From: Nitrospirales bacterium | GTDB taxonomy: Bacteria > Nitrospirota > Nitrospiria > Nitrospirales > UBA8639 | Direction: 5' to 3' | Assembly: GCA_021604005.1 (NCBI GenBank) | Contig: BQIV01000020.1 | Coordinates: 1-64,000 of the forward strand | Length of the DNA stretch: 64,000 nt | Shown here: positions 1-64,000 of the stretch, one piece after another | Numbering within the stretch: the stretch's first letter is position 1 | Layout of the letters: each line of letters opens with the position of its first letter | Notes under the pieces: model-generated | The model's input: only the letters and a program-made list of their open reading frames with translations | Databases searched by the model: none | What the model was told of the DNA's origin: nothing | Made by a program: the position numbers and the translations under genes

Positions 1-137
1 GCCACTTGCGGGCGGTCTTGCCGGCCACGGTCCGCCCGATCCTCGTGACCGATGCTGGCTTTCGAGGCACGTGGGTTCGGTTGGTCGAAGAGCTGGGCTG
101 GGATTGGGGCGGGCGCATTCGCAATCGCACCCGCGTA
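1..137 (+). pseudogene. IS4-type transposase fragment
   Basis: The reading frame from base 3 encodes a stretch resembling the DDE catalytic region of IS4-family transposases: ILVTDAGFRG holds the central Asp, followed by ELGWDWGGRIRNRT. Family resemblance ends near base 137 and the downstream residues look unrelated. The left end runs off the window, so the original length cannot be seen. With no C-terminal Glu region after it, this is a remnant that cannot encode an active enzyme on its own. It suggests past insertion activity beside the higA locus. Confidence 0.7.
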
Positions 138-286
138 CAACAAATTTGGGTCAAGTCTAGTTTTATCAGTTTGATGAATTTGAGAAAATGCAAAAAGGCC
201 TGCGTTTATGATGTCTTTGATATTGCAATACGCTATGTCCTCTACAGGAAGAACTACAGGCTTGCTCGATTCTCACAAACCATCCC

Positions 287-610
287 CTATACTGGCACTA
301 AGGTTTCTCTTTGTTCATGTATGTGTTTGATTACCTGTTTGGACATATTCTTTTCGGCCATTCGTAGATCATACGACGCTTGAAGATTCATCCAAAATTT
401 CGCCGTATTTCCAAAAAATTCACTGAGTCGAACAGCCGTATCACCGGTAATCCCACGCTGTTCCTTGATGATGGCCGTAATGCGATTCGGTGGGACTCCG
501 ATAGCCTTCGCCAATGAGGTCGGTGTCAAGCCCGTGTGTTTGAGCGGTTTCAAAAATTCTTCCTCAAGAATCTCACCAGGATGAATTGGTCTCATGTTGT
601 TCTTCACCAT
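287..610 (-). CDS. higA: HigA-family antitoxin (XRE helix-turn-helix)
   Basis: This 107-residue protein has the hallmark HigA opening RPIHPGEILEEEFLKP, then a helix-turn-helix (about residues 29-60, LTPTSLAKAIGVPPNRITAI) and the family tail GNTAKFWMNLQASYDLR. HigA neutralises the HigB mRNA interferase and represses its own operon. The start at 610 is preceded by GAGAGAGG at a good distance; a second ATG five codons later is possible. Immediately upstream, where higB normally sits, there is only a frameshifted higB remnant. This is therefore an antitoxin without a working partner in this window. Confidence 0.88.
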   Translation of the reverse strand: MVKNNMRPIHPGEILEEEFLKPLKHTGLTPTSLAKAIGVPPNRITAIIKEQRGITGDTAVRLSEFFGNTAKFWMNLQASYDLRMAEKNMSKQVIKHIHEQRETLVPV

Positions 611-622
611 CTTTACCTCTCT

Positions 623-880
623 CTAATGATAATCCGTTATTGTCACATCATGAGGGCCGTCTTTTTTCCACACAAAAAAATTCGCCACTGATCATTAATC
701 CTTATACTATACTGTCCCTTCCTATTTCCGCTGAGTTTCTTTAACTTATTCCCTGGTCAAAAGGGTCAAGTTGCTTCATTTAGAATATACCCTTGATTGT
801 ATCGGGGCACCTCAAACACATGCGGCCTAGCAATTTTACCTACAACAGGGCATTTATGTATTTCCCTTGTCTGAACAGGG
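623..880 (-). pseudogene. higB: Decayed higB toxin gene
   Basis: On the minus strand, directly before higA, the codons spell the C-terminal half of a HigB toxin in two frames. PGNKLKKLSGNRKGQYSIRI continues as NDQWRIF in one frame, and FVWKKDGPHDVTITDYH then a TAG stop (bases 623-625) follows in the next. The frame change falls in a run of seven A on the plus strand (674-680), consistent with loss of one base. Further upstream an in-frame TGA (757-759) and weak N-terminal similarity show more decay. The 5' limit of about 880 is approximate. The stop lies 12 bp from the higA start, the usual higBA spacing. No active toxin can be made from this copy. Confidence 0.72.
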
Positions 881-909
881 GACGCTACCCTTAAATCATA
901 ATAAAAGAT

Positions 910-1017
910 CCCCGCCGCAAGCGGACGGGGTATTCAGTGGAAGAATTCTTCTGCTTGAGAAACCACGGTTTCTCGAACTCTTCCCTTTGTTCAGCAACCC
1001 CGCAGCAAGCTACGGGG
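910..1017. repeat. Cluster of hairpin-forming repeats
   Basis: Four dyads lie within about 110 bp. Two are related GC-rich hairpins in the same orientation, CCCCGCCGCAAGCGGACGGGG (910-930) and CCCCGCAGCAAGCTACGGGG (998-1017). Between them lie the palindrome GAAGAATTCTTC (940-951) and a hairpin with 8-bp arms, GAGAAACC/GGTTTCTC (957-974). Paired short GC-rich hairpins like the outer two are typical of REP-type elements mobilised by RAYT transposases, but no RAYT gene is visible here. The rest of 626-1194 holds only the higB remnant. Confidence 0.55.
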
Positions 1018-1194
1018 AATAGAAAGATTTGAAATGTATTTATGGCAATCGGGCTGCGTTGTCCATTGGCTATGCCTACAGTGAGACGTTAATTCTCCTT
1101 TCTCGCAGGCCGAGTTTCTTTTCGATGGCATCCTTTCGATCCTTTCTGCTCAGCTTGCACTTCTGCTCTCTACACCTCTATCCTTTCTTTTCCT

Positions 1195-1875
1195 ATGGGT
1201 TCTGAACCGAATTTTTCTGCATCCGATCATTCGAGCACTTCGCCGCTTGGGGGAATCCTCTCGGCTATCCTTCCAGGACTTGGGCACTTGGTCCGGGGGT
1301 ATCCCATTCATATGATCTGGGTGCTGATGGTGGGTGGACTGCTCGGAGTCTGCACTTGGGCTCTTGGAGCCGTCGGGGGACCGGGAGCGGGCTGGTTTTT
1401 TGGTATGTTAATTATTTTGCCTTGGTGGTGCCTTCAAACCTATCAAGCGTATCTCCCAACTCCACAAGGTCAATGGGCCACATTGCTCCTTGTCTGGAAA
1501 CGCGCTCACGACATTCGATATCTTGGCGGGTTATTTCTGTTCACCGCGCTCACGGACCTGTACATTATTTTGGCAAACCCGGACTACCTCCTGACCGTAT
1601 TTTGCAGCAAACCTACTGGCATCCCAGGTCTCCTGGTCAAAGCTCAATCCCCAGCGCTTCATATCGCCATTGGGTATGGCTTTCTCACACTCCGCCGTTG
1701 GGCCTTGTTTGTCTTCTTGGTCTATGCCGGTTTCGGCCTTCTCAATGCCACGAGCAATTTCGCATGCTTTGGATTCGGACGCATTCGCACCGTGTTCTTC
1801 ATTTCACTCTTGGCCTTCACGGCCTATGTCATTTGGCGTAGAGACTGTCTGGTCACACAGTCCCAATCATCCTAG
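1195..1875 (+). CDS. Multi-pass membrane protein, unknown function
   Basis: I do not recognise a function. The 226-residue product begins with a short polar stretch, then LGGILSAILPGLGHLVRGYP, a pattern resembling the first helix of TM2-like proteins. About six hydrophobic segments follow (roughly residues 18-60, 68-82, 110-130, 150-185 and 195-215). The tail QSQSS is polar. No Shine-Dalgarno sequence is obvious before the ATG, so the start is uncertain. It stands alone between the higA region and a toxin-antitoxin pair. Confidence 0.6.
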   Translation: MGSEPNFSASDHSSTSPLGGILSAILPGLGHLVRGYPIHMIWVLMVGGLLGVCTWALGAVGGPGAGWFFGMLIILPWWCLQTYQAYLPTPQGQWATLLLVWKRAHDIRYLGGLFLFTALTDLYIILANPDYLLTVFCSKPTGIPGLLVKAQSPALHIAIGYGFLTLRRWALFVFLVYAGFGLLNATSNFACFGFGRIRTVFFISLLAFTAYVIWRRDCLVTQSQSS

Positions 1876-2119
1876 AAATGGGAGTTGGCTCAGAAAAGTC
1901 CCCAAGATCTTGGCGATACGTTCTGTAATTCTCCATGTCACGATTCCTCGCTTGGCATGGTGTTTTTCAGATATGTCCTCCAGATCGAGAATAGACCAGT
2001 CAACGCAAAAAACTGGAAAACTCTACCTACCAACTGTCCCCTTTAGAATTCCTCGCGTACGAGATAATTTAGGGGATCGCTATTAGCGTAAACATGATCG
2101 GGTGCAAGCCTTGCCTCAC

Positions 2120-2147
2120 TATAGACTGGTCTATATACTAGTCTATA
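2120..2147. promoter_or_regulatory. Palindromic operator before phd/vapC
   Basis: TATAGAC-TG-GTCTATA is a perfect 7-bp inverted repeat (2120-2135), followed by a third GTCTATA half-site at 2141-2147. It lies about 30 bp before the antitoxin start, where Phd-type antitoxins normally bind to autorepress the operon. Assignment as operator is inferred from position and symmetry. Confidence 0.6.
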
Positions 2148-2173
2148 TGTAATGTCTGTGACAGGAGGAATTT

Positions 2174-2416
2174 ATGAAAATTGCAATTGGGTCCTATGAA
2201 GCAAAAACGAAACTCCCAGAATTACTGCGGCAAGTTAAATCCGGCCAAAGCTTTACCATCACTAATCGCGGGGAAGCCGTGGCGGACCTTGTGCCTAGTA
2301 CAGCCATAAAAGCGAATGACAAAGTTGCTGTGGCGGAAAAACTCAAAGCATTTATGTTGTCTAGTCCTGTACGGAAGGTCAACATTAAGAAGCTCATCGA
2401 CGAGGGGCGTGCATGA
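2174..2416 (+). CDS. Phd/YefM-family antitoxin
   Basis: The 80-residue protein starts MKIAIGSYEAKTKLPELLRQ and continues SFTITNRGEAVADLVPS, the N-terminal DNA-binding fold of Phd/YefM antitoxins. The charged C-terminal third (VRKVNIKKLIDEGRA) is expected to wrap the toxin. A strong AGGAGG lies 8 bp before the ATG. The stop overlaps the following PIN toxin start by 4 bp (ATGA), so the two genes are translationally coupled. A palindromic operator lies upstream at 2120-2147. Confidence 0.9.
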   Translation: MKIAIGSYEAKTKLPELLRQVKSGQSFTITNRGEAVADLVPSTAIKANDKVAVAEKLKAFMLSSPVRKVNIKKLIDEGRA

Positions 2417-2832
2417 GTTTCGTTCTTGACAACTCGGTAACCATGCGTTGGTTCTTTGGTGATGGTCAACGACGAGAGTTGACTTACGCCGGAAAAGTGC
2501 TTGATATGACCAAACACGCCAGCGCGTTTGTCCCGGTGACATGGGGACTCGAAGTTGCCAATGTCATTGCCAGGGCAGAAGCCAAAGACTTGGTGACAGA
2601 AGCACGGAGCGCCACATTTCTTGAGATGCTTGAGGATGTCGATATTGAAGTAGACTCAGCTACCTTTACACATGCACTGTCTGACACCCTTCAACTGTCC
2701 CGGCGATACAGGCTCTCCGCTTACGATGCCTCCTACCTCGAACTCGCCTTACGGTTAGGCCTACCACTGGCCACGCTTGATGGAGATTTACAGTCGGCAG
2801 CCAAGAAAGCGGGCGTGAAAAAAATTCCCTAA
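2413..2832 (+). CDS. vapC: VapC-like PIN-domain toxin
   Basis: This 139-residue PIN-domain protein is a probable Mg-dependent ribonuclease. Acidic residues that fit the active site are visible: Asp in FVLDNSVTMRWFF near residue 6, Glu in WGLEVANVIARAEA, and the late acidic pair in LSAYDASYLELALRL and LATLDGDL. VapC toxins cleave tRNA or rRNA and are held inactive by the antitoxin encoded immediately upstream. The gene overlaps that antitoxin by 4 bp. Nothing suggests inactivation. Confidence 0.9.
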   Translation: MSFVLDNSVTMRWFFGDGQRRELTYAGKVLDMTKHASAFVPVTWGLEVANVIARAEAKDLVTEARSATFLEMLEDVDIEVDSATFTHALSDTLQLSRRYRLSAYDASYLELALRLGLPLATLDGDLQSAAKKAGVKKIP

Positions 2833-3222
2833 ATCAGCTCAAGAAATACAGGTTAAGTCTCTTGTTTAATAAGATAATGTCAGTCTAGACAAATAGAGGT
2901 CAGGCTGTGTGCATCACACTATAATTTTGATTCAGGCAGTCACCTTTCCTAACCCATCAGACCAGTACGTGTTCACGGCATTCGGGCTTGGCGCCTCTTT
3001 CCCTCGGCACTGCCCCCAAACTCTGACCTCAGGTCGATTCTCAAAGCAAGCACAGTCACCTATCCGTCACAGCCCAACCGTCATTTCAATCTCGACACAC
3101 AAGCGCTTATACACTCAAGCAATATCAGTCACACACAGATCTCATGATACAGACGAATCCTCAACATCTTCCGACATCGGTTAACACCGAATGGCAGTAT
3201 ATGACTTTCCTCTTTTCATATG
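2833..3222. other. Intergenic stretch without a recognisable gene
   Basis: This 390-bp gap lies between the PIN toxin and the convergent phosphatase gene. I find no coding sequence with family resemblance, no clear terminator and no strong repeat. Confidence 0.5.
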
Positions 3223-4515
3223 TTATTGCTGTACATGATTTCGTGAAACGGTCAGCGTCATATCATTTCCGTTGTCCGCATGCTGGACATTGACATACAA
3301 CGTCGCCGGATCGAACGGTGAAATATAGATGCCCGTTGCCTCGGCACCCCGCGTCGTCAGCGTGGCGAATAACATGATGGAATCTGCTGTGCCATCGCCA
3401 TCCTTGTCCGGCGCCGCAACCCATATATCGCTCCTTCCAGAATTATCTTCGGCAATGTAGAGATTGCCGTCCTGATCGGAAGCTAAATTATCAGGTGCGT
3501 AGAGTCCATATGTTGGCATCGACTCTTCGCTCTGCATATTTGTATTGATACCGGCATATTCCGTGACCTCTGGAGTAGGCGTTCCCCAAGGTATTTGAAT
3601 GACAGCATGAGTCGTCGTAAGTGACACATACACATTGTCATCGATGACCTCAATGTCCTCTGAACGGCAAAACGGCGCCACGCCTGCTTCACGCGCTGCC
3701 GCTCGCGCGTTGTATGCCGGATCAGTTACAACACCATCACGGCCTGGCGTAAGCGCCACCCATTCCGCCGGCCCCGTCGGCGTCACCCCAATCCCCGGCG
3801 TCTCAGAACATATCGTCACCTCACGGGAGTGGACATTCAACGCAAAGAGTTGACCGGCGGAAAGATCCCCATATGCATCTGGGACAAATTTGAAAATCGA
3901 TCCCCCATCAAATTCATCCGCGAGATAGACGGACCCATCTGGCGTCACAGCGATCCCTTCATGCGACATACGCCCGACAGCTGGACGATCCACGCAAGTC
4001 AGAAGCAAACGATCGACCTGGCATTCAAACAACCGACCATATGCACCGGCTTCCTCTGCCGTCAGAATGGTCCCCCATGGTGTCCATTCGATTCCATCCA
4101 GTCGATCCCAACCTCCAAATTCCTCGCCAGTATGAATAGAGGTTTGGCCAGTCTCAACATCCAGGACTGACATCGCACCTCGCCCCTCTTTCGTTTCATG
4201 CGTACGATAGAAATACCGCCCACTGTGCATACCCGTTTCATTCACGGTACTCATATCCGTCCAGTCACTTGTGCCGGTCACCACATCAAGTGTATGCATC
4301 GCCTGAGAACATACCGGCTGTTCCTGCACAAGAATCGACTGCGTAATGCCTTCCGGTAAGACAAGAGGAGCACAAGTGGACATACTGCCGGGAACCGCCG
4401 ATTGTGTGAGCGGAAGAAAATGGAACGGAGACGTTCGAGGAGTCAGTGAACATGAGACTGAGAGCATCGCTGCGAATACCATGAATAGTGAAGGTCCAAC
4501 AGATTGTCTAGACAT
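3223..4515 (-). CDS. PhoX-like (DUF839) secreted phosphatase
   Basis: The product resembles the DUF839/PhoX family, Ca- and Fe-dependent phosphatases with a beta-propeller fold. Family-like segments include GWDRLDGIEWTPWGTILTAEE, MSHEGIAVTPDGSVYLADEF followed by GGSIFKFVPD, and the late DNLASDQDGNLYIAEDNSG. The N-terminus SLFMVFAAMLSVSCSLTP reads as a lipoprotein signal with the modified Cys in SVSC, placing it in the envelope. I prefer the ATG at 4515 because it gives a normal signal peptide; the frame extends to 4545. Its position next to polyphosphate and Pst genes supports a role in phosphate scavenging. Substrate and metal requirement are not visible. Confidence 0.72.
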   Translation of the reverse strand: MSRQSVGPSLFMVFAAMLSVSCSLTPRTSPFHFLPLTQSAVPGSMSTCAPLVLPEGITQSILVQEQPVCSQAMHTLDVVTGTSDWTDMSTVNETGMHSGRYFYRTHETKEGRGAMSVLDVETGQTSIHTGEEFGGWDRLDGIEWTPWGTILTAEEAGAYGRLFECQVDRLLLTCVDRPAVGRMSHEGIAVTPDGSVYLADEFDGGSIFKFVPDAYGDLSAGQLFALNVHSREVTICSETPGIGVTPTGPAEWVALTPGRDGVVTDPAYNARAAAREAGVAPFCRSEDIEVIDDNVYVSLTTTHAVIQIPWGTPTPEVTEYAGINTNMQSEESMPTYGLYAPDNLASDQDGNLYIAEDNSGRSDIWVAAPDKDGDGTADSIMLFATLTTRGAEATGIYISPFDPATLYVNVQHADNGNDMTLTVSRNHVQQ

Positions 4516-4796
4516 AGCTTCTCTCACTTGAATACGACATAACAAATGCGCACAAGGCTGGATCTATTCCACAAGAAACCCCTCCCTCGTTACACAATTC
4601 AACATAACTCGTTCAAAACCCATGATTTTCCATTGTTTTCCCAATATTGCCACAGTGCACCCCCTTCATCGTCCTTCATGATTTGCCCAAAAACTTCACA
4701 CATTTGCGAGAACGCGCTATGATAAAGTGTAAGGCACATTTTTTGCTCAATACTTGTCACTTCATTCATTTATCATACAAGCATCCTGCTCGTTGC

Positions 4797-6251
4797 ATGC
4801 AGCCTTCTACGTGTACACATTCATCAGGCCAAGAGGCAAGGCTAAGACTTCCCGTTGAATTTTGCCTTCCTGACTCCTTCGCCAGCCATGGCTTACCCAA
4901 ACGTACATTCACCTCAACCTACTATGACACGCAACAGTACGACTTGACCCGTTTGGGGTTTATTCTACGTCGACGCGTCGAACAGGGGAAAGGTACCTGG
5001 CAGCTACAATTCCCAACATCCAATGTCCGGCACACACTTGAAATACCTCATGGATCCACCAAACTTCCCCGGGAAATGACCGAGCTGCTCTTTATATTCC
5101 TTCGTGGACAGGCTCCCATTCTCATCGCCAAGCTTCGAACAGAACGGCTTTCGTATGAGATACGAGAACAGGATCGTATCCTAGCAGAAATAGCTATCGA
5201 TCACATTGCCCTCTTGGAAAATCGTCGGGTGCGCAAACGGTTCACAGAAATGCGGATTCGGCTACTCGCCGGCACACACAAACACCTCAAACATCTTACG
5301 ACACAACTCATCGCTGCCGGAGCGAAAGAAGCCAGCGGACGTCCGCAACTCTGCCAAGCACTGGACCTTAAGTACCCTGAGCAACCACACACATTAAATG
5401 GATCTGCCCCTTCGGGAGAACACGTCACATGGCAACTCCGGCAACAACTGGATGAAATTCTCCGGCATGATCCCGGCACACGGTTAGGTCAAAACCGAGA
5501 GGCGCTTCATCAAATGCGCGTCGCCACGAGACGATCCCGGGCCATTCTGCGAGCCATTCAACCACTCTCCAACGCAACATGGAACACCACAATTCGAAGA
5601 GAAATTGGCTGGCTGGCGACAACACTGGGGAACGTGCGTGATTTTGATGTCTTACTGGAAAAACTTCGCCACGAAACCCATGCCCTGGCTGTGCCGGAAC
5701 AAGAAACCTTCACCTCACTTATACAGCAATTAGAAGCGCAACGTGCCGAGACGCACACCAGAATGGTCGAGGCCCTGCGAAGCAAACGATATATAACGCT
5801 CCTCGATCACCTGCAGTCCTCCCTTCAACATATGGACATCCTGCATCTGCATGTCCCGCTGCCGGATCTCGCAAAAAAAGAGTTCGACAAACTTGAAAAA
5901 GCCGTCGATCATTTACCGAAAGCATACGACGATGAGGACCTGCACCGTCTGCGCATCCGCGCCAAACGAGTCCGGTACGCGACAGAGCTGGCCACACCGT
6001 GCTCACGTGAATGCACCCCACGCCTGATCCGTCAAATACGAAAATTACAAGATCTTTTAGGCGAACACCAAGATACCGTCATGATCGAAGAGCAGTTACA
6101 AACCTTTCTCCGATCGACTCAACACGTCCGTTCGGCATTTACCACAGGCCTGCTTGTCGAACGCCTCCGTCAGCGACGCTCTCATGCACGCGCGGATTTT
6201 CCCTGTCGATGGAGAAAAGTCAAGAAACGCGCGAAAGCCCTATGGAAATAA
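4797..6251 (+). CDS. CYTH and CHAD domain protein
   Basis: An N-terminal CYTH-like domain starts at QEARLRLPVEF and continues through STYYDTQQYDLTRLGFILRR, the triphosphate-tunnel pattern. A helical CHAD domain follows (roughly the last 280 residues), with ALHQMRVATRRSRAILRAI, LGNVRDFDVLLEKLR and LHRLRIRAKRVRYATELA, each carrying the conserved His, Arg and Lys expected to bind polyphosphate. CHAD proteins bind polyphosphate granules. The gene lies 50 bp before polyphosphate kinase on the same strand, which supports that role. The frame is open from 4647, but residues before 4797 show no family pattern and no Shine-Dalgarno sequence marks a start. Confidence 0.82.
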   Translation: MQPSTCTHSSGQEARLRLPVEFCLPDSFASHGLPKRTFTSTYYDTQQYDLTRLGFILRRRVEQGKGTWQLQFPTSNVRHTLEIPHGSTKLPREMTELLFIFLRGQAPILIAKLRTERLSYEIREQDRILAEIAIDHIALLENRRVRKRFTEMRIRLLAGTHKHLKHLTTQLIAAGAKEASGRPQLCQALDLKYPEQPHTLNGSAPSGEHVTWQLRQQLDEILRHDPGTRLGQNREALHQMRVATRRSRAILRAIQPLSNATWNTTIRREIGWLATTLGNVRDFDVLLEKLRHETHALAVPEQETFTSLIQQLEAQRAETHTRMVEALRSKRYITLLDHLQSSLQHMDILHLHVPLPDLAKKEFDKLEKAVDHLPKAYDDEDLHRLRIRAKRVRYATELATPCSRECTPRLIRQIRKLQDLLGEHQDTVMIEEQLQTFLRSTQHVRSAFTTGLLVERLRQRRSHARADFPCRWRKVKKRAKALWK

Positions 6252-6300
6252 CACATACCTCACGACACTCTTCTAACCCAAAACCTATACAGAGCAAACC

Positions 6301-8460
6301 ATGACACACATCCCAACACCGGACATACAACAGTCGGACGTTGACCTCTACGACCCCAAGCTCTACCTCAACCGTGAATTAAGCTGGCTTGAATTTAATG
6401 ACCGTGTGCTTGAAGAAGCGGAAGATCAACGTCAACCACTCTTGGAACGAGCGAAGTTTCTCGCCATTTTTTTCAGCAACTTGGACGAATTCTTTATGGT
6501 TCGTATTTCCGGACTTCGCGAACAGGTCACCAGCGGAGTCGTCGAAAGCCCACCGGACGGCATGGCCCCCTCCGATCAATTGAATGCAGTCCGCCAAAAA
6601 CTCCTGGAACAACTCACACGCGTCACACGCTGCTGGAAAAAAGATCTGTTCGATAAACTATATGAAGCCAACATACGCCTCTTTACGTACGATCAGCTGT
6701 CTCCAGCTCAACGGGACACTCTCCGGCAATACTTTTCACAAGAAATATTTCCGGCATTAACCCCTCTGGCCTTTGATCCCTCCCATCCGTTTCCTCACAT
6801 TTCCAACCTCACGCTCAATCTCGCAGTCGTGGCTCGCGACCCGGAGCGCGGAGAATGTTTTGCCAGAGTCAAAGTTCCCAATAACTTTCCTCGCCTCATC
6901 CGCCTACCGCAGGATGACCCGCCCCGCGAGAGCAAAAAGCCTGACGCCCCGGTCACATCTGGAGCCTATCACTTTGTCTGGCTCGAAGATATCATTCGAG
7001 CCAATCTCGACTTGCTGTTTCCCGGCTTAACCATTCAGGCGTCGTACCTGTTTCGCATTACCCGCGATGCCGATTTAGCCATCGAAGAAGACGAGGCGGC
7101 CGATCTGCTGTCGACGATAGAAGAGCAGGTCGACCTGCGACATTTCGGATCCGTCGTGCGAATGGAATTAGACCAGCAAACGCCGGAACCGATTCGAAAT
7201 ATTTTAGTCAGAAACCTGAAGCTCGCCCCCTATCAAGTGTTTACCTATGACTTCCCCCCCGGGCTGTCGAGCTTGATGGAATTACTCCAAATCGACAGAC
7301 CAGAATTAAAATTTACGCCATACCTCAACAGCATCCCCGAACGCCTGGCCAACCGGGACACCATCTTCTCCGCCATTCGCCAAGAAGACCACCTACTCTT
7401 TCATCCCTATGACAACTTTCTTCCTGTGGTCGACTTTGTGCGAGAAGCCGCCAATGATCCACATGTCTTAGCCATTAAACAAACTCTCTATCGTGTCGGG
7501 GCCAATTCCAGCATTGTTGAAGCACTCATGGAAGCCAGGGAAAATGGAAAACAAGTGGCCGTCCTCTTTGAATTGCAAGCTCGCTTTGACGAAGAGAACA
7601 ACATTGAATGGGCGAGAAAATTAGAAGATGAAGGCGTCCACGTCGTCTATGGAGTTCGCGGGTTGAAGACGCATGCGAAACTCTGCATGATCGTGAGAAA
7701 AGATCACGATGGCCTTCGCCGGTATTTACATTTGGGGACCGGGAACTACAATCCGATTACGAGCCGCATCTATACCGACTTCAGCTTCTTTACCTGCGAT
7801 GACGCCATTGGCACCGATGTCTCAGACTTATTTAACGCACTAACCGGCTATTCCCGCAAGGAAACCTACAAGAAGCTCCTGGTGGCCCCCCATGCCATGC
7901 GCAAGGAAATTCTCCGCCGAATCGAACGGGAAATCGACCGCCACCGTCAACATGACGATGGTTATCTTGCATTTAAAATGAATGCGTTGGTTGATCAAGC
8001 CTGTATCCATGCCCTCTACCGTGCCTCGCAAGCCGGCGTGAAAATCGACTTAGTCGTTCGAGGCGTGTGTGGACTTCGGCCCGGAATCCCCGGTGTGAGC
8101 GACACGATTACCGTTACCTCCATCATCGGAAGATTTCTGGAACACTCCCGCCTCTATTATTTTCGAAATGGCGGTCATGATGAACTCTTCCTCGGCAGCG
8201 CCGACCTCATGGCAAGAAATCTCGATGGGCGAGTCGAAGTGCTGTTTCCCATAGAAAGTCAATCATTGAAAGACCTCCTCATTCAGAATGTGCTACGCAT
8301 TCATATCCGAGATAACACCAAGGCCAGACAACTCACGGCCACAGGACACTATACGCGCCTCTCGCCAAAGACGGAAGACGAGGCATTCAATTCACAAGAA
8401 TGGTTTTTGACTCACTGGAAGGATCGCACCATAGTGAACGAGGGAAAAACTCTGTCATAA
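6301..8460 (+). CDS. ppk1: Polyphosphate kinase 1
   Basis: Ppk1 reversibly polymerises the gamma phosphate of ATP into polyphosphate. The 719-residue length is normal. The N-terminal domain begins LYLNRELSWLEFNDRVLEEA and includes FFSNLDEFFMVRISGL. The catalytic PLD-like domains contain RGLKTHAKLCMIVRK, whose His is the expected phosphohistidine, and YLHLGTGNYNPITSRIYTD. Near the end LGSADLMARNLDGRVEVLFP matches the second PLD-like half. It follows the CYTH-CHAD gene by 50 bp and runs convergent with phoU, joining polyphosphate storage to phosphate import in one locus. Confidence 0.97.
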   Translation: MTHIPTPDIQQSDVDLYDPKLYLNRELSWLEFNDRVLEEAEDQRQPLLERAKFLAIFFSNLDEFFMVRISGLREQVTSGVVESPPDGMAPSDQLNAVRQKLLEQLTRVTRCWKKDLFDKLYEANIRLFTYDQLSPAQRDTLRQYFSQEIFPALTPLAFDPSHPFPHISNLTLNLAVVARDPERGECFARVKVPNNFPRLIRLPQDDPPRESKKPDAPVTSGAYHFVWLEDIIRANLDLLFPGLTIQASYLFRITRDADLAIEEDEAADLLSTIEEQVDLRHFGSVVRMELDQQTPEPIRNILVRNLKLAPYQVFTYDFPPGLSSLMELLQIDRPELKFTPYLNSIPERLANRDTIFSAIRQEDHLLFHPYDNFLPVVDFVREAANDPHVLAIKQTLYRVGANSSIVEALMEARENGKQVAVLFELQARFDEENNIEWARKLEDEGVHVVYGVRGLKTHAKLCMIVRKDHDGLRRYLHLGTGNYNPITSRIYTDFSFFTCDDAIGTDVSDLFNALTGYSRKETYKKLLVAPHAMRKEILRRIEREIDRHRQHDDGYLAFKMNALVDQACIHALYRASQAGVKIDLVVRGVCGLRPGIPGVSDTITVTSIIGRFLEHSRLYYFRNGGHDELFLGSADLMARNLDGRVEVLFPIESQSLKDLLIQNVLRIHIRDNTKARQLTATGHYTRLSPKTEDEAFNSQEWFLTHWKDRTIVNEGKTLS

Positions 8461-8516
8461 ACGATATCAAGACACACCCGGCGAGGGAGGCGAGCACGCA
8501 ACACGAAGGACCAAGA

Positions 8517-9191
8517 CTAAGACTCGATGGATTCGGCAGGCAGCGTATGTCGAATAATCTTGCCCTCGACTAAATAGACCACAAGTTCCGCAATATTCGT
8601 AGCGTGGTCCGCAATTCGCTCAATATACTTGGAAACAAACGATAATCGAATACCCCGGGTAATCGTTTTCGGATTCTCGATCATATACGAGAGTAACTCC
8701 CGAAACAGCTGATCGTTGAGATAATCAATTTCATCATCGTCCTCAAGAACTTTTCGAGCTAACATCGAGTCCCCACGCACAAAGGCATCCAGCGCCTCTC
8801 CAACCATTTGCAAGCTTTTGTTCGCCATGGCCGGAATGTCGATATAGGGTTTGAGCTGCGGTTCGTCATTCAACTCAATCGTCCGTTCACAAATATTCTC
8901 CGCTAAATCACTCATACGTTCCAAGTCGGTAGAAATCTTCATCGCAGTTGTGATGAATCGAAGGTCACGAGCAGCAGGCTGATACAGAGCTAAGAGTTGA
9001 AGACAGGCCTCATCAACCTCGACATCCAAGGTATTCACGCGTCGATCGTTATCGATAACCTGTTGCGCCAAGTCAACATCTCGATCAATTAATGCATGCG
9101 TCGCCTGTCGAATTTGATCTTCGACCAACGCACCCATACGCAAAATCTTTTGCCTCAGTTCAGCCAATTCTTCATCAAAATGACGTTGCAC
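8517..9191 (-). CDS. phoU: PhoU phosphate-signalling protein
   Basis: This 224-residue all-helical protein has two PhoU repeats. The first contains ALYQPAARDLRFITTAMKI and DLERMSDLAENICERTIEL; the second ends KYIERIADHATNIAELVVYL. The E/D-rich metal-binding motifs are intact. PhoU links the Pst transporter to PhoR and keeps the regulon off when phosphate is plentiful. It is the last gene of the leftward pst run, 49 bp after pstB. Confidence 0.96.
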   Translation of the reverse strand: MQRHFDEELAELRQKILRMGALVEDQIRQATHALIDRDVDLAQQVIDNDRRVNTLDVEVDEACLQLLALYQPAARDLRFITTAMKISTDLERMSDLAENICERTIELNDEPQLKPYIDIPAMANKSLQMVGEALDAFVRGDSMLARKVLEDDDEIDYLNDQLFRELLSYMIENPKTITRGIRLSFVSKYIERIADHATNIAELVVYLVEGKIIRHTLPAESIES

Positions 9192-9240
9192 AACGCCTCC
9201 TTTATCGACCCGTTATACGACAACGCTTCCACACGCCTCA

Positions 9241-10131
9241 TCAACCGAATCGTCCGGTCACATAATCTTCCGTCCGGCGATCTCCAGGATTGGTAAAGAT
9301 CTTCTTGGTATCATCATACTCGATCAGTTCACCTAATAAAAAGAAACCCGTGTAATCGGACACGCGAGCTGCCTGCTGCATATTGTGCGTCACAATCACA
9401 ATCGTCAGTTGTTCCTTCAGCGAATGCAGCAATTCTTCAATCTTTCCGGTTGATATGGGATCCAAGGCTGAACAGGGTTCATCCATCAGGAGGATATCCG
9501 GATTCACGGCCAATGCACGAGCAATACAGAGCCGTTGCTGTTGTCCACCGGAAATACCAAGCGCACTCGCATGCAAACGATCTTTGACTTCCTCCCACAA
9601 CCCTGCCCCCTGCAGGCTCTTCTCGACAATTTCATCGAGTGCCGACCTGCTGGAAATTTTTTGCAACATTGGACCATACGCAACATTTTGATAAATCGAC
9701 TTGGGGAACGGATTCACTTTTTGAAACACCATACCCACCCGTGTGCGTAAATCCGTGATATCCACCTCAGGCCGATAAATATCCTGCCCGTCAATCAAAA
9801 TTTTCCCCTCGACCCGCGACCCCAACACCAGATCATTTAAGCGGTTCACACACCGCAGCAACGTCGACTTCCCGCAGCCGGATGGTCCAATAAACGCGGT
9901 GACACGATTCTCCGGAATCGTGAGATTCACCTTAAATAACGCTTGGTTGGATCCATAGAAAAAGTTCATCTGTTGAACGTCAATTTTCGGTCTGGAGGAA
10001 CCAGGTATGGTTGCTTCCGACTCCTGCCCCTTTTGCTCTTGCATCATTTTCTGTCCATTACCTACGACCTCGACTTTTAAACGAGACGATGAGTGCGTGG
10101 TTTTCTGAGAAGGCGTGTGAACAATATCCAT
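9241..10131 (-). CDS. pstB: Phosphate ABC transporter ATPase PstB
   Basis: PstB is the ATP-hydrolysing subunit of the high-affinity phosphate importer. Walker [10 protein letters not shown], signature [15 protein letters not shown] and Walker [14 protein letters not shown] are all present, with the switch His in [15 protein letters not shown]. It carries about 70 extra polar N-terminal residues before the ABC domain (starting [13 protein letters not shown]), longer than typical PstB. I chose the ATG at 10131, preceded by AGG at 7-8 bp; the frame is open to 10164, which would overlap pstA. Confidence 0.96.
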
Positions 10132-10144
10132 GATTGTACCTGAT

Positions 10145-11782
10145 TTAAATTGTGGAACCAGCATATTTTCTCCGCATTCGATTTCGTATAGAAATTGCTG
10201 CCAGGTTTAAGATAATCACCACCCCAACAAGGATCAACGTCGTCACATACACCATCGGCTTCGCCGCTTCTACATTTGGCGATTGAAACCCGACATCATA
10301 TATATGAAAACCGAGATGCATAAACTTCCGATCAAGGTGGAGAAACGGAAACGTTCCATCTAAGGGCATCGAGGGTGCCAGCTTCACCACTCCCGTTAAC
10401 ATGAGCGGCGCCACTTCACCCGTGGCTCGAGAAATAGCCAAAATCAAGCCGGTTAAGATGCCTGGCATCGCACACGGAATTACAACTCGCAGTAAGGATT
10501 CCAGCTTTGTGGCACCCAACGCCAGCGATCCTTCACGATATTCACGCGGAACCGCCGATAAACCCTCTTCCGTTGCAACAATAACAACAGGAACCGTCAT
10601 AAGCGCCAAGGTCAACGAAGCCCACAACATCCCACCTGTTCCGAATGTCGGATTGGGTAACGCTTCGGGGAAAAAGAGCGCGTCGATCGATCCTCCAACG
10701 GCATAGACAAAAAATCCTAGCCCAAAGACACCGAACACGATGGAGGGTACACCGGCTAAATTATTCACAGCAATTCGGACAATCCGGACAAGCGCACCTT
10801 GCGTGGCATACTCCTTCAAATACACCGCAGCCAGCACACCAAACGGGACGACTGCGATGCTCATGATCAGCACCATAAGGACTGTTCCGAATATTGCAGG
10901 AAAAATACCTCCTTCCGTGTTGGCTTCACGAGGTTCCTCACTGAGAACGGTCCACACATTTCCAAGATAGGCCCACACCTTTTCGCCCACGCCCATGGCA
11001 TTCGGTTGCAGCATCCGAATAATCTGTCCGACCGCTAATTCTTTCGTTGTCCCGTTCACATCTTCGAGAACGACTGAATACTCTTCCAGCTGGGTATACA
11101 ATACGCGCAGTTTGTCGGCTTCGGCTTCATACCGGCTTTGAAGCACAGCCACTTCCTGCTCGCGCGTAGCAACTTCCGACTGATTAGCCCGGCCTTCGAG
11201 CTCCAACGCCCGAAGGCTGAGACGCTGGGCTTCTATTTCATGATTGATGTCGCCAATCACACTGCGTTCAAGATAATGAATGTCCTCATGAATCTCATTG
11301 GCACGATCAATTAACGGAAAGAGCGCCGTCGTGGCCTCTTGATGTCCCGACGCCACCACGGAGTCTCCCTGCATCACACGATGAGGCCGGCCATAGAAAT
11401 TTCCCCATTCCCGCCGTTCAAGAAACACGACATCCGTGGGGGTGGATTGAGCTTGAATGTGACTTTCATCTATCCACCGAAAATCCAGCCCATACAAATC
11501 TCTATTGCCCACCTTTAACTGAATACGCCCCTTGCCCTCAGGAGAGTCTGCATTGACTGAATCATGAATCACTTCATGACCGGTGACTTCACCCAAGACG
11601 TACGACCCATCGTGCAGCGTAAATTGGACGAGGTCTTTCGGCCAAAAATACCCCATGCCATTGATGAAAATAAGCGCTAACAGTCCGCCGATCATCAACA
11701 GCGACAGGGCTAATCCAGCCCCGCACATCCAGACAAACAACGTACCGGAATCAAAAAATTTCTTGAGAGATACAGCCTGCAT
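10145..11782 (-). CDS. pstA: Phosphate ABC transporter permease PstA, long form
   Basis: The C-terminal half is a standard PstA permease with the cytoplasmic loop [20 protein letters not shown] and [20 protein letters not shown]. Before it lies one N-terminal membrane helix (about residues 18-38) and a large presumably periplasmic region. That region includes a strong coiled coil near residues 160-245, rich in Glu, Gln and Leu. At 545 residues it is well above the roughly 300 of E. coli PstA but like the long forms of some Pseudomonas relatives. pstC lies 5 bp upstream. Confidence 0.94.
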
Positions 11783-11787
11783 ACGCC

Positions 11788-14091
11788 TTAATACTGACTA
11801 TATTTTGTACGTAAACGCTGCCGCACGATTTCGGCAACGGTATTGATCACGAACGTAAAGGTAAACAAGAGCAGCCCAGACAGGAAGAGTACGCGATAGA
11901 GCGTTCCGCCATGCGGCGCCTCCGGCATTTCTACGGCAATATTGGCCGATAAAGTCCGGAATCCATTAAAGAGACTCCAATCCAAAATCGGCGTGTTACC
12001 CGTAGCCATCAGGACAATCATTGTCTCGCCGACGGCGCGTCCAAACCCGATCATCAATGCCGAAAATATTCCAGGACTTGCCGATATCAGGACCAATCGC
12101 GTCAACGTTTGCCATTGCGTGGCTCCCATTGCCAAGGACCCGGCAATGAGATGCTTTGGAACATTGGAAATGGAGTCTTCCGAAATACTAAAGATGATAG
12201 GAATTACCGCGAATCCCATGGCCATGCTAATTACCAAGGCATTCCGCTGATCATAGTGCAGATCAAAGACAGACCGGAACCATTGCTTATAATCGGCGTC
12301 AAATAACCAGGACTCAATAGAAGTATTGAGCATCAAACAACCTAATATCGTCACAAACAACACAATCATCAGTACACTTAAATCGACGCCGGACTGTCCG
12401 CGAATTTGAATTGATCGAGGCATAAACTGCCATCCGATACATGCCGCCGTCACCGTGAGCGGCATAAGAATGAGCATACCCACTACGGCGGGAAAAATTT
12501 GTTCAAGCAGGGGGGCAAGCCACAATCCCGCTAAAAACCCGAGCACGACGGAGGGCAAGGCTGCCATGATTTCAATAATCGGCTTAACGATTCCCCGAAG
12601 CTGCGGACTCATGAACATGCCCGTATAGATAGCCCCCATGACGGCCAGCGGAACGGCTAACAACATGGCATACATCGTCCCCTTTAATGTTCCAAAAATG
12701 AGAGGCCACATACCAAACTTCGGCTCAAACTCGTCTGAACCACTGGAGGACTGCCAAATGTATTCAGGGTTTGCATAGCCTTCATACAACACAGGTTGAA
12801 ACAGGGTTTCCGTGGTGACCTCTGGATGAGCATTGTCAATGTTGACGACATGAAATGTCCCATCGGCATTAAAAGCCACCGCACCATTGGCTTTGGGAGC
12901 GAACATGAGTCCCTGGATGGCTGCATCTCCCACCCGCATCTCTAACAGGGTTTGGTTGGAAGTCGAGTGATGCAGAAACATTTGCCCTGTCGAATCGGTC
13001 GACAAAAACCCTTTATCACGACGAGAGGGAGACAAGTGGGTTACGGACCCGTCATGAGAGGTAAATGAACGGACCAATTTATAAGGGATTGGCCGTCCCG
13101 ACCCTTCAGTTGGAACCGGCATCCACACGGAAACGATCCCCTTGTTGGTCCCGACAATCAGACTTCGATCGCCTAAAAGAAACGACAGTGCCGTCACACG
13201 ATCCGATGCATTGGGAAGGAGATACGTATGACTCAATTGCGGTAAATCCGGATCTTGCAGATTCCAGTGAAGTAACCGACCATCGCTCATCCCAATCATT
13301 AACGTCTCGGCCAAACTATCTAAGGCTAAGGTGGTCACCTGACCGTCCGGATAGGTGGCAAGACGCGTTTGCGTAATGACAGGCTCATCGACCAGCATCA
13401 GGCCTTCCCCTTCGCCAAGAACCGTTAACCATAATTCGCCGGACTGGCTTACCATCACAACGGCAAATCCCGCTTCAGTTTCCTGATAGGCCAGCGTCGC
13501 AATGCCCGATTCCGTCGGATCCACCCTTATCGGCGTATCATGCGTCATCGTCGGAATGATCGTGCGAATATCGTTATGAAACGTCGGCGTCAACCCCACT
13601 TCAACCGGCACGATATGCCCATCATCCGTCCCAAACGCATACTGATGGCCACGGCCAGCCGAATGGGCAACGGCGACAATATTCTCGGTGATCGGATCCT
13701 GACTGGCCTCATACGGAATGGGCTCGCCACTGGGTACTTGAAAAAACTCAATGTGCCCCTTATGAATGAGATAGGCCACCTCTTGATATTGATCAATGCC
13801 AATGGCTAAGGCTTGGTCCATTGGCTGTTCTATCATGTTCGTTTGAAACGTTGCCTGCGATTCACTTTCAGGGGAAATAAAGAGCGGAGCAACCTCTTTA
13901 AAGAGATACAGAAAAATGCCCATGATGCTCAGAATCGTGGCAAGACCGCCAACCCACACAACACCTGTCGCAATACGATCCAGTAAGGCTCGCATTTTTC
14001 TCTGCGTACGTCCTTGAGCCACGAATCTCGTCTTGGCCGGAGGCACAGAAGGCAGATCGTCTATCTGGGCGGTAACATCAGACGGTGGCAT
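11788..14091 (-). CDS. pstC: Phosphate ABC transporter permease PstC, long form
   Basis: The 767-residue product has a helix near residues 38-60 and then about 380 residues of beta-propeller-like repeats (for example ETLMIGMSDGRLLHWNL and LIVGTNKGIVSVWMPV). The PstC membrane domain follows, with MAALPSVVLGFLAGLWLAP, HLIAGSLAMGATQWQTLTRL and GFGRAVGETMIVLMATG. The propeller is expected to face the periplasm. It pairs with the long PstA, and the two extra-cytoplasmic regions may interact. It lies between pstS and pstA in the same orientation. Confidence 0.94.
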   Translation of the reverse strand: MPPSDVTAQIDDLPSVPPAKTRFVAQGRTQRKMRALLDRIATGVVWVGGLATILSIMGIFLYLFKEVAPLFISPESESQATFQTNMIEQPMDQALAIGIDQYQEVAYLIHKGHIEFFQVPSGEPIPYEASQDPITENIVAVAHSAGRGHQYAFGTDDGHIVPVEVGLTPTFHNDIRTIIPTMTHDTPIRVDPTESGIATLAYQETEAGFAVVMVSQSGELWLTVLGEGEGLMLVDEPVITQTRLATYPDGQVTTLALDSLAETLMIGMSDGRLLHWNLQDPDLPQLSHTYLLPNASDRVTALSFLLGDRSLIVGTNKGIVSVWMPVPTEGSGRPIPYKLVRSFTSHDGSVTHLSPSRRDKGFLSTDSTGQMFLHHSTSNQTLLEMRVGDAAIQGLMFAPKANGAVAFNADGTFHVVNIDNAHPEVTTETLFQPVLYEGYANPEYIWQSSSGSDEFEPKFGMWPLIFGTLKGTMYAMLLAVPLAVMGAIYTGMFMSPQLRGIVKPIIEIMAALPSVVLGFLAGLWLAPLLEQIFPAVVGMLILMPLTVTAACIGWQFMPRSIQIRGQSGVDLSVLMIVLFVTILGCLMLNTSIESWLFDADYKQWFRSVFDLHYDQRNALVISMAMGFAVIPIIFSISEDSISNVPKHLIAGSLAMGATQWQTLTRLVLISASPGIFSALMIGFGRAVGETMIVLMATGNTPILDWSLFNGFRTLSANIAVEMPEAPHGGTLYRVLFLSGLLLFTFTFVINTVAEIVRQRLRTKYSQY

Positions 14092-14187
14092 CGTACGTAG
14101 ATAATGGAGAGTGAAGATGTACAGACATTAGATCAGGCAGGAGGTTTCCGCAGTTGAGAACACCTCCAGCCTGAAGTTCAATGATCA

Positions 14188-15213
14188 CTATTGTAAATGT
14201 TGAAGTTGAGGAGCAATGACTTTGGCGGACAATGGGAAATACCCATCCTTAATCACGACGGCTTGCCCTTCCCTACTATAGACAAATTTCAAAAACTCTT
14301 GCATGAGAGGCGGCAGTGGCTTTCCCGGCGCTTTGTTGACATACACAAAGAGGAATCGCGCCAGAGGATACGCGCCTTTGGCGGCATTTTCAAATGTCGG
14401 TTCAACAAAAGGCTTCCCTTCCTTGGCCGCCAACGGAATAGCTCTCACACCGGAGGTTTTGTAGCCAATGCCGCTATATCCCATTCCCGCACGATCTTCC
14501 GTTACACCTTGCACAACAGAAGCCGAACCGGGTTGTTCTTTGACCTGGTTTTTAAAGTCCCCATTTTTTAAGACTGCCTTTTTAAAAAACCCATAGGTTC
14601 CCGAGGCTGAATTCCGGCCATAGAGACTCACGGGGTTCGCTTGCCATGACCCATTCATGCCAAGGTCTCCCCATTTCGCCACGTCGTTCGACGCGCCTCG
14701 TCTCCGTGTTTTAGAAAACGCGGCATCGACTTGTTCCATCGTCATCCCCTCGATGGGATTGTCTTTATTCACGTAGACCGCTAACGCGTCAATGGCGACA
14801 GGAAAAGCCGTCGGCTTATACCCGAACTTCGCTTCAAATTTATCCTGTTCTTTTCCCTTCATCTTCCGGGACATCGGGCCAAGTTGCGCCGTCCCTTCGA
14901 TTAAGGCTGGCGGAGCGGTACTGGACCCCTTCCCTTCAATTTGAATTTTGACATTGGGATATTGTTTTCGAAAGCCCTCTGCCCACAATGTCATCAGGTT
15001 ATTCAGCGTATCCGATCCAATACTATTGACATTCCCGGATACACCGCTAACTCGCTCGTATACTTTCCAATTAGGATCTTCCATGGAATCGGCTCCGGCC
15101 CATACCGCTGAACCTGCGCCGGCAACCAGCCCCATGGACATTCCGGCAACACCGACTGCGTGGACGATGCACTTGCGCATTCCCTTGAAACCAAAACGTT
15201 GCGTCTGTTCCAT
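14188..15213 (-). CDS. pstS: Periplasmic phosphate-binding protein PstS
   Basis: A signal peptide (residues 12-40, ending SAVWAGADS) precedes a PstS domain. Phosphate-binding loops are visible in [29 protein letters not shown] and [16 protein letters not shown]. The 341-residue length is normal. GGGGAGG stands about 7 bp before the ATG. A Pho-box-like repeat array lies 54 bp upstream (15267-15295), making this the likely main phosphate-controlled promoter of pstSCAB-phoU. Confidence 0.96.
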
Positions 15214-15266
15214 TCACATTCCTCCCCGTATAGTATGGATGATAATATAGACATGACATTTCTCTT

Positions 15267-15295
15267 CTGTAACATCTATGTTACGAAACTGTTAA
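15267..15295 (-). promoter_or_regulatory. Pho-box-like tandem repeat before pstS
   Basis: Read toward pstS, three 7-mers stand at an exact 11-bp period: TTAACAG, TTTC spacer, GTAACAT, AGAT spacer, GTTACAG. Direct 7-bp repeats with 4-bp spacers are the classic arrangement for PhoB/PhoP-type regulators, and TTAACA-like units resemble those described for Bacillus PhoP. The middle also forms the palindrome GTAACAT-CT-ATGTTAC. A TATATT lies 17 bp downstream as a possible -10. Binding by the PhoB encoded at 17464-18156 is inferred. Confidence 0.7.
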
Positions 15296-15600
15296 CTCGA
15301 TAGGTTCCCCTTCCATTTCCTTCCCCGCTTTTCTCCAAATTTCCCCTTATCGGTCTCCGATATGGCGTGAATCATCAATTGGCCTTGATAGTACTCCAGT
15401 TCAAGTCTGCCATCCCCCCAAAGTTGACTGACGGCTCTCAGCACATCCACCCATCGGAAGAGCGGAGTTTTTTCGACTAACACCTCAACCGGCATCGGAC
15501 CGTACAACTCCAGTGCCCGTAAAACCTTTGCATGGATCTCTGAAACCTCAGAGCCTAGTCTCTCGGCACAAGACGGTGATGGTGTTTGTAGCAGTTCCAT
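15292..15600 (-). CDS. Small hypothetical protein, possible winged helix
   Basis: The product of about 100 residues is not a family I can name. HAKVLRALELYGPMPVEVLV and RWVDVLRAVSQLWGDGRLELEYY look like a winged-helix fold with a beta hairpin, and the tail is very basic (GKFGEKRGRKWKGN). I chose the ATG at 15600 because GGAGG stands 5 bp before it; an in-frame ATG at 15612 lies inside that signal's context. It sits between phoR and pstS in the same orientation, and its stop overlaps the Pho-box-like repeats. Confidence 0.6.
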   Translation of the reverse strand: MELLQTPSPSCAERLGSEVSEIHAKVLRALELYGPMPVEVLVEKTPLFRWVDVLRAVSQLWGDGRLELEYYQGQLMIHAISETDKGKFGEKRGRKWKGNLSS

Positions 15601-16070
15601 ACGAACCTCCATGTTGAGACTGTTGTTCGTGAGCTGAAGAGATCATAGTCATAGAATATTACGGACCCAGGTGCACAACGTTACATCAGTGTAAAATTAC
15701 GGTTGGACACCGTGCTGGTGTCCGTTTTGATTCCTGGAACAGCCTTCTGTAATCGATTCAAGTATTGCAAGACCACCTCAGGTTCAGCTGCAATCGCACA
15801 CATAGCACAACAAACAGATGTCATACACGTGAAAGGGAAAGGGAACAGCTCTAACGTCCATCGCCTTGCAACGTGATCCCGCGCCTGGCAAGTGCAATGT
15901 TCCGGTTTGGCACGTATATAGCTCGCGATAGATAGAACGGAATGACGCGGGACGAACCGCCGGAAACTCTTGAGAATCTCAATTGTTCGGCGACAAAACG
16001 TCAGGAAAGATAGAGAGGTGAAACACACGAGGCTGGAGGTGAAACCATCATGTTGAAACACCGGTGAACA
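15601..16070. other. Gap between phoR and the small pst-linked gene
   Basis: This stretch of about 470 bp has one minus-strand open frame (15681-16061) but no Shine-Dalgarno sequence and no recognisable domain, so I do not call a gene. I see no clear terminator. Confidence 0.4.
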
Positions 16071-17444
16071 TCATGCGGAGACACGAGAGGGCAGCGACAC
16101 ATCCACGGTGGTGCCCTTTCCTAATTCACTGTCAATCTGAATGGTTCCCCCTTGAACATGGACGAGATGTTTCACGATGGCCAGACCAAGGCCTGTTCCA
16201 CCTTCTTCGCGAGACCGTGCTTTATCCACTCGATAAAACCGTTCCGTGATACGAGGCAAATCGACCGGTGGAATGCCCTGACCAGTATCTTGCACTCGTA
16301 ACACGATATACTCTCTCTGTGTGGTCAACGCTGTGGTAAAATGAATCTCACCGGCTTCCGTCGTATACTTCATGGCATTATCGACTAAATTAATCAGAAT
16401 TTGAGAGAGGCGGTCCCGATCCACCCACACATGGATATCTGGAGAAACCCGGCTGATAAGAGAGACCCCCTTTTTGATGGCTTCATTGTGATAAATACCC
16501 ACAACCTCACTCACGACGTCAGCCAACGGCACTCGATCGCGTTTCAAGGTAATTTTGCCCGTTTCAATATCAGAAAGATTCATTAAATCATTCACGAGCC
16601 GCCCTAACCGATCGGCGTGGGTGAGGGCGACGGAGAGAAATCGTCGATACATTGCAGGATCCGGAGATGATTCATCAAGTAACGTTTCCAAGTATCCCTT
16701 GATTGCCGTTAACGGCGTTCGAAGCTCGTGCGACACATTGGCCACGAATTCCGCACGCACGTTTTCTAACCGGCGAAGTTCCGTAATATCATGCAGCACT
16801 AACACCAACCCGCGACGTTGATCGACTAATTCCAAAGGCATGGCATTAACCTCAAGCACGCGACGTTGCGGCATCGTGAGCACCACCTCACGGCTGCAGC
16901 GTTCCGATACATCAAGGGATTGACACCATTCAAGCAAATCCGCCAACTCCCGGTTTCGAACCACTTCCAACAATGAATAGTCTTCTAATTTGGCATGCCT
17001 GAAATCCAAAATTCGTTGGACACTTGGGTTGGCGACCAATATTCGTCCCTGCGCATCAAGGGCCATGACCCCCTCAACCATGCTATCGAGAATCGTGGTG
17101 ACCTTCACTCGTTCACCTTCGAGCCTGTGCATGCGCTCGCGTAACCGCGACGTGAGGTGGATCAGCATTCGACGGAGATCGTCTAATTCCTCACCATTGT
17201 GCGGAACCGGTTCGTTGGGCGCACAGACAACAGCCAACTCCTCGGCGGCATCACGCACATCGGCAATCGGGAGTAACCAATACCACATGTACCACAGGAC
17301 ACCTCCCACAGCGAGCCCCAATGCACCCAGGACGACAAGACCAGGCCACATCGTCATGAAGGAAAGACCCCACCCAGTGATGATTCCGAGCGCCATGAGG
17401 GGAACAAGAGCCATGGCAAATTTTCGATATAATCGTGTATGCAT
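16071..17444 (-). CDS. phoR: Phosphate-regulon sensor kinase PhoR
   Basis: This is a 457-residue membrane histidine kinase. Two N-terminal helices (residues 8-30 and 34-58) have almost no periplasmic loop, as in PhoR. A linker and PAS domain (about 112-222) precede the HisKA helix VANVSHELRTPLTAIKGYLE with phospho-acceptor His239. The ATPase domain then shows DNAMKYTTEAGEIHF, VQDTGQGIPPVDL and EEGGTGLGLAIVKHLV. It lies 19 bp after phoB in the same direction and close to pst and phoU, which supports the specific name. Confidence 0.93.
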   Translation of the reverse strand: MHTRLYRKFAMALVPLMALGIITGWGLSFMTMWPGLVVLGALGLAVGGVLWYMWYWLLPIADVRDAAEELAVVCAPNEPVPHNGEELDDLRRMLIHLTSRLRERMHRLEGERVKVTTILDSMVEGVMALDAQGRILVANPSVQRILDFRHAKLEDYSLLEVVRNRELADLLEWCQSLDVSERCSREVVLTMPQRRVLEVNAMPLELVDQRRGLVLVLHDITELRRLENVRAEFVANVSHELRTPLTAIKGYLETLLDESSPDPAMYRRFLSVALTHADRLGRLVNDLMNLSDIETGKITLKRDRVPLADVVSEVVGIYHNEAIKKGVSLISRVSPDIHVWVDRDRLSQILINLVDNAMKYTTEAGEIHFTTALTTQREYIVLRVQDTGQGIPPVDLPRITERFYRVDKARSREEGGTGLGLAIVKHLVHVQGGTIQIDSELGKGTTVDVSLPSRVSA

Positions 17445-17463
17445 ATGTTACATCACGTACAGA

Positions 17464-18156
17464 CTATTCCACCTCTGCATTGAACCTGTATCCGACACCT
17501 TTTACGGTCACAATCCGCCCTTGCTCGGATCCAAGCTTTTCACGCAAGCGCCGGACATGAACATCAACGGTCCGGGATTCGATATCGATCGCATTCGTAT
17601 AGCCCCAGACTGATTCGAGAATTTGATTACGATTCAGCACTCGCCCCTTGGCATCCATAAGCGCGCAGAGCAAATCAAACTCTTTCACCGTTAATTCGAC
17701 TAATTGACCGGACACCCACACCTGATGCTTCGCTTCGTCCACATCAAGTGCACCCACCTTTTTCCGGGGACTTTCTGCCGGTTCCCGGCCGCGCCGCAAG
17801 ACCGCTTTGACACGCGCAACAAGTTCGCGCGGGCTAAATGGCTTCACAATATAATCATCCGCCCCCATTTCCAAGCCCACAATCCGATCCACCTCTTCAG
17901 CCTTCGCGGTCAACATAATGATCGCGATATGCGCCGTAGCAAGGTCCTTTCGAAGCATTCGGCAAATCTCCAAACCATCGATGCCAGGCAACATCAAATC
18001 CAAAATCAACAGGTCTGGCTTTTTCTCGCGTGCAAGACGAAGGGCCGACTCGCCCTCGATCGCATCCAAACAATGAAGCCCTTCTTTTTCAACGTGAAAC
18101 CGGACAAGTTCCACGATATCAGGTTCATCATCAACAATAAGGACGGACTGTGCCAT
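17464..18156 (-). CDS. phoB: Phosphate-regulon response regulator PhoB
   Basis: An OmpR-type regulator. The receiver starts MAQSVLIVDDEPDIVELVRF with phospho-acceptor Asp53 in LLILDLMLPGIDG and Lys in YIVKPFSPRELV. The winged-helix output domain ends TVDVHVRRLREKLGSEQGRI and VTVKGVGYRF. I chose the ATG at 18156, which begins the receiver directly; the frame is open to 18285 but the extra residues are not receiver-like. An AAGGAA lies about 11 bp before this start. Its likely target is the repeat array before pstS. Confidence 0.95.
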   Translation of the reverse strand: MAQSVLIVDDEPDIVELVRFHVEKEGLHCLDAIEGESALRLAREKKPDLLILDLMLPGIDGLEICRMLRKDLATAHIAIIMLTAKAEEVDRIVGLEMGADDYIVKPFSPRELVARVKAVLRRGREPAESPRKKVGALDVDEAKHQVWVSGQLVELTVKEFDLLCALMDAKGRVLNRNQILESVWGYTNAIDIESRTVDVHVRRLREKLGSEQGRIVTVKGVGYRFNAEVE

Positions 18157-18594
18157 AACGTTGCATTCCTTTCGTAGAAGGTCGTGACGGTACTGTTTCC
18201 TGAACCGGAGCCTGTTTGCGCGAGCATCACTCACACATCTCGATGTATGCACAATACAATGGTCACTAGGTCTATACGCACACATGCGGGCACATTAGAC
18301 ATGCCTCATGCCGTACGGCATGGCAGGGTTATCGCATCGCACATGGACTCGATGCACGACATGACCACTACGAAGTGTATCAGGAACGTTACGCTTGAAA
18401 AAGACAGGATTTTCGTGCTGCACAAACGTGCATACGGCAAGGGGTATATCGTGAGGCGAGAACGGGGCATGAAACGCGGCCGACAGTCACTCTTTATACG
18501 GTTCAGGGACAGACCTGCGCCCCCAACGTTCATCGCAGAACTCCGTCACACTGTCGACAACGGCAAACCGAGGCAGGCAAGACGCACACCGACG
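18157..18594. other. Intergenic region between phoB and the AAA gene
   Basis: About 440 bp upstream of phoB. Open frames exist but show no domain or translation signal. I see no Pho-box-like periodic repeat here. Confidence 0.4.
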
Positions 18595-19971
18595 TTAATA
18601 GTCACCATCCTCTGTCCCACCCTGCTCTTCTTCCACGAAGAAGTACGTATGACAGGCACGGTCGAGCAGCGCCCGGTCAAGCGTCGGAGGAATATCTTTA
18701 AACTTCGCAATACTGACGATTTGCTCAATTAAATCCCGCGGATGACAGCTTCTCATATTGAGATGATATTTCGTATAAATATGTTCAAAAAGATAATCGA
18801 CGGCCTCAGGGTTAAACGGCACACCTTTTTGTCGGCACACGACTTCAAAGATATGCGCATACTGTTTTGGCGAGGGATCGGCAATATACACCTTGTTGCG
18901 GATACGTCGCAAAAAGGCTTCATCAGCAAGTTTTTGCGGTTCAAGATTCGTGGCAAAAATGACAATCGTGTCGAATGGAAGTTGAAACACTTTTCCACTA
19001 TGCAGCGTTAAATAATCCACCCGCTTTTCAAGCGGCACAATCCAGCGATTCAGCAAATCCCGTGGCCGAACCAGCTGGCGGCCGAAATCGTCTATGAGAA
19101 AGACTCCGCCGTTCGCCTTCACATGGGGCGGAGCCTTGTAATATTTCGCAATTGGATTAAAGGACAAATCCAACATGGCCATGGTCAATTCTCCCCCGGC
19201 AAACTCTACGGGTCGATGGCAGAGTTCCCAACGGACATCACGTTCAACTTTTGTCTCTAGAAACGAGCTTGATGATTCGACAGGCGGACCGATGGTCTCA
19301 TGCGAAATTGGATCAAAAACTTGGATGATTTGCCCATCGATCTCAACGGCATGCGGAATATAGATCTCTCCACCGCCGACCATTTTCAACATACAGCCGA
19401 TGGCTTCAGCAATCACGGTTTTGCCATTCCCTGGTGGGCCGTAGAGAAAAATCGGCCACCCGGAATTAATGGCTTCACCAATTTGTTCGACCGTTTTCTC
19501 AGGAAGCACTAAATGCGCCGTAGCCTGCTCCACAATCGTTCGATTAATTTTCAATTTTCCAATAGGCTGACGATTGATCATGGTCGCATATTGAGAAAGG
19601 GGCACCGGAGCCGGTCCCACATACCGGCTTATCTCCATACACGCCTGTCCTCGTCGTCGCCCTTCGTCGGTTAACGTGTACCGGTACAACACACCAAGCG
19701 GTTCACCATGCCCTCGAACTTCACACAACTTCTCCTTCTGGAGAATCGTGAACAGTTCCTTCATCACGCTATAGGGCAATTTTAACTGCTCGCCTCCAGT
19801 CGCTTCCGTCAGCTCGCCTGTTACAATGAGTGTTTTAAGCAAGAGCTGTATAAGCAGTTCTTCAGAAAGCCCCGTCTCTTTCAGTGACGCGGGCGCAAGA
19901 GGAATCGTCGTCGAATGTTGAGACGTTCCATTGACCTCTGGCGTCGTTGCAATTCCGGTATCGTTACTCAT
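18595..19971 (-). CDS. MoxR-like AAA+ ATPase with N-terminal helical region
   Basis: The 458-residue protein has an N-terminal winged-helix-like part (residues about 35-110, LIQLLLKTLIVTGELTEATG) followed by an AAA+ module. Walker A is YGPPGNGKTVIAEAIG and Walker B GVFLIDDFGRQL, with sensor 1 in VIFATNLEP and an arginine-rich stretch FLRRIRNKVYIAD. A C-terminal lid domain (SCHPRDLIEQIVSIAKF) follows. Such ATPases act as chaperones or remodellers, but no obvious client gene is adjacent. It is monocistronic, and its role is not assignable from sequence. Confidence 0.82.
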   Translation of the reverse strand: MSNDTGIATTPEVNGTSQHSTTIPLAPASLKETGLSEELLIQLLLKTLIVTGELTEATGGEQLKLPYSVMKELFTILQKEKLCEVRGHGEPLGVLYRYTLTDEGRRRGQACMEISRYVGPAPVPLSQYATMINRQPIGKLKINRTIVEQATAHLVLPEKTVEQIGEAINSGWPIFLYGPPGNGKTVIAEAIGCMLKMVGGGEIYIPHAVEIDGQIIQVFDPISHETIGPPVESSSSFLETKVERDVRWELCHRPVEFAGGELTMAMLDLSFNPIAKYYKAPPHVKANGGVFLIDDFGRQLVRPRDLLNRWIVPLEKRVDYLTLHSGKVFQLPFDTIVIFATNLEPQKLADEAFLRRIRNKVYIADPSPKQYAHIFEVVCRQKGVPFNPEAVDYLFEHIYTKYHLNMRSCHPRDLIEQIVSIAKFKDIPPTLDRALLDRACHTYFFVEEEQGGTEDGDY

Positions 19972-20121
19972 ACGTCATCTCCACACATGTTCGTTATATA
20001 CTGTTGTCATTGAAGACGAAACATCAGTGACATCGGACTCTACTCTCGAAGGGGGTGGATGTTTCTGAACACCCGAAGAGTTGGAGAAACCCGTCACTTA
20101 CGGTATCCTTAACACATCTCC

Positions 20122-21684
20122 ATGGCGTGCAGACTCACCAACAAACACGTTCTGCGAAGAATGGCTCTTCACTCCGCGATCGTCCTGACGATCCTGACAC
20201 TGACCGTCGGCTGCTCAGAGCCACGTTCGGACACGACCCTGCGTTTTGGGCTTGCCAATACTCCGGCAAACTTGGACCCTCGATTTGCAACCGATGCCAC
20301 TTCGGCACGAGTGAATCGACTGCTGTACTCCCGGCTTATCGATTTTGACGAAGCCGCTCGACCGGTTCCCTCTCTCGCGACCTGGGAACAAATTTCACCA
20401 GTCCATTATCGCTTTTTCTTGCAACCCACTCGGCAACCATTCCATCATGGAGCTGAGCTCACAGCCAGCGATGTGAAAGCCACCTATGACTTTGTCTTAG
20501 ATGCAAGCAACCACTCTCCACATCGCAGCGCCCTGACACTCATTTCAGACATTCACGTGCCCACGGACAACATCGTGGACTTTTATCTCAACAAACCCGA
20601 TAGGCTCTTCCCCAGCTATCTTGTTATCGGTATTCTCCCCGCGAACCTTATTCGCACGAATCATCCCTTTCATGAACACCCGATCGGAAACGGTGCCTTT
20701 ACCTTTATCGATCGACCTGACGATACGCATTGGCGCCTGATGCGGCAGGTCGATCGTCAATATGTGGAGTTGCTTCGAATTCCTGATCCAACCGTCAGAG
20801 TATTAAAACTGTTGGCTGGAGAAATTGATATGATACAAAATGACCTTCCGCCTGAACTGACGGCGTATCTCGACACCGATGACAAGATCTCCATCCAACG
20901 GCGGCAAGGAGCTAACTTCTCCTATCTCGGCTTTAATCTCCAAGATCCCGTTGTGGGACAACACCGCATTCGAGAAGCCATTGCCCATGCCATCGATCGA
21001 ACTAGCATCATTCATCACCTGTTACACGATACGGCACACCCGGCCAATGCCATGTTCCCACCGAAACATTGGGTCGGAGACGCGACACTATCCGGGTATG
21101 ACTATAATCCGACACGGGCACGGGCCTTGTTACGGCAAGCTGGGTTTGATGAGGCTCATCCCGTTCGCCTCACGTATAAAACCTCGACGGACCCCATTCG
21201 TTTGAGAGTGGCCACCATCGTGCAGGATCAACTCGCACACGTCGGCATTGACGTGTCTATTCAGAGTCACGATTGGGGAACTTTTTACGGAGATATCAAA
21301 GCCGGCCGTTTTCAAATGTACAGTCTGTCGTGGGTTGGGCTGAAAACGCCAGACATCTTTCGGTATGTGTTTCACAGTTCGTCTATTCCTCCACGGGGAG
21401 CCAACCGCGGAAGATTTATTGATACCCAAAGCGATCGCCTGATCGAACAGGCCCAAGCGACACAAGACTTGCACCGCAAAAGCGAAATCTATCGACGTCT
21501 TCAAGCACACCTTCTTCATGTGCTGCCATATGTTCCTCTGTGGTTTGAAGAGCATGTATTTCTCGCCCGACGCAACATTACCGGATATGTCTTATCCGCA
21601 GACGGCAACTATGATGGCCTCCTCACCGTGACGCGAAGGCCCACGTCCACACAGCTCACCCGGCAAGAGTCCCATCAACCATGA
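20122..21684 (+). CDS. Peptide ABC transporter substrate-binding lipoprotein
   Basis: This is a family 5 extracellular solute-binding protein (DppA/OppA type) of 520 residues. The lipobox is LTLTVGCSEP, anchoring it to the membrane. Family segments include RFGLANTPANLDPRFATDAT, QPFHHGAELTASDVKATYDF and the late YRRLQAHLLHVLPYVPLWFE. The stop overlaps the first permease gene by 4 bp. Peptide, nickel or other solutes are possible substrates; the ligand cannot be read from sequence. Confidence 0.92.
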   Translation: MACRLTNKHVLRRMALHSAIVLTILTLTVGCSEPRSDTTLRFGLANTPANLDPRFATDATSARVNRLLYSRLIDFDEAARPVPSLATWEQISPVHYRFFLQPTRQPFHHGAELTASDVKATYDFVLDASNHSPHRSALTLISDIHVPTDNIVDFYLNKPDRLFPSYLVIGILPANLIRTNHPFHEHPIGNGAFTFIDRPDDTHWRLMRQVDRQYVELLRIPDPTVRVLKLLAGEIDMIQNDLPPELTAYLDTDDKISIQRRQGANFSYLGFNLQDPVVGQHRIREAIAHAIDRTSIIHHLLHDTAHPANAMFPPKHWVGDATLSGYDYNPTRARALLRQAGFDEAHPVRLTYKTSTDPIRLRVATIVQDQLAHVGIDVSIQSHDWGTFYGDIKAGRFQMYSLSWVGLKTPDIFRYVFHSSSIPPRGANRGRFIDTQSDRLIEQAQATQDLHRKSEIYRRLQAHLLHVLPYVPLWFEEHVFLARRNITGYVLSADGNYDGLLTVTRRPTSTQLTRQESHQP

Positions 21685-22610
21685 CGAAATTTGTCCTTGC
21701 GAGACTCGCAAGCGCTCTGCTGATTATCTTCGGTGTGTCTTGCCTGGTCTTCATGCTCATGCATCTCATTCCCGGAGATCCGATTGATGTCATGCTGGGA
21801 GAAACTGCGCATCCTACGGACAAAGACGCGCTTCGAAAAGCGATGGGCCTACACCTGCCCCTCCATATTCAGCTCCTCCACTATCTGCAACGACTGCTTC
21901 ACCTCGACCTCGGCACGTCCATTCATTCGGGCCGTGCCGTCACAACTATTTTGCTTGAACGATTCCCGGCCACCCTCGAACTTGGAGCCGGCGCAATCAC
22001 GATTGCCATGCTCGTGGCCTTTCCACTTGGAATCTTTGCGGCGTTACGTCAGCACACAGTCATCGATGCCGGAGCCATGGCGTTTGCCCTGACCGGAGTG
22101 TCAATTCCAAACTTTTGGCTGGGCCCGCTGTTGATTATGGGTGGAGCCTTGTGGTTAGGGTGGTTCCCGGTCAGCGGACGCAATGGATTGCTCTCGCTTG
22201 TCCTCCCTGCGCTGACCCTCGGGACCGCCATGGCCGCCATCTTGTCTCGCATGATTCGGAGCGCCGTGCTCGAAGTCATTCACGAAGACTTTATACGAAC
22301 CGCACAAGCCAAAGGCCTGGGTGCAACCCAGACAGTCTTTCGCCATGCATTGCGCAACGCCCTCTTACCGGTACTGACATTACTCGGCTTGCAATTTGGC
22401 GCCCTGCTCAGCGGAGCCGTGATCACCGAGACGATTTTTTCATGGCCCGGCATCGGATCCTTAATGATCGAGGCCATTCAACAGCGAGACTACCCTATTG
22501 TCCAAGGCACCATATTATGGATTAGCCTCATGTACATCGGCATCAATCTTGTCACCGACGTGCTCTACGCCTTGGCTGATCCTCGCATCCGCTTGAGACA
22601 CCCGTCATGA
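21681..22610 (+). CDS. DppB-type ABC transporter permease
   Basis: The 309-residue inner-membrane permease has six predicted helices. The N-terminal helix LASALLIIFGVSCLVFMLM is followed by PGDPIDVMLG, a DppB signature. The EAA-like loop is FIRTAQAKGLGATQTVFRHA, the contact site for an ATPase. It overlaps both neighbours by 4 bp, so the three genes form one coupled unit. Confidence 0.94.
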   Translation: MTKFVLARLASALLIIFGVSCLVFMLMHLIPGDPIDVMLGETAHPTDKDALRKAMGLHLPLHIQLLHYLQRLLHLDLGTSIHSGRAVTTILLERFPATLELGAGAITIAMLVAFPLGIFAALRQHTVIDAGAMAFALTGVSIPNFWLGPLLIMGGALWLGWFPVSGRNGLLSLVLPALTLGTAMAAILSRMIRSAVLEVIHEDFIRTAQAKGLGATQTVFRHALRNALLPVLTLLGLQFGALLSGAVITETIFSWPGIGSLMIEAIQQRDYPIVQGTILWISLMYIGINLVTDVLYALADPRIRLRHPS

Positions 22611-23413
22611 TTCGCTTATGGGTGCCTCTATTCATCCTTGGAGTATGGAGTGTGATGGCCATCATCGGACCAGCTTTACCGATTACGCCCAATCACATCG
22701 ACTTAACCCAGATCTTGACGACGCCATCTGCTACGGCATGGCTCGGCTATGACGACATCGGACGTTCAATCGGCGATCGATTAATCGTCGGCGCCCGGAC
22801 ATCGTTTCTGGTTGCATTCTCGGTCGTCTTCATTGCATCCATCGTTGGAAGTTGCCTCGGCATCATCGGGGCCTATTGGGGAGGCTGGGTTGATCATCTC
22901 TTGATCAGAATCATTGATATTTTCCTGGCCTTTCCCGGAATACTCCTGGCCATCGCGCTCGCAGGGGCCATGGGTCCGGGCATTGAAAATGTCGTGCTGG
23001 CCCTCGCATGTGTTGGCTGGGTTGGGTACGCGCGATTAGCCCGCTCTCAGGTCCTTGCTATCAAAGAAGCCGACCATGTGACGGCAGCTCGTGCGCTTGG
23101 TGCGTCTTCGGGACGAATCATGTTTCGGCATTTACTTCCATTGCTCAGCGCGCCGTTGATTATCGAATTGAGTTTTGGGGTCGCCAGCATCGTTATCGCG
23201 GAAGCGGGCCTCTCATTTCTGGGTTTGGGCGTCCAACCGCCCGATGCATCGTGGGGAAGTATGATCCGTGATGGAACCCGGTATATGCTCGTCGCGCCTC
23301 ACGTCGTCATCGCACCGGGTGTCGCGCTGATGCTTGTTGTGTTCGCCATCAATGTGTTGGGAGATTGGATGCGAGACTGGCTGGATGTCAAATCGCTCAC
23401 ACGCGAACGGTGA
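22607..23413 (+). CDS. DppC-type ABC transporter permease
   Basis: The second permease of the peptide importer, 268 residues with about six helices. Typical DppC segments are WLGYDDIGRSIGDRLIVGAR, IIDIFLAFPGILLAIALAGAM, HVTAARALGASSGRIMFRHL and AGLSFLGLGVQPPDASWGSM. It closes the three-gene unit. The two ATPases (DppD and DppF) that complete such importers are not encoded anywhere in the window. Confidence 0.94.
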   Translation: MIRLWVPLFILGVWSVMAIIGPALPITPNHIDLTQILTTPSATAWLGYDDIGRSIGDRLIVGARTSFLVAFSVVFIASIVGSCLGIIGAYWGGWVDHLLIRIIDIFLAFPGILLAIALAGAMGPGIENVVLALACVGWVGYARLARSQVLAIKEADHVTAARALGASSGRIMFRHLLPLLSAPLIIELSFGVASIVIAEAGLSFLGLGVQPPDASWGSMIRDGTRYMLVAPHVVIAPGVALMLVVFAINVLGDWMRDWLDVKSLTRER

Positions 23414-23490
23414 GATAGGCACAGCAGCGTGGTATAGTCATGCCCTGAAGCCTGTTAACTGACGTTGCTGATAACTGAGGGTACACGAAT

Positions 23491-23700
23491 ATGCGACAAT
23501 CGATCATTGGCTTTCATCAAGATGACGTCGGCGATTGGGTCGCCGATCTTGCCTGTGGACACGGACAACATGTCCGGCACAACCCGCCATGGAGTGTCCG
23601 CCCCTGGGTTGTGTCGGAAGAAGGACGTCATGCGCATCTCAATGAACAGTTGAATTGTAAACGCTGTGACGAGGAATGTGAGCAAGATAATATACAATGA
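23491..23700 (+). CDS. DUF3565 small protein
   Basis: This 69-residue protein matches my recollection of the DUF3565 family: a GDWVADLACGHGQHVRHNPP core followed by WSVRPWV and a C-terminal NCKRCDEEC. The Cys and His residues (CGH, CxxC) suggest a small zinc-binding fold. Function is unknown for the family. It stands alone between the peptide transporter and the convergent sensor kinase. Confidence 0.78.
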   Translation: MRQSIIGFHQDDVGDWVADLACGHGQHVRHNPPWSVRPWVVSEEGRHAHLNEQLNCKRCDEECEQDNIQ

Positions 23701-23781
23701 AAAGTGCAACATGAAAAATACGGCAATCATCTTCTCTTCCGGATACATGCTATTGCCTTCATTTACGTGTTCTATTGGAGT

Positions 23782-26136
23782 TTATTTATGATGAGGCTCC
23801 ATCACGACACGGTACATGACGTCACTGAGTTCCATCAATGAATAGGGTTTGGTCATCACCGCATGAAACCCAAATCGTTGATAATGTGCCATAATCGGAT
23901 CATTAGAATAGCCGCTCGACACCACGGCTTTGACATCCGGATCGATTTGAAGAAGTTGCACCATCGTTTCCTTCCCACCCAATCCTCCGGGCACCGTCAA
24001 GTCGAGGATTACCGCGGAAAACGGCGTATCGGTTTCTTTCGCCTGCTGATATAACCGAACGGCTTCTTCTCCATTTTTGGCCATTTCAAAATGATATCCA
24101 CAGGTCCGAAGCATTTCGCTCGCCAGGACGCGGATGGACTCTTCGTCATCCATGACCAACACCTTGCCTGAACCATTCTTTTTCGCAATAGTGGATGGGG
24201 ACTCAACCATTGCCCCCTCGGAACAGGCAGGCAAGTAGAGGGAGACACACGTTCCAGCGCCAACGGTCGACTCGATCATCACATGTCCCTGATGCTTACT
24301 CATGATAGTATACGCCGAGGTTAAACCTAATCCATAATGATCCGGCTTCGTGGTAAAATATGGATCAAACACTCTCGCCAAATTGTCTGGATCGATACCT
24401 ACCCCATTATCTGAAAATGAAATTTTCACGTACGGTCCTGAGGGAACGGGAACGGAAGATGCGGAAGCGTCATCCAAGACGACATTGTCCCACTGAACAG
24501 TAAGGTGCCCATCATGAGACAGCGACTCAACGGCATTCATCACAATGATTTGGATGACTTGACTCAATTGCCCGACATCAACCTCGACATAGCGAAGCGG
24601 TTCTTCAAACACATACTCCCGAGCCACCGCAGATCCCGACAAAGAAAACTCCACCGTATTTCGTACCAGTCCTTCCAGGGACGTGACTTGCGTAATCGGG
24701 TCGCCGCCTTTGGCAAACGCCAACAGCTGTTGCGACAATTCTTTTGCACGAACACTTTCAGACTCGGCCATACGCAAAAATCTTGATTCCGAGCTATTGT
24801 CGGGTAAGACATGTTTGGCTAACGAGATATTCCCCAGCACACCCGTCAACAAATTATTGAAATCATGCGCGATACCGCCAGCAAGCGTACCAATGGCTTC
24901 CATTTTTTGCGATCGCAAGGCTTGTGAGTCCATCCGTCGGCGAGCGTCTTCGATCTTCTTCCGTTCCGTCACATCGCGAGTCACACCAACAAATCCAATA
25001 GCCCCACCCCGTTCGTTCCGGATAAAACTGGCTTGAATTTCTGCGACGATTCGAGATCCGTCTTTACACCGATGTTCGAGTTCCAATGTCCGAAAACGCG
25101 AAGGGTTGGCCGTCCCCTGCTGTTCAATCGCCATCTCCTCATTGATCACCATATGCGCCACATTCAGCGCCTCCGGCGTCAAAAGATCTTTCAACGAGAG
25201 GCGTAGGGCTTCATCTTTGGAATAACCGAGCACACGTTCTACAGACGAACTCATATAACTGAACCGACTTCCATCCAACGTCATCACCCAAATCACATCG
25301 GTAATATTTTCAGCAAGAAATTGAAACCGCGCTTCAGATATGCGTAATGAATACGTGCGATCTTCGACTAACTGTTCAAGATGATCGCGATGTTGAATGA
25401 GTTCACGTTCCATGATCTGACAGGCATCGACTTCTTCAGACAATGCCCGATTTAACGCCTTCGCCTTATCCCGTTCTTCGGAAAGGTGAGTAATCAGGCT
25501 GGAATTTTCCAAGTGAAGACGGATGGCATTCATGAGGACTCCGTGATTTTTCCTCATGGTCATGATCATCATCCCCAAGAACAGGATGCTCGCCACCCCC
25601 ATCGCCACATGAAATTGACTCCCTTCAGACAAAAACCGTGCAATCATCGGAGTACTCGATAAGACACTATACGCAAGAAACGCATCTTTCGAAGCAGCGT
25701 GAACCGCCGTCGCACCCGCCACCATGCCTCCAAGAATCAAGGCCAGGAATATTTGATGCGGGATGGAATCGTGTGGATAGAGAAACGCCGGGAATGACCC
25801 CCAGATAAGGCCGGACGCCACACTTCGCCACAAGAATCGGGCAATCCAATCCTGGGCCTGAGCCCCGGTTTTCTGGGTATAACGATACTGATAGATGAGT
25901 ACACCCCCGACGATATTGAGAACCAGCACACACCCCAACCAGACAAGCAGGTGAAGATTGGAAACACTATTCCACTGAACAAACGCAAGAATGGAGGCAT
26001 TCACCAATGAGGCGACAATACCGATGGGCGCCTGACCATACAATTGATCCACTTGCTGAGCCCGGACATGTTCGTGCTCGCTGGAAAAGCCCGATGTATC
26101 ACTCGGTATGGAAGACGAAAAGGCTTGCGTCGACAT
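23782..26136 (-). CDS. Hybrid histidine kinase with membrane sensor, PAS and receiver
   Basis: This 784-residue protein has, in order, about six N-terminal membrane helices (residues 35-195), a short coiled coil, a PAS domain (about 270-400, with FLAENITDVIWVMTLDGSRF and IGFVGVTRDVTERKK), the His box MEAIGTLAGGIAHDFNNLLT, an ATPase domain (FSDNGVGIDPDNLARVFDPY, HYGLGLTSAYTIMSKHQGH) and a C-terminal receiver (VLVMDDEESIRVLASEML, with Asp in AVILDLTVPG). Kinases with the HDFNN box usually pass phosphate within such hybrids. No partner regulator is adjacent and the signal is unknown. Confidence 0.93.
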   Translation of the reverse strand: MSTQAFSSSIPSDTSGFSSEHEHVRAQQVDQLYGQAPIGIVASLVNASILAFVQWNSVSNLHLLVWLGCVLVLNIVGGVLIYQYRYTQKTGAQAQDWIARFLWRSVASGLIWGSFPAFLYPHDSIPHQIFLALILGGMVAGATAVHAASKDAFLAYSVLSSTPMIARFLSEGSQFHVAMGVASILFLGMMIMTMRKNHGVLMNAIRLHLENSSLITHLSEERDKAKALNRALSEEVDACQIMERELIQHRDHLEQLVEDRTYSLRISEARFQFLAENITDVIWVMTLDGSRFSYMSSSVERVLGYSKDEALRLSLKDLLTPEALNVAHMVINEEMAIEQQGTANPSRFRTLELEHRCKDGSRIVAEIQASFIRNERGGAIGFVGVTRDVTERKKIEDARRRMDSQALRSQKMEAIGTLAGGIAHDFNNLLTGVLGNISLAKHVLPDNSSESRFLRMAESESVRAKELSQQLLAFAKGGDPITQVTSLEGLVRNTVEFSLSGSAVAREYVFEEPLRYVEVDVGQLSQVIQIIVMNAVESLSHDGHLTVQWDNVVLDDASASSVPVPSGPYVKISFSDNGVGIDPDNLARVFDPYFTTKPDHYGLGLTSAYTIMSKHQGHVMIESTVGAGTCVSLYLPACSEGAMVESPSTIAKKNGSGKVLVMDDEESIRVLASEMLRTCGYHFEMAKNGEEAVRLYQQAKETDTPFSAVILDLTVPGGLGGKETMVQLLQIDPDVKAVVSSGYSNDPIMAHYQRFGFHAVMTKPYSLMELSDVMYRVVMEPHHK

Positions 26137-26681
26137 GGCCTGCTACAGTGAGGAAATGCTCCAAGCACCACGTGCGTGGATACGAAAAGAACACGGCACA
26201 GCTCAACGAAGGATTGGGCAACCCCTGTTGCATTCGATAACCAAGCGTTTAGCTTGCACTCGATCCATCCAAAAGTCAAGCAACTCCCGACGCTCCGAAC
26301 GCGGTGACCAGACAGACCCACACACGCCTTCTGAGCAAAGTGCGATATCCTGAATGATGGAACATGTTCGGTGCCCGTTCACACCGCACACGTTTCTGAC
26401 GCAAGGATGATCAATGCCTGAACAGGCACGGGAATTATCACGGTCTTTGACAAGAATTAGGAAGAGGCGTGCGGACAGCGACAACCACCATGCTTCGCGA
26501 CCAAGGTCCGCCAGGATCTGGAACCATACACCATCGTCATCATTCCGGAAACACACTCCGCCCTGGACGTTTTCATCTTCTGCTGCTCAGCACTTCGATC
26601 ATGCCGAGACTTGTTCCATATCGACCACAAGTGATACGCTTTGGTGAGAGAGACCAAGTCGGAAGAGTGGAATTGAAAACC
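26137..26681. other. Intergenic region without a supported gene
   Basis: About 545 bp between two divergent genes. Several short open frames exist on both strands, but none has a translation signal or recognisable domain. Promoters for both flanking genes are expected here; I cannot point to one. Confidence 0.4.
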
Positions 26682-27161
26682 ATGTGCGAGGCCACCCCAA
26701 TGACACTATGTCTCAACCGGAGGAGTCAGGCGTTCCGGAACCGGATACTAGCATGGCCCATGCTCTGTCTGACCATAGCCATCGTATCCCCAAACCCAGC
26801 CATATCCGGTGGCTTTCAGTCACCGGAAGAATGTCTGGCCTACGACGACAATGCTCATTTGAATTGTCTCTATGCGTATATTGAGATTCAACAAGACACG
26901 ATTGAGAAACTCGAAACACGGCTCAAGACGGCACAACACCATGAGCAACAACTGAACGCGCGCATCACCCGCCAACGTTCCGTGAATGATCAGCTCGAGC
27001 AGCGTATTCGAGATCACACACGTGCGCTTCGGGCCTATCGCTTCCCACGCATTCGCGGCTACTCGGGATTCTCCTATGGGGTTGGTCCGTCAAGATATTA
27101 CCGGCGCTTGTTCCACCCTTCTCTTGGGTTCCACATAGGGCACAATGCCCTCTATTGGTAG
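26682..27161 (+). CDS. Small exported coiled-coil protein
   Basis: From the ATG at 26682 the product has a signal peptide (ILAWPMLCLTIAIVSPNPAI, cleavage likely after SGG) and an acidic YDDNAHLNCLYAYIEIQ. A coiled coil near mature residues 25-70 is rich in Gln, Glu and Arg. The tail is Tyr-, Arg- and Gly-rich. I do not recognise a family. The frame is open upstream to 26469, but earlier residues are low-complexity and lack a start signal. It precedes a small lipoprotein gene in the same direction. Confidence 0.55.
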   Translation: MCEATPMTLCLNRRSQAFRNRILAWPMLCLTIAIVSPNPAISGGFQSPEECLAYDDNAHLNCLYAYIEIQQDTIEKLETRLKTAQHHEQQLNARITRQRSVNDQLEQRIRDHTRALRAYRFPRIRGYSGFSYGVGPSRYYRRLFHPSLGFHIGHNALYW

Positions 27162-27301
27162 CAGGCATGACCGGATCGGCTTCACGAACAGACCTCACAC
27201 CGTTCTCCCCACACCATGCCACCACATGAGGTTCATGTGCGCACCCCCTCATCATCATATTTCATTCATTATTATTCCATGTTCCAAAGGAGGTCTCTCT
27301 C

Positions 27302-27544
27302 ATGCGGGAATTGACGTTAGCCGCGGCAGCATGCATGCTGCTCACATTATCGAGTTGTTCCAGTCCTGGTGGAAGCGCGGCATTAGGTGCACTCGGCGGT
27401 GCTGCTGTCGGCGCTGGAGGATACGAGTACAACTTAAAAACACAAAAAGATCGAATTGATCAAGATCTCAAAGATGGGAAAATCGATCAAACGGAATACG
27501 ATATACGAAAAGATCAGATCGAACGTGATTCGCTCATGCAGTAA
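27302..27544 (+). CDS. Small lipoprotein
   Basis: The 80-residue product has a lipobox in LLTLSSCSSPGG, a Gly/Ala-rich stretch (GGSAALGALGGAAVGAGGYE) and a charged helical tail with EYDIRKDQIERDSL. Glycine-zipper-like segments of this kind occur in outer-membrane lipoproteins. AAAGGAGG stands 8 bp before the ATG. A hairpin terminator follows at 27560. Function is unknown. Confidence 0.72.
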   Translation: MRELTLAAAACMLLTLSSCSSPGGSAALGALGGAAVGAGGYEYNLKTQKDRIDQDLKDGKIDQTEYDIRKDQIERDSLMQ

Positions 27545-27559
27545 TCTCCGTCAACACAG

Positions 27560-27596
27560 CCCCCTGACGTCATGATATGACAATGACGTAAGGGGG
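27560..27596 (+). terminator. Hairpin terminator after the small lipoprotein gene
   Basis: CCCCCTGACGTCAT pairs with ATGACGTAAGGGGG around a 9-base loop with one mismatch. It begins 15 bp after the lipoprotein stop. No long T run follows, so it may act in both directions or mainly protect mRNA. Confidence 0.6.
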
Positions 27597-27627
27597 TTGC
27601 CTGTCCATCATGAGCGGCGACACCATT

Positions 27628-28767
27628 TCAGTCGTCATCATCATCGTCATCGTCACGACTTCCATGTAACCATCCGACGATGCCATTCCAACTCTTCCTA
27701 TTCGTCACATGAAAATTAAACACATGTCCAATATTCGCTAACCTTTGAACGTTGACACGTGGCGCACGTGGGTAAAAACGAGCCTCTTGTCTAGCTAATC
27801 GTGCAGGTGCAATCACATCAAATTCCCCTAGCTGAATCAGAACCGGGACACGAACCCGATTCGAGCGCGAGAAATTTTTGGTAAAAGTCACGTCATCCGC
27901 ATTGCCCCTGGCCATAGCCTCGAGCAACGGCAAGCCTTGGCGAAAAATACCTCGCGGGGTTTGATCTGCCAGAAACGTATTGTCAAATTGGATAACACGC
28001 GGCTCGGCTTGAGACGGAAGATAAAACAAATTCGTTCTAACCGGGGACGGCAATTGGACATAAGGATTGACAAGCGCCGCTTGGACAAGGTCAGGCGGCA
28101 ACACCACGTGCGGAGCGAATGCCCAGGCCATCACAATCAACTTATCGGCAGCGTGCGGGAAGGTACCCAACGTGCGTACGCTCAAGACCCCGCCCAACGA
28201 ATGCCCGACAAGGATCACGTGTTTAAACGCACGTCCCAATGGATTGTTCCCGGACTTCAAACGAAACAAAACTTGCGCAATGGTAAATGTGGATTCGGTA
28301 ATATTGATCGAGTCACCCCGCGGCATAGGAGATTGTCCGCTCCCGAGCAGGTCCAGCGCCAACACCACAAACCCTTTCTTGGCCATAAAACGGGCATAGG
28401 AAAAATTACCGTTGTTGGCTCTGCCGATGTCCCAATACCGATGATCATAGGTGAGACCATGGATAAGCGTCTGTACTGGCTTCCTGCCAACATTCGTTTG
28501 GATAAGACATCGCATGAGCCGGCTGTGACTCCCGGCAAATATACAACTCCTCACATGTTTGGCCTTGAAGTAGAAGAACCCGGCCAACGTCAGCCATTGT
28601 CCTGAAGTGAGTCTCACAGGAAAATTCACCTTCGTCTTGACTACGGTATGTTGCAAGGCCAACACCTGCCGTGGAGTCCAGGTCTTATGAGATGCAACAG
28701 AGAGAGAGGCATTGAGCAAAAGGACACACATGGCACACACCGTCGCTCGTAATAGCTGATGAAGCAT
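27628..28767 (-). CDS. Exported alpha/beta hydrolase with C-terminal poly-Asp tail
   Basis: The protein has a signal peptide (MLHQLLRATVCAMCVLLLNA, cleavage after SVAS) and an alpha/beta-hydrolase fold. The nucleophile elbow is VILVGHSLGGVLSV (Ser in GHSLGG); an acid is likely in LGEFDVIAPARLAR and the His in NIGHVFNFHV. KGFVVLALDLLGSGQSPMP is the usual strand before the nucleophile. I chose the ATG at 28767 because GGAGGG precedes it; the frame is open to 28878. The last eight residues are all Asp after a HGSR linker, an unusual terminus. The substrate is unknown; lipase or esterase activity is plausible. Confidence 0.82.
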   Translation of the reverse strand: MLHQLLRATVCAMCVLLLNASLSVASHKTWTPRQVLALQHTVVKTKVNFPVRLTSGQWLTLAGFFYFKAKHVRSCIFAGSHSRLMRCLIQTNVGRKPVQTLIHGLTYDHRYWDIGRANNGNFSYARFMAKKGFVVLALDLLGSGQSPMPRGDSINITESTFTIAQVLFRLKSGNNPLGRAFKHVILVGHSLGGVLSVRTLGTFPHAADKLIVMAWAFAPHVVLPPDLVQAALVNPYVQLPSPVRTNLFYLPSQAEPRVIQFDNTFLADQTPRGIFRQGLPLLEAMARGNADDVTFTKNFSRSNRVRVPVLIQLGEFDVIAPARLARQEARFYPRAPRVNVQRLANIGHVFNFHVTNRKSWNGIVGWLHGSRDDDDDDDD

Positions 28768-29079
28768 AAAAACCCTCCTTCCTTGGAGAAATGAGAGGAC
28801 CCATGAAACCACAGAGGGGCGTGGCCAATTCCACACTGCATGAAAATAGCAAAGACGAGGGGCAGACAGCCAGAACACAATGCAAGAAATGTTATAATTT
28901 ATGCAACACCTTTAGACAATAACGTATGAGTCCTCCTTCTGCAAGCCGAGAATCGATAATCATACATAAATCAAAGCACACGCAAGGGCCTCGCACAATC
29001 CAGGCAAACCCTGATACACTGACACCATTGCATGAGCGACCGAAAAAGAAACAAACCATAAACGCGGACGGTCACACTC

Positions 29080-29982
29080 ATGCTCATGACGAATGCAGCC
29101 TACCGAAATCACATGACGCGCTGGTCCACGTACATACTCTGGTGTTATCTCAGCGTACTCTTCATCCCCTGTTTCGCCCTACCCGCTGACGTTCCACCGG
29201 AGTTGGCACCCCACCTTCAAGGGATTGCCGCATTGGCTCAACCGTCTCCACTCGTGTCGATTCCTGCAGGTTCTTTCCTCATGGGAACCAAACGGCGTGA
29301 TGCCGATGCTTTCCATGTCGATACACAATATGACGACACCGAATTTCCTCAGCGCCGCATTTGGGTGAACGCGTACAAGATCGATCAATATGAAGTGACA
29401 CTCGGAGAATTTCTGGCGTTCTTACAGCAAGACAATCGTCCCGTATCCGACGAGTTACAAGAATTAATATGGCACTTGATTGATGTCCATTATATTCCAG
29501 ATCAGGTACTGGCCCCATGGCCGGCCCTGTATGTGACCTGGCAAGAAGCGTCCGCGTTTTGCCACGCGCAAGGGAAACGGTTACCAACCGAAGCCGAATG
29601 GGAAAAGGCCGCACGCGGCCTGGAGGGACGAGCCTTCCCATGGGGACAAGACAAGCCGACGGACACCGTTGTGGTCTTTGGACAATATCATATGCATCAA
29701 ATTCCGCTCGTCGCGGCCGTGGATAGCTATCCGGAAGGACAAAGTGTCTTTGGGGTGTACCATATGGCGGGAAATGTGGCCGAATGGGTGGCCGATTGGT
29801 TCGGCTCCGATTACTATCCGATCATGCCGGAGCGAAACCCGCCCGGACCGAAAAACGGACGCTACAAAAGCGTGCGTGGGGGATCATGGAAAAGTAAAAC
29901 CGTCATGCTCCGGACGGCGACGCGCGGCGGAGCGTTTCCTCAGCAGCGGGAAGCCACGATCGGCTTTCGTTGCGCACAATAA
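29080..29982 (+). CDS. SUMF1/FGE-like domain protein, exported
   Basis: A signal peptide (ILWCYLSVLFIPCFALPAD) is followed by a SUMF1 domain: VSIPAGSFLMGTKRRDADAF, YKIDQYEVTLGEFLAFL, YVTWQEASAFCHAQGKRLPT, EAEWEKAARG, HMAGNVAEWVADWF and the closing IGFRCAQ. True formylglycine-generating enzymes have two Cys after the GGSW motif; here the region reads RGGSWKSKTVMLRTATRGG with none. It therefore probably does not make formylglycine and may bind a ligand or act in another enzyme system. An in-frame ATG at 29113 is an equally possible start. Confidence 0.85.
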   Translation: MLMTNAAYRNHMTRWSTYILWCYLSVLFIPCFALPADVPPELAPHLQGIAALAQPSPLVSIPAGSFLMGTKRRDADAFHVDTQYDDTEFPQRRIWVNAYKIDQYEVTLGEFLAFLQQDNRPVSDELQELIWHLIDVHYIPDQVLAPWPALYVTWQEASAFCHAQGKRLPTEAEWEKAARGLEGRAFPWGQDKPTDTVVVFGQYHMHQIPLVAAVDSYPEGQSVFGVYHMAGNVAEWVADWFGSDYYPIMPERNPPGPKNGRYKSVRGGSWKSKTVMLRTATRGGAFPQQREATIGFRCAQ

Positions 29983-30429
29983 CCTGCATGAAACCATTAT
30001 GATTTTTATGACGGGGGTAGAGAACTATTGGGATCGATGAGGAGGGAGAGCATAATTCATTCCCGAATCATGCAATTTTGAGAAACCATGTGACGGAAAC
30101 GTCTGGAAGGATCTAACCGGTTATCGCAAATCCCAATACGTTCCAAACGGAAAAATGCAACAAACTCCAGGCGGTACAACGTTTGAATCAGCAGAATTTA
30201 TTTGAAACGGCTATAATTGACGGGCATTCGCCAGGAACCGGCGGCACTCATTCATCGCCGGTTCACGACGTGATGACTTCAGCGTGGATATGTGCGTCTG
30301 TTATCCAAATCGATTCACACTGTATCCGTTCCGATACCCAGCATGGCTTCACCCATGGCTAGGCAGAGCACGATCGAGAGCGCATGGACGGTATCCACGG
30401 CATCGAGCCACACCTCTGTGAGGTTCTTT
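29983..30429. other. Gap with a hairpin at 30236-30263
   Basis: About 450 bp between two convergent genes. AACCGGCG pairs perfectly with CGCCGGTT around a 12-base loop at 30236-30263, a possible bidirectional terminator. I see no gene in the remainder. Confidence 0.5.
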
Positions 30430-31158
30430 TTACAAAACAGGGTTATGAGCAGAAGCAGAATGGGAAAGTGTAGATGGTACGGCCGCAGGTTCAATGACGC
30501 CGTCTTTGACTCGAATGACTCGTTCGGTTTGTTTGGCGATATCCGGTTCATGCGTAACCAGAACAATTGTCGCACCCTCGTGATGGAGTTGCGTGAACAG
30601 TTCCATAACTTCGTAGGACGTTTTCGTATCCAAATTCCCCGTTGGCTCATCAGCCAGAATCACCTTCGGCTGAGTAATTAACGCACGAGCAATGGCTACC
30701 CGCTGACGTTCTCCACCGGACAGTTCATTTGGAAAATGATGTGCACGATGCTCCAGCCCCACCCGTGACAAATATTCACGCGCGCGATCCTGGCGAGTCG
30801 CTCTCGGCACCCCTTGATAGGTCAACGGCAAGAGGACATTCTCTACCGCCGTTTTAAACGGCAACAAATGAAACGACTGAAAAACAAATCCTAAGAGCGT
30901 ATTGCGGTACACGGTCGCCTGCGTTTGTGAAAGACCTTTTATAGGCTTGCCGGCGAGCGTGTACAGACCGGAATCATAGTCATCAAAGATCCCTAAAATA
31001 TTGAGCAACGTAGACTTCCCCGAACCGGAAGGCCCCATAATCGACACAAACTCGCCTTGCTCAATAGTGAGATCAATCCCCCGAAGAACCGGAACCAAGC
31101 TTGCATGATCCCGATAGGCTTTATTCAGTTGCTGAAGCTGAATCATGGACTCGGGCAT
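30430..31158 (-). CDS. LolD/MacB-type ABC transporter ATPase
   Basis: A 242-residue ATPase of the group that works with FtsX-like permeases. Walker A GPSGSGKSTLLNILG, signature ELSGGERQRVAIARAL, Walker B VILADEPTGNLDTKT and switch His in VLVTHEPDIAKQ are intact. KPIKGLSQTQATVYRNTLLG is typical of the LolD/MacB group. No permease lies next to it. An FtsX-like permease and MacA-like adaptor at 43.8-46.3 kb lack an ATPase and are plausible partners. It ends a leftward run with a TonB gene and a frameshifted exported gene. Confidence 0.92.
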   Translation of the reverse strand: MPESMIQLQQLNKAYRDHASLVPVLRGIDLTIEQGEFVSIMGPSGSGKSTLLNILGIFDDYDSGLYTLAGKPIKGLSQTQATVYRNTLLGFVFQSFHLLPFKTAVENVLLPLTYQGVPRATRQDRAREYLSRVGLEHRAHHFPNELSGGERQRVAIARALITQPKVILADEPTGNLDTKTSYEVMELFTQLHHEGATIVLVTHEPDIAKQTERVIRVKDGVIEPAAVPSTLSHSASAHNPVL

Positions 31159-31265
31159 TGCAGTCTCCCGGCGTATTCATAGGCTCACCCCATCACCACA
31201 TGTGCGAACGAGATCGTAGCTCACCACGACAGTCTGAGGCACAAGCCCTCACGACTCGACAGCGG

Positions 31266-31714
31266 CTACTTTGTAAAGACGATGGATTTGATGCCGGATG
31301 GAAGAAAGTCCACGTCACCGAAATCCGACTCGCCGCGAAAACGTCCGTCGATTCCCAAAGGGAATTTTCCGCTCTTGCCGTTGGTAAGATAAATAGTCAG
31401 CTCCGGCGCGTTCTCGTTGGCCTGCACCTGAATTTCTTTAATCGTTTCAAACTTTACTTGAATAGTCGCCGCGCCTTTTTTCACAGGAACATGGTGCAAT
31501 GCATGGGGGACAAAGGATGTTTCATCCACTTGTTCTTCGTAATAAAAACGAAAGTTTTGAATCTGGCTTTCGAGACCTTCAGCATCGATAACTGTTGCCT
31601 GAAACGGAGAGGCGCTTTGGCCACCACGGCAACACCCAACATACTATACACCACGAATACCCCTCCAAGAACAGACTGGCTGAATCTACGCCACAATGAC
31701 TGCATGTTTTTCAT
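31266..31714 (-). pseudogene. Frameshifted exported protein gene
   Basis: A GGAGGG-led ATG at 31714 opens a signal peptide (LGGVFVVYSMLGVAVVAKA). Close to 31605-31620 the protein-like reading moves to another frame: SPFQATVIDAEGLESQIQNF, then RFYYEEQ, VKKGAATIQVKFETIKEIQV and ending FLPSGIKSIVFTK. The 449-nt span is one base short of a multiple of three, so a single lost base explains it. The joined protein would be about 149 residues, periplasmic and of unknown function. It lies between a TonB gene and an ABC ATPase in one orientation. A sequencing error is equally possible. Confidence 0.68.
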
Positions 31715-31890
31715 AATTGCCCTCCTTATTAGACAATCGCTACTTCGATCGGTAATGAATACAACCACAACGCCGGATAATAGAGAGGAACGCAAGACGG
31801 GTCATCAAAGAAACACAATTCCCTTACACGCATTGCGCACGGTAAAAAATTTTGAGATGTCACGACAAGAGCAGTGTTGCGGCAATGAGA

Positions 31891-33063
31891 CTAATTTAAT
31901 TTATAAACAATCGGAAGATCCACCATCACCACCGGATGCTTGATGCGATGGCGTAATGTTAGCGGGGAGGCCATCTTGATCGTGTTCAGCGCTTCTTGAT
32001 CTAGGAGATTATGACCGGAGCTTGCCAACACTTGCACATCTTGAATCTCACCGGCCGCATTTATTAAGACGCGCAACTCCACGGTGCCTTCCCAGATTTT
32101 CCTTCTTGCGCGAGCCGGGTAACGCTTCAGCTGTTGCACACGCTTGAGCAGGGTATCGGCAACCCATCCATAGTCCGCCGCCGGAAGCGGCGTCGACGCT
32201 AACTCGCGCACCACAACGTCCGGCAATTCTTTTTTGATGGTTTTTCGTTGAATAGAGCGGCGGGCAACCGATTTCACCGGAGGCGCCTTCGCCTGCACCG
32301 GCGCATGGGGGCGCGAAACAGAACGTGGTACCGTTCGGCTAATCGCTCCGGACACAATCGCTGGCACAGGTTTGCTGACCATTTCCGCTCTCGTCTTCAC
32401 CGCCTGGGTCGTAGGCTTGGCCCCATTCCGCGAAACCGCTTGAGCGGTTTGCACGACCGGCTGACTTGTTGGTTGACGAACCGGTTTAGTCACAGGGACT
32501 TTGGCGGTTGAAACTGGACGATGCGTGACTTGCGGCTCGGATCGTGTCTGTGGTTGTACATGAGGTTGAACACGAGCCACCTCCGTTTTCGTGACGGGAG
32601 TTGGAGCAATTTCGCGTTGCACCGTTTCAGGCTTAAGAGCCCGCTGTTGCTTGACCGGCACAGCAACTGCCGTGACGGATTTGACCATTTGCTGCTTGAC
32701 GGGCTCAGATGCACGCCGCATCTCGCGAACAATCTTTTGTTCAACAGGCTTTTCCTGAACAACCTGCTTCACGGGCTCTGGCGGCACAACCTGTTGTACA
32801 GGCTTTTTCCGAACAGGCTCACGTTCCAACACCGGCTTGGTTTCTGGAGCGTGCGTCACCGGTTGAGGCTGCTTGACCGAATCGGGAGGAAGCGTCACAA
32901 GTGAAATGTCTAACCGGAAGGGATCCGGTTTTTTCACTTCCATGACCTGCGACATGGTCATGACAATACCCGCGATCAAACCGGCATGGATCACCACCGA
33001 AAGTAACCAACCGTGAATAGCTTGCGGGGAATTTATGGGAAATCCGTCATTTCGATCACTCAT
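31891..33063 (-). CDS. tonB: TonB-family energy transducer
   Basis: The 390-residue protein has one N-terminal helix (LLSVVIHAGLIAGIVMTMSQ), a long Pro/Lys/Val-rich periplasmic spacer (roughly residues 45-290, many KPV, QPV and EPV units) and a C-terminal TonB domain. That domain has KRYPARARRKIWEGTVELRV and VLASSGHNLLDQEALNTIKM. TonB passes proton-motive energy to outer-membrane receptors, two of which are encoded nearby. No exbB or exbD is in the window. It heads the leftward run that ends with the ABC ATPase. Confidence 0.9.
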   Translation of the reverse strand: MSDRNDGFPINSPQAIHGWLLSVVIHAGLIAGIVMTMSQVMEVKKPDPFRLDISLVTLPPDSVKQPQPVTHAPETKPVLEREPVRKKPVQQVVPPEPVKQVVQEKPVEQKIVREMRRASEPVKQQMVKSVTAVAVPVKQQRALKPETVQREIAPTPVTKTEVARVQPHVQPQTRSEPQVTHRPVSTAKVPVTKPVRQPTSQPVVQTAQAVSRNGAKPTTQAVKTRAEMVSKPVPAIVSGAISRTVPRSVSRPHAPVQAKAPPVKSVARRSIQRKTIKKELPDVVVRELASTPLPAADYGWVADTLLKRVQQLKRYPARARRKIWEGTVELRVLINAAGEIQDVQVLASSGHNLLDQEALNTIKMASPLTLRHRIKHPVVMVDLPIVYKLN

Positions 33064-33728
33064 GACCAGCAGACCTCACGACATCCCGTGGTATGAGGCC
33101 GATCATGAACGATCATGACAGATACAGCGGCAAGAACAACGCATATCAAACTTTCTTATTTCACAAACAAGAACATGAAGGATGAAGAAATGCGGAGGTG
33201 ATCATTCCGTTGGATGGCTGAGGTTTAATGAACCCACACACTTTGCAAACATCCTTATCTCTCAGCAGGATACAGAGAGGCACCACTATACATTCTCACC
33301 CCACATAGAATAAGACGAATGAAATAACGATTTCCTGCCCTCTACAATACATTTATTTTTTCATAATCCATCTATAAATAAGTGAATTTACGTAAAATTA
33401 AATCATAAATAATTGAATTATTTAATAAAATAAATATTCAATTTTACGCACACTCAAGGGCACCTCAACTACAGAGACAGAAACATCTACAATATTTTAC
33501 CTACTTAATATTTCTCCAACCTTCAAAACCCATAGAACGGCAGATGGGTACTTCTAAAAACCAGGATTTTCCCTGACATATAGGGTCAGACATGACTCTT
33601 GAATTTTAAAGACACATCGCGGCCTTTCTTCAAGTAAAACCAATACACGCAACATGCATTCACACGTGCATTGCGAATTCCTCCACAATTTAGTATGGTA
33701 AAGCGAGAGTAGGATATTGAGGTTTGAC
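33064..33728. other. AT-rich intergenic region with long inverted repeat
   Basis: No gene is seen in about 665 bp. Bases 33340-33450 are strongly AT-rich. There CGTAAAATTAAAT (33391-33403) and ATTCAATTTTACG (33436-33448) form a 13-bp inverted repeat with one mismatch, and TTTACGTAAA (33387-33396) is a perfect palindrome. TAGGGTCAGACATGA at 33581-33595 is an inverted copy of a motif found at 48.69 kb. Confidence 0.55.
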
Positions 33729-34292
33729 ATGACAACCGCATCTAGCACGATCAAATTGACCTATGAAGACTACCTGGGCTTTCCTGAGGATGGGAAACGC
33801 CATGAACTCATCGATGGAGAACACCATGTGACTCCTGCCCCCCTCACAAAGCACCAACGTATTTCCGTCAATCTTACGTCGGCTCTCCATCAGCATTGCC
33901 AACACACCCAACAAGGCCGCATCTTCTCGGCTCCGACCGATGTTGTCCTCACTGACACTGATGTCGTGCAGCCCGACATACTCTTCATCCGTTCAGAACG
34001 GCTCTCCATCATCACCCGTCAAAACATCCAGGGAGCGCCTGATCTGGTCATCGAAATCCTGTCCGCAACCACACGTCAACGGGATGAACGGTTAAAACGT
34101 ACCCTTTATGAACAGCACGGCGTCAACGAATACTGGATTGTCGACCCGGAACTCGACAGTATCAAAATATATCGCCTTCAAGAAGGCCGCTATGGCACCT
34201 GCCAAGAACTCACATTAGAAGACCCTCAAGCAACTCTCACTACGCCGCTCCTGCCAGGCTTCTCTCTGCTTCTACCCAACGTATTTGCGTAA
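33729..34292 (+). CDS. Uma2-family protein
   Basis: A Uma2 (DUF820) protein with a PD-(D/E)XK-like fold. It shows KLTYEDYLGFPEDGKRHELI, the conserved DVVQPDILFI, ILSATTRQRDERLKRTLYEQ and GVNEYWIVDPELDSIKIYRL. The Asp in QPDI and Glu in LVIEIL fit the nuclease motif. Function is unproven for most members, which are often scattered in accessory DNA. The ATG at 33729 has GAGG 6 bp before it. A second, different Uma2 gene lies at 39.4 kb. Confidence 0.86.
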   Translation: MTTASSTIKLTYEDYLGFPEDGKRHELIDGEHHVTPAPLTKHQRISVNLTSALHQHCQHTQQGRIFSAPTDVVLTDTDVVQPDILFIRSERLSIITRQNIQGAPDLVIEILSATTRQRDERLKRTLYEQHGVNEYWIVDPELDSIKIYRLQEGRYGTCQELTLEDPQATLTTPLLPGFSLLLPNVFA

Positions 34293-34364
34293 CGGCTTAA
34301 AACTTCCTCATCTTCAACAACACCTAAGGAAGATAGACTGAATTTGCAAGCGGCATATTAATGA

Positions 34365-34658
34365 TCATAAGGCAGCATAGTCGGCAGGGGTTTCAAACAA
34401 TTGTATCCGCAGGTCGGCAATCATCTGTTGTCCCAATCGCACCAAGACAATCTGCGATAGCATTCTCGACATCAGCACGACCACGCTAACGGCACAAAAT
34501 CCCCAGAACAGCATGCTCATCAGATCGTTGGATGCATGTAAAGCCCGATTCATCAACGCCAGCAACCCCGCTCCACCAAGCCCGCTAACGACACCAGCCA
34601 AACCGGCCAGCACCACCTTGCCCCACGAAGCACGTAAAAGAAAGAGGATTACCTGCAT
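34365..34658 (-). pseudogene. Truncated cyclic-peptide (siderophore) exporter, N-terminal fragment
   Basis: The product starts like the membrane domain of SyrD/PvdE-type ABC exporters: MQVILFLLRASWGKVVLAGL, AGVVSGLGGAGLLALMNRAL and RLGQQMIADLRIQL. Such exporters are about 550 residues and end with an ATPase domain; here the frame stops after about 97 residues at ETPADYAAL. It follows a TonB-dependent receptor gene in the same direction, a normal place for a siderophore exporter. The rest has been lost or lies elsewhere. Confidence 0.66.
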
Positions 34659-34737
34659 AACATTTTTCTCGTATTCGATATCAATTAGAGCCCACACATT
34701 AATAAAAATTGCTCATTACCTTAGTTTGCTTTTACCA

Positions 34738-34869
34738 GTTCGCTTCACGCTTCACAAACGACGTTTCACTCCGTTTCTCCTTCTCCCCCATTTTGCAATT
34801 TGCACTTTTCAATTTGCATTTATCAGCTCCTCAGTTCGCTTCACGCTTCACGAATAACGCTTCACGCAC
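34738..34869. repeat. Low-complexity TTCACGC repeat tract
   Basis: AGTTCGCTTCACGCTTCAC occurs twice, near 34738 and 34832, each followed by similar pyrimidine-rich text and further CTTCACG units. The tract abuts the 3' end of the first receptor gene. Related tracts stand at 49527-49628, beside the second receptor, and at 53660-53720, before the second fecR. Confidence 0.6.
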
Positions 34870-37566
34870 TCAATCTGCCCACGGCGAGGTCCACTCGGAA
34901 ACCGAATCAAACTTCACTCGCAGCGTCCCGAAGACACTCACCGGTGCGCCAAATTGATTGTATGCCGATAACCTGCCGGGACTCTCAATATAAGTCGCAT
35001 CCAACAAATTTCGAACATTGATTGTGAAATCGTATGCTTTTTGAGGCGGGCGAAAGAATACTACCGCATCGACACGTTCGTACGCTTCAGTCGAGAATCG
35101 ATTGGGAATCTCCAACTCAAAACCACTCTGAAAGAACACCCCACCGCCGAAACCCAAGCCTTGCAATGGACCTGTTTTCAGTTCATACGTGGCAAAGACC
35201 CGCCCTACATATGAGCGAGGAATTAAAGATGGGGAGTTTCCCTTGAATCCTGCTCGGCTATCCTTGGTAATCTCAGCATCAACATATGAAACATTTGCCG
35301 TCAGGTTCAGCCCTGGCCAAGGTTGACCATTAATGTCAAACTCTACGCCCTGATGACGCTGTTCACCAATGGCAATAAAAAATCTTGCATCATTAGGATC
35401 TGGGGCAGGGGCGTTTTGCCGATAACTTCGGAACAAAGCTGTTGTCAGACGCAACCGTCCATGGAAGAGATCCAACTTCACTCCCACCTCGTAGTTTTCG
35501 CCTCTCTCTGGAGGTAACAGGGAGTCTTCGCTGGCCGTGAGCGTCGGACTGACCTGAAAAGACTCCGAGTATCCTGCATAAGCATTAAAACCAGGAAGCA
35601 GCTCATAAATCATGCCAATCCGTCCAGTAAATTCCGAATAGTTTTCTTCGAGCAATGCAGTCGTCAGAAAATTTTTATTGGAGGATTTTGCCCAATCCTG
35701 GCGTCCAGCTCCCACGAACATGAGTGATTCAAAGGGACGAACGACTACTTGACCAAACAACCCGGTTTGCTCAAGCTTAAATGTTCTTGCATTACTTACT
35801 GCAGTTCCCAGTACATCATCTGTGGGCAATGCAAAATTATTGGCAGGATTAAAAATATTATCAGTACCGAGAAAAACATACCCAAATAAAAAATCACGAC
35901 TTTGGTCTCGATGATCCAACCCCACTAAGACCTCGTGCTGCTGTCCTAAGGCTTCCCATTCTTGTTTCAAGAAGACTTCTCCCGCATATGTTTCAAAACT
36001 TTCGTCATCTAATCCAGCGTACACATACGATGTCCCATCTAGCGCTATTCCTCTACCAAAGTTGTATCCATACAAAGACTTATCAAGCAGATCTGAACGG
36101 GAATATTTACCTTTCATCGACAATGACAGGTTATTGACGAATTCGTGATTATAGTGCAGCTCATAATTCTGTTCTTCGAATGCCGTATTTGCACCATTTT
36201 TGCTTCCCCCTCCAAAATTCCGAGTATGGGGGATATCAGGGACACTTCCGTTATCCAACAGAGGAAACCCAGGATAACTAGACCCATCGAATTTCTGATA
36301 ATGACCAGTAAACAATAGCGCACCAGCTCCATCAAAAAGATCAATTTCGATCGATGGTGCTACTGTGTATTGCCGGACATCGACATCATCTACAAAATGT
36401 CCACCTTCTTCCACTGCAAAGATGAGTCGTCCTCGTACCCTGGGGGCAATCGGCAATACTCCGTTGGTATCTACTACACCACGATATAGGCCGAAAGAGC
36501 CGGCTTGAAATTGGGACGTCGCAAAATTCGCATCTTGAGGAGTCTTGGTGATGCGATTGACGAACCCTCCTGGACTAGATGCACCACCAACAATCGAAAC
36601 AGGTCCTTTGATGATTTCATACCGCTCAATAAGTGCCGGATCAGGAGAAAAAACACCAAAAGCAGGCAATCCATTCGACCTGAGGACACTGAAAGCACCC
36701 ACACCGCCTAGATTGAAGCCACGAATGTTAAAACTCTCGGATCGGGTAAAGGTCGATCTGCTACGTGACACCCCACTGACATGCTCGAAGGCATCATTCT
36801 GTCTCAAGGAGAATGAATCTTTGATGACATCTCGCGTAACCACTCCAATCGATGATGGCGTTTCAGAAATCGGCAAGGCCGTGCGCGTGCTACCAGTCGT
36901 TTCATCTGCCTTGTAGCCATCCACCGGAGGCAAAAACATTTTTGAACGATTGATCGTATCCGTTACTTCTACCGGCTGGACTTCGACGACGGGGATATCG
37001 GATGCTGAAGATGCTCCTGCAACTGCCGCACCAGCATCTTCGTGCACAAACAGCGTCACGGTGTCGGCATCCGAAAAGCGATACTGCAGACCTGTGCCTT
37101 GAAGCAATCGTTGCAGCGCGTCCTCGACTGTGTACAGTCCTTCGAGTCCTTTTGTCTGGAGCCCAGAGACCAATGCCGAGGGATACAGAAGCTGCACTCC
37201 GCTTTGTTCCGACAAGGCTAAGAGCGCCGGCTGCAGTTCTCCTGCTGGTATTTTCAGTGACTGTCGTGAAAGCTCCTTGTCTTCCTGACGCGCAGCAAGA
37301 AGGGGATGATGGCGACCGCCAATAGACAGCTCGGGATTTTGCTGACGGGAATGACGTGACGGCAACAACTTTCCTTCTTGTGCCAAGGCGGGATGATAGG
37401 TCCCCACGGCTAACGAGGAAAGCCCGACCATGACCCCCCATGCCATCCGCTGGGTCCTTCCGGCAATTACGGAGCTTGCAGTTTTCTCAAACGCCGCCTG
37501 AACTGCTTCAGCAATTGCCCGTCTTGCGAGCTTTCGCCGTTTTGACTTCATACGCTTTCTTCTCAT
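34870..37566 (-). CDS. TonB-dependent siderophore receptor with signalling domain
   Basis: An outer-membrane receptor of the FecA/FpvA group. After a basic leader and signal region (GVMVGLSSLAVGTYHPALAQ) comes the STN signalling domain (LKIPAGELQPALLALSEQSG to VEDALQRLLQGTGLQYRFSD). A possible TonB box lies in IPVVEVQPVEVTDT. The plug has SFNIRGFNLGG and YEIIKGPVSIVGGASSPGGF, followed by the beta barrel, which ends SVFGTLRVKFDS. The STN domain should signal through FecR (37944-38984) to an ECF sigma factor. The frame is open to 37608, but AAAGGA favours the ATG at 37566. It is closely related to the second receptor at 49.6-52.3 kb. Confidence 0.93.
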   Translation of the reverse strand: MRRKRMKSKRRKLARRAIAEAVQAAFEKTASSVIAGRTQRMAWGVMVGLSSLAVGTYHPALAQEGKLLPSRHSRQQNPELSIGGRHHPLLAARQEDKELSRQSLKIPAGELQPALLALSEQSGVQLLYPSALVSGLQTKGLEGLYTVEDALQRLLQGTGLQYRFSDADTVTLFVHEDAGAAVAGASSASDIPVVEVQPVEVTDTINRSKMFLPPVDGYKADETTGSTRTALPISETPSSIGVVTRDVIKDSFSLRQNDAFEHVSGVSRSRSTFTRSESFNIRGFNLGGVGAFSVLRSNGLPAFGVFSPDPALIERYEIIKGPVSIVGGASSPGGFVNRITKTPQDANFATSQFQAGSFGLYRGVVDTNGVLPIAPRVRGRLIFAVEEGGHFVDDVDVRQYTVAPSIEIDLFDGAGALLFTGHYQKFDGSSYPGFPLLDNGSVPDIPHTRNFGGGSKNGANTAFEEQNYELHYNHEFVNNLSLSMKGKYSRSDLLDKSLYGYNFGRGIALDGTSYVYAGLDDESFETYAGEVFLKQEWEALGQQHEVLVGLDHRDQSRDFLFGYVFLGTDNIFNPANNFALPTDDVLGTAVSNARTFKLEQTGLFGQVVVRPFESLMFVGAGRQDWAKSSNKNFLTTALLEENYSEFTGRIGMIYELLPGFNAYAGYSESFQVSPTLTASEDSLLPPERGENYEVGVKLDLFHGRLRLTTALFRSYRQNAPAPDPNDARFFIAIGEQRHQGVEFDINGQPWPGLNLTANVSYVDAEITKDSRAGFKGNSPSLIPRSYVGRVFATYELKTGPLQGLGFGGGVFFQSGFELEIPNRFSTEAYERVDAVVFFRPPQKAYDFTINVRNLLDATYIESPGRLSAYNQFGAPVSVFGTLRVKFDSVSEWTSPWAD

Positions 37567-37943
37567 GCTTACTGACAATCCTTTCTCGAAAACGACTGCT
37601 CCCTTCACGATGGAAGAGTGGGATCGGGAATCAGCGTTCTCTGTCCTCTACAAAACTAGGAATAATTGAATAATTAATAAAGACGGCTACCAGACGAAGA
37701 CGAATTTGCCATTCAACCTCTCATCTCGCTTCGTAAAATAGATGTAATGTAGATGAGACGACCGCGATTCAAAAAACCTGACCTCCTTATTTTATTTTTT
37801 CAAAAATTTTGGGTCAGGCCTGAAACTTGATAAATTACACGCATACTTGCCCCGACGCTCGACATGCCTTCACCTTTAATTTTGGGGTCTGGTATGAAAT
37901 TTGATAAATATGCTCAGGCCTGCCTCTCGACACGATCCCCTCC
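37567..37943. repeat. Gap with a 30-bp near-identical direct repeat
   Basis: Bases 37806-37835 and 37879-37909 share the pattern ATTTTGGGTC, then GG, TGAAA and TTGATAAAT, with a few mismatches and one inserted G. The repeats lie 43 bp apart between fecR and its receptor gene. No gene is seen. Confidence 0.6.
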
Positions 37944-38984
37944 TCACGATGATTGAGACTGCCGTTCTAGTACGATGAGATTCTGGTTTTGCCGGACTGG
38001 GCGTAGGGCAAGAATACCGTCCAAGGCTTGAAAGAATCCGTTGATGTTATCAAGGCGAAAGGATCCACTAATGGGGACACGCCCTAAACTCGGGTCGTCA
38101 AGTCGAATGACTCCAGGATGGTAACGCGCCCATTCATCGAGCACTTCACTCAAGGGTGTCTCAACAAATACCAGCTGCCCTTGCCTCCATACCGCCGTCG
38201 TCTGCACATTGAAGGATTTAACGTGAGAGAGCTGTCCCTCCGGCGTATACATCACCTGCTCGCCCTGTTTAAGCGGGTGCGGATTCTGTGCCGGCTTCGC
38301 CGAGGCCTGAGCATCAACCTCCACGGCTACGCGGCCTTCGAGCACGGCGACTTGCACATCTGTCGAAAAGTGGCGAACGAGAAATTGTGTCCCAATATCA
38401 TGGATGATGCCGTTTGCTGCTTGCACATCAAACGGCCGTCCTGGCTCATGGACAACGGTAAACACAGCCTCCCCCCGATGCATGGTGACCACTCGCGTCT
38501 CATCGGACATCTGCACAGATACCTGCGAATCGGTATTCAGGAAGATGGTCGACCCATCCACCAATGTCACCATCCGCTGCTCACCTTTGACTGTTTGGTA
38601 AGATGCTTCGTGAATTGGCGAACTGGGCCATACCGACACCAAACACCCGACCATCACCACAGCAACGCTCATTACCGCAAGAGCTGAGCCCCAACTCCAA
38701 CCTCCATGCGATGCACCCACCGCAAATTCACGCGTATGCATAGCCCAATAGCGATCGGCTTCTTCTAGTTCGGCTTCGAGAAATGGCGGCACGTGCTCAA
38801 GCGTTCCCCACATCTTCGTATAGACTTGATATTCTCGCTTATGGGCTTCGTTCGCGCGAAACCATTGATCGAAACTTTTGAGGTCTGCAGATGTCACCTT
38901 TCCTGAACGCAAGCGAACGACCCACGCTAGCGCTTGTTCACGAACGGAGGGTAAGGAAGAAGGCTGTTGATGACTTTCATACAT
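37944..38984 (-). CDS. fecR: FecR-family anti-sigma/transducer protein
   Basis: FecR transfers the occupied-receptor signal across the inner membrane to an ECF sigma factor. The cytoplasmic N-terminus has AWVVRLRSGKVTSADLKSF and ANEAHKREYQVYTKMWGTLE. One helix follows (SALAVMSVAVVMVGCLVSVW), then the FecR domain (YQTVKGEQRMVTLVDGSTIF, NGIIHDIGTQFLVRHFSTDV) and a C-terminal domain (LSEVLDEWARYHPGVIRLDD). The 346-residue length is normal. The matching receptor gene is 377 bp downstream. No sigma gene is adjacent; two candidates lie at 41.5-42.8 kb. Confidence 0.93.
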   Translation of the reverse strand: MYESHQQPSSLPSVREQALAWVVRLRSGKVTSADLKSFDQWFRANEAHKREYQVYTKMWGTLEHVPPFLEAELEEADRYWAMHTREFAVGASHGGWSWGSALAVMSVAVVMVGCLVSVWPSSPIHEASYQTVKGEQRMVTLVDGSTIFLNTDSQVSVQMSDETRVVTMHRGEAVFTVVHEPGRPFDVQAANGIIHDIGTQFLVRHFSTDVQVAVLEGRVAVEVDAQASAKPAQNPHPLKQGEQVMYTPEGQLSHVKSFNVQTTAVWRQGQLVFVETPLSEVLDEWARYHPGVIRLDDPSLGRVPISGSFRLDNINGFFQALDGILALRPVRQNQNLIVLERQSQSS

Positions 38985-39411
38985 GATTCGGTGAACTGGC
39001 TTAACGCCGTCTATTTATGCTTGGGGATTCGCTGTAGCTCTTCTCTTTTCAACCTGCATGTTGCGCCATTGTATCCGACACCTCTCGCGTAATTCAGGAA
39101 ACGACAAGAACAATGTATGAGGCTTGTGGATATGACGAATGGAATGCTGCAATCCTGACGTTGCGTGACAAACTTTATTTGAGAGTGAGTTTCATGTTTC
39201 GAGGCAAAGGTTTTCGTTGATGAGGGTTGAATACGATTTGGTGCCACCCCTTAGATCCCACTTCGGTGATAAGACCATACGTGTGGGCTTGACCACGATA
39301 GGTGCGGGTCGGTGCGCAATTCTTTGTCCCACCTTGCTGAAAAACTCACAGCCACTGCTATCTTTATTACAGGTGGTCAAGTTGACAAGATAAGAGGGGG
39401 TTTTTAGACTA
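38985..39411. other. Intergenic region without a supported gene
   Basis: About 430 bp between divergent fecR and Uma2 genes. A short minus-strand frame at 39192-39380 is not recognisable. I see no clear Fur box or palindrome. Confidence 0.4.
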
Positions 39412-39933
39412 ATGAGTATGATGAATGCCGATTTACTGGTTTCCCCTAAAGAATTAACCGACCGGTGGGCCGAGCTCGCTCAAGACGAGCAAGCCCCTGA
39501 TTACTACGAACTCACGGAATATGGAGAACTCGTCTTGAGCCCACGCGCGGAAACTCACCATCAACGCATTTGTTCAAGTGTAGTTCGCCAATTGAACCGG
39601 CAACTCGGAGACGAAGCTGTCCAAGAAGTCGCAGTCCTTACATCAACCGCCGGACTCCGCGTACCAGATGTGGTCTGGATGCCTCAAGAACGCTGGGACC
39701 GGCTCCCCCGGAACGCTATCCTTGAAGCTCCTGAGCTTGTCGTGGAGGTCCTGTCGCCCGGTAACCGGAAGGCAGAAATAAACCATAAGATCCAAGGTTA
39801 TCTGCATTCCGGCATCAAGGAAGTCATCGTGATTGGCCTCACCGGAACTATCGAATATTTCCGTACAGAAGGCGTCCAGTCTTCATCCACATTCAACATC
39901 ACTCTCTCCCTACCGCCGCAGCTCTTCAAATAA
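39412..39933 (+). CDS. Uma2-family protein
   Basis: A second Uma2 (DUF820) member, 173 residues, only distantly like the one at 33.7 kb. It contains YYELTEYGELVLSPRAETHH, TAGLRVPDVVWMPQERW (Asp in VPDV), APELVVEVLSPGNRKAEINH (Glu in VEVLS) and YLHSGIKEVIVIG. The PD-(D/E)XK-like residues are intact. A GAGGGGG stands about 11 bp before the first ATG. Its neighbours are a decayed toxin-antitoxin pair and a VapBC pair. Confidence 0.84.
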   Translation: MSMMNADLLVSPKELTDRWAELAQDEQAPDYYELTEYGELVLSPRAETHHQRICSSVVRQLNRQLGDEAVQEVAVLTSTAGLRVPDVVWMPQERWDRLPRNAILEAPELVVEVLSPGNRKAEINHKIQGYLHSGIKEVIVIGLTGTIEYFRTEGVQSSSTFNITLSLPPQLFK

Positions 39934-40018
39934 CGTTCAAAACGCAATACCGGCATCTTAAGCAAATTCATTATTTACCAAACTTGTGTGTATTCGCGCC
40001 TAACGGTAAGCTAATTCT

Positions 40019-40237
40019 ATGAGTTATGACGATCGAATCTCCATTGCCCAGCTATTCGTGGTGAGAAACCCTGCATCAAAGAGACACGAATCACAATGTA
40101 CGATATTTTAGAGTACTTAGCTGGAGACATGTTTGAACACGAGATCCTCCAAGCCTCTCTCTTCCCAAGATATTCATGCAACCCTGGAATTTGCAGCCGC
40201 ACGAGAACGAATGCTTGCCGTCTCCACTGACGAGTGA
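40019..40237 (+). pseudogene. Decayed DUF433 antitoxin gene
   Basis: The opening MSYDDRISIA, then after a frame change IRGEKPCIKETRITMYDILE followed by YLAGDM and EHEILQA, then after another change DIHATLEFAAARERMLAVST, match the intact DUF433 protein at 61990-62214 (GKRSGKPCIRGMRITVSDVL and DIHACLSFAADREKKLS). At least two frameshifts, near 40050 and 40165, break the gene. Its stop overlaps the next decayed gene by 4 bp, as in the intact pair. Confidence 0.78.
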
Positions 40238-40440
40238 AACTTCTTATTGACGAAAATTGAGAATATGCAAAACATCATGGGTATACGATCCTATCCACGT
40301 ACAATAATTTTCGACAACATGCCGTCGTATATCATACACCTCCAAAAGTTATGTCGTTATCGATATGTAACACTAGCGCAAGATCTATCGCGAAACTGCT
40401 ACACGTACGCCTATGCCTCACCCATACTGAACTATCCATC
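40234..40440 (+). pseudogene. Decayed DUF5615 PIN-like toxin gene
   Basis: A GTG overlapping the decayed antitoxin opens VKLLIDEN and meets TGA at once. The same frame then continues EYAKHHGYTILSTYNNFRQH, VVYHTPPKV and SARSIAKLL, matching the second half of DUF5615 toxins (compare FAIVSKDSDFLHRSLLLGHP and PPKV in the intact gene at 62211-62501). About 30 codons between the two parts are missing. The remnant keeps the order and overlap of the intact module but cannot make a toxin. Confidence 0.75.
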
Positions 40441-40511
40441 GATAATTCAATAAGATTTAGAACTCAATAGCATCTATTTTTGCCAAAATTTCAAAAAAAT
40501 GCTACGCTTCG

Positions 40512-40528
40512 TGCATCATAGTGATGCA
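40512..40528. promoter_or_regulatory. Palindromic operator before vapBC
   Basis: TGCATCA-TAG-TGATGCA is a perfect 7-bp inverted repeat 28 bp before the antitoxin start. It is a likely binding site for the ribbon-helix-helix antitoxin and autoregulator of this pair. Confidence 0.62.
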
Positions 40529-40556
40529 AATTCCTGTCGCAAAATAAGGAGGATCT

Positions 40557-40814
40557 ATGAACGTCATCACCATCCGAAATTTACCCACCCACCTCGCGAA
40601 AGCGATTCAAAAACGAGCTCGCATAAAAAAAACAAGTATGAACAAGGCGGTTATTGGCCTGCTCGAAGAACATCTGGGAGCATCTACAAGCAAACCACAT
40701 TCCATCCATCATGATCTTGATACTCTTGCTGGCTCCTGGACGAAAGAGGAAGCGCTCACATTTGAGAAGACATTGCTCAAACAACGAACCATCGACCCAC
40801 AACTCTGGAAATAA
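40557..40814 (+). CDS. vapB: VapB/FitA-like ribbon-helix-helix antitoxin
   Basis: The 85-residue protein begins MNVITIRNLPTHLAKAIQKR and continues KTSMNKAVIGLLEEHLG, a ribbon-helix-helix DNA-binding domain of the FitA/VapB type. The C-terminal half (DLDTLAGSWTKEEALTFEKT) is the probable toxin-binding arm; DTLAGSW is common before such arms. AAGGAGG stands 6 bp before the ATG. The stop TAA overlaps the vapC ATG by one base. Confidence 0.88.
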   Translation: MNVITIRNLPTHLAKAIQKRARIKKTSMNKAVIGLLEEHLGASTSKPHSIHHDLDTLAGSWTKEEALTFEKTLLKQRTIDPQLWK

Positions 40815-41212
40815 TGCGCCTACTCCTCGACACATCGGCCTATTCGGGCTTCATGCGTGGAAACCTCAAGATAAAAACCTACATTCAGGAGGCTGAAATC
40901 ATCTCTGTAAATGCCGTCGTACTAGGCGAACTACGTGCAGGATTTTTACACGGGAAAAAACGTGAGAAAAATGAAGAACTCTTGCGGCGATTTCTACTAT
41001 CTCCACGAACTCACGTTCTTCCAGTTGAGGAGGAAACAGCCGATCGATATGCCGTGATCATGAATGCTCTTTGGACTCTCGGCAAACCCATTCCGACAAA
41101 CGATATTTGGATCGCAGCGACTGCGATGCAGTTTGGCCTGGAAATTCTTACCATGGATGTCCATTTCCAGTATGTCCCACAAGTGTTGGTTCATCACATC
41201 ACAAGTGAATAA
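40814..41212 (+). CDS. vapC: VapC-family PIN toxin
   Basis: A 132-residue PIN ribonuclease. Acidic residues that fit the active site are visible: Asp in RLLLDTSAYSGFMRG, Glu in NAVVLGELRAGFLHGKK and Asp in GKPIPTNDIWIAATAMQFGL with a final Asp in LTMDVHFQYV. Its antitoxin is encoded directly upstream. FitB/VapC-type toxins cleave tRNA or similar RNA; the target is not predictable here. Confidence 0.92.
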   Translation: MRLLLDTSAYSGFMRGNLKIKTYIQEAEIISVNAVVLGELRAGFLHGKKREKNEELLRRFLLSPRTHVLPVEEETADRYAVIMNALWTLGKPIPTNDIWIAATAMQFGLEILTMDVHFQYVPQVLVHHITSE

Positions 41213-41459
41213 CTTCATCACCCTCAACCGGCAGCCACACAAAGAATAGGCTCAAATCTGTAGTCATGACTCAGAGTCTCTTCGAAACTTGTTTGAGACA
41301 CCACTCGCTACAAGAGAAGATGGAGCAAGAAAACCCTCTGAGCAATCTATCCTCAAATACCCAATCCCACGTACCCTTCGCCAGGTACATGACATAGGAT
41401 TCACTTCCCTTTGCAGCGCACCGCTAACGACCTCTAACTGCGATTTGGTTATGGGAGCG

Positions 41460-41966
41460 TTAGGCTTCGGCGTCGAGCCTCTGGCGACAGTGCGCCAAGC
41501 CTTTCATGATGTGCTTTTCGACCATGTTGTGAGAAATGCCAAGATGTTCGGCGATTTCACGGTGGGACTTTCCCCTAACTTTATGCAAGAGGAACACGTG
41601 GCGGCATTTAGGCGGCAGTTCGGCAATCGCATGACTCAGCTGCAGTAACTCTTCTTTTCCAACCGCCACTCGCTCCGGATCGGCTTCCCGCGCGGGACAG
41701 TCGTACGCTTCATCCAACACAACAGATCGTTCTGCCTGTTTTTGTTGTTTGCGAAAGAGATCTACCGTGATGTTCGTGGCGGTTTTATAGAGTAAGGCTC
41801 GGACATTCTTGATCGGTTGGGTGGAGGACGCCGTGAAAACGCGAAGAAAGGTTTCCTGTACGACATCGGCAGCCTGATCTTTTGACCGCAGACGGTTGGT
41901 GAAAAACGCCAGTAATTCCCCATAGTATTCATGTGCCGCCGCATGCATGGAGGTGGGAGAACTCAT
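41460..41966 (-). CDS. FecI-type ECF sigma factor (first)
   Basis: The sigma-2 region includes YYGELLAFFTNRLRSKDQAA and DVVQETFLRVF. The sigma-4 region ends LPPKCRHVFLLHKVRGKSHR and EIAEHLGISHNMVEKHIMKG, the FecI-specific pattern. I prefer the ATG at 41966 because the coding pattern starts there; the frame is open to 42062. FecI-type factors direct receptor-gene transcription once released by FecR. A Fur-box-like site stands upstream at 42130-42153. Neither fecR is adjacent, so pairing is unresolved. Confidence 0.92.
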   Translation of the reverse strand: MSSPTSMHAAAHEYYGELLAFFTNRLRSKDQAADVVQETFLRVFTASSTQPIKNVRALLYKTATNITVDLFRKQQKQAERSVVLDEAYDCPAREADPERVAVGKEELLQLSHAIAELPPKCRHVFLLHKVRGKSHREIAEHLGISHNMVEKHIMKGLAHCRQRLDAEA

Positions 41967-42129
41967 CGTCGCAATCACCCTTTTAACGTGGATATTATCG
42001 ATCGCGTTCGATGGCGTTCTAGAACGTTGTCGCGATGACGACCAACACAACAAACTACACACGGATTGCGGCTATGCAGAGAAGGCAGCTTGCGACCAAA
42101 CCTCAACATGATCCTGTAGCTCACATGTT

Positions 42130-42153
42130 AATAATAATACTCATTCTCAATAT
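42130..42153 (-). promoter_or_regulatory. Candidate Fur box before the first ECF sigma gene
   Basis: On the gene's strand the sequence reads ATATTGAGAATGAGTATTAT and continues TATT. The GAGAATGAGTATTATTA core resembles the Fur repeat pattern GATAATGAT. It lies about 165-190 bp upstream of the chosen start. No fur gene is in the window. Confidence 0.5.
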
Positions 42154-42284
42154 CATAATAAAGCAAGTCCAGGAAACACAATACTCTCCTACCGATGCAT
42201 TTGACCATGTTCAAATACTGGAAAAACATGCGTATCCATTGGAAATGGAACGGTCATCTCTAGCCGATTCATGCCGGTATGGAT

Positions 42285-42827
42285 CTAGTCTGCTTGATCA
42301 AGCTGCGCACGGCACAGTTGGAGGGCCTTCCGAAGATGCTTTTCAACCATATTTTTAGAAATGCCCAGGCGAGCGGCAATGTCTTGATAGTCCATCTGTT
42401 CGAACTTTCGCATCATAAACACTTCCCTGCAGCGAGGAGGTAAGTCCTCGATGGCGCGAAGCAGAAGCGCCAGCCGTTCCCGCCCCGCCACTTCTCGTTC
42501 CGCACTCGGAGCTTCATAGGGAACCGTTTCCTGAAGTGGCTCGGGTGAGAGGTATTTCGCTCGTATGTGCTCTTTTCGATACACGTCCGTAGCAAGGTTA
42601 TTCGCAATGCGATACAGATAGGCCCGGGGGTTGGCAATGAGAAGATTCTGACGGATGTTCGTCACTCGAAGATATGTTTCATGAATGACCTCTGATGCCA
42701 ACGATGCTGACCCGAGCTTTTTCGTAAAATACCCAACAAGTTCCCCGTAGTAATATTCGACGAAACCTGGAAGATCCGATGAATCCCCGTTCATGATGAT
42801 TGGCGTTTTCACATGCATACGTATCAA
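42285..42827 (-). CDS. FecI-type ECF sigma factor (second)
   Basis: A 180-residue ECF factor with the region-2 pattern VEYYYGELVGYFTKKLGSAS and EVIHETYLRV, and the region-4 pattern LPPRCREVFMMRKFEQMDYQ and DIAARLGISKNMVEKHLRKA. An ATG at 42794 is an alternative start. It is similar to but clearly distinct from its neighbour downstream. The pair matches in number the two FecR and two receptor genes in this region, suggesting one sigma factor per receptor system. Confidence 0.92.
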   Translation of the reverse strand: MIRMHVKTPIIMNGDSSDLPGFVEYYYGELVGYFTKKLGSASLASEVIHETYLRVTNIRQNLLIANPRAYLYRIANNLATDVYRKEHIRAKYLSPEPLQETVPYEAPSAEREVAGRERLALLLRAIEDLPPRCREVFMMRKFEQMDYQDIAARLGISKNMVEKHLRKALQLCRAQLDQAD

Positions 42828-43073
42828 GCCAATGACAATTGTTCACGCCTGAATTGAGTGACGATAGAGCACGATCTCTTCTGCGACGGTGACTACGCAG
42901 TCATTACCCGACAAGAGACTCTACCGAAAGCCCTGGACGGATAAACATGTTCATTCGCCAGGTCAATATGTTCAATGGCAAGATCACCTTATGTGACGGT
43001 GAAGAGGCCAGGGAGAGGCAGTGAGGTAAAAATTACGGAAAGCAGGGAGGCATGCACGGGCTCCGCGTTCGTG

Positions 43074-43485
43074 TATAGTCTTTTAACTTTTCATTAAGAC
43101 CTATAGCGTTCCGATACACTTTCGTCTATCCGAAGTGTACTATGATGTTGTGTGAGTGATGTAAATAAAGCTTGAAGGTTTTTGATCTTGCTCTATAGTC
43201 GCTCCACTAAACTTCTGCATGTACGAAGTATATTCTTGCGCTGTATGAGTGGTGGTGATTCGGCTGAAAGTTATTTGGTTCCGCTATAGTCGTCTGGAAA
43301 GTGCTATAGCCGTTTCAGTTATGCTGAAGCTACAGGGCGCCCCGTTGAATGCCGATGCCCCTTCGTTATTGCATCGTCAATTGCCTGCAAATCATCCAGG
43401 CGGGCATAACTTTCCTCATGTTCACGTTGTACCGCACTGGGTTAGTAGCATTTCCCTGTTTGGAACGTATGTGGATTCGCTATAG
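43074..43485. repeat. Non-coding region with recurrent CTATAG motif
   Basis: CTATAG occurs at 43101, 43193, 43284, 43304 and 43480, and GTATAG at 43073, often followed by TCG or CCG. Short frames in 42828-43842 have no translation signal or domain. TATAGT can serve as a -10 element, so a group of weak promoters or an untranslated RNA is possible. No function is assigned. Confidence 0.45.
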
Positions 43486-43562
43486 CATTAAAGAACATTT
43501 TGTTCATGAACATTACTCACTTCACCGCTCATCTCATGTTTTCTTATCGTCTAGATTTTTGC

Positions 43563-43722
43563 TCTCTACCGGGGTTCGTCCCGGCGGCCGAGGCCCTTTT
43601 GTTTCGGCAAAAGGACCCAAAACCATGAACGCCCAGGCCAGGCTCATCGGATGAGATGAACACCATTTGGTAGGGCGGGCTAACTCGCTGCGCTCAGACA
43701 AGCCCGCCCAGCATGAGAGGCG
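43563..43722. repeat. Structured GC-rich intergenic repeat element
   Basis: The element contains a hairpin CCTTTTG-TTTCGG-CAAAAGG (43595-43614) and a 9-bp stem GGGCGGGCT/AGCCCGCCC (43673-43709) enclosing TCGCTGCGCTC. From memory, similar text beginning GGGGTTCGTCCCGGCGGCCG recurs in intergenic regions of many bacteria and is often misannotated as short proteins. It differs in composition from its AT-richer surroundings. Confidence 0.55.
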
Positions 43723-43842
43723 TTCACTCAACGGACTGGCCTGCAGGCGTCAGGTCATAGGTACTGAGAAAACGTTAAAAAACTATACTGCCTTCCTGCA
43801 TAGACAACGCAAGGCGAGCGGACAATAACAGCACCTCTATCG

Positions 43843-44919
43843 TTATTGAACCGGGAGAATGCGAAAACGCTCGTCCTCACGTAATCCATCTTGCACTTCA
43901 ACGACTAATCCATCCGAAAGCCCGAGCGTCAGCACACGATCTTCAAATTGTTCAGGGTGAATTTCGACAGGCACAAAAGGCCGGCCGGCCTTAAACAACA
44001 GATTTCGTTCAGAAATAGCCAACACCTGCTCACGACGATCTACGATAATATGGGCCACTGCACTATAGCCCGCCCTGACAAACCGATCGGCCTTCAATGT
44101 CACGCTACTGCGTACCTCGAATGTTGTCCGCCCATCCTTGACCAACGCCTTGGGCGAAAGAAACTCAATGACTCCCGTAAACGTCGTATCAGGAAACGCT
44201 CCCACAATCAACGTGGTAGGCATCCCTCTCTCAAGCCTCCCTGCATCGGGTTCATCCACTTGTCCTTTAAAAATCAAATCGGACATATCGGCAATTGTGA
44301 CAATACTGGTACCAACGTTAAACTCATTCGACTCGATCACAAATGCCCCCACTTCGACTGTCCGTTCCAGGACCAACCCGCTCACGGTCGCCCGAATTTC
44401 CGATGCACTCTGATCGAGTTCCGTCGAGGCTCCGGACCGAACAATTTCCACATTCCGTTGCGCGGCCGCGAAATTCTGTTTGGCCAGTTGCCATTCCATG
44501 TGCGCTTCTTCATATTCCACACGTGGGAGATAGCGTTTCTTATAGAGCTGCTTGGTCCGCGTCAACTCGCGCTGTTGGTGCTTCAACCGAATTTGTGCCT
44601 CCCGCAACTTGGATTGGGCGGCACTCACATCAATAGGGTCGGGATAGGGTTGAATCAACGCCAAAAGATCGTTCTGCTTTACGGCGTCACCGGGAAGCAC
44701 ATAAACCTCTTTGATCACGCCCGAAATATGGGGTTTGATCACGACTTGCTGACGTGGCGTGATGGTCCCATTTGCCACGATCGAGCGTTCGATATCGGCA
44801 CGAAACGGCATAGCCATCTGGTATTCATCTGCCGTACTCACGGATCGTGTATAGAGAAAATAGCCGGATACCGCCGAGAATACGAGAATCGAGACAACCA
44901 GCAACAGCATGCGCATCAT
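43843..44919 (-). CDS. MacA-like periplasmic adaptor protein
   Basis: A membrane-fusion (HlyD/RND-type) protein of 358 residues with an N-terminal anchor (LLLVVSILVFSAVSGYFLY). The lipoyl-like domain is VVIKPHISGVIKEVYVLPGD, followed by a coiled-coil hairpin (about residues 95-160, ending EIRATVSGLVLERTVEVGAF) and beta-barrel segments. Such adaptors link an inner-membrane ABC pump to an outer-membrane channel. It lies 75 bp after an FtsX-like permease gene; neither an ATPase nor a TolC-like gene is adjacent. Confidence 0.88.
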   Translation of the reverse strand: MMRMLLLVVSILVFSAVSGYFLYTRSVSTADEYQMAMPFRADIERSIVANGTITPRQQVVIKPHISGVIKEVYVLPGDAVKQNDLLALIQPYPDPIDVSAAQSKLREAQIRLKHQQRELTRTKQLYKKRYLPRVEYEEAHMEWQLAKQNFAAAQRNVEIVRSGASTELDQSASEIRATVSGLVLERTVEVGAFVIESNEFNVGTSIVTIADMSDLIFKGQVDEPDAGRLERGMPTTLIVGAFPDTTFTGVIEFLSPKALVKDGRTTFEVRSSVTLKADRFVRAGYSAVAHIIVDRREQVLAISERNLLFKAGRPFVPVEIHPEQFEDRVLTLGLSDGLVVEVQDGLREDERFRILPVQ

Positions 44920-44994
44920 CGCTTCACCTCACGGGCCGGCATCCCACCACGTTTCAAGGCAACGCCACCGGCCACATGGCTTGGTCCAATTCGC

Positions 44995-46251
44995 TTATTC
45001 ATGCCGCAGCGCCTCCACGATATTAATCCGTGCCGCCTGTTGAGCCGGAATATACCCGGCCACAATGCCTCCGATGATCAACACGGTCAAGGCCCAGAGC
45101 GCTACTCCGATATCGACCTCCGGCTCTCGAAAATATTCCATCTCAAAGCCGATCACCCGAATGAGTTCTACCCCGCTAACCCCAGCGAGCAGCCCCAAAT
45201 ACCCTGATACGATTGTCAACACTAACGACTCCGACAGGATCATCGTGAGAATTTTCGGAGGCGTCGCGCCAATGGTCTTCCGAATACCAATCTCCCGCGT
45301 CCGTTCTTTGACGGCAATGAACATGACATTGGTCACACCGATCAAGCCGGCGCACAGCGTGCCAAGTCCCACGATGCCGACAAACAGGTGAATGCCTCCA
45401 AACAGTGCTTGAAACTTCAGATACTCGTCAAGGGAATTCCAGATACCGACCGCCGCATAATCAGTCGGCGCAAATCGGTGGCGCTTCGCCAATAAGGTTC
45501 GAACATGGCTCTCAAAATCAACAGAATGATATCCGTCCTTGACGGTAAATATCATAAACGTCACTTCGGGATTAGGATTGAACGAACGCAGGTACGCGGT
45601 ATACGGAATATAAATCCGACGCAACTCACCTTCTCCCCCTACATCAGTAAAGACACCAACGACTAAATAATTGGTACCCTCGATGGTAATGCGTTGCCCA
45701 ACCGGATCCTCGTCCTCGTTGAACAGCAACTGGGCCACGCGTGAACCAATCACGGCAATGCGCCGACCTTCGGCGGTATCCAGTTCATTCATCAGCCGGC
45801 CCGACAGTAGTTGCGTCCGTTCGACCACATGATACCCAGGTGCAATCGCAAGGATTGGAAAAGAACCGCTCTGCCGCTCAAACGTCACAGGCTCTTTTGT
45901 CTTGAGTTCAATGCGAGGCGTGATATTTTCAATGCCGGGAATACCGGACTGCAGCAAGTCGAGGTCTTGAATGTTCAAGGTAATCGGTCGTCCAGGTAGC
46001 AAGCCGTCAAATGGAACCGACGTTTTCCCGCTCTCAACCCACACGCTGTTCAAGGCATCATCTTTGAAAATTTGAAGCATCCCCCGCTCCAACCCCGTTC
46101 CAATGCCAAGCAACAGCACCACCATAAAAATGCCCCAAAAGACACCAAACGCCGTCAGGAATGCACGGAGCTTGTGCCGACGCACACTTAAGAAAATGTC
46201 TTCCCAATGGTCCAAGACGCTCATGAGGGACAATCCATTCGCCTCGATCAA
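44995..46251 (-). CDS. MacB-like FtsX-family permease
   Basis: The 418-residue protein has the MacB permease layout: one N-terminal helix (LTAFGVFWGIFMVVLLLGIG), a large periplasmic domain (about residues 55-280, with IAVIGSRVAQLLF and DPVGQRITIEGTNYLVVGVF) and three C-terminal helices with VMFIAVKERTREIGIRKTIG ATPase-contact text. It lacks the N-terminal ATPase domain of MacB, so a separate ATPase is required; the LolD-like one at 30.4-31.2 kb is a candidate. The adaptor gene follows. Confidence 0.9.
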   Translation of the reverse strand: MIEANGLSLMSVLDHWEDIFLSVRRHKLRAFLTAFGVFWGIFMVVLLLGIGTGLERGMLQIFKDDALNSVWVESGKTSVPFDGLLPGRPITLNIQDLDLLQSGIPGIENITPRIELKTKEPVTFERQSGSFPILAIAPGYHVVERTQLLSGRLMNELDTAEGRRIAVIGSRVAQLLFNEDEDPVGQRITIEGTNYLVVGVFTDVGGEGELRRIYIPYTAYLRSFNPNPEVTFMIFTVKDGYHSVDFESHVRTLLAKRHRFAPTDYAAVGIWNSLDEYLKFQALFGGIHLFVGIVGLGTLCAGLIGVTNVMFIAVKERTREIGIRKTIGATPPKILTMILSESLVLTIVSGYLGLLAGVSGVELIRVIGFEMEYFREPEVDIGVALWALTVLIIGGIVAGYIPAQQAARINIVEALRHE

Positions 46252-46440
46252 TCCACAACATGGTCAGGAGAACATGTCATGGGAATGACGCACCCATGAA
46301 ATCAGACAGCCACCGGTTACCAGAAAACCATGACGGTGCCAGCAGGGCCACAACACATCGCTGGGACCACATCTTGCGCGGAAAGCTAGCACGATTACCT
46401 ATGGCAGGCACATAAAGGGAAAGGAACAGGCAAGCAGACG

Positions 46441-48255
46441 TCACACCGACAAGTGTCCTTTGTCGAATCCGGCAAACGCCACATCCAACTCCGGGAGATA
46501 GTCCTGATAGGTTTTCCAGCGATCGACCGACCGCGTGTAGATGGGTTGCCGCACTTGCCACCGGCTCGGCGTCTGCACGGCACGATCCACACGATGAAAA
46601 TCTAAGCATCGATCATCCCAGCGTACGTCGAGAAAATCAATCAGGCGTCGCGCCTGTCCGGCAAGATCAGCCACCGTTTCTTCGTACTGAAAATCCAAAA
46701 TCGAAAGTGGAAGCGCCGCCTGCCAATGCGTCATGAGCCGACGGGACTCCATGGTAAAATAGGCCAGATCCGAAAAGTCCGTCGAATACCGTTGATCGGG
46801 ATTGAAGTTTTCCAACCAAATCGACAGCGCATTATCACGAACCCCGCGATGACAGTACACCACGCGAGCATTGGGAAACAGCACGGCGGCAAAGGCGAGC
46901 TGAAAAAAGTTCAATGGCTGCTTATCACTGATACGCAAGCGACCCCTAGGCGCCCCCTGTCGCAACGCATCCAAATACCGATAGGCATGTTCCCGGCTCT
47001 GCATTTCCGTCAGTCGGAGGGCCGATTGCCACGGGGCATCCCCGTCTTCATGCAACGCGCAGCCCGCCAGCCGTGCAAGGTCCGGCAACTCCCCGGCACC
47101 ATGCATCTGCGGGTGGGCGGATAAAATCTGCTCGGTCAAGGTCGTCCCCGAACGCGGGAGCCCCACGATGAACACGGGTTGATCGGTTCCTACCCCATAG
47201 TGCTGCCGTACCTCAAAGAACTCCTTGGTATACGTCTGGATGACGTGATCCACCCGCGTGGTCAAGGCCTCACGAGCCAAAGGCCCCGCTTTCGCCCGCC
47301 GGGCCGCATTGGCCAAACTCCCGGCCTCGGCCGCTAACCGATACTGACGGCGGCGATCGTGATACTTCGCAAGACCATAACCCAACAACGCGCGGGCTTC
47401 CTCGGGCGTCTGATCGTGCCCAAGCGCCTTGTGCGCATGCACCAACCACATGCCGCTCTCCGTGTCTCCTTTCACTAACCCCAGGTAGTGACCTAGGGCC
47501 AACGCATTACCCGGATACCGCCGCAACACGTTCAGATAACACCCGAGCGCCGCCTCGGCTTGCCCAAGATCTTCCAACGTCCGGCCCAAGCCGAACCAAC
47601 TGGAAATATCATCCGGATCTAACCCCAACGACTGCCGAAAGAGCGACTCGGCTTGCATGACCTTTCCCTGTTGCGACAATTCTTGCGCCAAACGACTTCG
47701 CGCGCGAGCCATCGAGGGATCATGCACCGCCGCCCACCGAAAACACTGAATGGCATCTTCGAGTTGCTCAGCCTCAACCAACAAGTTTCCAAGCGTGAGA
47801 TACGTTTCCGCACGGGTCACATCGATTTGGAGCGCTCGCTTGAGTGCATCAAACGCGCCTTCCCGGTCACCTATTTGCTTGCGTGCCGTTCCAAGGTTAT
47901 GCCACCCATCTGCATACTGCGCATCGAGGTCGACCGCGCGGGTGAAGGCGTAAATCGCATGAGACCATTCGCACAGACGCACGTGCACCCGCCCCAAATC
48001 AGACCACGTTCTCGGGTCCTGCGGCGCGAGGTCCGTTGACCGTTTGGCCGATTCCAGCGCCGACTCCCGCTCACCCAGTAGTGAATGGATTTGGCCAAGA
48101 TAGCGATGGGCATCGGGATCATTGGCATTCGCATGAAGTTGCTCACGACACAACTGCCGGGCAGCAGACCAATTCCGCTCTTCAAGCGCTTGTTGAACGT
48201 GTCGTAATAATGGAGATTGAGGGCTCTCTGGTTTGGTGGCAGTAGACATCGTCAT
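46441..48255 (-). CDS. TPR-repeat sulfotransferase
   Basis: The N-terminal half (about residues 15-260) is a run of TPR repeats, for example ETYLTLGNLLVEAEQLEDAI and SWFGLGRTLEDLGQAEAALG. The C-terminal half is a sulfotransferase: FIVGLPRSGTTLTEQILSAH is the 5'-phosphosulfate loop for PAPS, and VVYCHRGVRDNALSIWLENF is the 3'-phosphate region. Such enzymes transfer sulfate from PAPS to an acceptor, often a protein Tyr or glycan. The acceptor is not visible, and no sulfotransferase partners are nearby. Confidence 0.9.
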   Translation of the reverse strand: MTMSTATKPESPQSPLLRHVQQALEERNWSAARQLCREQLHANANDPDAHRYLGQIHSLLGERESALESAKRSTDLAPQDPRTWSDLGRVHVRLCEWSHAIYAFTRAVDLDAQYADGWHNLGTARKQIGDREGAFDALKRALQIDVTRAETYLTLGNLLVEAEQLEDAIQCFRWAAVHDPSMARARSRLAQELSQQGKVMQAESLFRQSLGLDPDDISSWFGLGRTLEDLGQAEAALGCYLNVLRRYPGNALALGHYLGLVKGDTESGMWLVHAHKALGHDQTPEEARALLGYGLAKYHDRRRQYRLAAEAGSLANAARRAKAGPLAREALTTRVDHVIQTYTKEFFEVRQHYGVGTDQPVFIVGLPRSGTTLTEQILSAHPQMHGAGELPDLARLAGCALHEDGDAPWQSALRLTEMQSREHAYRYLDALRQGAPRGRLRISDKQPLNFFQLAFAAVLFPNARVVYCHRGVRDNALSIWLENFNPDQRYSTDFSDLAYFTMESRRLMTHWQAALPLSILDFQYEETVADLAGQARRLIDFLDVRWDDRCLDFHRVDRAVQTPSRWQVRQPIYTRSVDRWKTYQDYLPELDVAFAGFDKGHLSV

Positions 48256-48851
48256 GGATCGTACATAGCCTTTGACAGCATAGGATGATGGAAGAATTCA
48301 GAATAATTGATACACTCAGAGCGCAAAGGTCCTTCGCCCTCCTACGTAATAAGACGATTTCAGACACAATATCCTTACCTTTCAAGCAAGTTTTTTACAA
48401 ATTCAAGAAATTTCCAACCCTAAAAGCACAACTCATGCTATCCTGTGCCTTTTTAGGCAAGCAGCATGGGTAGGTAGGAGTTTACCTCGATATTCATGAC
48501 AAGCCTGGGCAGGGTATCGAGCGGAGGCGATTCGTTCGAAGAGGTTATTGTTCATATCGCTCAAGGTGATGTCTGGAAAATTGCTGACCACCCAGATCAA
48601 AAGACCTCTCCTGGGCAAAAAATCCATTTCGTTTTCATCCAACCCTTACGAAAGATTCGGTAGTCTAAAATTCACCTCACCATACAGTCTTAAATCATGT
48701 CTGACCCTAAATATAACAATTTCAAATTAGCGCAAAGGTTTAACCTCCATGCCCTATAAGACTGTAAAACGGGCATAGTTGACATGACCATTTTAAATGA
48801 CTATAATTTCTTTTAAAGAAAAACCAGGGCCGAAGGAAGGAGCATAGCCTC
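48256..48851. other. Gene-poor gap before a phd/vapC pair
   Basis: About 600 bp without a supported gene. A plus-strand frame 48496-48663 (55 codons) looks mildly protein-like but has no family resemblance. AGTCTTAAATCATGTCTGACCC at 48686-48707 recurs with three mismatches at 49495-49516, on the other side of the next module. A promoter lies at 48779-48807. Confidence 0.45.
48779..48807 (+). promoter_or_regulatory. Consensus sigma-70 promoter of the phd/vapC pair
   Basis: TTGACA (48779-48784) and TATAAT (48802-48807) both match consensus exactly with a 17-bp spacer. The site lies about 45 bp before the antitoxin ATG. Such a strong promoter implies repression by the antitoxin-toxin complex. 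Confidence 0.75.
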
Positions 48852-49079
48852 ATGAAAACCATGGCCGTAACAGCTTTCAAGGCTCATGCATTGCAGGTAC
48901 TAGGAGAAGTAGCCGAAACCCGAGAGTCTGTCTTGGTCACAAAACGTGGCAAACCTCTGGCTGAAATTGTACCCTTTGCAGAAAAACAATCGATACCAGG
49001 AAAACTTGCCAAGACCCTCGTCTTTGAAGATGATATTGTGTCACCTCTTGGCGGAGAGAATTGGAATGCTTGCCGGTGA
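48852..49079 (+). CDS. Phd/YefM-family antitoxin
   Basis: The 75-residue protein starts MKTMAVTAFKAHALQVLGEV and continues TRESVLVTKRGKPLAEIVPF, the Phd/YefM DNA-binding fold. The acidic tail (VFEDDIVSPLGGENWNACR) is the likely toxin-binding part; DIVSPLG is typical of antitoxins paired with this PIN group. GGAAGGAG precedes the ATG. The stop overlaps the toxin start by 4 bp (GTGA). The module is flanked by 22-bp direct repeats (48686-48707 and 49495-49516). Confidence 0.9.
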   Translation: MKTMAVTAFKAHALQVLGEVAETRESVLVTKRGKPLAEIVPFAEKQSIPGKLAKTLVFEDDIVSPLGGENWNACR

Positions 49080-49474
49080 AGTATCTCCTCGATACCCATG
49101 TCTGGGTCTGGTGGCACATGCAGCCGCAAAAGCTTTCCAAGCGAATACGCACAATTCTCTTAGACCCACAGCAATACGATGAATTGCTCCTGTCAGCCAT
49201 CTCTCCTTGGGAATTCAGCAAGCTGTTAGAAAAGAAACGAATTGGGATTTCCTGCAATCCGGAAGAATGGATTCGAGAAGCGCTTGCAATGCCAAAGTTA
49301 CGACTAATTCACATAACACCAACTATCAGCTACCGATCAACAACACTTCCGCAACCATTTCATGACGATCCAGCTGATCAGATTATTGTTGCCAGCGCGA
49401 GGGAAGAAAATGCAACAGTGATAACCAAGGATAGCCTCATTCGAGGCTACCACCATGTACGCACACTTTGGTAA
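49076..49474 (+). CDS. PIN-domain toxin of the Phd-linked group
   Basis: A PIN protein starting at a GTG, VKYLLDTHVWVWWHMQPQKL, with Asp6 in LLDTH and Glu in SAISPWEFSKLLEKKRIGI. Acidic residues occur again in PFHDDPADQIIVASAREENA and VITKDSLIRGY. The 4-bp overlap with the antitoxin favours GTG at 49076 over an upstream TTG at 49061. It is a probable ribonuclease toxin. Confidence 0.9.
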   Translation: MKYLLDTHVWVWWHMQPQKLSKRIRTILLDPQQYDELLLSAISPWEFSKLLEKKRIGISCNPEEWIREALAMPKLRLIHITPTISYRSTTLPQPFHDDPADQIIVASAREENATVITKDSLIRGYHHVRTLW

Positions 49475-49494
49475 ACCATGAAGTTTCTTAAATA

Positions 49495-49628
49495 AGTCTT
49501 AACCCATGCCTGACCCGATTGGCCGTTTCCCATCTTCCGTCTCTCGTTTCCCGAATAACGCTTTCCGTCTTCGCATCGCCCCCATTTTGTAATTTACACT
49601 TTTCACTTTGCATATCCGTCTCCCCTCT
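49495..49628. repeat. Direct-repeat copy and low-complexity tract
   Basis: AGTCTTAACCCATGCCTGACCC (49495-49516) is the right-hand copy of the 22-bp repeat at 48686-48707. From 49527 a pyrimidine-rich tract with CGTTTCCCGAATAACGC and CCCCCATTTTG resembles the tract next to the first receptor gene at 34.74-34.87 kb. Confidence 0.6.
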
Positions 49629-52337
49629 TCAATCCACCCACGGTGGAGTCCATTCCAGAGTGGGATCAAATTTAAGGCGCAGGGTCCCGAAAACGCTCAC
49701 CGGCGCGCCAAATTGGTTAAACGAGCCCAAATTCCCTGGACCTTCTATATACGTCGCATCCAATAGATTGCGGACATTAATCGTGAAATCATAGGCTTTT
49801 TGAGGTGGGCGGTAGTATACGACCGCATCGACACGCTCGTACGCTTCGGTCGAAAACCGGTTAGGGACCTCTAACTCTACTCCGCTCTGAAAAAATACCC
49901 CGCCGCCGAAGCCCAAACCTTGGAGTGGCCCCGATTGCATTTCATACGTCGCGAAAACGCGCCCAACATAAGAGCGTGGAACAAACCTTGGAGTATTCCC
50001 TTCAAAACCCGCACGATTGTCTTTCGTAATTTCAGCGTCCAAATATGAAACATTGGCCGTCACGTTCAGTCCTGGCCATAGTTCGCCATTGACGTCAAAT
50101 TCCATTCCCTGATGCCGCTGCTCCCCCATGGCGATGAAAAACCGCGTATCAGTTGGATCCGTCGTCGCCACATTTTGGCGGTACGTTCGAAATACCGCAG
50201 CCGTCAATCGCAGCCGTCCATCAAAAAGGCCCAGCTTCGCTCCAACTTCATAGTTCTCACCAGTTTCTGGCGGTACGAGAGAACCATCTCGAGTAATGGC
50301 CAAAAGATTTACCTGAAACGACTGCGCATAGCCCGCATACACATTCAACCCTGGAAATAGTTCGTAGATGGCCCCCACTCGTCCAGTCAGTTCAGACTGA
50401 TCGTCTCTCGACTTTGTAGAGGTTAGCCTATTTGTGACTTTCGGATCTGCCCAATCCTGTCTGAGTGCGCCAACCATCGTCAATTTTGAAATGGGACGCA
50501 CCACAACTTGGCCAAAAACCCCAGTTTGCATCAGGTCTACTGTCTGGTTAGTAAAAGCATTGGCCACAAGGATATCATTAGACGGGATCTGAAAATTGTT
50601 CGCCGGATTAAAAATATTATCGGTACCGAGAAAAGCATACCCGTTTGGGATGTCTTGACTTTGTTCGCGATGATCCACTCCCACCAACACTTCATGCTGC
50701 TGGCCCAATCCTTCAAATTGTTTCTTCACAAAAATCTCACCGGCATACGTTTCAGTATCCACGTCTCGAAGTGATGAATATATCGCTGATGTACCATCGG
50801 GTGGTAATGTACCCCCTCCATAGATATAGCCATAAAGCGTCTTATCAAGTAAGTCTGCACGGGAATACTTTCCCTTCATCGACAAAGTTAAATTGTTGAC
50901 AAATTCATGATTGTAATGCACCTCATAGTTTTGTCCTCGAAAGGTTGTTTTAGCTCCACTATCGGTCCCACCTCCAAAATTACGGGTGCGGGAAATATCG
51001 GGAACTTTGCCATTGGTCAACAATGGAAACCCAGGGTAGCTAGAGCCGTCAAACTGTTGATAGTGGCCTGTGAGCAACAAGGTGCCGGCACCATCAAACA
51101 GATCAATCTCTATCGACGGCGCAACGGTATATTGCCGGACATCCACTTCATCAACAAAATTTCCGCCTTCTTCCACGGCGAAGACCACTCGTCCTCGAAC
51201 GTTTGAGGAAATCGGCAATACGCCATTGGCATCAACTACCCCACGATACAATCCATACGATCCAGCCTGAAATTCAGAGGTAGCAAAATTTTCGTCTTGT
51301 GGCGTCTTGGTAACACGATTCACCACGCCACCTGGGCTTGAGGCGCCACCCGCAATCGAAGCCGGCCCCTTGATAATTTCATAGCGCTCGACGAGGGCCA
51401 CTTCCGGAGCGAAGGCACTGTCTATTGGTAGTCCATTCTGCCTGATAGCACCAAAAGAACCCGTAAAGGAACCAACTTCAAAACCACGGAGATTAAATCC
51501 CTCCCCTCGTCCTAAACGGGTATTGCTCCGTGACACTCCACTGACATGTTCGAACGCATCTTGCTGCCTTAACGAGAACGTGTCTTTCATCACATCTCTC
51601 GTAACTACACCAATGGAAGTCGGGGTTTCGTTAATGGGCAAGGCAGTGCGTGTGCTACCAGTTGTTTCGTCCGCCTTGTAGCCATCGACAGGAGGCAGGA
51701 ACACTTTAGAGCGTGTAATGGTATCTGTCACTTCCACGGGCTGCACTTCGACGACGGGGATATCCGATCCTGAAGAGGTTCCCGCCGCTGCTCCGACGAC
51801 TCCTGCTGCACCAACATCTTCCTGTGCAATAAGGGTGACGGTGTTGGCATCCGAGAAACGATAGGTGACACCTGTGCCTGCCAACAAGTGTAGTAAGGCT
51901 TCCTGTTTCGAGTACGTACCATGAAGGCCTTTCGTGTGCCGTCCAGCAACAAGGTCCGACGGGTAGAGAAGCTGCCAGTCGACGAGACGCGCATAAGCCT
52001 TTAACGCCGTTGAAAGATTTGCTTCGGGAATCTCGAATGATGGTGTTGATGCACTTGGTCGGTCTTGTTCGGCCACAAGCCGTCCCGCTCAAGAATGAGG
52101 ATCAGCCGCCACATCCCTGCCAGACATCGGTCCTGTCTCTCGCCAGTCCTGCGCCAACGCTGGATGATAGGCCCCCAAGGCCACGGAGGACAGGCCGACG
52201 AGAAATCTTCACAGGAGATTCTGCCGGTGAGATCCTTTGACGGTATCCGCCGTCGAACAAACGACGTGATTGAGACGATCGCGCATTGCCTGACGGCGGT
52301 GTGTTCGCCTCAGTTGTTTGACTTTTTTCTGACGCAT
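49629..52337 (-). pseudogene. Second TonB-dependent receptor gene, interrupted by two TGA codons
   Basis: From a GGAAGGA-led ATG at 52337 one frame runs through a basic leader, TGA at 52209-52211, a signal-like FLVGLSSVALGAYHPALAQD, TGA at 52089-52091, and then an intact 815-residue receptor with STN domain (FEIPEANLSTALKAYARLVD), TonB-box-like IPVVEVQPVEVTDT, plug (YEIIKGPASIAGGASSPGGV) and barrel to 49629. The first TGA aligns with a Trp of the paralogue at 34.87 kb. Other genes here use TGA as stop, so recoding is unlikely. Translation restart at GTG 52076 would give a receptor without a signal peptide, which could not reach the outer membrane. Confidence 0.78.
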
Positions 52338-52586
52338 TCGATGAATCCTTCCATACATCCCCCACCCCGGTTACGGCAGGGAACGGGGTGCTCAATAAGG
52401 ATCGGGAATCGGTGTTCTCTGCCCTCTTTGACATACACAATGAATGAATATGACTGTGAACGATGTTGCCTCGTCATGAACTATGACGAGTTCATACGTC
52501 AAAAGGGGACGTGGATTTTTAAAAAAATTTTTGATGGGTAGATTTTGGGGACGTGCAGAACACGCGAGGAATCTGGGAGAGCACGT

Positions 52587-53636
52587 TTAGTTGACGCGTT
52601 CCCCATCGACGTGCCGTTTCAACACGATCACCTGCGGGGCGAGATGACGGGTATGAATATCTAGGGTGTTTTCTAATGCGTGCAAGAAACTGTCGAATTG
52701 ATCGATCTGGAATTTTCCGCTGATGGGAATGGTGCCGAGACTCGGGTCGTGCGACCGGATTTCTCCAGGCCGGTACCGTGCCCATTCTGCGAGCACTTCT
52801 TTGAGCGGTTTGGCGTCAAAATAGAGCATGGCATCGGTCCAAGCCGTGATCATGGCTCGATCGAAGGCTTGCACCGAAGAGAGATGGCCTGAGGCTTCAT
52901 ACCACACGTGATCACCTTCTTTGAGCATGTGCGAATGGTTCGTAGAACGGGCGCTCACCGCATTGGTCACCTCGACTTTGACGAGGCCTTCAAGTACTGA
53001 AACCTGCACGGTCTCCGAAGTGTGCCGAACGAGAAACTGCGTCCCGATATCGTGAATGATGCCGTTGGCGGCATGCACATCGAAGGGACGCTGCGCATCA
53101 TGTGTCACCGTGAATAGGGCCTCTCCTCGTTGCAAGGTCACCCGTCGCGCCTCCCCGGACATACGCACGAACACCTGCGAATCCGTATTCATCAGCATGG
53201 TTGAGCCATCTGAGAGATTAACCGTTCGTTGCTCCCCTTTAGCCGTGCGAAACGATTCTTCTAGCACCGGCGAGTCCGGCCACCACCAGATCCCCAATAG
53301 CAACACCACTAGGAACGGGGCAGCCACCGCCGACAGATGACCCAGCTTTTGCGTCATAGTCTCTGAACGAGCAAAGGCCTGTGTCGTGGAGTTCGAGCGC
53401 TTGAGGCTCTTCGATGAATAACTGGGTTCCGTGAGAAGCGGCTCAACTTGATCGAAGTCTTCCCACATCGCGGCAACCTGTTCATATTCCTCACGATGAA
53501 CAAGATGCTCGTGTAACCAGGATTCATGGCGTTCAAGATCACGAGCCGAGACTTCGCCAGATTGCAAACGAAGAAACCAGTCGATGGCTTGATCCCGTGG
53601 GGACCGGGGTTCCATTGATTCCTGATCGTCATTCAT
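52587..53636 (-). CDS. fecR: FecR-family anti-sigma/transducer protein (second)
   Basis: A 349-residue FecR. The cytoplasmic segment is QAIDWFLRLQSGEVSARDLE and WLHEHLVHREEYEQVAAMWE. One helix follows (LSAVAAPFLVVLLLGIWWW), then the FecR domain (FRTAKGEQRTVNLSDGSTML, NGIIHDIGTQFLVRHTSETV) and the C-terminal domain (LKEVLAEWARYRPGEIRSHD). It is clearly paralogous to the FecR at 37.9-39.0 kb. The interrupted receptor gene is about 250 bp downstream. If that receptor is lost, this FecR has no matching outer-membrane input here. Confidence 0.93.
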   Translation of the reverse strand: MNDDQESMEPRSPRDQAIDWFLRLQSGEVSARDLERHESWLHEHLVHREEYEQVAAMWEDFDQVEPLLTEPSYSSKSLKRSNSTTQAFARSETMTQKLGHLSAVAAPFLVVLLLGIWWWPDSPVLEESFRTAKGEQRTVNLSDGSTMLMNTDSQVFVRMSGEARRVTLQRGEALFTVTHDAQRPFDVHAANGIIHDIGTQFLVRHTSETVQVSVLEGLVKVEVTNAVSARSTNHSHMLKEGDHVWYEASGHLSSVQAFDRAMITAWTDAMLYFDAKPLKEVLAEWARYRPGEIRSHDPSLGTIPISGKFQIDQFDSFLHALENTLDIHTRHLAPQVIVLKRHVDGERVN

Positions 53637-54178
53637 GCGTGTCCACGCTCTCCGTTTTTGTCATTCGTTGCTTGTTGCTCGTCGTTCGCTTCACGTTTCA
53701 CGCTTCACAAATCACGTTTCCCCTCTTTTTCGCATCACCCATTCAGGATGCGAGTCTACAGACGGCCATTTATGATCCATCGAAATGAAATATTGAATAG
53801 CCCGACTATCACAGTGCGGCGGTCCATTCTAAATGCCTTGGGAAAGAGGAACAGCCAACACACAGCGTGCCCTATTCTTTATGACGAATGAGGCTGTCTC
53901 GCCCTACCTCAGGAAATGGTAAAAACTTGTGTATCGTGTTACCCCTCGATAAGCATGGCTCATGGAAAATACTCAAAAAAATTGGCTCATAACTCTCAAA
54001 AATCAATATAAATCAATAACTTAAAATTAACATTGTGTGTTTTTGATAAAGATATCCATTATCATTGTCTTCTTCATAGACTTATGCGATACTGCTGCCC
54101 TCTTTATATTTCGACGTTGCTTGGTTTTCGATTCTTTTTATTTCATACATTCGTATTATTTCTCGGCTTCATCCATAC
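53637..54178. other. Gap with TTCACG tract and AT-rich promoter region
   Basis: Bases 53660-53720 hold CGCTTCACGTTTCACGCTTC and related units. From about 53950 the region is AT-rich and carries the Fur-box-like site at 54045-54063. No gene is supported. Confidence 0.5.
54045..54063 (+). promoter_or_regulatory. Candidate Fur box before tonB
   Basis: GATAAAGATATCCATTATC agrees with the classic 19-bp Fur consensus GATAATGATAATCATTATC at 16 of 19 positions. It lies 116 bp before the second tonB gene, in an AT-rich promoter region. Iron-dependent repression of tonB and the PepSY gene is inferred. Confidence 0.7.
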
Positions 54179-55207
54179 ATGAATCGACCAACTTCATCTT
54201 CCGCCACATTACAGCGCCAAAGACCTGCAACCCGGCCTCAATTGGGACGCCGAACGAATATGGCCTGGATGCTGTCGCTTGTGGCTCACAGCTTAGTGTT
54301 GACGGTGATTGGCGTCCTGTTGAACATCGAGTGGATTACCCCCACGCAGTCGTCATTCGCCTGGAAGGTACAGTTTGTTGAACTTGACCCACCTCCGCCT
54401 CCTCCCCCGACGAAACCGCAGGCCTCGCAGCCCGTTCGCAAACGAACGGTCGATGCCGCCCCACCACTGCAGCCCTTGATTCAAACGAAACGGCACACGC
54501 AGCACCGGCTTCGGCAAATGAAAGCGCGTTCCGGACAACGGGGCTCCGTGCCCATTCCCTCGCCTGCCCGTCCCGCATTTAGCGACACTCCCACTCATGC
54601 CAGCGTTCCACATGAGACGGCTAGACCTGCCCCACCGGCACGGATAAAGAAAGAAGCCCAATTGACGACACATCTCACGTCGCCTCGCCCGATCCGTCAA
54701 CCGTCCCCTCTTCCTCAGACCGATCTCCCTCGCGCCAATACGATTCATTCGCAAGCCGCCCAGGCAACCAACGATACCACCTGGAGCGAAGGGATTCGCC
54801 ATACCACGCAGCAGGAGCCTGACTTTTCGGTCACGGGCCAAACACGTATCGCTCCGGCCACCGACCCTCAAGCCTTGAAACCAAGAGCCACGCTAGCACG
54901 CACACCGCAACAAGCCGATTTTGGCTGGTTGGTTGAAAGACTGCATGAAAAGGTTCAACGATTAAAACAGTACCCTGCTCGAGCCAAACGGCAAAGCCTT
55001 GAGGGGCAAGTCACCGTACGCGCGACCATTACGCGAAACGGACTGCTTGGCAATCTGGTGATTGAACGATCGTCGGGCCATCACCTGTTGGATCAAAATG
55101 CACTTCAGACGGTCAAACAGGCCTTTCCCCTTGACTTTCAAGAACAATTACACCAACCTCAGGTCGTTCTGCTGCTTCCCATCAATTACACGCTTCAGAA
55201 TCTGTAG
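54179..55207 (+). CDS. tonB: TonB-family energy transducer (second)
   Basis: The 342-residue product has an N-terminal helix (MLSLVAHSLVLTVIGVLLNI), a short poly-Pro run (LDPPPPPPPTKPQ), a Pro/Arg/Thr-rich spacer and a C-terminal TonB domain. That domain has LKQYPARAKRQSLEGQVTVR and IERSSGHHLLDQNALQTVKQ. Its spacer is unlike that of the first TonB, but the last 90 residues are close. A Fur-box-like site lies upstream and a PepSY gene downstream in the same direction. This is the TonB most likely to serve iron receptors. Confidence 0.9.
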   Translation: MNRPTSSSATLQRQRPATRPQLGRRTNMAWMLSLVAHSLVLTVIGVLLNIEWITPTQSSFAWKVQFVELDPPPPPPPTKPQASQPVRKRTVDAAPPLQPLIQTKRHTQHRLRQMKARSGQRGSVPIPSPARPAFSDTPTHASVPHETARPAPPARIKKEAQLTTHLTSPRPIRQPSPLPQTDLPRANTIHSQAAQATNDTTWSEGIRHTTQQEPDFSVTGQTRIAPATDPQALKPRATLARTPQQADFGWLVERLHEKVQRLKQYPARAKRQSLEGQVTVRATITRNGLLGNLVIERSSGHHLLDQNALQTVKQAFPLDFQEQLHQPQVVLLLPINYTLQNL

Positions 55208-55336
55208 ACTCGTCCAGATTTTTTCCAGCAGCCTAATTCGAAAACAGGTAAGGATTTGCCTGGCTGCCTCGTCATATATATGAGAGGAGTGTGGAAGGGT
55301 GCGTCAAATCACTTACGTTCGCATCGTGGAATCATC

Positions 55337-56719
55337 ATGATACATCGCCCAGCCTGGGTACTCATCCATCGGTATATCGGGCTGGTCATGGCCCTGTTTT
55401 TACTCGTCTCCGGGCTGACCGGTAGCCTGCTGGCGTTCTACGATGAGTTGGATACGGCAGTGAATGCGGAGGTAATGACCGTCACACCGCCGTCGCCCCA
55501 AGCCCAACCGTTAGACCCCTTACTCGTACGCGAACAGGTTCAAGCTGCTCACCCGGAGGGCTTGGTCCATTGGGTCAATCTCAACCATCAACCAGATCAT
55601 GCCCGCACCTATTTCCTGGATAGCCGCATCGATCCAGCCACGGGAAAGCCCTTCGACCTGGAATACGACACCCTCTTTGTGAACCCCTACACGGGCGAAA
55701 TTCTGGGCGCACGGATGTGGGGAGACATCACACAAGGCATGACGAACCTCATGCCCTTTCTCTACCGGCTGCATTACGCACTGGCTCTCGGCACGGTCGG
55801 CGAATACGTCTTCGGTATCGTGGCGCTGCTGTGGACCGTCGATTGTTTTATCGGCGCGTATCTCACCTTCCCCGCTCGGGCACGTTCACAGTCAACCCCG
55901 CACGGGATTCAAGCATCAGCCGCGCCACGCCGTCAACGACACTCCTGGATCATGCGCTGGTGGCCATCGTGGACCATGCGATGGAAGAGCAATCGGTATA
56001 AAGTCAACTTCGATCTGCACCGCGCGGGAGGCTTGTGGCCATGGGCCATGCTGTTGATACTGGCCTGGTCTTCTGTCGGATTCAACTTACAAGAGGTGTA
56101 CAAACCCGTCATGGGACTATTTTTCACCGGCCAGACGAGGGTAGAACACGTACCGACGCTCGACAAGCCGCAACCCGAACCTGGGATTCCCTGGGCGCAA
56201 GCCTTAGAAATTGGACAAGGCCTGATGGCAAAGGAAGCGGCCCGCAAGGAGTTCAATGTACATGAAGCTCGAAGTTTGTCGTACGACCCCGGAAAAGGCC
56301 TATATCGCTACAGCGTCAACAGCGGCCGTGATCTTGCCGAGTGGGGCGGCACCTCAGTGTGGTTCGACGCCAATACCGGTGTCCAACGGGCGTTGTATCT
56401 TCCGACCGGGGAGGCGAGCGGCGATACCGTCAGCGCCTGGCTGTTCGCCCTGCATATGGCAGCCATCTGGGGAATGCCGTTTCAGATCTTTATGAGTATG
56501 ATGGGCATCACCGTGGCTGTCCTCTCGGTTACCGGCGTAGTCATCTGGTGGAAAAAATATACCGCTCGCCAGCAACATCGAATACGTCAGAAAAAAACTT
56601 CTGCATCCCTTCCCACTTCCCATCCGAACCACGCGCCCGCCCATTCCACGGTTAAACCTAAAAACAGCAGTTGGATCACGAAAGTCTGCACAACCTCTTC
56701 ATGCACCGAGAAAATGTAA
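55337..56719 (+). CDS. PepSY-associated membrane protein (PiuB-like)
   Basis: A 461-residue inner-membrane protein of the PepSY_TM group. Helix 1 is IGLVMALFLLVSGLTGSLLA, with the typical preceding HR (VLIHRYIGLV). FVNPYTGEILGARMWG is a PepSY repeat, and FLYRLHYALALGTVGEYVFG opens the next helix pair. Late helices are LFALHMAAIWGMPFQIFMSM and ITVAVLSVTGVVIWWKKY. Conserved His residues could bind haem or metal; relatives are proposed ferric-siderophore reductases. The ATG at 55337 begins the conserved part; the frame is open to 55256. It probably shares iron control with tonB. Confidence 0.88.
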   Translation: MIHRPAWVLIHRYIGLVMALFLLVSGLTGSLLAFYDELDTAVNAEVMTVTPPSPQAQPLDPLLVREQVQAAHPEGLVHWVNLNHQPDHARTYFLDSRIDPATGKPFDLEYDTLFVNPYTGEILGARMWGDITQGMTNLMPFLYRLHYALALGTVGEYVFGIVALLWTVDCFIGAYLTFPARARSQSTPHGIQASAAPRRQRHSWIMRWWPSWTMRWKSNRYKVNFDLHRAGGLWPWAMLLILAWSSVGFNLQEVYKPVMGLFFTGQTRVEHVPTLDKPQPEPGIPWAQALEIGQGLMAKEAARKEFNVHEARSLSYDPGKGLYRYSVNSGRDLAEWGGTSVWFDANTGVQRALYLPTGEASGDTVSAWLFALHMAAIWGMPFQIFMSMMGITVAVLSVTGVVIWWKKYTARQQHRIRQKKTSASLPTSHPNHAPAHSTVKPKNSSWITKVCTTSSCTEKM

Positions 56720-56755
56720 AAATCTCTCATCACCCACAAGGTGACCACGAGATTT
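56720..56755 (+). terminator. Hairpin after the PepSY gene
   Basis: AAATCTC and GAGATTT pair as outer arms with an inner stem TCACC/GGTGA around CACAA, beginning one base after the stop codon. The T run after it is weak. It probably ends the tonB-PepSY transcript. Confidence 0.5.
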
Positions 56756-56862
56756 GTACATTTCCTCTGCACACAAATAGTTTGCACAGCTTTTTCCCGC
56801 TCAACTGCCGTTTCTAGGTTGAATGGGAAGCCGGGGACATACGCAAAGAGTTGCCGTCGTAA

Positions 56863-57558
56863 TCACGACCTTGTCCTTCTGACCCCTCCGTCACGTCCCG
56901 ATACCTGACGAACCACAAGACAATTTTTCTCCCTGCCAGACCGTGTGGCCAAGACATTAATCCAAGCCCCTTTGCGCTCTTGATGTGTGACGCGCTCAAT
57001 TGAGCACACGTCCCATGCCGCAGTTTGCACCGCGTGCCTGAGTTCTCTTTTGAACCATTTCGCCAGGTATCGGCCCGCAATCCATTGCTGCCGGGGAACG
57101 CCAACCTCACGACCGTACATGACGGTGAGTGCCAGCCAACCGCCTGGCTTCGTCAGCTTGAATAATTTTCTCAATAGGGTTCTGGCTTGGACTTTGGGAA
57201 GATGAATAATCGAAGCCGCAGCCCAGATTCCATCGAAGGTTTGAAGCGGAAATGGCAGCCGACGCATATCCGCTTGAACTACCGGTAAGCGAGGGGCTCG
57301 TGCCTTTGCGGCTTGAAGAAACGACCAGGTAAGATCGGCCCCACACACATGAAACCCTTGCCGACGTAGATAGCGAGTGTCCTGACCCGGCCCACACCCG
57401 ACATCTAATATCAATCCGGCCTTCGGCACGCGAGCGATCAAATTATGTAAATGAAGCGGCACTTTGTACTGACGGGCGTTCCATTCGTGAAGATAGATTT
57501 CGTGCTGTGCTTCGTAGGATTGGATAGTTCGCCGCGTTGGAGTCAGTCGCATGGCCAT
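56863..57558 (-). CDS. Class I SAM-dependent methyltransferase
   Basis: A 231-residue Rossmann-fold methyltransferase. Motif I is ILDVGCGPGQDTRYLRRQGF. The acidic strand-2 region is VCGADLTWSFLQAAKARAP, and VQADMRRLPFPLQTFDGIWA covers motifs II and III. The late LTKPGGWLALTVMYG is the usual post-III strand. The last 20 residues are Arg/Gly-rich and probably disordered. The substrate is unknown. It stands alone between the PepSY gene and a DsrE-like gene. Confidence 0.88.
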   Translation of the reverse strand: MAMRLTPTRRTIQSYEAQHEIYLHEWNARQYKVPLHLHNLIARVPKAGLILDVGCGPGQDTRYLRRQGFHVCGADLTWSFLQAAKARAPRLPVVQADMRRLPFPLQTFDGIWAAASIIHLPKVQARTLLRKLFKLTKPGGWLALTVMYGREVGVPRQQWIAGRYLAKWFKRELRHAVQTAAWDVCSIERVTHQERKGAWINVLATRSGREKNCLVVRQVSGRDGGVRRTRS

Positions 57559-57720
57559 AACATCTGAGACAGGAAGAAAACGTGAGGGAATATGGATGGA
57601 TGGATTGACTGCAAAGTCACCGCCGCTCGCATCTCGCTAAAAACTGTGTAGCCTTACACGAGATACGATTCATGCTTGCGCGCCGGAGCGCGCAGGCACG
57701 AGCGACGAGTCTCACAGCCC

Positions 57721-58188
57721 TTACGGTTTAATGTAGATATATCCGGCTTTCTGCAAGTCGGCAATGCGCTTCACTGCCACGGGATGTTCCGTTGGGGTAA
57801 AGCCCGCCACTAATTTTTCCAGCGGGGTGCCAAAGAGTTTCATCGAGACTTGGCACATTTCCGCACCCACGCCTTTGTCGATCACGGTCTTGAGTTTCGC
57901 CTTGAGATCAGGATCCACCGTTTTCTCTTCAAAGAGCGGGAGCGCAGGACCATGGACGACGAGCTTGATATCGATCTTCTCCGGCCCACCTTCCGCCTCA
58001 ATATGTTTATTGATGAGAGCCATGGCATACTTGGCCGTCGCCAAGTCATGTCCATCGACGTGATAGACCACTTTGGTCTTCTCCGTTTCCGCAACGGCTA
58101 CACTTGAGAATACCCCCGGACTGAGTAACATGACACAAAGACTCAGAAATACGAATGAATACATCCGCCGTTGTTGTACAATTCTCAT
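57721..58188 (-). CDS. Exported DsrE/DsrF-like protein
   Basis: A signal peptide (SFVFLSLCVMLLSPGVFSSV, cleavage after AVAE) precedes a DsrE-like domain: TKVVYHVDGHDLATAKYAMA, IDIKLVVHGPALPLFEEKT and GVGAEMCQVSMKLFGTPLEK. The Cys in EMCQVSM is at the usual reactive position. Secreted DsrE-like proteins may take part in sulfur handling; the exact role is unknown. The ATG at 58188 has GGAGGTG before it; the frame is open to 58308, but the upstream part has no signal. Confidence 0.84.
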   Translation of the reverse strand: MRIVQQRRMYSFVFLSLCVMLLSPGVFSSVAVAETEKTKVVYHVDGHDLATAKYAMALINKHIEAEGGPEKIDIKLVVHGPALPLFEEKTVDPDLKAKLKTVIDKGVGAEMCQVSMKLFGTPLEKLVAGFTPTEHPVAVKRIADLQKAGYIYIKP

Positions 58189-58356
58189 GACCACCTCCTT
58201 CACTGTAAATGTAGAATACCGGTCCAACCGCATGCATGCTGTTTTCATTATCACAGGTTTATTAAGTAATGGGCAAACAGCAACAACTTGCTTAGCGAAT
58301 AACGACATTTGCTACAATTGCTTCAACACCTACCTACAGTCATGAGGTCAATACAT

Positions 58357-59553
58357 ATGTCACCATCACCCGAACGCTGCGCATGTCGAACGCCTCGCTG
58401 GAGGGTTCTGCCATACCTGACCCTGAGCATCGCAACCGTCGCCTGGATTGCCATTTCCGCTACTTTTGCCTTTGGCAACGACGAACATCGTCATACGCCT
58501 TCGCTCATAACGACGAACGGTCACAACGTGCCCGGTGCGACATTTCGCGTGTTTTTCCAACCCGGTAAAGGTGCGGCCGAGGGAATCGTGCTGGATACGT
58601 CCACGGTCGACGATGCCGTGCACACGTTGGTTGATGCCTTGAGCACGATGATGCAACACAGGCATCAGCACCCGAGATTCAATGAGGCCATAGAGAAAAA
58701 TTTTCTGAGCAAGGTAGTCATCGAACCCAAAGTCTTTAATCGTTTCGTCAAAGAATTTCCATTTCTCGTGGCACGGACAAGCCAACCAAAACAGGTCGTC
58801 CTACTCGTCAACGCGTCGAGGCTGAAAGAGGATGGCTATCTCAATCACCCCGACAAGCTCGTCCCACGCCTCGAACGGGAATTTCAATGGGTGCTGAGTA
58901 AGGCAGCCACGAAACCGAAACCTCGAAAGGTTTCCGTACAACGAGACCTCACACATACTCCAATCAAAACAACCAAAGAAATCAAAACACTGTCGGGGAA
59001 GGAACGGGAACAGGTGCTTCAGGCGCTCTTTGAATCGTATCTCGTCACGGTTGATGACTATCACAGCCTCAAGAATCAACCCTTCTTCGACATTGGGACA
59101 ACCAAATTGATGAAACCTACTCATCCTGATTCCACCATCAAGCTCTATGACATTCGGATTCGCGAAGCGCTTCAGATACTCATCCGAGATTCATATTTTC
59201 TTGAACACACCCCCAAAGCCGTCAGAAACTTATTAAATGGACGAATTTGGAATGTGTCGTTTGTGAAGATTGATTCACGTGAGTGGGCCACGCGAACGCG
59301 AGTCGCGCCAAAAGATAAGTCCGTGGTGGTCGGAAAGAATGAGACGTCCATTCAACCGGCCAAAATCTTAGTGAACTACCATCGGAAAGCCATACCGGAA
59401 GATCCGTATTATGCGGACACACAAGACCTGCCCATGGGCGCACTCTCGGCCGAACAACTTGCCAAGGTCATCGCATTGGAAATTGAAAAGAACATTACCG
59501 ACAAATCCATGCGCGGCCATGTCGCACAAGATGAACTCACAGCGCCGGAATAA
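58357..59553 (+). CDS. Exported protein of unknown function, source of the 3'-end repeats
   Basis: I do not recognise this protein of about 398 residues. A signal-like helix (LPYLTLSIATVAWIAISATF) is followed by a soluble domain with GATFRVFFQPGKGAAEGIVL, VVLLVNASRLKEDGYLNHPD, SGKEREQVLQALFESYLVTV and RIREALQILIRDSYFLEHTP. The C-terminus is LEIEKNITDKSMRGHVAQDE and LTAPE. ATGs at 58342 and 58357 are both possible starts. Its last 75 bp recur twice further right, on either side of a toxin-antitoxin module, each time ending in a stop codon. Its 3' end is thus either an integration target or the stub of lost paralogues. Confidence 0.65.
   Translation: MSPSPERCACRTPRWRVLPYLTLSIATVAWIAISATFAFGNDEHRHTPSLITTNGHNVPGATFRVFFQPGKGAAEGIVLDTSTVDDAVHTLVDALSTMMQHRHQHPRFNEAIEKNFLSKVVIEPKVFNRFVKEFPFLVARTSQPKQVVLLVNASRLKEDGYLNHPDKLVPRLEREFQWVLSKAATKPKPRKVSVQRDLTHTPIKTTKEIKTLSGKEREQVLQALFESYLVTVDDYHSLKNQPFFDIGTTKLMKPTHPDSTIKLYDIRIREALQILIRDSYFLEHTPKAVRNLLNGRIWNVSFVKIDSREWATRTRVAPKDKSVVVGKNETSIQPAKILVNYHRKAIPEDPYYADTQDLPMGALSAEQLAKVIALEIEKNITDKSMRGHVAQDELTAPE
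59479..59553 (+). repeat. 3'-end repeat, copy A (inside the intact gene)
   Basis: This is the final 75 bp of the exported-protein gene, encoding EIEKNITDKSMRGHVAQDEL then TAPE and stop. It is the reference for copies B and C. Confidence 0.8.
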
Positions 59554-59684
59554 GAATTATTACAATAGAACGCTACAGTTTAACCGCTCCATGCTCACAC
59601 GGTTGGATTGATACGAATCACGGCCTCTTTCTACGACACAAGTGAACCCATCACCAAGCAGGTTTCCCTCACTGGACCTATTTC

Positions 59685-59698
59685 GTACAAAGATGTAC
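59685..59698. promoter_or_regulatory. Short palindrome before a phd/PIN pair
   Basis: GTACA-AAGA-TGTAC is an inverted repeat 64 bp before the antitoxin start. It is a possible autoregulation site; the arms are short. Confidence 0.4.
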
Positions 59699-59761
59699 AA
59701 TAAAAACACTTAAGAAAATTGTCATACCTTACACCTTTAACCAACCTAGAAGAAACTCACC

Positions 59762-60028
59762 ATGAAACTCCCAATCAGTGAAGCACGACGGCGATTGCCA
59801 GCCTTAGTTCGGAAAGTACGAGAGGACGCTGGAATCCGTGTGCAAATCACACTCCATAACGAAGTCGTGGCGGAATTGCGAGCTGCCCAGCCAGAGCCCC
59901 AGCCAGGAGAAGCAGCGCAGAAGCTCCTTGAGCTCGCGAAGCAGATGCCGAAATCACGAGGCCATAAGACGAACATCTCTTCTCATACCAACGCCTATCT
60001 CTACGGGCGCAAGACCAAAAGGCAATGA
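59762..60028 (+). CDS. Phd/YefM-like antitoxin
   Basis: The 88-residue protein begins MKLPISEARRRLPALVRKVR and continues IRVQITLHNEVVAELRAAQP, a Phd/YefM-like N-terminal fold with an Arg-rich first helix. The Gln/Pro and basic C-terminus (KSRGHKTNISSHTNAYLYGR) is the probable toxin-binding part. The stop overlaps the PIN gene by 4 bp (ATGA). This is the first of three toxin-antitoxin modules in the island. Confidence 0.8.
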   Translation: MKLPISEARRRLPALVRKVREDAGIRVQITLHNEVVAELRAAQPEPQPGEAAQKLLELAKQMPKSRGHKTNISSHTNAYLYGRKTKRQ

Positions 60029-60447
60029 CCCCCTTCCCTCAACGACTATTCTGCGACACATCGTTCTTTTATGCCTGTTTGGACCCCAAGGATCGAAATC
60101 ATGAAATGGCCTTGGCTTTGCTCACAGAAGCCCAGGTCGTCGAAGCAAGGTTTTATACGACCTGGGATATTGTTAGTGAAACAGTCACACTCCTGCGTTA
60201 CCGGAAAAACTATCAGACGGCTAAGCGTTTCCTCGTTGACATCAAACCTTCGTTGCACATTGTCTGGCACGGTGATGGCGTACACCAAGAAGCGGAAGAG
60301 ATCTTTTGCAAATTTGGGAATGAACGGCGACTCTCATTTTGCGATTCGATATCATGTGTTGTGGTCACGACCCTCCTCGACCATATGCCGTGCCTGGCGT
60401 TTGACGAGGACTTTCGAAAACTTGGCCTCACGATCATCTTTCCATAA
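60025..60447 (+). CDS. PIN-domain toxin
   Basis: A 140-residue PIN protein. RLFCDTSFFYACLDPKDRNH carries the first acidic residue, WDIVSETVTLLRYRKNY the conserved Glu, LSFCDSISCVVVTTLLDHMP the third and LAFDEDFRKLGL the last. FCDTSFF with YTTWDIVSETVTLLRYR is typical of this VapC subgroup. It is coupled to the antitoxin just upstream. Confidence 0.88.
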   Translation: MTPFPQRLFCDTSFFYACLDPKDRNHEMALALLTEAQVVEARFYTTWDIVSETVTLLRYRKNYQTAKRFLVDIKPSLHIVWHGDGVHQEAEEIFCKFGNERRLSFCDSISCVVVTTLLDHMPCLAFDEDFRKLGLTIIFP

Positions 60448-60693
60448 CTAATGTGAGCACGTAGCTGACGCCACGCTCGCGGGATAAGACGGTTTGTAGA
60501 GGTGCCCTACTGAAAGAACCCCTTTATAAATGTCAATTTTAATAACCACGGCATGGGCCAGGAAAAAGTATCGGTCGCACACCCTTGCAGGCTTCGGCCA
60601 ATAGAACGGCAATAAACCAAAAGGTTTTGGGTACCGAACAGATCATAAACACAGAATAACAAAACTCAACGCCCCTTCAACTTCTCCTTTTTC

Positions 60694-61122
60694 TCAGTTC
60701 AACATATCCCAATCGGCAAGTAAGCGAATACTTCCCTTCCGGCTAGCTCTTTTGACATAGCTCTTATCAGCGGTCACGTAGACGCCCATAGTCTGAATAG
60801 CAAGCACATGATAACAACTATCGTAGAATGTTACGCCTTTGACTTCCTCCATGAGCTTCAACACAGCTTGGCAGTAGGTGGACGTGAGGGCAACTTCTGT
60901 CAGCTCATAGTCCAATAGTGCTTTCATGAGTTCACTTGCTAGTTGGGGCTGCTTCAGACCAAGAACATTACCGACTTCATATTTCCACAATGTGGGGACT
61001 TGTAACTCAAGCTCACCTGCGACGAACGCGCTTTGTAAATCGAGAGCCGTCGAGACTTCGACCCCCTCCCCCTTTTCGAGCACCCACTTAAGAATGACGG
61101 AGGCATCAGGAACAATGATCAT
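60694..61122 (-). CDS. vapC: PIN-domain toxin
   Basis: A 142-residue PIN protein on the minus strand, MIIVPDASVILKWVLEKGEG, with Asp6 and then Glu in VPTLWKYEVGNVLGLKQPQL. GVTFYDSCYHVLAIQTMGVY holds the third acidic residue and VTADKSYVKRASRKGSIRLL the last. The order acid-Ser-Val near the start is typical of VapC proteins. It overlaps the antitoxin gene upstream by 4 bp. Confidence 0.9.
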   Translation of the reverse strand: MIIVPDASVILKWVLEKGEGVEVSTALDLQSAFVAGELELQVPTLWKYEVGNVLGLKQPQLASELMKALLDYELTEVALTSTYCQAVLKLMEEVKGVTFYDSCYHVLAIQTMGVYVTADKSYVKRASRKGSIRLLADWDMLN

Positions 61123-61352
61123 GAGGCTGACCTGGAACGATCTTCTCTGACCGCCTCCAGGATCTCGCGTCCCGTAAGCGTCGCACTTCGTTTGCGTAAT
61201 TGCGTGATCCGGACTGCTGCCAACTGACGTTTCCGATGCAAGAGCTCTTTACGCAAGGCCTCATTAATGACATCGCTTCGTTTTCTTGCAGGAATCAATT
61301 TCAACAAATCTTCATGCACGTCGTCTTGAAGAGATACATTCACCTTCCCCAT
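61119..61352 (-). CDS. Ribbon-helix-helix antitoxin
   Basis: The 77-residue protein starts MGKVNVSLQDDVHEDLLKLI and continues PARKRSDVINEALRKELLHR, a ribbon-helix-helix DNA-binding domain (ParD or VapB type). The Arg-rich C-terminal helix, with LTGREILEAVREDRSRS, contacts the toxin. AGGAGGAG stands a few bases before the start. With the PIN gene it forms the only leftward module of the island. Confidence 0.87.
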   Translation of the reverse strand: MGKVNVSLQDDVHEDLLKLIPARKRSDVINEALRKELLHRKRQLAAVRITQLRKRSATLTGREILEAVREDRSRSAS

Positions 61353-61989
61353 ACCAGACTCCTCCTGTGCATTATCGCGAATTCAATTCATTTCCAGTGA
61401 TGACCTTGGCGACGATTGTCCCGTAACCCTACACATCCCCTTACGACGCAACTGACTGTGAATGCCGTTCTGCGCCTGAGAGGGTAACTCAAAGTCGCCA
61501 AGACAGCGTCATACTAGACCTCAGACATCGGAAATTATGTAAAACGGCTATAACATCGCAATTGCTCAAGACTTTCATAGTAATCCAACATAGACATTTA
61601 GTCAAGACACATAAACTAGGCAGATATAATAAAAACTCAAAGTAGAAACTGGGTAAATCAGCTTGCACAGAAACTCTTAATCACCAATGTATACTCTTTT
61701 TTGAGTTTCAAAAACTTTATAGATTGGAGAGAGAGCTCCTAGAGACCTAGAGCTCAACGACTAGAAATCGAAAAAAACATCACCGACAAGCCAATGCGCA
61801 GCCACGTCGCCCAAGACGAGCAGTCGGCGCCGAAAGAAGAATGATTGGGGCAGTTAATCTTGCCTCTCTGCACTCATTACTCATGCTGTAGTCTGCGGTT
61901 GAGTCCAGAAGTATCTATGGTCTCCTTAAAGATTCAGTACCGACATCGATCCTGTTGTCATTCTTTAATTGGAAAGGTACTATAGAGCC
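61353..61989. other. Gap containing repeat copy B
   Basis: About 640 bp without an intact gene. Bases 61764-61844 are a copy of the 3' end of the exported-protein gene; the AT-rich part at 61550-61740 shows nothing I recognise. Confidence 0.5.
61764..61844 (+). repeat. 3'-end repeat, copy B
   Basis: Codons spell EIEKNITDKPMRSHVAQDEQ then SAPKEE and TGA, matching the last 25 codons of the gene at 58.4-59.6 kb (copy A). Resemblance begins within a codon or two of EIEK and ends at the stop. Upstream text is not similar, so this is not a truncated full-length copy in plain view. Confidence 0.78.
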
Positions 61990-62214
61990 ATGGACTACAC
62001 TGACATTATCACTATTGAGCCCGGGAAACGTAGCGGAAAACCCTGCATCAGAGGGATGCGGATCACAGTATCGGATGTGCTGGAATATCTGGCATCAGGG
62101 ATGACGGAAGATGAAATTATCAGCGACTTTCCTGAACTCACGAAACGAGACATCCACGCCTGCCTTTCATTTGCTGCAGACCGTGAAAAAAAGCTTTCCG
62201 TGGCTAACGTATGA
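61990..62214 (+). CDS. DUF433 antitoxin
   Basis: A DUF433 protein of 74 residues: MDYTDIITIEPGKRSGKPCI, RGMRITVSDVLEYLASGMTE, DEIISDFPELTKRDIHACLS. The family pattern GKPCIRG and DILEYLASG marks a helix-turn-helix antitoxin paired with DUF5615 toxins. I chose the ATG at 61990, which begins the conserved part; the frame is open to 61969. It overlaps the toxin gene by 4 bp. Copies B and C of the 3'-end repeat stand on either side of the pair. Confidence 0.9.
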   Translation: MDYTDIITIEPGKRSGKPCIRGMRITVSDVLEYLASGMTEDEIISDFPELTKRDIHACLSFAADREKKLSVANV

Positions 62215-62501
62215 AACTGGTTCTAGACCAGAACCTTTCGTACAAACTTGTCCTCAGTCTTGATCTACAATACCCTGGTTCGAAGCATGTAAAAGATTTA
62301 GGGCTGACCGGTGACGACGATGAGGCAATTTGGAAATTTGCCTCAGATTACCAATTCGCCATTGTGTCCAAGGACTCCGACTTCCTGCACCGAAGTCTCC
62401 TCCTCGGTCATCCACCAAAAGTCATTCAATTGCGAATAGGGAACTGCTCTACACGGTATATCCAGGATCTATTCATCCGAGAAGAACCCGTCATCAAGTA
62501 A
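62211..62501 (+). CDS. DUF5615 PIN-like toxin
   Basis: A PIN-like DUF5615 protein of 96 residues: MKLVLDQNLSYKLVLSLDLQ, DDDEAIWKFASDYQFAIVSK, DSDFLHRSLLLGHPPKVIQL and RIGNCSTRYIQDLF. Acidic residues Asp6 in VLDQN and Asp in SKDSDF fit the PIN-like active site. It is the presumed toxin of the DUF433 pair. An inactive relative with the same gene order is at 40.0-40.4 kb. Confidence 0.9.
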   Translation: MKLVLDQNLSYKLVLSLDLQYPGSKHVKDLGLTGDDDEAIWKFASDYQFAIVSKDSDFLHRSLLLGHPPKVIQLRIGNCSTRYIQDLFIREEPVIK

Positions 62502-62561
62502 TTTCTGAGCAACCCAAATGAGGCTCTGCTCGTTATTACCTAAAAAAAGTTATTCGGAGTT

Positions 62562-62632
62562 ATTGAAAAAACATCACCGGCAAGTCAATGCGTAGCCCTG
62601 TCGCTCGAGACGAGCAATCGGCGCCGCAATAG
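62562..62632 (+). repeat. 3'-end repeat, copy C
   Basis: With one base restored in the A run near 62566-62571, the codons read NITGKSMRSPVARDEQSAPQ and TAG. The copy is closer to B than to A (for example GACGAGCA.TCGGCGCCG in both B and C). It lies 60 bp after the toxin stop, so B and C are direct repeats about 800 bp apart around one module. Confidence 0.75.
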
Positions 62633-62773
62633 GTGACCCTGCGCCAGCCATACCTACATCTGATATACGGGGAAAATTCTCGACAATCACGGCGACTGAC
62701 AGCAGGCAAGGGATAAAGCATAAATTCGAGTCTGACCCCTAAATTAAGAGCATGCCTTGCATCTAGTAGAATG

Positions 62774-62800
62774 TAGTACTAACCTACACTGGCAGTACTA
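62774..62800. promoter_or_regulatory. Inverted repeat before the AbrB-type antitoxin
   Basis: TAGTACT (62774-62780) and AGTACTA (62794-62800) are exact inverted arms 17 bp before the antitoxin ATG. It is a likely operator of the former module. Confidence 0.55.
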
Positions 62801-62816
62801 ATTCATGGAGGTAGGA

Positions 62817-62990
62817 ATGTCAACATCAACTATTACCCGAAAAGGTCAAGCCACCATACCAAAGGATATTCGAAACCGATTGGATGTCAAGAGGGTGATA
62901 CAGTGTTGTTTGTCATGCGAGGCGAAGAAGTGGTCCTGAAAGTGATTCACGGAACGATTCTCGATTTGAAGGGTTCAATTAAAGCCACCG
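62817..62990 (+). pseudogene. Broken AbrB/MazE-type antitoxin gene
   Basis: A GGAGG-led ATG opens MSTSTITRKGQATIPKDIRN and RLDV, the SpoVT-AbrB swapped-hairpin domain. One base appears missing at about 62893-62900, because the family pattern goes on in the next frame: EGDTVLFVMRGEEVVLKVIH and GTILDLKGSIKA. The C-terminal part runs into an unrelated hsdR fragment near 62990. The original would be a PIN or MazF partner antitoxin; no toxin gene follows. Confidence 0.74.
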
Positions 62991-64000
62991 AGTATCAGGA
63001 ACACCTCTTTTTCCGTGCACCAGGGCTTTGGTTTGCTGGATTCCAATAGCCGGGTACCACGGCCGATCATTTGCCAGAATTTGGTGTAGGAGTAGACTGG
63101 CTTGGCAAACACGAGGTTGACGATTTCGCGCACGTCGATACCGGTGTCGAGCATATCCACGCTGATGGCGACTCGCGGCATATCATTGTTGGTGAACTGA
63201 TCCAACAGGCCACCCTTGCCACAGACGCGCGAGTCGTCGGAGACCAAGACCTTAGCTAACTCGCCGTTGTACTGCGGATAGAGTTTGTCAAAAATCTCCT
63301 CGATGCGTCGGGCATGGGCCATGGACGAACAAAAAAAGATGGTTTTACCTGGAAGGACGCCGTCGTGGTCTTTGATGCACTCTTCCATGAATTCTTTGAC
63401 GATGAGGGCGTTCGTGCCCTTGTTGATCACTTGCTTTTCTAGCTGGGAGCCTTCGAAGTTGATCTCTTCGATTTCCTTGCCTTCGAGCAGCAGTTTTTTC
63501 TGGTCTTCCAACGAGATCGTGCGCTTCCTGATGCCTTCTATTTGAAACTTGGTCTGAATTTTCATGACCTGAAAGGTGCAGAGGTAGGGCGGCACATTGT
63601 TGATGGCCTCTTCGAAGGTATAGGCAAACGTGGGGATGCCATCTTCGCAGTAGAATAACTGAAAGGTGTTATGGTCGATGATATCGGTGGGCGTGGCCGT
63701 CAGACCCAACGTGATAGTCTTAAAATAGTTCAGCACTTCTTTGTACGTGTTGTAAATGGACCGGTGGCTTTCGTCGACCACGATGAAATCGAAAAAGTGC
63801 GGCGAGGTGTTGCGACTCGTCCCGGATGATATTGAGCATGGTGGGATAGGTCGAGATGTAGATGCGGCGGTCCTTGGCGATGAGTTTTTCACCGACGTTG
63901 GGCCAGCGCGGCTCGTAGGGTAAATGCTCCTTGAAGGCGCCGAGTGCCTGTTCGCGCAGGGCAATTCGGTCGACTAGAAACAGCACTTTCTCCGCATGAC
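62990..64000 (-). pseudogene. hsdR: Broken type I restriction enzyme R-subunit gene
   Basis: Helicase text of an EcoEI-type HsdR is read leftward from the window edge. VLFLVDRIALREQALGAFKE-type residues and RRIYISTYPTMLNIIRDE lie in one frame; HFFDFIVVDESHRSIYNTYK (DEAH-like box), TLGLTATPTD, KTIFFCSSMAHARRIEEIFD and TKFWQMIGRGTRLL lie in another. The frame change is near 63810-63825. The 3' end is lost at about 62990, after EKEVFLIL, where it meets the broken AbrB gene. The 5' part, including the nuclease domain, is outside the window. No hsdM or hsdS is seen. Confidence 0.85.

Follow-up and report, generated by a model that had tools for sequence, protein, structure and literature searches.

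Toxin–antitoxin modules between duplicated gene ends in a Nitrospirales bacterium and its relatives: possible acquisition without a recombinase

In the draft genome of a Nitrospirales bacterium (GCA_021604005.1) and in some of its relatives, toxin–antitoxin (TA) pairs lie between duplicated ends of host genes, and this arrangement is not restricted to one gene. The reading that best accounts for it, held here with moderate confidence, is that the modules were acquired without a recombinase, in a process that would duplicate about 65–165 bp of the gene boundary. That TA pairs occur between copied gene ends at several unrelated genes suggests entry by copying or through homology rather than by an integrase of their own.

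Gene A and the copies of its 3′-end

The window (the whole stretch of DNA analysed, 64,000 nt of contig BQIV01000020.1) contains an intact host gene of 401 aa, here called gene A (58348–59553, plus strand), whose start codon is uncertain (a TTG at 58309 is an alternative) and for which no Pfam or NCBIfam family was matched. Gene A was matched in 45 of 97 genomes, the host included; its ends are conserved across relatives, with no variable C-terminal domain of the Rhs/T6SS anchor type. The initial annotation had reported three copies of its 3′-end, and a direct-repeat search confirmed them, with in-register cores at 59487–59550 (copy A, in the gene itself), 61772–61835 (copy B) and 62566–62629 (copy C), all on the plus strand. 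When gaps were allowed, copies A and B aligned over 97 bp (59465–59561 with 61751–61846), a match that takes in roughly the last 90 bp of gene A and passes its stop codon by 8 bp; seven of the first eight bases 3′ of the stop are identical in both (chance 4e-4). Copy C, also a stub, spans 62560–62632. Over the cores, copy B is 86% identical to copy C and 77% identical to copy A, which bears out the earlier statement that B and C resemble each other more than the intact gene. The statement that every copy closes with a stop codon does not hold for copy B, in which the gene's own stop is mutated (GAA) and the frame ends two codons on. The three copies differ pairwise by 14–27% and therefore are not assembly duplicates. 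In the genome-wide search proposed by the initial annotation, the end of gene A (161-bp query) matched only its own locus in the host genome; copies B and C, used as queries, matched each other, every other match having an E value of at least 0.4.

Two modules lie between copies A and B, as had been described. The first is formed by a Phd/YefM-like antitoxin (59762–60028, plus strand; a weak match below the Pfam cut-off, E 5e-4) and a PIN-domain toxin overlapping it by 4 bp (60025–60447, plus strand; PF01850, E 7.5e-8). The second, vapBC2, is oppositely oriented, with a PIN-domain toxin (60694–61122, minus strand; PIN match just under the cut-off) and a VapB-like antitoxin assigned by position and size, with no family match (61119–61352, minus strand); it shows 89% identity over 667 bp to contig C91 of the sister genome G004. 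Two dispersed repeats are found in the same interval: R1 (60451–60508), 58 bp long and with many copies in the host genome, and R2 (61371–61553), of ∼180 bp, incomplete copies of which are numerous in sister genomes, with some present in the host too. The complete pair described between copies B and C was confirmed by domain matches for both families, i.e. a DUF433 antitoxin-like protein (61993–62214, plus strand; PF04255, E 9.7e-26) and a DUF5615 toxin-like protein (62211–62501, plus strand; PF18480, E 3.9e-28). Copy C is followed by a stretch (62633–62745, plus strand; ending in a dispersed motif at 62725–62738) which in genomes G003 and G004 lies 3′ of gene A itself, then by the remnant of an AbrB/MazE-PIN module (62738–62992, plus strand; 78% identical over 256 bp to an intact module on G003:C13) and that of a broken type I restriction subunit (HsdR; 62983–64000, minus strand), which runs beyond the window and whose G004 homologue matches REase_I. 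None of the six TA proteins encoded here was matched by PADLOC models, no match was found to plasmid relatives of the TA unit, and a general family scan of nine window proteins recognised no transposase.

The empty sites that had been proposed as a check were found: G001 and G002, of the same genus as the host, each carry a single gene A tail and no insert (genome-wide tail search), the distance from the end of gene A to a convergent VOC gene being 10 bp in G001 and 7 bp in G002. In G004, a VapBC module lies between the end of gene A and another stub. A tail-profile search of the 97 genomes rendered, besides intact or contig-split genes, six rows with E < 0.001, namely copies B and C of the host (G000), G004:C91, G003:C13, G024:C8 and G040:C243. 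The G024 row is a tail remnant, with no intact gene A found in that genome; in G040, decay at the original locus has left only the tail of gene A, which indicates that tails can persist without any insertion. The search also gave 36 weaker rows, and the six inspected resembled noise; mobility of the gene A tail by itself was rejected on these results.

Regarding the origin of copies B and C, site patterns (G003:G004) were 136:68 in the gene body, 1:6 in copy B (p = 0.008) and 1:7 in copy C (p = 0.003). Judging from these patterns, both copies appear to resemble the gene A end of a sister lineage more than that of the host, and look as though they had either been imported from that lineage or predated the species split; at gene A, at least, one of these two would be needed. 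Over 63 bp, the AU test spoke against an origin of the stubs by local copying of the host tail (p = 0.028), whereas the SH test did not (p = 0.068).

Duplicated boundaries at other genes

Spaced direct repeats were sought by blastn in 1,632,600 bases, on contigs chosen by size, the exceptions being C20, C2b and the stretches from G001, with loci already known. Once near-duplicates were merged, 42 rows were obtained, versus five in a reversed-sequence control run with the same settings over 1.63 Mb. In seven of the 42, one copy fell within an ORF of ≥100 aa, at its stop end, and the other outside such ORFs; four of these (gene A, ispH, PCP_red and the G001 toxin end) carry TA or TA-like cargo, while no TA cargo was assigned to the remaining three (G000C2b 63868, G003C1 13586 and G002C58 280333, the last with copies 8 kb apart and the second copy in a doubtful ORF). 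The btuB/cobB, IscB and B/C repeats were further rows among the 42. A second scan, of 626,807 bases (37 stretches, partly overlapping the first scan), gave 21 rows; those used were ppk2, the G002 ATP-grasp gene and G004 gene A, others being, for example, L062 4780, L162 8391 and L061 7374.

In the host, CopG/PIN and MazE/PIN pairs lie between duplicated boundaries at ispH, an HTH protein and a weak DUF6036 nucleotidyltransferase match at the PCP_red gene (a pair that we count as TA-like by analogy), and MazE/MazF at btuB/cobB, where the repeat covers the junction and runs into the next gene, thereby including parts of both neighbours, both genes being intact. In G041, which belongs to another genus, a YefM/YoeB-type pair is placed between the end of ppk2 and a stub that is 97% identical over 106 bp to that same gene end, versus 89–91% to the single ppk2 end of G044; the neighbourhood in G044 is different, so that it does not provide a clean empty site. 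In G001, a YefM/ParE-type module is preceded by a stub of the tail of its own toxin gene. Some repeats enclose cargo other than TA modules, namely YCII and an ECF sigma factor behind the ATP-grasp gene of G002 and, in the host, IscB. A profile of the ATP-grasp tail detected a second copy as a short stub in G002 only, among 50 genomes; the second matches in G012 and G017 sit in full-length ORFs. The repeats differ in length by locus (about 64–163 bp), stop at the stop codon at ppk2 and the ATP-grasp gene, and involve the ends of unrelated genes. No core sequence is constant across insertions; only the 5′ edges of the gene A stubs are nearly so, falling within ∼12 bp, some 66–78 bp 5′ of the stop, in the four stubs compared.

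Of the 14 TA-like modules present in the scanned sequence, nine had no detectable repeat; the five with one had all been used as seeds for the searches, three having come to light through their repeats. An excess of TA cargo between such repeats is suggested, and only suggested, since cargo was examined in part of the scan rows.

Possible routes of entry

Under the recombinase-free model, TA modules would be added behind or between host genes with duplication of about 65–165 bp of the boundary. The host gene would stay intact, and the insert would be bounded on its other side by a stub of the gene end. More than one such event at gene A would have produced the order tail A, Phd/YefM-PIN module plus vapBC2, stub B, DUF433/DUF5615 and stub C. 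A dedicated recombinase would most likely be unneeded. For the DNA route and the recombination step, we infer two possibilities. In the first, incoming DNA already made up of 'gene end plus module', whether circular or linear with an anchor on one side, would recombine through the gene end by a RecA-type process; the second would be copying with a template switch, returning ∼100 bp upstream of the point of departure. Once present, a stub would provide direct repeats usable as homology arms for later exchange of modules. In favour of this model are the recurrence of the layout at unrelated genes, the btuB/cobB repeat across a junction whose two genes are intact, the single-copy sites in G001 and G002, the absence of PF00589 and PF00239 matches on the contigs searched (see below), the sister-lineage site patterns of copies B and C, and the anchored displacement already published for T6SS and Rhs loci. 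Against this model stand the non-TA cargo between repeats, the nine modules lacking a repeat and the survival of tails without insertion, as for gene A in G040. In addition, the near-constant starts of the gene A stubs are not predicted by a random joint, unless they reflect shared descent, and a repeat that stops at the stop codon is unexplained by homologous recombination or template switching alone.

A somewhat improbable alternative is that each repeat is a long target-site duplication left by break repair or template switching within the genome, in which replication exits at the gene end, copies the module and re-enters ∼100 bp upstream. This would suit the youngest case, the G041 ppk2 stub, which barely differs from the ppk2 end of that genome and looks local, as well as the btuB/cobB repeat with its parts of both neighbours and the variation of repeat length among loci; it is harder to reconcile with the gene A stubs, whose likeness to a sister lineage requires import or an older event, and whose edges are nearly constant.

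Site-specific integration is unlikely. It would involve non-autonomous islands carrying a replacement 3′-end, moved by a tyrosine or serine recombinase acting in trans or since lost, with copies A and B/C being attL/attR-like. The direct repeats at both borders, the intact gene and the single-copy sites are as expected from it, as are the stacking of units behind one gene, the 5′ edge of the stubs, which varies little among the four compared, the agreement of A and B beyond the stop and the integrases encoded elsewhere in these genomes. However, no match to PF00589 or PF00239 (tyrosine and serine recombinases) was found on G000:C2, C3, C5 and C20, G003:C3 and C13, G004:C91 or G002:C12, draft contigs of which G004:C91 is only 10.9 kb long. 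No recombinase was recognised among the unit proteins scanned either, in keeping with the initial annotation. Moreover, the targets are unrelated gene ends, the repeats range from about 64 to 163 bp, and that at btuB/cobB extends into the next gene. The lack of recombinase matches on the host-genus contigs concerned, together with the unrelated targets, makes a single fixed attachment site unlikely. Integron-type folding of gene tails was also considered and gave no signal, no attC-like fold being detected on either strand of seven tails (z between −1.9 and 0.9).

It is very improbable that the stubs are tandem paralogues of each host gene cut down in place, with TA modules inserted independently. 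The in-place reduction of gene A to its tail in G040 speaks for this, and the G001 YefM/ParE-type module with a stub of its own toxin tail fits it; nevertheless, none of the 97 genomes has two intact adjacent copies of gene A, which mostly contradicts this explanation at that gene, no tandem full-length ATP-grasp gene was found in five genomes of the host genus, and the AU (though not the SH) result disfavours local duplication of the host tail. The insertion proposed in the initial annotation is partly upheld: the single-copy sites, the lack of recombinase matches and the absence of tandem paralogues agree with it, but its classical attL/attR form is not supported, given that the duplicated ends come from unrelated genes and are of unequal length, and that B and C seem to have been imported or to predate the species split. 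Chance or an assembly artefact is highly improbable: although draft assemblies were used for the host and for most relatives, the three copies of the gene A end differ from one another, the reversed control gave five rows against 42, and homologous stubs occur on separate contigs of G003 and G004.

Implications and comparison with known systems

These findings bear on the ways in which chromosomal TA modules could spread when no transposase is involved. Tentatively, acquisition without a recombinase might represent a general route for TA colonisation, each insertion duplicating about 65–165 bp of boundary and keeping both neighbours functional, with the repeats then acting as homology arms for stacking modules or swapping them between species. 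If so, modules could enter gene junctions with almost no intergenic DNA. The footprint would be a degraded duplicate of the adjacent gene's end, lying beyond the module; from it, the site, age and donor of an insertion could be read in sequence alone, and it would show that compact junctions accept modules without losing either gene. Young insertions such as that at ppk2, with its nearly identical stub, make the insertion step testable. No description of such a footprint was found in the accessible parts of the open-access literature, including that on Nitrospira.

Integrative elements inserted in the 3′-ends of genes or tRNAs have that 3′-end at both borders (attL/attR), leave the gene intact and have single-copy sites. 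All three features are shared by the loci described here, which differ in having no integrase on the contigs named, a cargo of only ∼0.6–2 kb, unrelated targets and repeats of variable length. Integron gene cassettes are small stacked units in which TA pairs are common, as here; in contrast, the present repeats show no attC-like fold and no tyrosine recombinase was matched on the contig. In the dif modules of Acinetobacter plasmids (pdif), TA pairs are likewise reported to be small units shuffled between short repeated sites, with a host-supplied recombinase. The pdif sites are 28-bp Xer sites, whereas the repeats seen here are host coding ends of 65–165 bp that differ by locus.

Another close parallel in layout is with Rhs and T6SS arrays, in which a conserved anchor gene has toxin-type modules arriving behind it and remnants of old ends downstream (PMC2935791, PMC5361080). 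An anchored-displacement model has been published for both, the authors proposing homologous recombination with a circular intermediate for Rhs loci (PMC2935791), and homology-facilitated illegitimate recombination without specific integration sites for T6SS (PMC5361080). In those arrays the displaced end is described as a variable anchor tip or an effector gene (PMC2935791, PMC5361080). Here, in contrast, the anchors are several ordinary conserved genes that keep their own ends, and only 65–165 bp are duplicated.

Gene A and its downstream interval in the host and its relatives

Gene A (58348-59553, plus strand), for which no Pfam or NCBIfam family was found, lies on contig C20 of the 4.7-Mb draft host genome (G000). 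Repeat searching and gapped alignment within the window showed that its last 64-97 bp (copy A, 59465-59561) recur as two stubs, B (~61751-61846) and C (~62560-62632), in agreement with the three copies claimed in the initial annotation. The toxin-antitoxin (TA) modules it had placed between them were also recovered: a Phd-like/PIN pair and a VapB-like/PIN pair (the second module, vapBC2, at 60694-61352, minus strand) between A and B, and DUF433/DUF5615, identified by domain matches, between B and C. Stretch D (~110 bp; 62633-62745) lies downstream of C, followed by an AbrB/MazE remnant and then a disrupted HsdR gene. The DUF5615 gene stops early (region compared: window 62501-62543) relative to its homologue in the same-genus genome G001, which has 14 extra residues similar to the DNA downstream of the window's gene; the G001 gene is itself interrupted farther upstream.

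The same-genus relatives include Nitrospirales MAGs taken to be NPIRA01 (G003), NPIRA04 (G004) and OFTM51 (G002). A genome-wide search found one gene A tail each in G001 and G002, where a convergent VOC-family gene follows gene A after 10 and 7 bp, respectively; the site is thus empty in both, providing the single-copy, module-free arrangement that the initial annotation had suggested seeking in relatives. In G003, D and a PIN remnant separate gene A from VOC. G004, whose gene A is divided between two contigs, has the order gene A, D, vapBC2, a tail stub (1273-1335), HNH, AAA, HsdS, HsdM, HsdR and VOC (HNH-type, AAA, HsdR and VOC backed by domain searches, HsdS and HsdM read by eye), so that this genome's own module sits between the gene A end and a stub. 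TA and restriction genes thus have a hot spot in the gene A-VOC interval. Contig C13 of G003 carries, at a site remote from gene A and following an ATP-grasp gene, the same vapBC2 together with an intact MazE/PIN module, a stub of gene A, and HNH and Hsd homologues; either the stub therefore moved along with its island, or C13 received a copy of the island. Among further relatives, gene A is reduced to a tail, in place, in G040 (L155 7699-7776), with neighbours matching those of G018, and to a tail in G024 (L066 ~9516-9632), in a setting that differs from the four same-family loci compared.

Between-genome homology of D ends at the motif TTCGAGTCTGACCC (window 62725-62738), where TA remnants start. 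This motif, which resembles a REP-type element, is dispersed in the clade: 59 genomes were searched and 9 of them contain it, at 39 exact places in total, whereas a reversed-order control gave 1. It sometimes forms close inverted pairs. Two dispersed repeats lie at the borders of vapBC2. One, of 58 bp (window 60451-60508), is present many times in the host genome; the other, of ~180 bp (window 61371-61553), has numerous partial copies in G003 and G004, and the host has some as well.

Ancestry of stubs B and C

In gene A minus its tail, informative sites pair the host with G003 (136) rather than with G004 (68), and copy A points in the same direction (G003:G004 = 5:3). Copies B (1:6; Fisher p 0.008) and C (1:7; p 0.003) run opposite to the gene body; stretch D gave 10:11 (p 0.095). 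In 63-bp trees, B and C group with the G004 gene A end and the G004 stub. Trees joining B and C to the host's own tail fail the AU test (p 0.028) and pass SH (0.068), and so does a tree uniting all four stubs in one clade (AU 0.019, SH 0.222); only 63 bp, little sequence, enter these tests, and B and C are non-independent observations. On these site patterns and trees, the stubs were probably imported or predate the species split, rather than having been copied recently from the end of the host's own gene.

Duplicated boundaries at other loci

A repeat scan covered 1.63 Mb in all, of which 842,718 bases are host sequence (C20 included) and the remainder comes from G001, G002 and G003. In the host, TA pairs at ispH (75% identity) and a TA-like pair at a PCP_red gene (74%) are enclosed by a gene end and its stub, and a TA pair lies between copies of the btuB/cobB boundary (68%); the latter repeat includes the btuB end and the cobB start, so each side has one gene intact and the other as a stub. 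G041, which belongs to a different genus in the family, has a YefM/YoeB-type pair behind ppk2, and beyond the pair comes a stub of the final 106 bp of ppk2 (97% identity); a G044 stretch has a single ppk2 end, 91% identical to the G041 gene and 89% to its stub. In G002, an ATP-grasp gene has its final 163 bp repeated (91%) past a YCII/ECF sigma pair. This ATP-grasp gene bears inserts in both G002 and G003; behind it in the host (G000:C2; L205, minus strand) lie an AbrB/PIN-like pair and a CRISPR-like array, both read by eye. A YefM/ParE-type module of G001 is preceded by a stub of its own toxin end. A host IscB-type gene (RRXRR + HNH; L213 9081-10412, G000:C1 ~89.1-90.4 kb) is enclosed by 74-bp direct repeats (74% identity), no transposase being noticed by eye among neighbouring ORFs; a homologue, 75% identical, lies ~10 kb upstream. 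More spaced direct repeats enclose single genes or small groups at L062 4780-6739, L162 8391-11710 and L061 7374-9526.

The identical search of reversed sequence returned 5 rows, versus 42 in the real sequence. Five of the 14 seed-found TA-like modules in the scanned DNA had flank-to-flank alignment scores of at least 17 (49, 46, 42, 32 and 17), but this is no frequency estimate since all five had been search seeds, three of them located via their repeats; the other nine had no score of 17 or more. In 1,500 random intervals the 99th percentile was 17, a few scoring far higher (up to 159).

Possible origin of the duplications

A recombinase-free event that duplicates the gene boundary is the best-supported class of explanation; within this class, the evidence does not distinguish homology-anchored import from template switching. 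Searches for tyrosine/serine recombinases gave no match on G000:C2, C3, C5 and C20, G003:C3 and C13, G004:C91 or G002:C12, and G000:C1, the contig of the IscB case, does have integrase matches; the duplicated target ends belong to unrelated genes, and no attC-like folding of gene tails was seen. Together these results argue against one site-specific system, although the stub edge at gene A is almost constant and A and B share 7 of the first 8 bases that follow their stops, both of which fit a unit having fixed ends. Alongside a recombinase-free event, selection probably contributes: where the spacer is near absent, only boundary-duplicating insertions spare both genes.

In full-text searches of the open-access literature, including one directed at Nitrospira, no paper retrieved describes, in its title or the start of its abstract, TA modules lying between duplicated ends of host genes. 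Both displacement arrays and homology-facilitated illegitimate recombination have been described before. Homology-anchored import is proposed for T6SS arrays (PMC5361080) and, with circular intermediates, for Rhs tips (PMC2935791).
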